A stretch of DNA of 9,425 bases, from contig JAIMZO010000039.1 of the NCBI GenBank assembly GCA_020054965.1, positions 1 through 9,425 of the forward strand. Reading direction: 5' to 3'. Each line of letters starts with the position of its first letter. The stretch's first letter is position 1. The DNA is from Spirochaeta sp. GTDB lineage: Bacteria > Spirochaetota > Spirochaetia > Sphaerochaetales > Sphaerochaetaceae. Shown here piece by piece: positions 1 through 9,425 of this stretch. A program made the position numbers and the translations under genes. The notes under the pieces were generated by a model, which was not told where the DNA came from, did no database searches, and was given only the letters and a program-made list of their open reading frames with translations.

Positions 1-718
1 TGTGTCGGCGTGCAATCAACTGGAGATAGAAGAGTTCAGTTAATGCAAGGGTCCTTCGTGCCTGCTTCAGGAGTTCAATTGTTGGTGGGAAGTGATAGCT
101 CCGAATAGCTTCGTCAGTGGGGAGCAGTTGGTATTTCTCTATCAAGGTTTCAGGCAATTCCTCTTGGAAGTGGTGTATGCTTCTCAGAATTTCCTGGACA
201 TTCTTTCTGATCAGTCGCTGGCTCAAGGAGCCTCTCAAGGGATAGATGGGAAGAATCTTGCCGAACTGCCTGGGGAAGTCACCATCCTCGGTAGCCGGGT
301 AGAGTTCAAACTGGGAGCACTGCAGCTCTCCATGATGCCAGCTTACATTCCCATAGAGGTAGTAGATTCTTCCGATCCTGATGGTCTTTTCCAGGAAGTT
401 GCGACCAAAACAGAGCAAGCTCAAGCGACCATCACCTTTGCCGGAGACATCCCGCACAATGATTTTCAGGGTCCGCTTCTTGCCGCTTTTCATCCCAAAA
501 TATGAGTGAGAGAGTACTTCCACCAAGGTGTTTGCCATCTGGTTGTCCTGGATGCCTCCCAAGGGTTGGATACGGCTTCTGTCTTCCCAGGTTCTTGGAG
601 AGAGCAACAAGAGGTCACTGAAGGTGGTTATGCCCAGTTCAGCATAGGAGGTCTTTGCAGCAGGGCCCACCCCGCTCAAGGTGGTGATGGGCTGATGCAG
701 GTTCCTCAAATAGTCCAT
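1..718 (-). CDS. recG: ATP-dependent DNA helicase RecG, N-terminal part (runs off the left edge)
   Basis: RecG remodels stalled replication forks and branch-migrates Holliday junctions. Only the first 239 codons are in the window; the frame is open to the left edge, so the helicase domains lie outside. Translated from the ATG at 718, the protein shows the RecG N-terminal signature: LSGVGPAAK at residues 14-22, LGITTFSDLLLLSP at 28-41 and WEDR at 44-47, matching the 'L-x-GVG...DLL...P...YEDR' start of the family. The wedge (OB-fold) domain follows, and then a 'LPIYPLRGSLSQ' stretch equivalent to the conserved 'TPVYPTTEG' region, and a 'DEAIRSYHFPP' stretch like 'LPEALRTLHRPP' of E. coli RecG. 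The start lies 3 nt after the stop of the YggT gene and has no clear Shine-Dalgarno sequence, which suggests translational coupling. The identification is firm; the exact start is likely but not proven. Confidence 0.93.
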   Translation of the reverse strand, partial: MDYLRNLHQPITTLSGVGPAAKTSYAELGITTFSDLLLLSPRTWEDRSRIQPLGGIQDNQMANTLVEVLSHSYFGMKSGKKRTLKIIVRDVSGKGDGRLSLLCFGRNFLEKTIRIGRIYYLYGNVSWHHGELQCSQFELYPATEDGDFPRQFGKILPIYPLRGSLSQRLIRKNVQEILRSIHHFQEELPETLIEKYQLLPTDEAIRSYHFPPTIELLKQARRTLALTELFYLQLIARRH

Positions 719-721
719 GGC

Positions 722-1375
722 TTAGAAGGAGAGATTCCCAAAGAAGTTCACAAGGAACCTGATTGCAAAGGATGCAGCAATATAAAGGACAATGAAGAAA
801 ACCAGGGCTGTGGTGACAAGCTGACGGTCGTTGATTGTGCGCTTTGGGTAGAACAATCTCTGGACCCAGTTCAGGATACCACCGATTAGGGAGTCCAGCA
901 TCGTGATGTAGCTGATGGTTCTTGCACTGCGTCTGTAGCAGAAAAAGAGCCGAAAGCCCAAGAGGATGAACAAGAACCAGAAAACAGGACTGAGTAGGTA
1001 AGACCAGAGTGTCTGGATGATCAACGCAACAACCATGCCGATGGTAATGGTTCCATATGCCCCATAGAAGCGGAGCATTGACTGCACTACAGATAGGACT
1101 GCCAAGGCAACCAGTGGGGTAAGGTCGAGATGACTGCGCCTAAGGCTGGATATCCCCCTGAACCATGAGAGATAGGGGTCAACTACCTTTCCTATGTAGT
1201 AAGCAAGGGGGTTTTCCTGTGTCTGTCCAGGTACCCTGATCCAGGTAAGGATGATCCTGAGCCAGATCAGCAAGGAGTAGAATGAGAGCAAGCTTGCAAC
1301 AATTGAGGCAATACTCATCAAGACATCTCCCCCGCTTGCTGCAGTCATACCGCTTTCATAATAGGTTTGGTTCAT
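722..1375 (-). CDS. YggT-family integral membrane protein
   Basis: 217-residue inner-membrane protein of the YggT family (Ycf19/YlmG relatives), whose molecular role is poorly defined and which is sometimes linked to osmotic tolerance or division. Two family repeats can be seen. The first spans about residues 22-102, with a membrane helix (FYSLLIWLRIILTWI, 32-46), the VVDPYLSWFRG block (64-74) and LDLTPLVAL (83-91). The second spans about 108-215, with hydrophobic segments near 108-145 and 187-212. The length is slightly above the roughly 190 aa usual for two-repeat members. I chose the ATG at 1375 because GGAGG lies 6 nt upstream. The same frame is open further upstream to 1639, but that part lies inside dnaE. 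The gene sits 40 nt after dnaE and 3 nt before recG, with no terminator between them. The family call is good; no function can be assigned from context. Confidence 0.88.
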   Translation of the reverse strand: MNQTYYESGMTAASGGDVLMSIASIVASLLSFYSLLIWLRIILTWIRVPGQTQENPLAYYIGKVVDPYLSWFRGISSLRRSHLDLTPLVALAVLSVVQSMLRFYGAYGTITIGMVVALIIQTLWSYLLSPVFWFLFILLGFRLFFCYRRSARTISYITMLDSLIGGILNWVQRLFYPKRTINDRQLVTTALVFFIVLYIAASFAIRFLVNFFGNLSF

Positions 1376-1381
1376 CGCATT

Positions 1382-1386
1382 CCTCC
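1382..1386 (-). promoter_or_regulatory. Shine-Dalgarno site of the YggT gene
   Basis: On the minus strand this reads GGAGG within AAGGTGGAGGA, followed by a 6-nt spacer and ATG at 1375. A second ATG at 1380 is only 1 nt from the GGAGG and in another frame, so the site decides the start. It falls in the 40-nt gap after the dnaE stop. Confidence 0.8.
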
Positions 1387-1415
1387 ACCTTAGTAAGATA
1401 CCGAACTTTTTAGCG

Positions 1416-4400
1416 TTAGTCGAACCAAATATGCAAGATAGCAGGATTTTCCTTTGTTGCTTCCACCAATTCATCACAATAGCGCACACTGAACTCCCTG
1501 CCACAGGCAACACTGAGAGGAGACTCCTGTCCCTCTTCCTTGAAGTGGAGCAGGAGAGAACAGGACCCGCCATAGGAGAGGCAGAGGTCCCTGAGCTGTG
1601 TGATGTGTTCATTGTTGCAGAATGATTTCTCCAGTTCAATATGGCATCTGCTTACCGCCACTGGAGCGAGCTGGTTTGGGTCAGCAAGAATCTGCTCGAT
1701 AAGATAGGAGATCTTGTCATTGCCTCGGGAGTTGTCGAATTTCCCTACAAATCCATAGATTCCATCCACCTTGAGAATGTCCCGATACTGTTCATAGGTC
1801 TTTGGGAAGAGTGTTGCATCAAAGGTTGCATTCTTGTCGGTGAGCTGCAGGAATCCCATGACACTGCCCTTTTGGGTGGTGAATGGCCTGATTCCTGTGA
1901 CCATGGCTATGATGTTGACCGGACGGCCAAAGGGAACCTGCTCCAGTTTTGCGGTATTGACAGTCACCCGTTGTGCGATTGCCTGGCTGAATGCATCCAG
2001 TGGATGACCAGAGATATAGAATCCGAGCAGTTCTTTTTCCATCTCCAATTTTTCAGGCAGGTTCCAGTCGGGTACCTCACGCATGGAAAATGTCTCCATG
2101 GCAGCCTCTGTCTCCTCATCGAAGAGCGAGATCTGCCCGAATGCAGTTGCTTCTTTTCGTTTCTGTACATAGGTGATGGCATCACTGAGGTTCTCAAGCA
2201 GGGTGGGGCGGTTGGTTCCCAGTGTATCGAATGCCCCTGCCTTGATCAGTGATTCCAGAAGCTTGGTATTCATCGCCTTGGTATCCAGGCGGGTAAGGAA
2301 GTCAAGCAAGTCCTTGTATGGCCCACGCCCTTCCCTCTCCTTTACAATAAGTTCAACGATCCCCTCGCCCACATTCTTGATACCTGCGAGTCCATAGACA
2401 ATCTTTCCATCAACGACAGAGAAATGTTTGTCCGAGTAGTTGATCGACGGAGGTAGTATTTCCAGCCCATTGTCTTTTGCAACTTGCAAGTACTCACTGA
2501 ACTTATCTGGACTTCCCATCTCATTGGTGAGGTTTGCAGCCCAGAACTCAGCAGGGTAGTTTGCTTTCAGGTATGCTGTCTGGTAGGCCACCACCGAGTA
2601 GGCAACCGCATGACTCTTGTTGAATCCATAGCCTGCAAAGGGTTCCAGCATCTCAAAGATCTCAATGGCATGTTGCTCAGTTCTTCCAAGTGCCTTTGCC
2701 CCTTCAATGAACTTCACCTTCTCCTTTTCCAAGGCTGCAACTTTCTTCTTGCCCATGATACGCCTGAGGATATCAGCGTTGCCGAGAGAGTACCCAGCAA
2801 TAATCTGGGCCACCTTCATTACCTGTTCCTGGTAGACGATGACACCGTAGGTGGTTTTCAGTTCCTCTTCCAGTTCAGGGTTTGCATAGGTGATGGGTTG
2901 TTTGCCAAGTTTGCAGTTGATGAACTGCGGGATATAGGCCATTGGGCCAGGTCTGTAGAGTGCATTCAGGGCAACCAGGTCCTCTATGTTGTTGGGCTTT
3001 GCTTCCTTGAGGATGTTCTGCATTCCTTGGCTTTCAAACTGGAATACCGCGTTGCTCTCACCTCTGCCAAGCATGGCAAAGGTCTTCTCGTCTTGTTCGT
3101 CGATCTCACTTGCATTGAAGGTGGGATCCTTTTTCTTGATCAAGTCTTCGGTATGTTTGACCAGGGTGAGTGTCTTGAGTCCCAGGAAGTCCATCTTCAC
3201 CAACCCACACTCCTCAATGAGGTCCATTGAGTACTGGGTGGAGATGGCTCCGGTCTTCGCGTCACGGTAGAGTGGGACATAGTTGAGCAGGTTCTCCTTG
3301 CCTATGACCACCCCTGCCGCATGGGTGGATGTGTGCCGGTTCAGACCCTCAAGACGGCGTGCCGCATCGAAGAGTTCAGCATAGACCCCTCCCCTCTTTT
3401 CCAGCTCTACCAGATCGTTGTTCTGCTCGAAGGCCTTTGTCAAATTCATCTTCGGGTCATCGGGGATAAGTTTGCAGATATTGTTTGATTCCTCGAAAGG
3501 GATATCCAGTACCCTGGCAACATCCTTCACTACAGCCTTTGCTTTCAGGGTACCGAAAGTGGCAATCTGGGCAACCCGTTCAGTTCCGTAGTGCTCGGTG
3601 ACATAATTGATGACTTCCTGTCTTCTCTCGTAGCAGAAGTCGATATCGAAGTCAGGCATGCTTACCCGTTCAGGGTTGAGGAATCGTTCAAACAGCAGGT
3701 TGTATTTGATCGGATCGACATCGGTTATTCCCAGTGAGTACGCCACAAGGGAACCTGCACCGGAGCCTCTCCCTGGGCCTACTGGGATGTCGTGGTTCTT
3801 TGCCCACTGGATGTAGTCCATGACGATGAGGAAATACCCTTCGAACTGCATCTTGGTGATGATATCGAGTTCGTAATCAAGACGTTTTTGTAGCTCCTCG
3901 GTGATGGTGTCATAGTGTGATCTCAACCCTTTATTGGAGAGATGGCGAAGGTAGTCGGCGGTATCACTGAACTCGGGAGGAACTTCGAAGTTTGGCAGCA
4001 GGGGGCCGGGGAAGTGGATCTCCAGATTGCATCGTTCTGCAATCTTGCCTGTATTCTCTATTGCCTCAGGACACCAACTGAAGAGATCTCTCATCTCCTG
4101 CTCACTCTTCATATAGAATTCCTGGGTGGGAAAACGCATCCTGTTCGGGTCATTCTTCTTGGAGTTCGTGCCAACACAGAGCAGGAGATCATGGGCGTTT
4201 GCATCACTCTTTTCGATGTAGTGGATGTCATTGGTACACACCAAGGGGATACCTGTCTCATCACTGATCTGTTTCAGCAATGGATTGGTTTTCTTCTGTT
4301 CGGGCAGCCCGTGGTCCTGCATTTCCAGGTAGTACCGTCCATCATCGAAGACAGAGGCGAACCACTGTGCCCTCTCCTTTGCCAGATCATACTGGTCGTT

Positions 4401-4883
4401 GAGCAGATGTTGCAGAATCTCACCGCCAAGACAGGCTGAGAGGCAGATCAGACCTTCATTATGCCTGATGAGCAACTCGTCATCAATTCGGGGTTTGAAG
4501 TAAAACCCCTCGGTATAGGAAATCGAGTTGAGTTCCATCAGGTTATGGTATCCCTTTTCATTCATTGCAAGGAGAATGAGATGATACTGGTTGGGTTTTT
4601 TCCCTCCTGGAAGAGGACGCTCTGTATGATCCTTTGGATTGCAGTAGAACTCACACCCTATGATGGGGTTGATCCCTGCATCCTTTGCAGCGTAATAGAA
4701 CCGTAAGGCTCCAAACATGTTCCCATGATCTGTGATGGCCAGGCTCTTCATCCCCAACTCTTTGGCTTTTTCCATGTAGCGGGGAATTGGGGCTGCTCCA
4801 TCGAGCAGGGAAAAATCGGTATGGTTGTGCAGGTGGATGAAGGTACTCTGCATCTCGGTGGATTCTATTTCAGACTCAGCCAT
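1416..4883 (-). CDS. dnaE: DNA polymerase III alpha subunit DnaE (replicative polymerase)
   Basis: Catalytic subunit of the chromosomal replicase, 1155 aa from the ATG at 4883, a full length like E. coli DnaE (1160). The PHP domain is at the N terminus, with HLHNH (H19, H21), TDHG (H53), the GCE motif (E78), then QDHGLPEQKK and CTNDIHY; these metal-binding positions look intact, unlike the degenerate PHP of E. coli. The polymerase palm has PDFDIDF with catalytic D413 and D415, and VKMDFLGL with the third aspartate D565. GPGRGSGAGS, HAAGVVIG, YRPGPM and YQEQVM, typical C-family motifs, are also present. A beta-clamp motif QISLF lies at 917-921, the same place as E. coli QADMF (920-924). An OB-fold region and a C-terminal tail follow. 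The ATG at 4883 is preferred because GGAG lies 9 nt upstream; an in-frame TTG at 4898 and ATG at 4889 are alternatives. The gene follows the flavoprotein-type gene by only 18 nt. Confidence 0.98.
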   Translation of the reverse strand: MAESEIESTEMQSTFIHLHNHTDFSLLDGAAPIPRYMEKAKELGMKSLAITDHGNMFGALRFYYAAKDAGINPIIGCEFYCNPKDHTERPLPGGKKPNQYHLILLAMNEKGYHNLMELNSISYTEGFYFKPRIDDELLIRHNEGLICLSACLGGEILQHLLNDQYDLAKERAQWFASVFDDGRYYLEMQDHGLPEQKKTNPLLKQISDETGIPLVCTNDIHYIEKSDANAHDLLLCVGTNSKKNDPNRMRFPTQEFYMKSEQEMRDLFSWCPEAIENTGKIAERCNLEIHFPGPLLPNFEVPPEFSDTADYLRHLSNKGLRSHYDTITEELQKRLDYELDIITKMQFEGYFLIVMDYIQWAKNHDIPVGPGRGSGAGSLVAYSLGITDVDPIKYNLLFERFLNPERVSMPDFDIDFCYERRQEVINYVTEHYGTERVAQIATFGTLKAKAVVKDVARVLDIPFEESNNICKLIPDDPKMNLTKAFEQNNDLVELEKRGGVYAELFDAARRLEGLNRHTSTHAAGVVIGKENLLNYVPLYRDAKTGAISTQYSMDLIEECGLVKMDFLGLKTLTLVKHTEDLIKKKDPTFNASEIDEQDEKTFAMLGRGESNAVFQFESQGMQNILKEAKPNNIEDLVALNALYRPGPMAYIPQFINCKLGKQPITYANPELEEELKTTYGVIVYQEQVMKVAQIIAGYSLGNADILRRIMGKKKVAALEKEKVKFIEGAKALGRTEQHAIEIFEMLEPFAGYGFNKSHAVAYSVVAYQTAYLKANYPAEFWAANLTNEMGSPDKFSEYLQVAKDNGLEILPPSINYSDKHFSVVDGKIVYGLAGIKNVGEGIVELIVKEREGRGPYKDLLDFLTRLDTKAMNTKLLESLIKAGAFDTLGTNRPTLLENLSDAITYVQKRKEATAFGQISLFDEETEAAMETFSMREVPDWNLPEKLEMEKELLGFYISGHPLDAFSQAIAQRVTVNTAKLEQVPFGRPVNIIAMVTGIRPFTTQKGSVMGFLQLTDKNATFDATLFPKTYEQYRDILKVDGIYGFVGKFDNSRGNDKISYLIEQILADPNQLAPVAVSRCHIELEKSFCNNEHITQLRDLCLSYGGSCSLLLHFKEEGQESPLSVACGREFSVRYCDELVEATKENPAILHIWFD

Positions 4884-4892
4884 GTACATATG

Positions 4893-4896
4893 CTCC
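4893..4896 (-). promoter_or_regulatory. Probable Shine-Dalgarno site of dnaE
   Basis: GGAG on the minus strand, 9 nt before the ATG at 4883. The ATG at 4889 would leave only 3 nt and the TTG at 4898 has no purine-rich site of its own, so this favours 4883. It lies within the 18-nt gap after the preceding gene. Confidence 0.6.
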
Positions 4897-4901
4897 AAGC
4901 A

Positions 4902-5789
4902 TCAGGAGGAGAGCGTCTGTGCGTTGAGTTCATGCAGGAAGGACTCGAAGATTCTCCTGGCACGCTCAAGTTGTAGTTCGCTTATCGCTCCATGCATTTT
5001 TCTTAATTCAGATACCAGCTCATAGGAGAGCGTATTGACCCGTTCTGGATGAATCGGGAGGGTCTGCCCCGACAATTTAGAAACAAGGTCCTTGCTGATA
5101 TGAAAGGCCTTGTTTGGGAACGTCGTGCAAAACTGTACCTTGGAAATGGTATTTTGTGCACGGGTTGCTTGAAACGCAACTATAACACATTCGTCAGTAT
5201 TCCGGATAGGGTCTTCAACGATAATGAACCGTTGGAAATCGCCATATTCGAGCCCGATGCGAATTCTTGTCAACAGGGCTTTTTGTGGGCCGAGCAACAG
5301 CTTCCCATCTTTGTCGTAGAGCTTGGCAATCGGGATCCAGTGGGTGGTTGTCTTTCCCCCTTGGTAGTATTTTACCTCGGCATTTGCATCCAGAATGGCC
5401 AGAGTCGTTGACAACCCAAAGCGAATATCAGGGACACAGAGGTTTCCCCCTATGGTGGTCTGTCTTCTCACAATCTGTGAGGCCTGGCTTTGCAAGGTTT
5501 TCTGGAGAATCTCAGGGAGGACCAGTTTTCCTGCATACAGCAACTGACTTGCAGTGACCATTGCCCCGATTTCAACGAAACGATCATTTCTGGTGATGCG
5601 TTTCAACTCCTCAAGCTCATCAAGATTGATGATACCATCCTTGATCTCACTAGGATAGTAGTCCTTCTGGCTCATCAGATACGTTCCACCTCCCCAGATG
5701 ACGGCTTGGGGATATCGATGGGCAATGGTTGCAAATTCGCTCAGTGTCTTGGGGGTATGGATGACAGGAGACCTAATGCCTTCGTACAC
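4902..5789 (-). CDS. FAD-binding medium subunit of a molybdenum-hydroxylase-like complex
   Basis: 295 aa, the usual length of CoxM/XdhB-type flavoprotein subunits that pass electrons from iron-sulfur clusters to FAD and then an acceptor. The N-terminal half is the FAD_binding_5-type domain: GGGTYLM at 33-39 corresponds to the common AGGTDLL pyrophosphate loop, and QIVRRQTTIGGNL (105-117) corresponds to the QIRN.ATIGGN motif, followed by a D and a 'LDANAEVKYYQGG' stretch. The C-terminal half (about 175-285) resembles the CO_deh_flav_C domain. The start is GTG at 5789, with AGGAGG 7 nt upstream. The gene overlaps the iron-sulfur gene by 17 nt, indicating coupled translation and a shared complex. 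The usual Asp of GGTD is a Tyr (Y37), so FAD binding is likely but not certain. The substrate is unknown, and no gene symbol is justified. Confidence 0.85.
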   Translation of the reverse strand: MYEGIRSPVIHTPKTLSEFATIAHRYPQAVIWGGGTYLMSQKDYYPSEIKDGIINLDELEELKRITRNDRFVEIGAMVTASQLLYAGKLVLPEILQKTLQSQASQIVRRQTTIGGNLCVPDIRFGLSTTLAILDANAEVKYYQGGKTTTHWIPIAKLYDKDGKLLLGPQKALLTRIRIGLEYGDFQRFIIVEDPIRNTDECVIVAFQATRAQNTISKVQFCTTFPNKAFHISKDLVSKLSGQTLPIHPERVNTLSYELVSELRKMHGAISELQLERARRIFESFLHELNAQTLSS

Positions 5790-6324
5790 GTTTACGCCTC
5801 CTATAGGTGAGGGCTATCTCAACAATCTGCAGTAATTCAGCCATATCCATGCACTGGCATGTATTCAGGCTGAGTTCTTGGATAATTGCTTCCTTGTCCA
5901 AGGGAGCCTCATCGTTTTGGCCTCCTGCAAGTGGAAGATTGTTTCTCCCAAATGTACGGTTGCGTGTATTATTGGTCATTTCTTGCAGGATGGATTCAAT
6001 GATCAGTGTCTTGGATGCATAGCAATTGGGACACGGGGTGTTTCCTGTGGCCTTGTAGGCACGTTCAATATCTCGGTAGAGGCGTGTTTTCTGGTAACTG
6101 TCAAAGGTTTTGACTGTTGCCTCCCTGAGACGGAATGCAGGAATGACGCAGGAAAGTGTTGCCTCGTCATTGAGTAGAACGATGCAGTTTCCGCAGGCCT
6201 TTCCTCTGCAGTGGCTATTGATGCTGGTTATCCCCACATCCTCCATGAGAATGAGTGAGAGGGGCTTGTTTGAGTTGACTGAGAGGGAGAGTGCCTTCCC
6301 GTCTATTGTGCATTCAATTTTCAT
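5773..6324 (-). CDS. [2Fe-2S] small subunit of a molybdenum-hydroxylase-like complex
   Basis: 183 aa, CoxS/XdhC-like electron-transfer subunit. The N-terminal plant-ferredoxin-type domain carries C39-x4-C44-x2-C47-x11-C59 with the expected spacing. The C-terminal [2Fe-2S]_2-type domain carries C98-PN-C101 and C156-Q-C158, so all eight cluster ligands are present. The gap from C59 to C98 matches the family. The gap from C101 to C156 is about 55 residues instead of about 32, because of an Asn/Gly-rich insertion around 116-139. The usual Gln just before the CxxC is Pro97. The ATG at 6324 has AGAGG 6 nt upstream and overlaps the stop of the large-subunit gene as ATGA. The 3' end overlaps the FAD gene by 17 nt, and the last ten residues are very arginine-rich. 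The family is clear; the partner substrate is unknown. Confidence 0.9.
   Translation of the reverse strand: MKIECTIDGKALSLSVNSNKPLSLILMEDVGITSINSHCRGKACGNCIVLLNDEATLSCVIPAFRLREATVKTFDSYQKTRLYRDIERAYKATGNTPCPNCYASKTLIIESILQEMTNNTRNRTFGRNNLPLAGGQNDEAPLDKEAIIQELSLNTCQCMDMAELLQIVEIALTYRRRKRVRRH
5797..5802 (-). promoter_or_regulatory. Shine-Dalgarno site of the FAD subunit, inside the iron-sulfur gene
   Basis: AGGAGG on the minus strand, 7 nt before the GTG at 5789. It lies within the last codons of the upstream iron-sulfur gene, where it encodes part of the Arg-Arg-Arg tail. Its strength makes the GTG start convincing despite the rare start codon. Confidence 0.85.
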
Positions 6325-8279
6325 ACATTACCTCTGAGGGCTTCAAGCAAGGTTCCTCCATCCACTGGGATTTTCCCGACCGGATAACCAAGGGCTTGTT
6401 CAAGGGCTGAGATAAATGCACTGGTGATTACCCCTTTCAAGGCACTGGTGATTGAAGAAGAAATCTGCTGGCCTTCATCTTTTATGGTGATCTCAATATT
6501 GAACGTATCGCTATGGCTCAAGAGTGCTCCTGCCTCCCTGAGCGTAGTGACGATTGTGTGGCGGATCTTGCTTCTGAGGCTCTGTTCATCAAACACCCTG
6601 GAGAGGGACACAGCACACCAAACCCTTCTTACCAGAGGCTGCAACGTGACCGATTCGATCTCCAGTTCCAAGGCAGTTGCCACCCAGCTGTTGCTGAGAA
6701 ACATGGAGCCTTTCATCCCTGGTTGTTTCGCTGAGAGCACACTTTCACAGATGGGAAGTGGTTGGACAAATCGTTTCTCCTTGATTAGGGAGCAAGCCTT
6801 CTGAATCTGTTGTGGCATTCTTCCACTATTGGCGGACAATACTGAAGGGCCGCTGTCGAGCATATCTTTTTGTTCCTCAACAAAGGAGATGTCGCTTTTT
6901 GCTACCTGTAGTTCCTCACTGATGATCTGTTTCCAGATCTCGGCGCTTGATCCTATGGTGTAGAAAGAGGTGTTCACTTCGACCTTGTTGTTTGGATTGA
7001 GGGTAATCTGTACAGGTTGTTGTGGCAGGGAGCGGCATTCACTGCTGAATCCGCTGATTCCAGCTCCACAGGCAAGTGCAACCCCCCTGCTGTAGTTGAA
7101 GAAGGTTGAGAGTTTGACGCGCATCTGGGCTTGCATCCCATAGGCGGCGTTTTTTCTCTGGAAGTCGCTAGAGTCGCTTACTGTGGTTATGAGTTCCTTG
7201 AGTTTTGCATATTTGCCTGAACGGATGACCTGACTGTGTGAGGTACTCTCTGAAGCAAATTTCAACCTCCAGGTGAGGGGATTGTACCCACTGATTTTTG
7301 CCAAGGCACTGTAGTGGGATTCTGTTGAGCAGAGTGCATCACTGTAACCTAGGTCACCAAAGAAATGGGCTGGTCTTTTTCGAGAGGTGTTGAATGTAAT
7401 GGATATGCTTAACGCCATCAGGCTATACAGCGGTACCAAGCCGGCAATCAGTTGATTGGCCATCTCATCACTGAAAAATGAGACACTCCCTTGGTCGACT
7501 CCTACCTCGATTGATTCAGCTTGGGCCCGACCGTCGTTGAAGAACCAGGTCTTTCGTTTGATGGTGAGGTCGGGGCACATGCTCTCTGCATTGACAAGCA
7601 TCTCGACCGGGCAGTTGCCTTTCAGGCAGGCAATGGAAGCAATGGCACACATGGTGCTCGGTGTGATGAGCATCTCGTCATGTGGGGCAAAGAACGGTTT
7701 GCGATGGATTACAATGCGGCGTTTGGGAATACCTGTAACATCACTGACGGTCTCCCTGACATGGCTTGGCCACTGTGTAGGCGTGGTGATATGCAGGATG
7801 TCATCCTCAAGCACTACACTGATACGGGAGAGCGTATTGCTCTCATAATTGCTCCCGCTATAGCGATAGGTACGTTCGAGCACTTCCAGCCCCTCGTCCT
7901 TGATGGCTTCCTCCAGGTTGCCGAATTGGAAGGAGAAGGGTTTCGCCTCCACTGGAGGAGACTCCTCCTCACCACTGGGAAGTCGGTAAGAGATATTGAT
8001 TTCCTTGCTTTTAAGCTGGACAGACTCAGTGTCATACCCAAAGAGGGCAAGAATGGGTTGGTGATAGTACGAGATGACCGAGGAGGTGAGCAGGGGGGTG
8101 GAGGCATCCAAGACGCGCACGCGGTTTGTTCCCGGGATATCCCTGGTGGTGACCAATACAAAGTTGTTGTCCAATGCAGGTAGTGAGATTTCCTCTATTC
8201 GGCCGGCATCGACCGATGAGGTGACGATGTAGCCGTGAAGGGTGGTCACCTTGCCTGTCGATGATCGTTTTTCTGCCAT
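6321..8279 (-). CDS. Divergent molybdopterin-binding-type large subunit (xanthine dehydrogenase / aldehyde oxidase family)
   Basis: 652 aa from the ATG at 8279 (GAGAGG 8 nt upstream); family members are usually about 750-790 aa. The N-terminal a/b-hammerhead domain is recognisable: LHGYIVTS, VTTRDIPGTN and ISYYHQPILALFGYD match 'VLTa.DvPG.N' and 'V.Y.GQPia'. The large domain follows with PTQWPSHVRETVSDVTGIP, like the 'stQ.p......iA..lgiP' region. The usual cofactor motifs are altered. The GGGFGGK site reads KPFFAPHDE (194-202), the RGFG.PQ site reads FFGDLGYSDA (306-315), and the C-terminal GE with catalytic Glu appears as EGQQ (602-605). The complete open frame and tight coupling to the two partner subunits argue against a pseudogene. 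It is first in the operon, with a promoter just upstream. Family membership is well supported by context and fold. Whether it binds molybdopterin or hydroxylates anything is unclear. Confidence 0.8.
   Translation of the reverse strand: MAEKRSSTGKVTTLHGYIVTSSVDAGRIEEISLPALDNNFVLVTTRDIPGTNRVRVLDASTPLLTSSVISYYHQPILALFGYDTESVQLKSKEINISYRLPSGEEESPPVEAKPFSFQFGNLEEAIKDEGLEVLERTYRYSGSNYESNTLSRISVVLEDDILHITTPTQWPSHVRETVSDVTGIPKRRIVIHRKPFFAPHDEMLITPSTMCAIASIACLKGNCPVEMLVNAESMCPDLTIKRKTWFFNDGRAQAESIEVGVDQGSVSFFSDEMANQLIAGLVPLYSLMALSISITFNTSRKRPAHFFGDLGYSDALCSTESHYSALAKISGYNPLTWRLKFASESTSHSQVIRSGKYAKLKELITTVSDSSDFQRKNAAYGMQAQMRVKLSTFFNYSRGVALACGAGISGFSSECRSLPQQPVQITLNPNNKVEVNTSFYTIGSSAEIWKQIISEELQVAKSDISFVEEQKDMLDSGPSVLSANSGRMPQQIQKACSLIKEKRFVQPLPICESVLSAKQPGMKGSMFLSNSWVATALELEIESVTLQPLVRRVWCAVSLSRVFDEQSLRSKIRHTIVTTLREAGALLSHSDTFNIEITIKDEGQQISSSITSALKGVITSAFISALEQALGYPVGKIPVDGGTLLEALRGNV
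6331..6335 (-). promoter_or_regulatory. Shine-Dalgarno site of the iron-sulfur subunit
   Basis: AGAGG on the minus strand, 6 nt before the ATG at 6324, lying within the end of the large-subunit gene. Together with the ATGA stop-start overlap it fixes the start of the small subunit. Confidence 0.7.
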
Positions 8280-8287
8280 GCGATGTT

Positions 8288-8293
8288 CCTCTC
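8288..8293 (-). promoter_or_regulatory. Shine-Dalgarno site of the large subunit
   Basis: GAGAGG on the minus strand within AGAGAGGAA, 8 nt before the ATG at 8279. It rules in favour of that ATG over the in-frame GTG at 8345, which would also lie upstream of the predicted promoter elements. Confidence 0.7.
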
Positions 8294-8303
8294 TCGAGTA
8301 TGA

Positions 8304-8332
8304 AAGATACCATGTCCTGCCCTCGAGGGCAA
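8304..8332 (-). promoter_or_regulatory. Predicted sigma70-type promoter of the leftward operon
   Basis: On the minus strand, -35 TTGCCC (8332-8327) and -10 TATCTT (8309-8304) are separated by exactly 17 nt; each matches the consensus at 4 of 6 positions. Transcription would start near 8297, leaving a leader of about 18 nt with the Shine-Dalgarno site before the ATG at 8279. No comparable promoter was found just before dnaE, so this may drive all six genes. Confidence 0.55.
8318..8331. promoter_or_regulatory. Perfect 14-bp palindrome in the operon promoter, possible operator
   Basis: The sequence TGCCCTCGAGGGCA is its own reverse complement. It covers most of the -35 element and part of the spacer of the leftward promoter, where a bound dimer would block RNA polymerase. 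A second CTCGAG core lies at 8293-8298, about 29 nt away. No regulator gene is in the window, so the operator role is inferred from position and symmetry only. Confidence 0.4.
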
Positions 8333-8354
8333 TGAGAGAAACCACCTACTCCGC

Positions 8355-8383
8355 TTGCAAGGCAAGGGTGCAAACCGTACAAT
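8355..8383 (+). promoter_or_regulatory. Predicted sigma70-type promoter of ligA
   Basis: -35 TTGCAA (8355-8360) and -10 TACAAT (8378-8383) with a 17-nt spacer; the -10 matches consensus at 5 of 6 positions and the -35 at 4 of 6. The expected start of transcription, about 7 nt after the -10, coincides with the ligA ATG at 8391, predicting an mRNA with essentially no leader. The two divergent -35 elements are 22 nt apart. Confidence 0.6.
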
Positions 8384-8390
8384 TGGGGCT

Positions 8391-9425
8391 ATGAATACCC
8401 CTGAAGCATCACACCTCGATGAGGTTCGTTCCCTGATAGACCAGCTTTCACGCTACCAGAGGGCATACTATGTCGATAACCAGCCCTTGGTAAGCGACGC
8501 AGAATATGACCGTCTCTTTGACCGATTGCAAGATTTGGAGAGTCGGTATCCCTCCCTGCGTTTTCCAGATTCCCCCACCCAGAGGGTTGGCAGTGATCTT
8601 GATGCAACCTTTCCCGAAGTGCAACACACCATCCCGGTGCTGAGCCTTGACAAGGTGTATGCCGCTCATGAACTACTCTCCTGGATTGAGCGAACGGAAA
8701 CGAGGGTTTCCCGTGATCTTGGGATTGTCATCGAGGAGAAGATAGATGGCATCTCCATTGTGCTCTATTACGAGGAAGGATATCTGGTACGGGCTGTAAC
8801 GCGAGGCAATGGGACCATCGGGAATGATGTAACGGCCAATGTAAAAACGATTGCTTCCATCCCATTGCATCTGGGTGAACCAGTAACGGTGGCCGTTAGG
8901 GGCGAGGTCTACCTTCCGAAAGACAAGTTCGAAACGCTCAACTCCCAGATGGAGGTTCCCTATGCAAATCCAAGAAACCTTGCTGCTGGAACCATTAGAA
9001 GGATCAAGAGCAGTGAGGTGGCAAAAGTTCCCCTCCAGATATTTGTCTATGAAGGCTTCTGGGATGGGGAGACTGGGATCAAGGACCACCTCTCCATTCT
9101 CAGCAAGCTGGTTCACTATGGGTTTCGGGTGAATCCAAACCTCGGTTACTTTACCAAATCTGCAGAGAGGGCAAAGGTACAACTGAAAGAGGCCGACCTG
9201 GATGGGGTTGGTGGCAGCTACGAAGATATCGCCACCTATATTCAGCTCCATACCGACAGACGAGCTTCACTTGGGTATGAAATAGATGGCCTGGTGGCCA
9301 AGGTAAATGAACTTGAGGTCCGTTCCCAACTTGGTTATACAGCCCATCATCCACGATGGGCGATGGCTTACAAGTTTGAATCTCCCCAGGCTCAGACAAC
9401 CTTGCTCGCCATTGATCTTCAGGTC
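8391..9425 (+). CDS. ligA: NAD-dependent DNA ligase LigA, N-terminal half (runs off the right edge)
   Basis: Seals nicks between Okazaki fragments and in repair using NAD. The 345 codons present cover domain Ia and the adenylation domain; the OB-fold, zinc finger, HhH and BRCT parts lie beyond the edge. Domain Ia has YYVDNQPLVSDAEYDRL (26-42) and DSPTQRVG (60-67), which bind the nicotinamide mononucleotide half of NAD. Motif I is EEKIDG with nucleophile K117 (K115 in E. coli). RGEVYLP has E172, NPRNLAAGTIRR has R195 and R203, and YEIDGLVAKV has K304. PRWAMAYKFE follows. In the normally conserved TRGDG..GED stretch this protein has TRGNGTIGND (137-146), two Asp/Glu to Asn changes. The ATG at 8391 is the only sensible start: the next in-frame ATG is residue 187 and the Ia domain begins right after the start. 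There is no good Shine-Dalgarno, only GGGG 2 nt upstream. Confidence 0.96.
   Translation, partial: MNTPEASHLDEVRSLIDQLSRYQRAYYVDNQPLVSDAEYDRLFDRLQDLESRYPSLRFPDSPTQRVGSDLDATFPEVQHTIPVLSLDKVYAAHELLSWIERTETRVSRDLGIVIEEKIDGISIVLYYEEGYLVRAVTRGNGTIGNDVTANVKTIASIPLHLGEPVTVAVRGEVYLPKDKFETLNSQMEVPYANPRNLAAGTIRRIKSSEVAKVPLQIFVYEGFWDGETGIKDHLSILSKLVHYGFRVNPNLGYFTKSAERAKVQLKEADLDGVGGSYEDIATYIQLHTDRRASLGYEIDGLVAKVNELEVRSQLGYTAHHPRWAMAYKFESPQAQTTLLAIDLQV

Follow-up and report, generated by a model that had tools for sequence, protein, structure and literature searches.

Large subunits of the xanthine oxidase (XO) family of molybdenum (Mo) hydroxylases, such as XdhA/XdhB, CoxL, AOR/MOP and the alpha subunit of 4-hydroxybenzoyl-CoA reductase, carry the motifs GGxFGGK, RGFG..Q and GxKGxGE. 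The GGxFGGK loop is a hallmark of these hydroxylases, and it was also present in all 17 canonical paralogues compared here. The spirochaete family described below, by contrast, contains none of the three motifs in any of 93 members, occurs where MoaC was not found, and is represented in our window by a protein that also lacks the DRxED loop. Among the canonical paralogues scored, a Spirochaetia protein of 703-748 aa (type B, e.g., L045 and L036) gave the highest family-profile scores. It shares with the family the gene order of large subunit (LSU), iron-sulphur (FeS) subunit and FAD subunit, whereas its molybdenum cofactor (Moco) motifs are intact, and all of the canonical subunits group apart from the family in the tree with good support.

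Orphan molybdoproteins, i.e., XO-family proteins without a complete Moco pathway, are described in PMC6147048 as occurring in several hundred organisms, where they belong mostly to the XO and DMSOR families. That paper raises a Mo-independent form as one possibility, states that no sequence-level feature setting the orphans apart could be identified, and asks in its Discussion for studies of whether Mo is used by the orphan members of the XO family in the first place. The spirochaete family differs from these orphans in having plain sequence features; the comparison draws on the text of that paper. In its terms, a spirochaete family free of Moco motifs is a clear and testable case for the orphan question. 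We recognised no published description of the family in the open-licence literature searched.

The window, i.e., the whole stretch of DNA analysed, comprises 9,425 nucleotides of a Spirochaeta sp. contig (JAIMZO010000039.1). Its features are as follows.

6321..8279, minus strand: large subunit of MoCoBD type (652 aa) with replaced Moco motifs (open frame, 8279 to 6321)
7671..7691, minus strand: F197-APHDE-M203, replacing GGxFGGK (alignments; FFAPHDEML ranks within the top twelve 9-mers by conservation in 32 Sphaerochaeta-type members)
7587..7592, minus strand: site of the six-residue DRxED-loop deletion, after residue 230 (alignments)
7338..7361, minus strand: F307-GDLGYS-D314, replacing FRGFGxxQ (alignments; AHFFGDLGY tops the 9-mer list of the 53-member Sphaerochaetaceae-type set)
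6444..6464, minus strand: I606-SSSIT-S612, replacing GAKGxGE, with Ser612 at the position of the catalytic Glu (alignments)
5773..6324, minus strand: iron-sulphur subunit, 183 aa, with the full set of eight Cys for the two [2Fe-2S] sites (Pfam/NCBIfam scans, Cys columns)
4902..5789, minus strand: FAD subunit, 295 aa, with GGGT and TIGGN motifs kept (Pfam/NCBIfam scans, motif reading)
1416..4898, minus strand: dnaE, directly 3' in the same gene run (ORF list, Pfam)
8355..9425, plus strand: 5' part of ligA, a divergent neighbour starting at 8355 (ORF list, Pfam)

The large subunit gene stands first in the minus-strand run (8279-6321), followed by the FeS (6324-5773), FAD (5789-4902) and dnaE (4898-1416) genes, and successive genes of the run overlap or stand a few bases apart. 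A preliminary description had given the coordinates of the large subunit gene correctly, and the strand is the minus one. Named matches at 91-96% were Sphaerochaeta and Sphaerochaetaceae records, which places the window in Sphaerochaeta or a very near relative.

The cofactor motifs were located by a profile-profile alignment of 93 family members with 17 canonical paralogues (E = 2.6e-99), besides two MAFFT alignments. The canonical set consisted of 16 proteins from spirochaete-class genomes and P0090 from the protein search. The 93-member set left out P0086-P0090, some other protein-search hits, and L124, L132, L134, L136, L138 and L139; among these rows, P0090 is a canonical protein, while GIGE survives in P0088 and GGKGIGE in L134. 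In the window protein, GGAFGAK aligned on FAPHDEM (197-203) and FRGFGAPQ on FGDLGYSD (307-314), with the Arg of RGFG falling on Gly308. Both loops thus lie where the preliminary description had read KPFFAPHDE and FFGDLGYSDA. The third assignment moved: GAKGAGE aligned on ISSSITS (606-612), so that the catalytic GE corresponds to Thr611-Ser612, eight residues from the GQ (603-604) earlier taken for it, and we rejected that dipeptide as a GE remnant. The DRxED loop has been removed by the deletion after residue 230, and nothing in the window protein corresponds to the GQG and GGxxQG stretches in the profile-profile alignment. We also sought, at the sequence level, an intact GGGFGGK-like loop and a catalytic Glu elsewhere in the chain, and the reading of motif loss held.

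Pattern counts agreed with the alignments. Each of the three motif patterns (GGxFGGK, RGFG..Q, and GxKGxGE) was found in 0 of the 93 family members and in 17/17 canonical paralogues, a difference that is not due to chance. A loose C-terminal GxGE was left in 8/93. Looser motif patterns were used for a broader set of 108 large subunits from the tree, as strict patterns had overlooked variant forms of the second or the third motif that several canonical proteins carry. This set was split into 38 proteins with GGxFGxK and 70 without, and GGxFG is accordingly no test within it. The Arg motif occurred in 0/70 versus 34/38 and the glutamate motif in 1/70 (L134) versus 37/38, while a loose GxGE remained in 12 of the 70. 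Motif loss is graded: L129 and L136 keep PFEGK or PFGGK together with the DRxED loop, and the Sphaerochaetaceae have gone furthest. All canonical subunits formed one clade (support 0.999); the tree has no outgroup, so the family is monophyletic only under a root placed on the side of the canonical clade.

The overall fold appears to have outlasted the motifs. The window protein scored above the Pfam cut-off of 27 for both MoCoBD_1 (43.1 bits) and MoCoBD_2 (35.2 bits), and the structure prediction contained a complete two-domain MoCoBD large-subunit shape. Ald_Xan_dh_C reached 17.5 bits, short of the 31.3 that its cut-off requires; the earlier statement that the N-terminal hammerhead motifs are good was too strong, though this part of the fold is predicted to be present. 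None of the NCBIfam equivalogs (XdhA, Se_dep_XDH, Se_sel_red_Mo, and others) exceeded its cut-off, the best giving 44.2 bits against 849.5. The chain is about 100 residues shorter than XdhA-type models of 758 positions, as had been noted, and about 60 shorter than a 714-aa canonical paralogue. As a candidate large subunit of a Mo hydroxylase, the window protein has neither GGxFGGK nor RGFG..Q nor the catalytic Glu. The cofactor motifs likewise fail for the selenium-dependent Mo hydroxylases, and no SelD/YqeB/YqeC-type accessory gene was found among the seven window proteins scanned; YqeB and YqeC occur at other loci in related genomes. Since the residues responsible for molybdopterin binding and water activation have been exchanged in a chain predicted to fold like a Moco subunit, Mo-based hydroxylation very probably does not take place, and by its sequence the protein belongs to a divergent subfamily that is very probably not a normal Mo hydroxylase. 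We consider it highly likely that the window protein contains no Moco. Source records name family proteins "molybdopterin cofactor-binding", "molybdopterin-dependent oxidoreductase", "CO/xanthine dehydrogenase Mo-binding subunit" or "aldehyde oxidase", and a single row says "hypothetical"; under such names they may be counted as molybdoenzymes. None of the cofactor motifs tested is present in the window protein.

The gene is under selection, as previously proposed. The large subunit gave dN/dS values of 0.050-0.079 (nine rows from six different loci, of which three had been retrieved twice), compared with 0.013-0.038 for the FeS and 0.020-0.057 for the FAD subunit (five rows each; 0.013-0.057 for the partners together) and 0.024-0.032 for dnaE (four rows). 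Constraint is uneven along the chain. Among 53 Sphaerochaetaceae-type sequences, the loop replacing RGFG (303-316) lay at conservation percentile 99.8, residues 399-413 at 97.5, and the loop replacing GGxFGGK (194-208) at 86, while the replacement of GxKGxGE (603-613) had a value of 58 and the remnant of the DRxED loop one of 5. Across the full 93-member set, the replacement loops stood at 95.6 (303-316), 71.6 (194-208), and 34 (603-613). These percentiles suggest that the pocket has been partly rebuilt and held, with no special conservation of the C-terminal loop. The high conservation of the RGFG-replacing loop and the above-average conservation of the GGxFGGK-replacing loop imply that the pocket probably binds something else.

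The partner subunits that Mo hydroxylases require are intact in the window: the FeS subunit has 8/8 Cys for both [2Fe-2S] sites, and the FAD motifs are complete. Across the family, each FeS Cys position is occupied in 55-58 of 61 members versus 9/9 canonical paralogues. The FAD motif GG[TS] is kept in 43/55 members (9/9 canonical) and TxGG in 49/55 (7/9 canonical); L079 and the Borrelia protein of L140 have neither. As the flavin and cluster motifs are intact in Sphaerochaeta, a flavin/iron-sulphur oxidoreductase is the most likely working form there.

These observations are best accommodated by an old cofactor-free branch of the XO family, widespread in Spirochaetia, with [2Fe-2S] and FAD subunits of its own. 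The former cofactor pocket is not simply decaying, and a putative new ligand or a partner protein would probably be bound there. Electrons may enter at FAD and pass through the clusters to (or from) whatever occupies the remodelled large subunit, and members that have lost clusters may retain only the binding or scaffold part of the complex. Taken whole, the statement that the window encodes a cofactor-free XO-family offshoot with a rebuilt pocket and flavin/iron-sulphur redox activity in Sphaerochaeta has, in our judgement, about an even chance of being right. More tentatively, and with somewhat less than an even chance, a Moco-free XO subfamily may have arisen in or before Spirochaetia, replaced its Mo pocket by a new, conserved site for a ligand, and been kept down to Borrelia and a 1.1-Mb genome that we take to be of Treponema type. 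Under such a history, the Mo-hydroxylase fold would have been put to use independently of Mo, and the other cofactors would have been lost stepwise in separate lineages.

The preliminary description had offered either a divergent subfamily or a non-hydroxylating scaffold. Divergence and retention with electron-transfer partners are borne out, and the description can be made more precise: the family is widespread in Spirochaetia, occurs where Moco genes were not found, and has strong conservation, not decay, in part of its pocket. FeS sites are incomplete in 11/61 members. If the trimer were a pseudoenzyme kept for its shape or for a protein-protein role, FAD and the clusters would be leftovers that erode where they are unneeded. 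Erosion of this kind is observed: neither [2Fe-2S] site is whole in L115 (Parasphaerochaeta coccoides), L123 and L067 (one or two Cys left), the first site is broken in L130, L139 and Borrelia L140, and the second in L065 and L069, while L132, L134 and L138 are missing one Cys of the second. In Borrelia, the FAD motifs are lost as well and the three genes persist. The scattered loss of FeS ligands indicates that clusters and electron transfer are not a need common to all lineages, and argues against a redox role shared by the whole family. However, all eight Cys are kept in 50/61 members, the FAD motifs survive in most, and the Sphaerochaeta FeS subunit is strongly constrained by its dN/dS. 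We regard the pure scaffold as possible but rather unlikely.

The distribution of the family bears on a third reading, in which the large subunit would still be an enzyme of Moco, or of another pterin or nucleotide, with the cofactor held by different residues. We surveyed 248 Spirochaetia genomes with a completeness of 90% or more. The family profile matched in 212, a count to which canonical paralogues can contribute, MoCoBD_1 in 207, and MoaC in 68. The best MoCoBD_1 value per genome showed a gap, with 127 genomes below 1e-65 and 80 above 1e-55; we took the latter as family-only, including six that list two weak-range MoCoBD_1 matches. All 80, among them Parasphaerochaeta coccoides, matched the family profile at 7.5e-62 or better. 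Among 29 near-full-length members fetched from these genomes, the first two motifs were lacking in 29/29 and the glutamate motif in 28/29, the exception being L134; a thirtieth (from G046) is only partial. MoaC was found in 10 of the 80 and not found in 70. It was also not found in 70 of the 127 canonical-range genomes, Sphaerochaetaceae among them (57 had it, a number that excludes G065, with MoaC and no MoCoBD_1 match), so lack of MoaC is not a mark of the motif-free family alone. In a set of 60 genomes, seven were family-only, and MoaC, MoeA, MoaE and XdhC_CoxI were not found in five of these seven. MoaA (TIGR02666) passed its cut-off in 5/60 genomes and was uninformative at E 0.001, because relatives match in 58/60. 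Spirochaetes share a stripped-down three-gene set, which is kept even in genomes where genes for making the cofactor were not found.

Within the genus Sphaerochaeta itself, canonical large subunits and XdhC/YqeB/YqeC genes are also present, so Moco may exist in the Sphaerochaeta cell, although MoaC or MoeA was not seen in most of these genomes. For this reason, we rejected missing Moco synthesis in Sphaerochaeta as proof for the window protein and moved the argument to the family-only genomes. The full predicted fold, the canonical enzymes and XdhC-type chaperones of the genus, the GxGE of some members, GGKGIGE in L134, and the partial loops of L129 and L136 speak for a cofactor held differently. 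Set against them are the loss in the window protein of all three motifs, the DRxED loop and the GQG/GGxxQG counterparts, and the persistence of the family in the family-only genomes where MoaC, and in most of the smaller set also MoeA, MoaE and XdhC_CoxI, went undetected. On balance, a retained Moco or pterin enzyme is improbable. A decaying relic held by its place in a dnaE operon, as dnaE lying close in 25/43 loci and the strong erosion in Borrelia might suggest, is hardly credible, being contradicted by the dN/dS of the large subunit, by the strongly conserved RGFG-replacing loop, and by the persistence of the three genes in the 18/43 loci where dnaE does not adjoin.

The family-profile E-value alone was rejected as a mark of the family; a canonical relative (G057:C32) reaches 8.2e-122, so we read the motifs instead. 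A small check outside the class, covering four genomes, gave no sign of the family beyond Spirochaetia: the matching proteins (L165-L168) carried canonical GGxFGGK and RGFG in 4/4 and the strict glutamate pattern in 2/4.

Gene neighbourhoods were compared over 43 loci, some with a short upstream flank, using Pfam names for neighbours taken from five loci. Where dnaE was counted as close, it lay less than 400 bases past the FAD gene. A DegT aminotransferase gene stood immediately upstream of the large subunit gene in 22/43 loci, preceded by a Polysacc_synt_2 gene in 20/43. We considered whether this neighbour might be a [2Fe-2S] dehydrase fed by the complex, a DegT type that we take to belong to deoxysugar chemistry, and rejected the idea: the Lys of ordinary aminotransferases was present in 5/5 DegT proteins tested. 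No sugar genes were seen in the fetched Sphaerochaetaceae loci of the set; several of these had dnaE adjoining and ligA in the stretch, and L058-L061, L085 and L086 had no adjoining dnaE. The neighbourhood is taken as an old gene arrangement, not as proof of a common pathway.

A further candidate relative is a Borrelia protein of about 615 aa (34 entries, four of them shorter at 349-590 aa), whose named entries are Borrelia or Borreliella hypothetical proteins. It reached 22 bits with the family HMM, yet its profile aligned with that of the family over 571 columns (E = 1.2e-16). In L140 and L145, the gene is followed by an FeS-like gene and a weak FAD_binding_5 gene, with ligA in the stretch; the FeS-like gene has lost the first site and keeps CENC...CYC. 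The profile match and the partner-like genes resemble the family, whereas in L140 no Pfam Moco domain was found in the protein and the first [2Fe-2S] site and the FAD motifs are missing. The AF2 model was poor (pLDDT 53, pTM 0.36), and all 50 Foldseek matches listed for it were XO-family proteins with a TM of about 0.2; with such a model and such low TM values, the Borrelia link rests on the profile match, which connects a hypothetical protein found throughout Borrelia with a known fold.

The large subunit-FeS-FAD operon has a remote counterpart in Borrelia, and an FeS subunit gene with lost cluster ligands was located in Parasphaerochaeta coccoides:

Locus L145, 7372-10542: remote Borrelia counterpart of the operon
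Locus L115, 3522-4076: FeS subunit gene of Parasphaerochaeta coccoides

At the Borrelia locus, a hypothetical protein of ~615 aa, found Borrelia-wide, is followed by FeS-like and FAD-like genes. This gene set is a remote version of the operon. In the FeS subunit of P. coccoides, both [2Fe-2S] sites have lost their ligands, with one of the eight Cys residues left, whereas the FAD motifs at this locus are retained.

In many Spirochaetia families, the genes directly upstream of the operon encode a Polysacc_synt_2 dehydratase and a DegT aminotransferase; the DegT gene was seen at 22 loci (for example, L063, L146, L147, L152, and L154). At several loci, there is overlap with the large-subunit gene.

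The 25 genomes sampled from the genus Sphaerochaeta (G001-G025) all contain a canonical-range MoCoBD_1 match, and 24 carry XdhC_CoxI genes. Nevertheless, MoaC was detected in just two of the 25 genomes; a single genome gave a MoeA match, which was partial and lay where a contig ends, and MoaE was detected in none. The loci considered within this genus were L041, L095, and L104-L106. Two large subunits of G013 (L104 and L106) scored above the cut-offs of the NCBIfam models Se_dep_XDH, Se_sel_red_Mo, and XdhA, as did one large subunit of G006 (L041).
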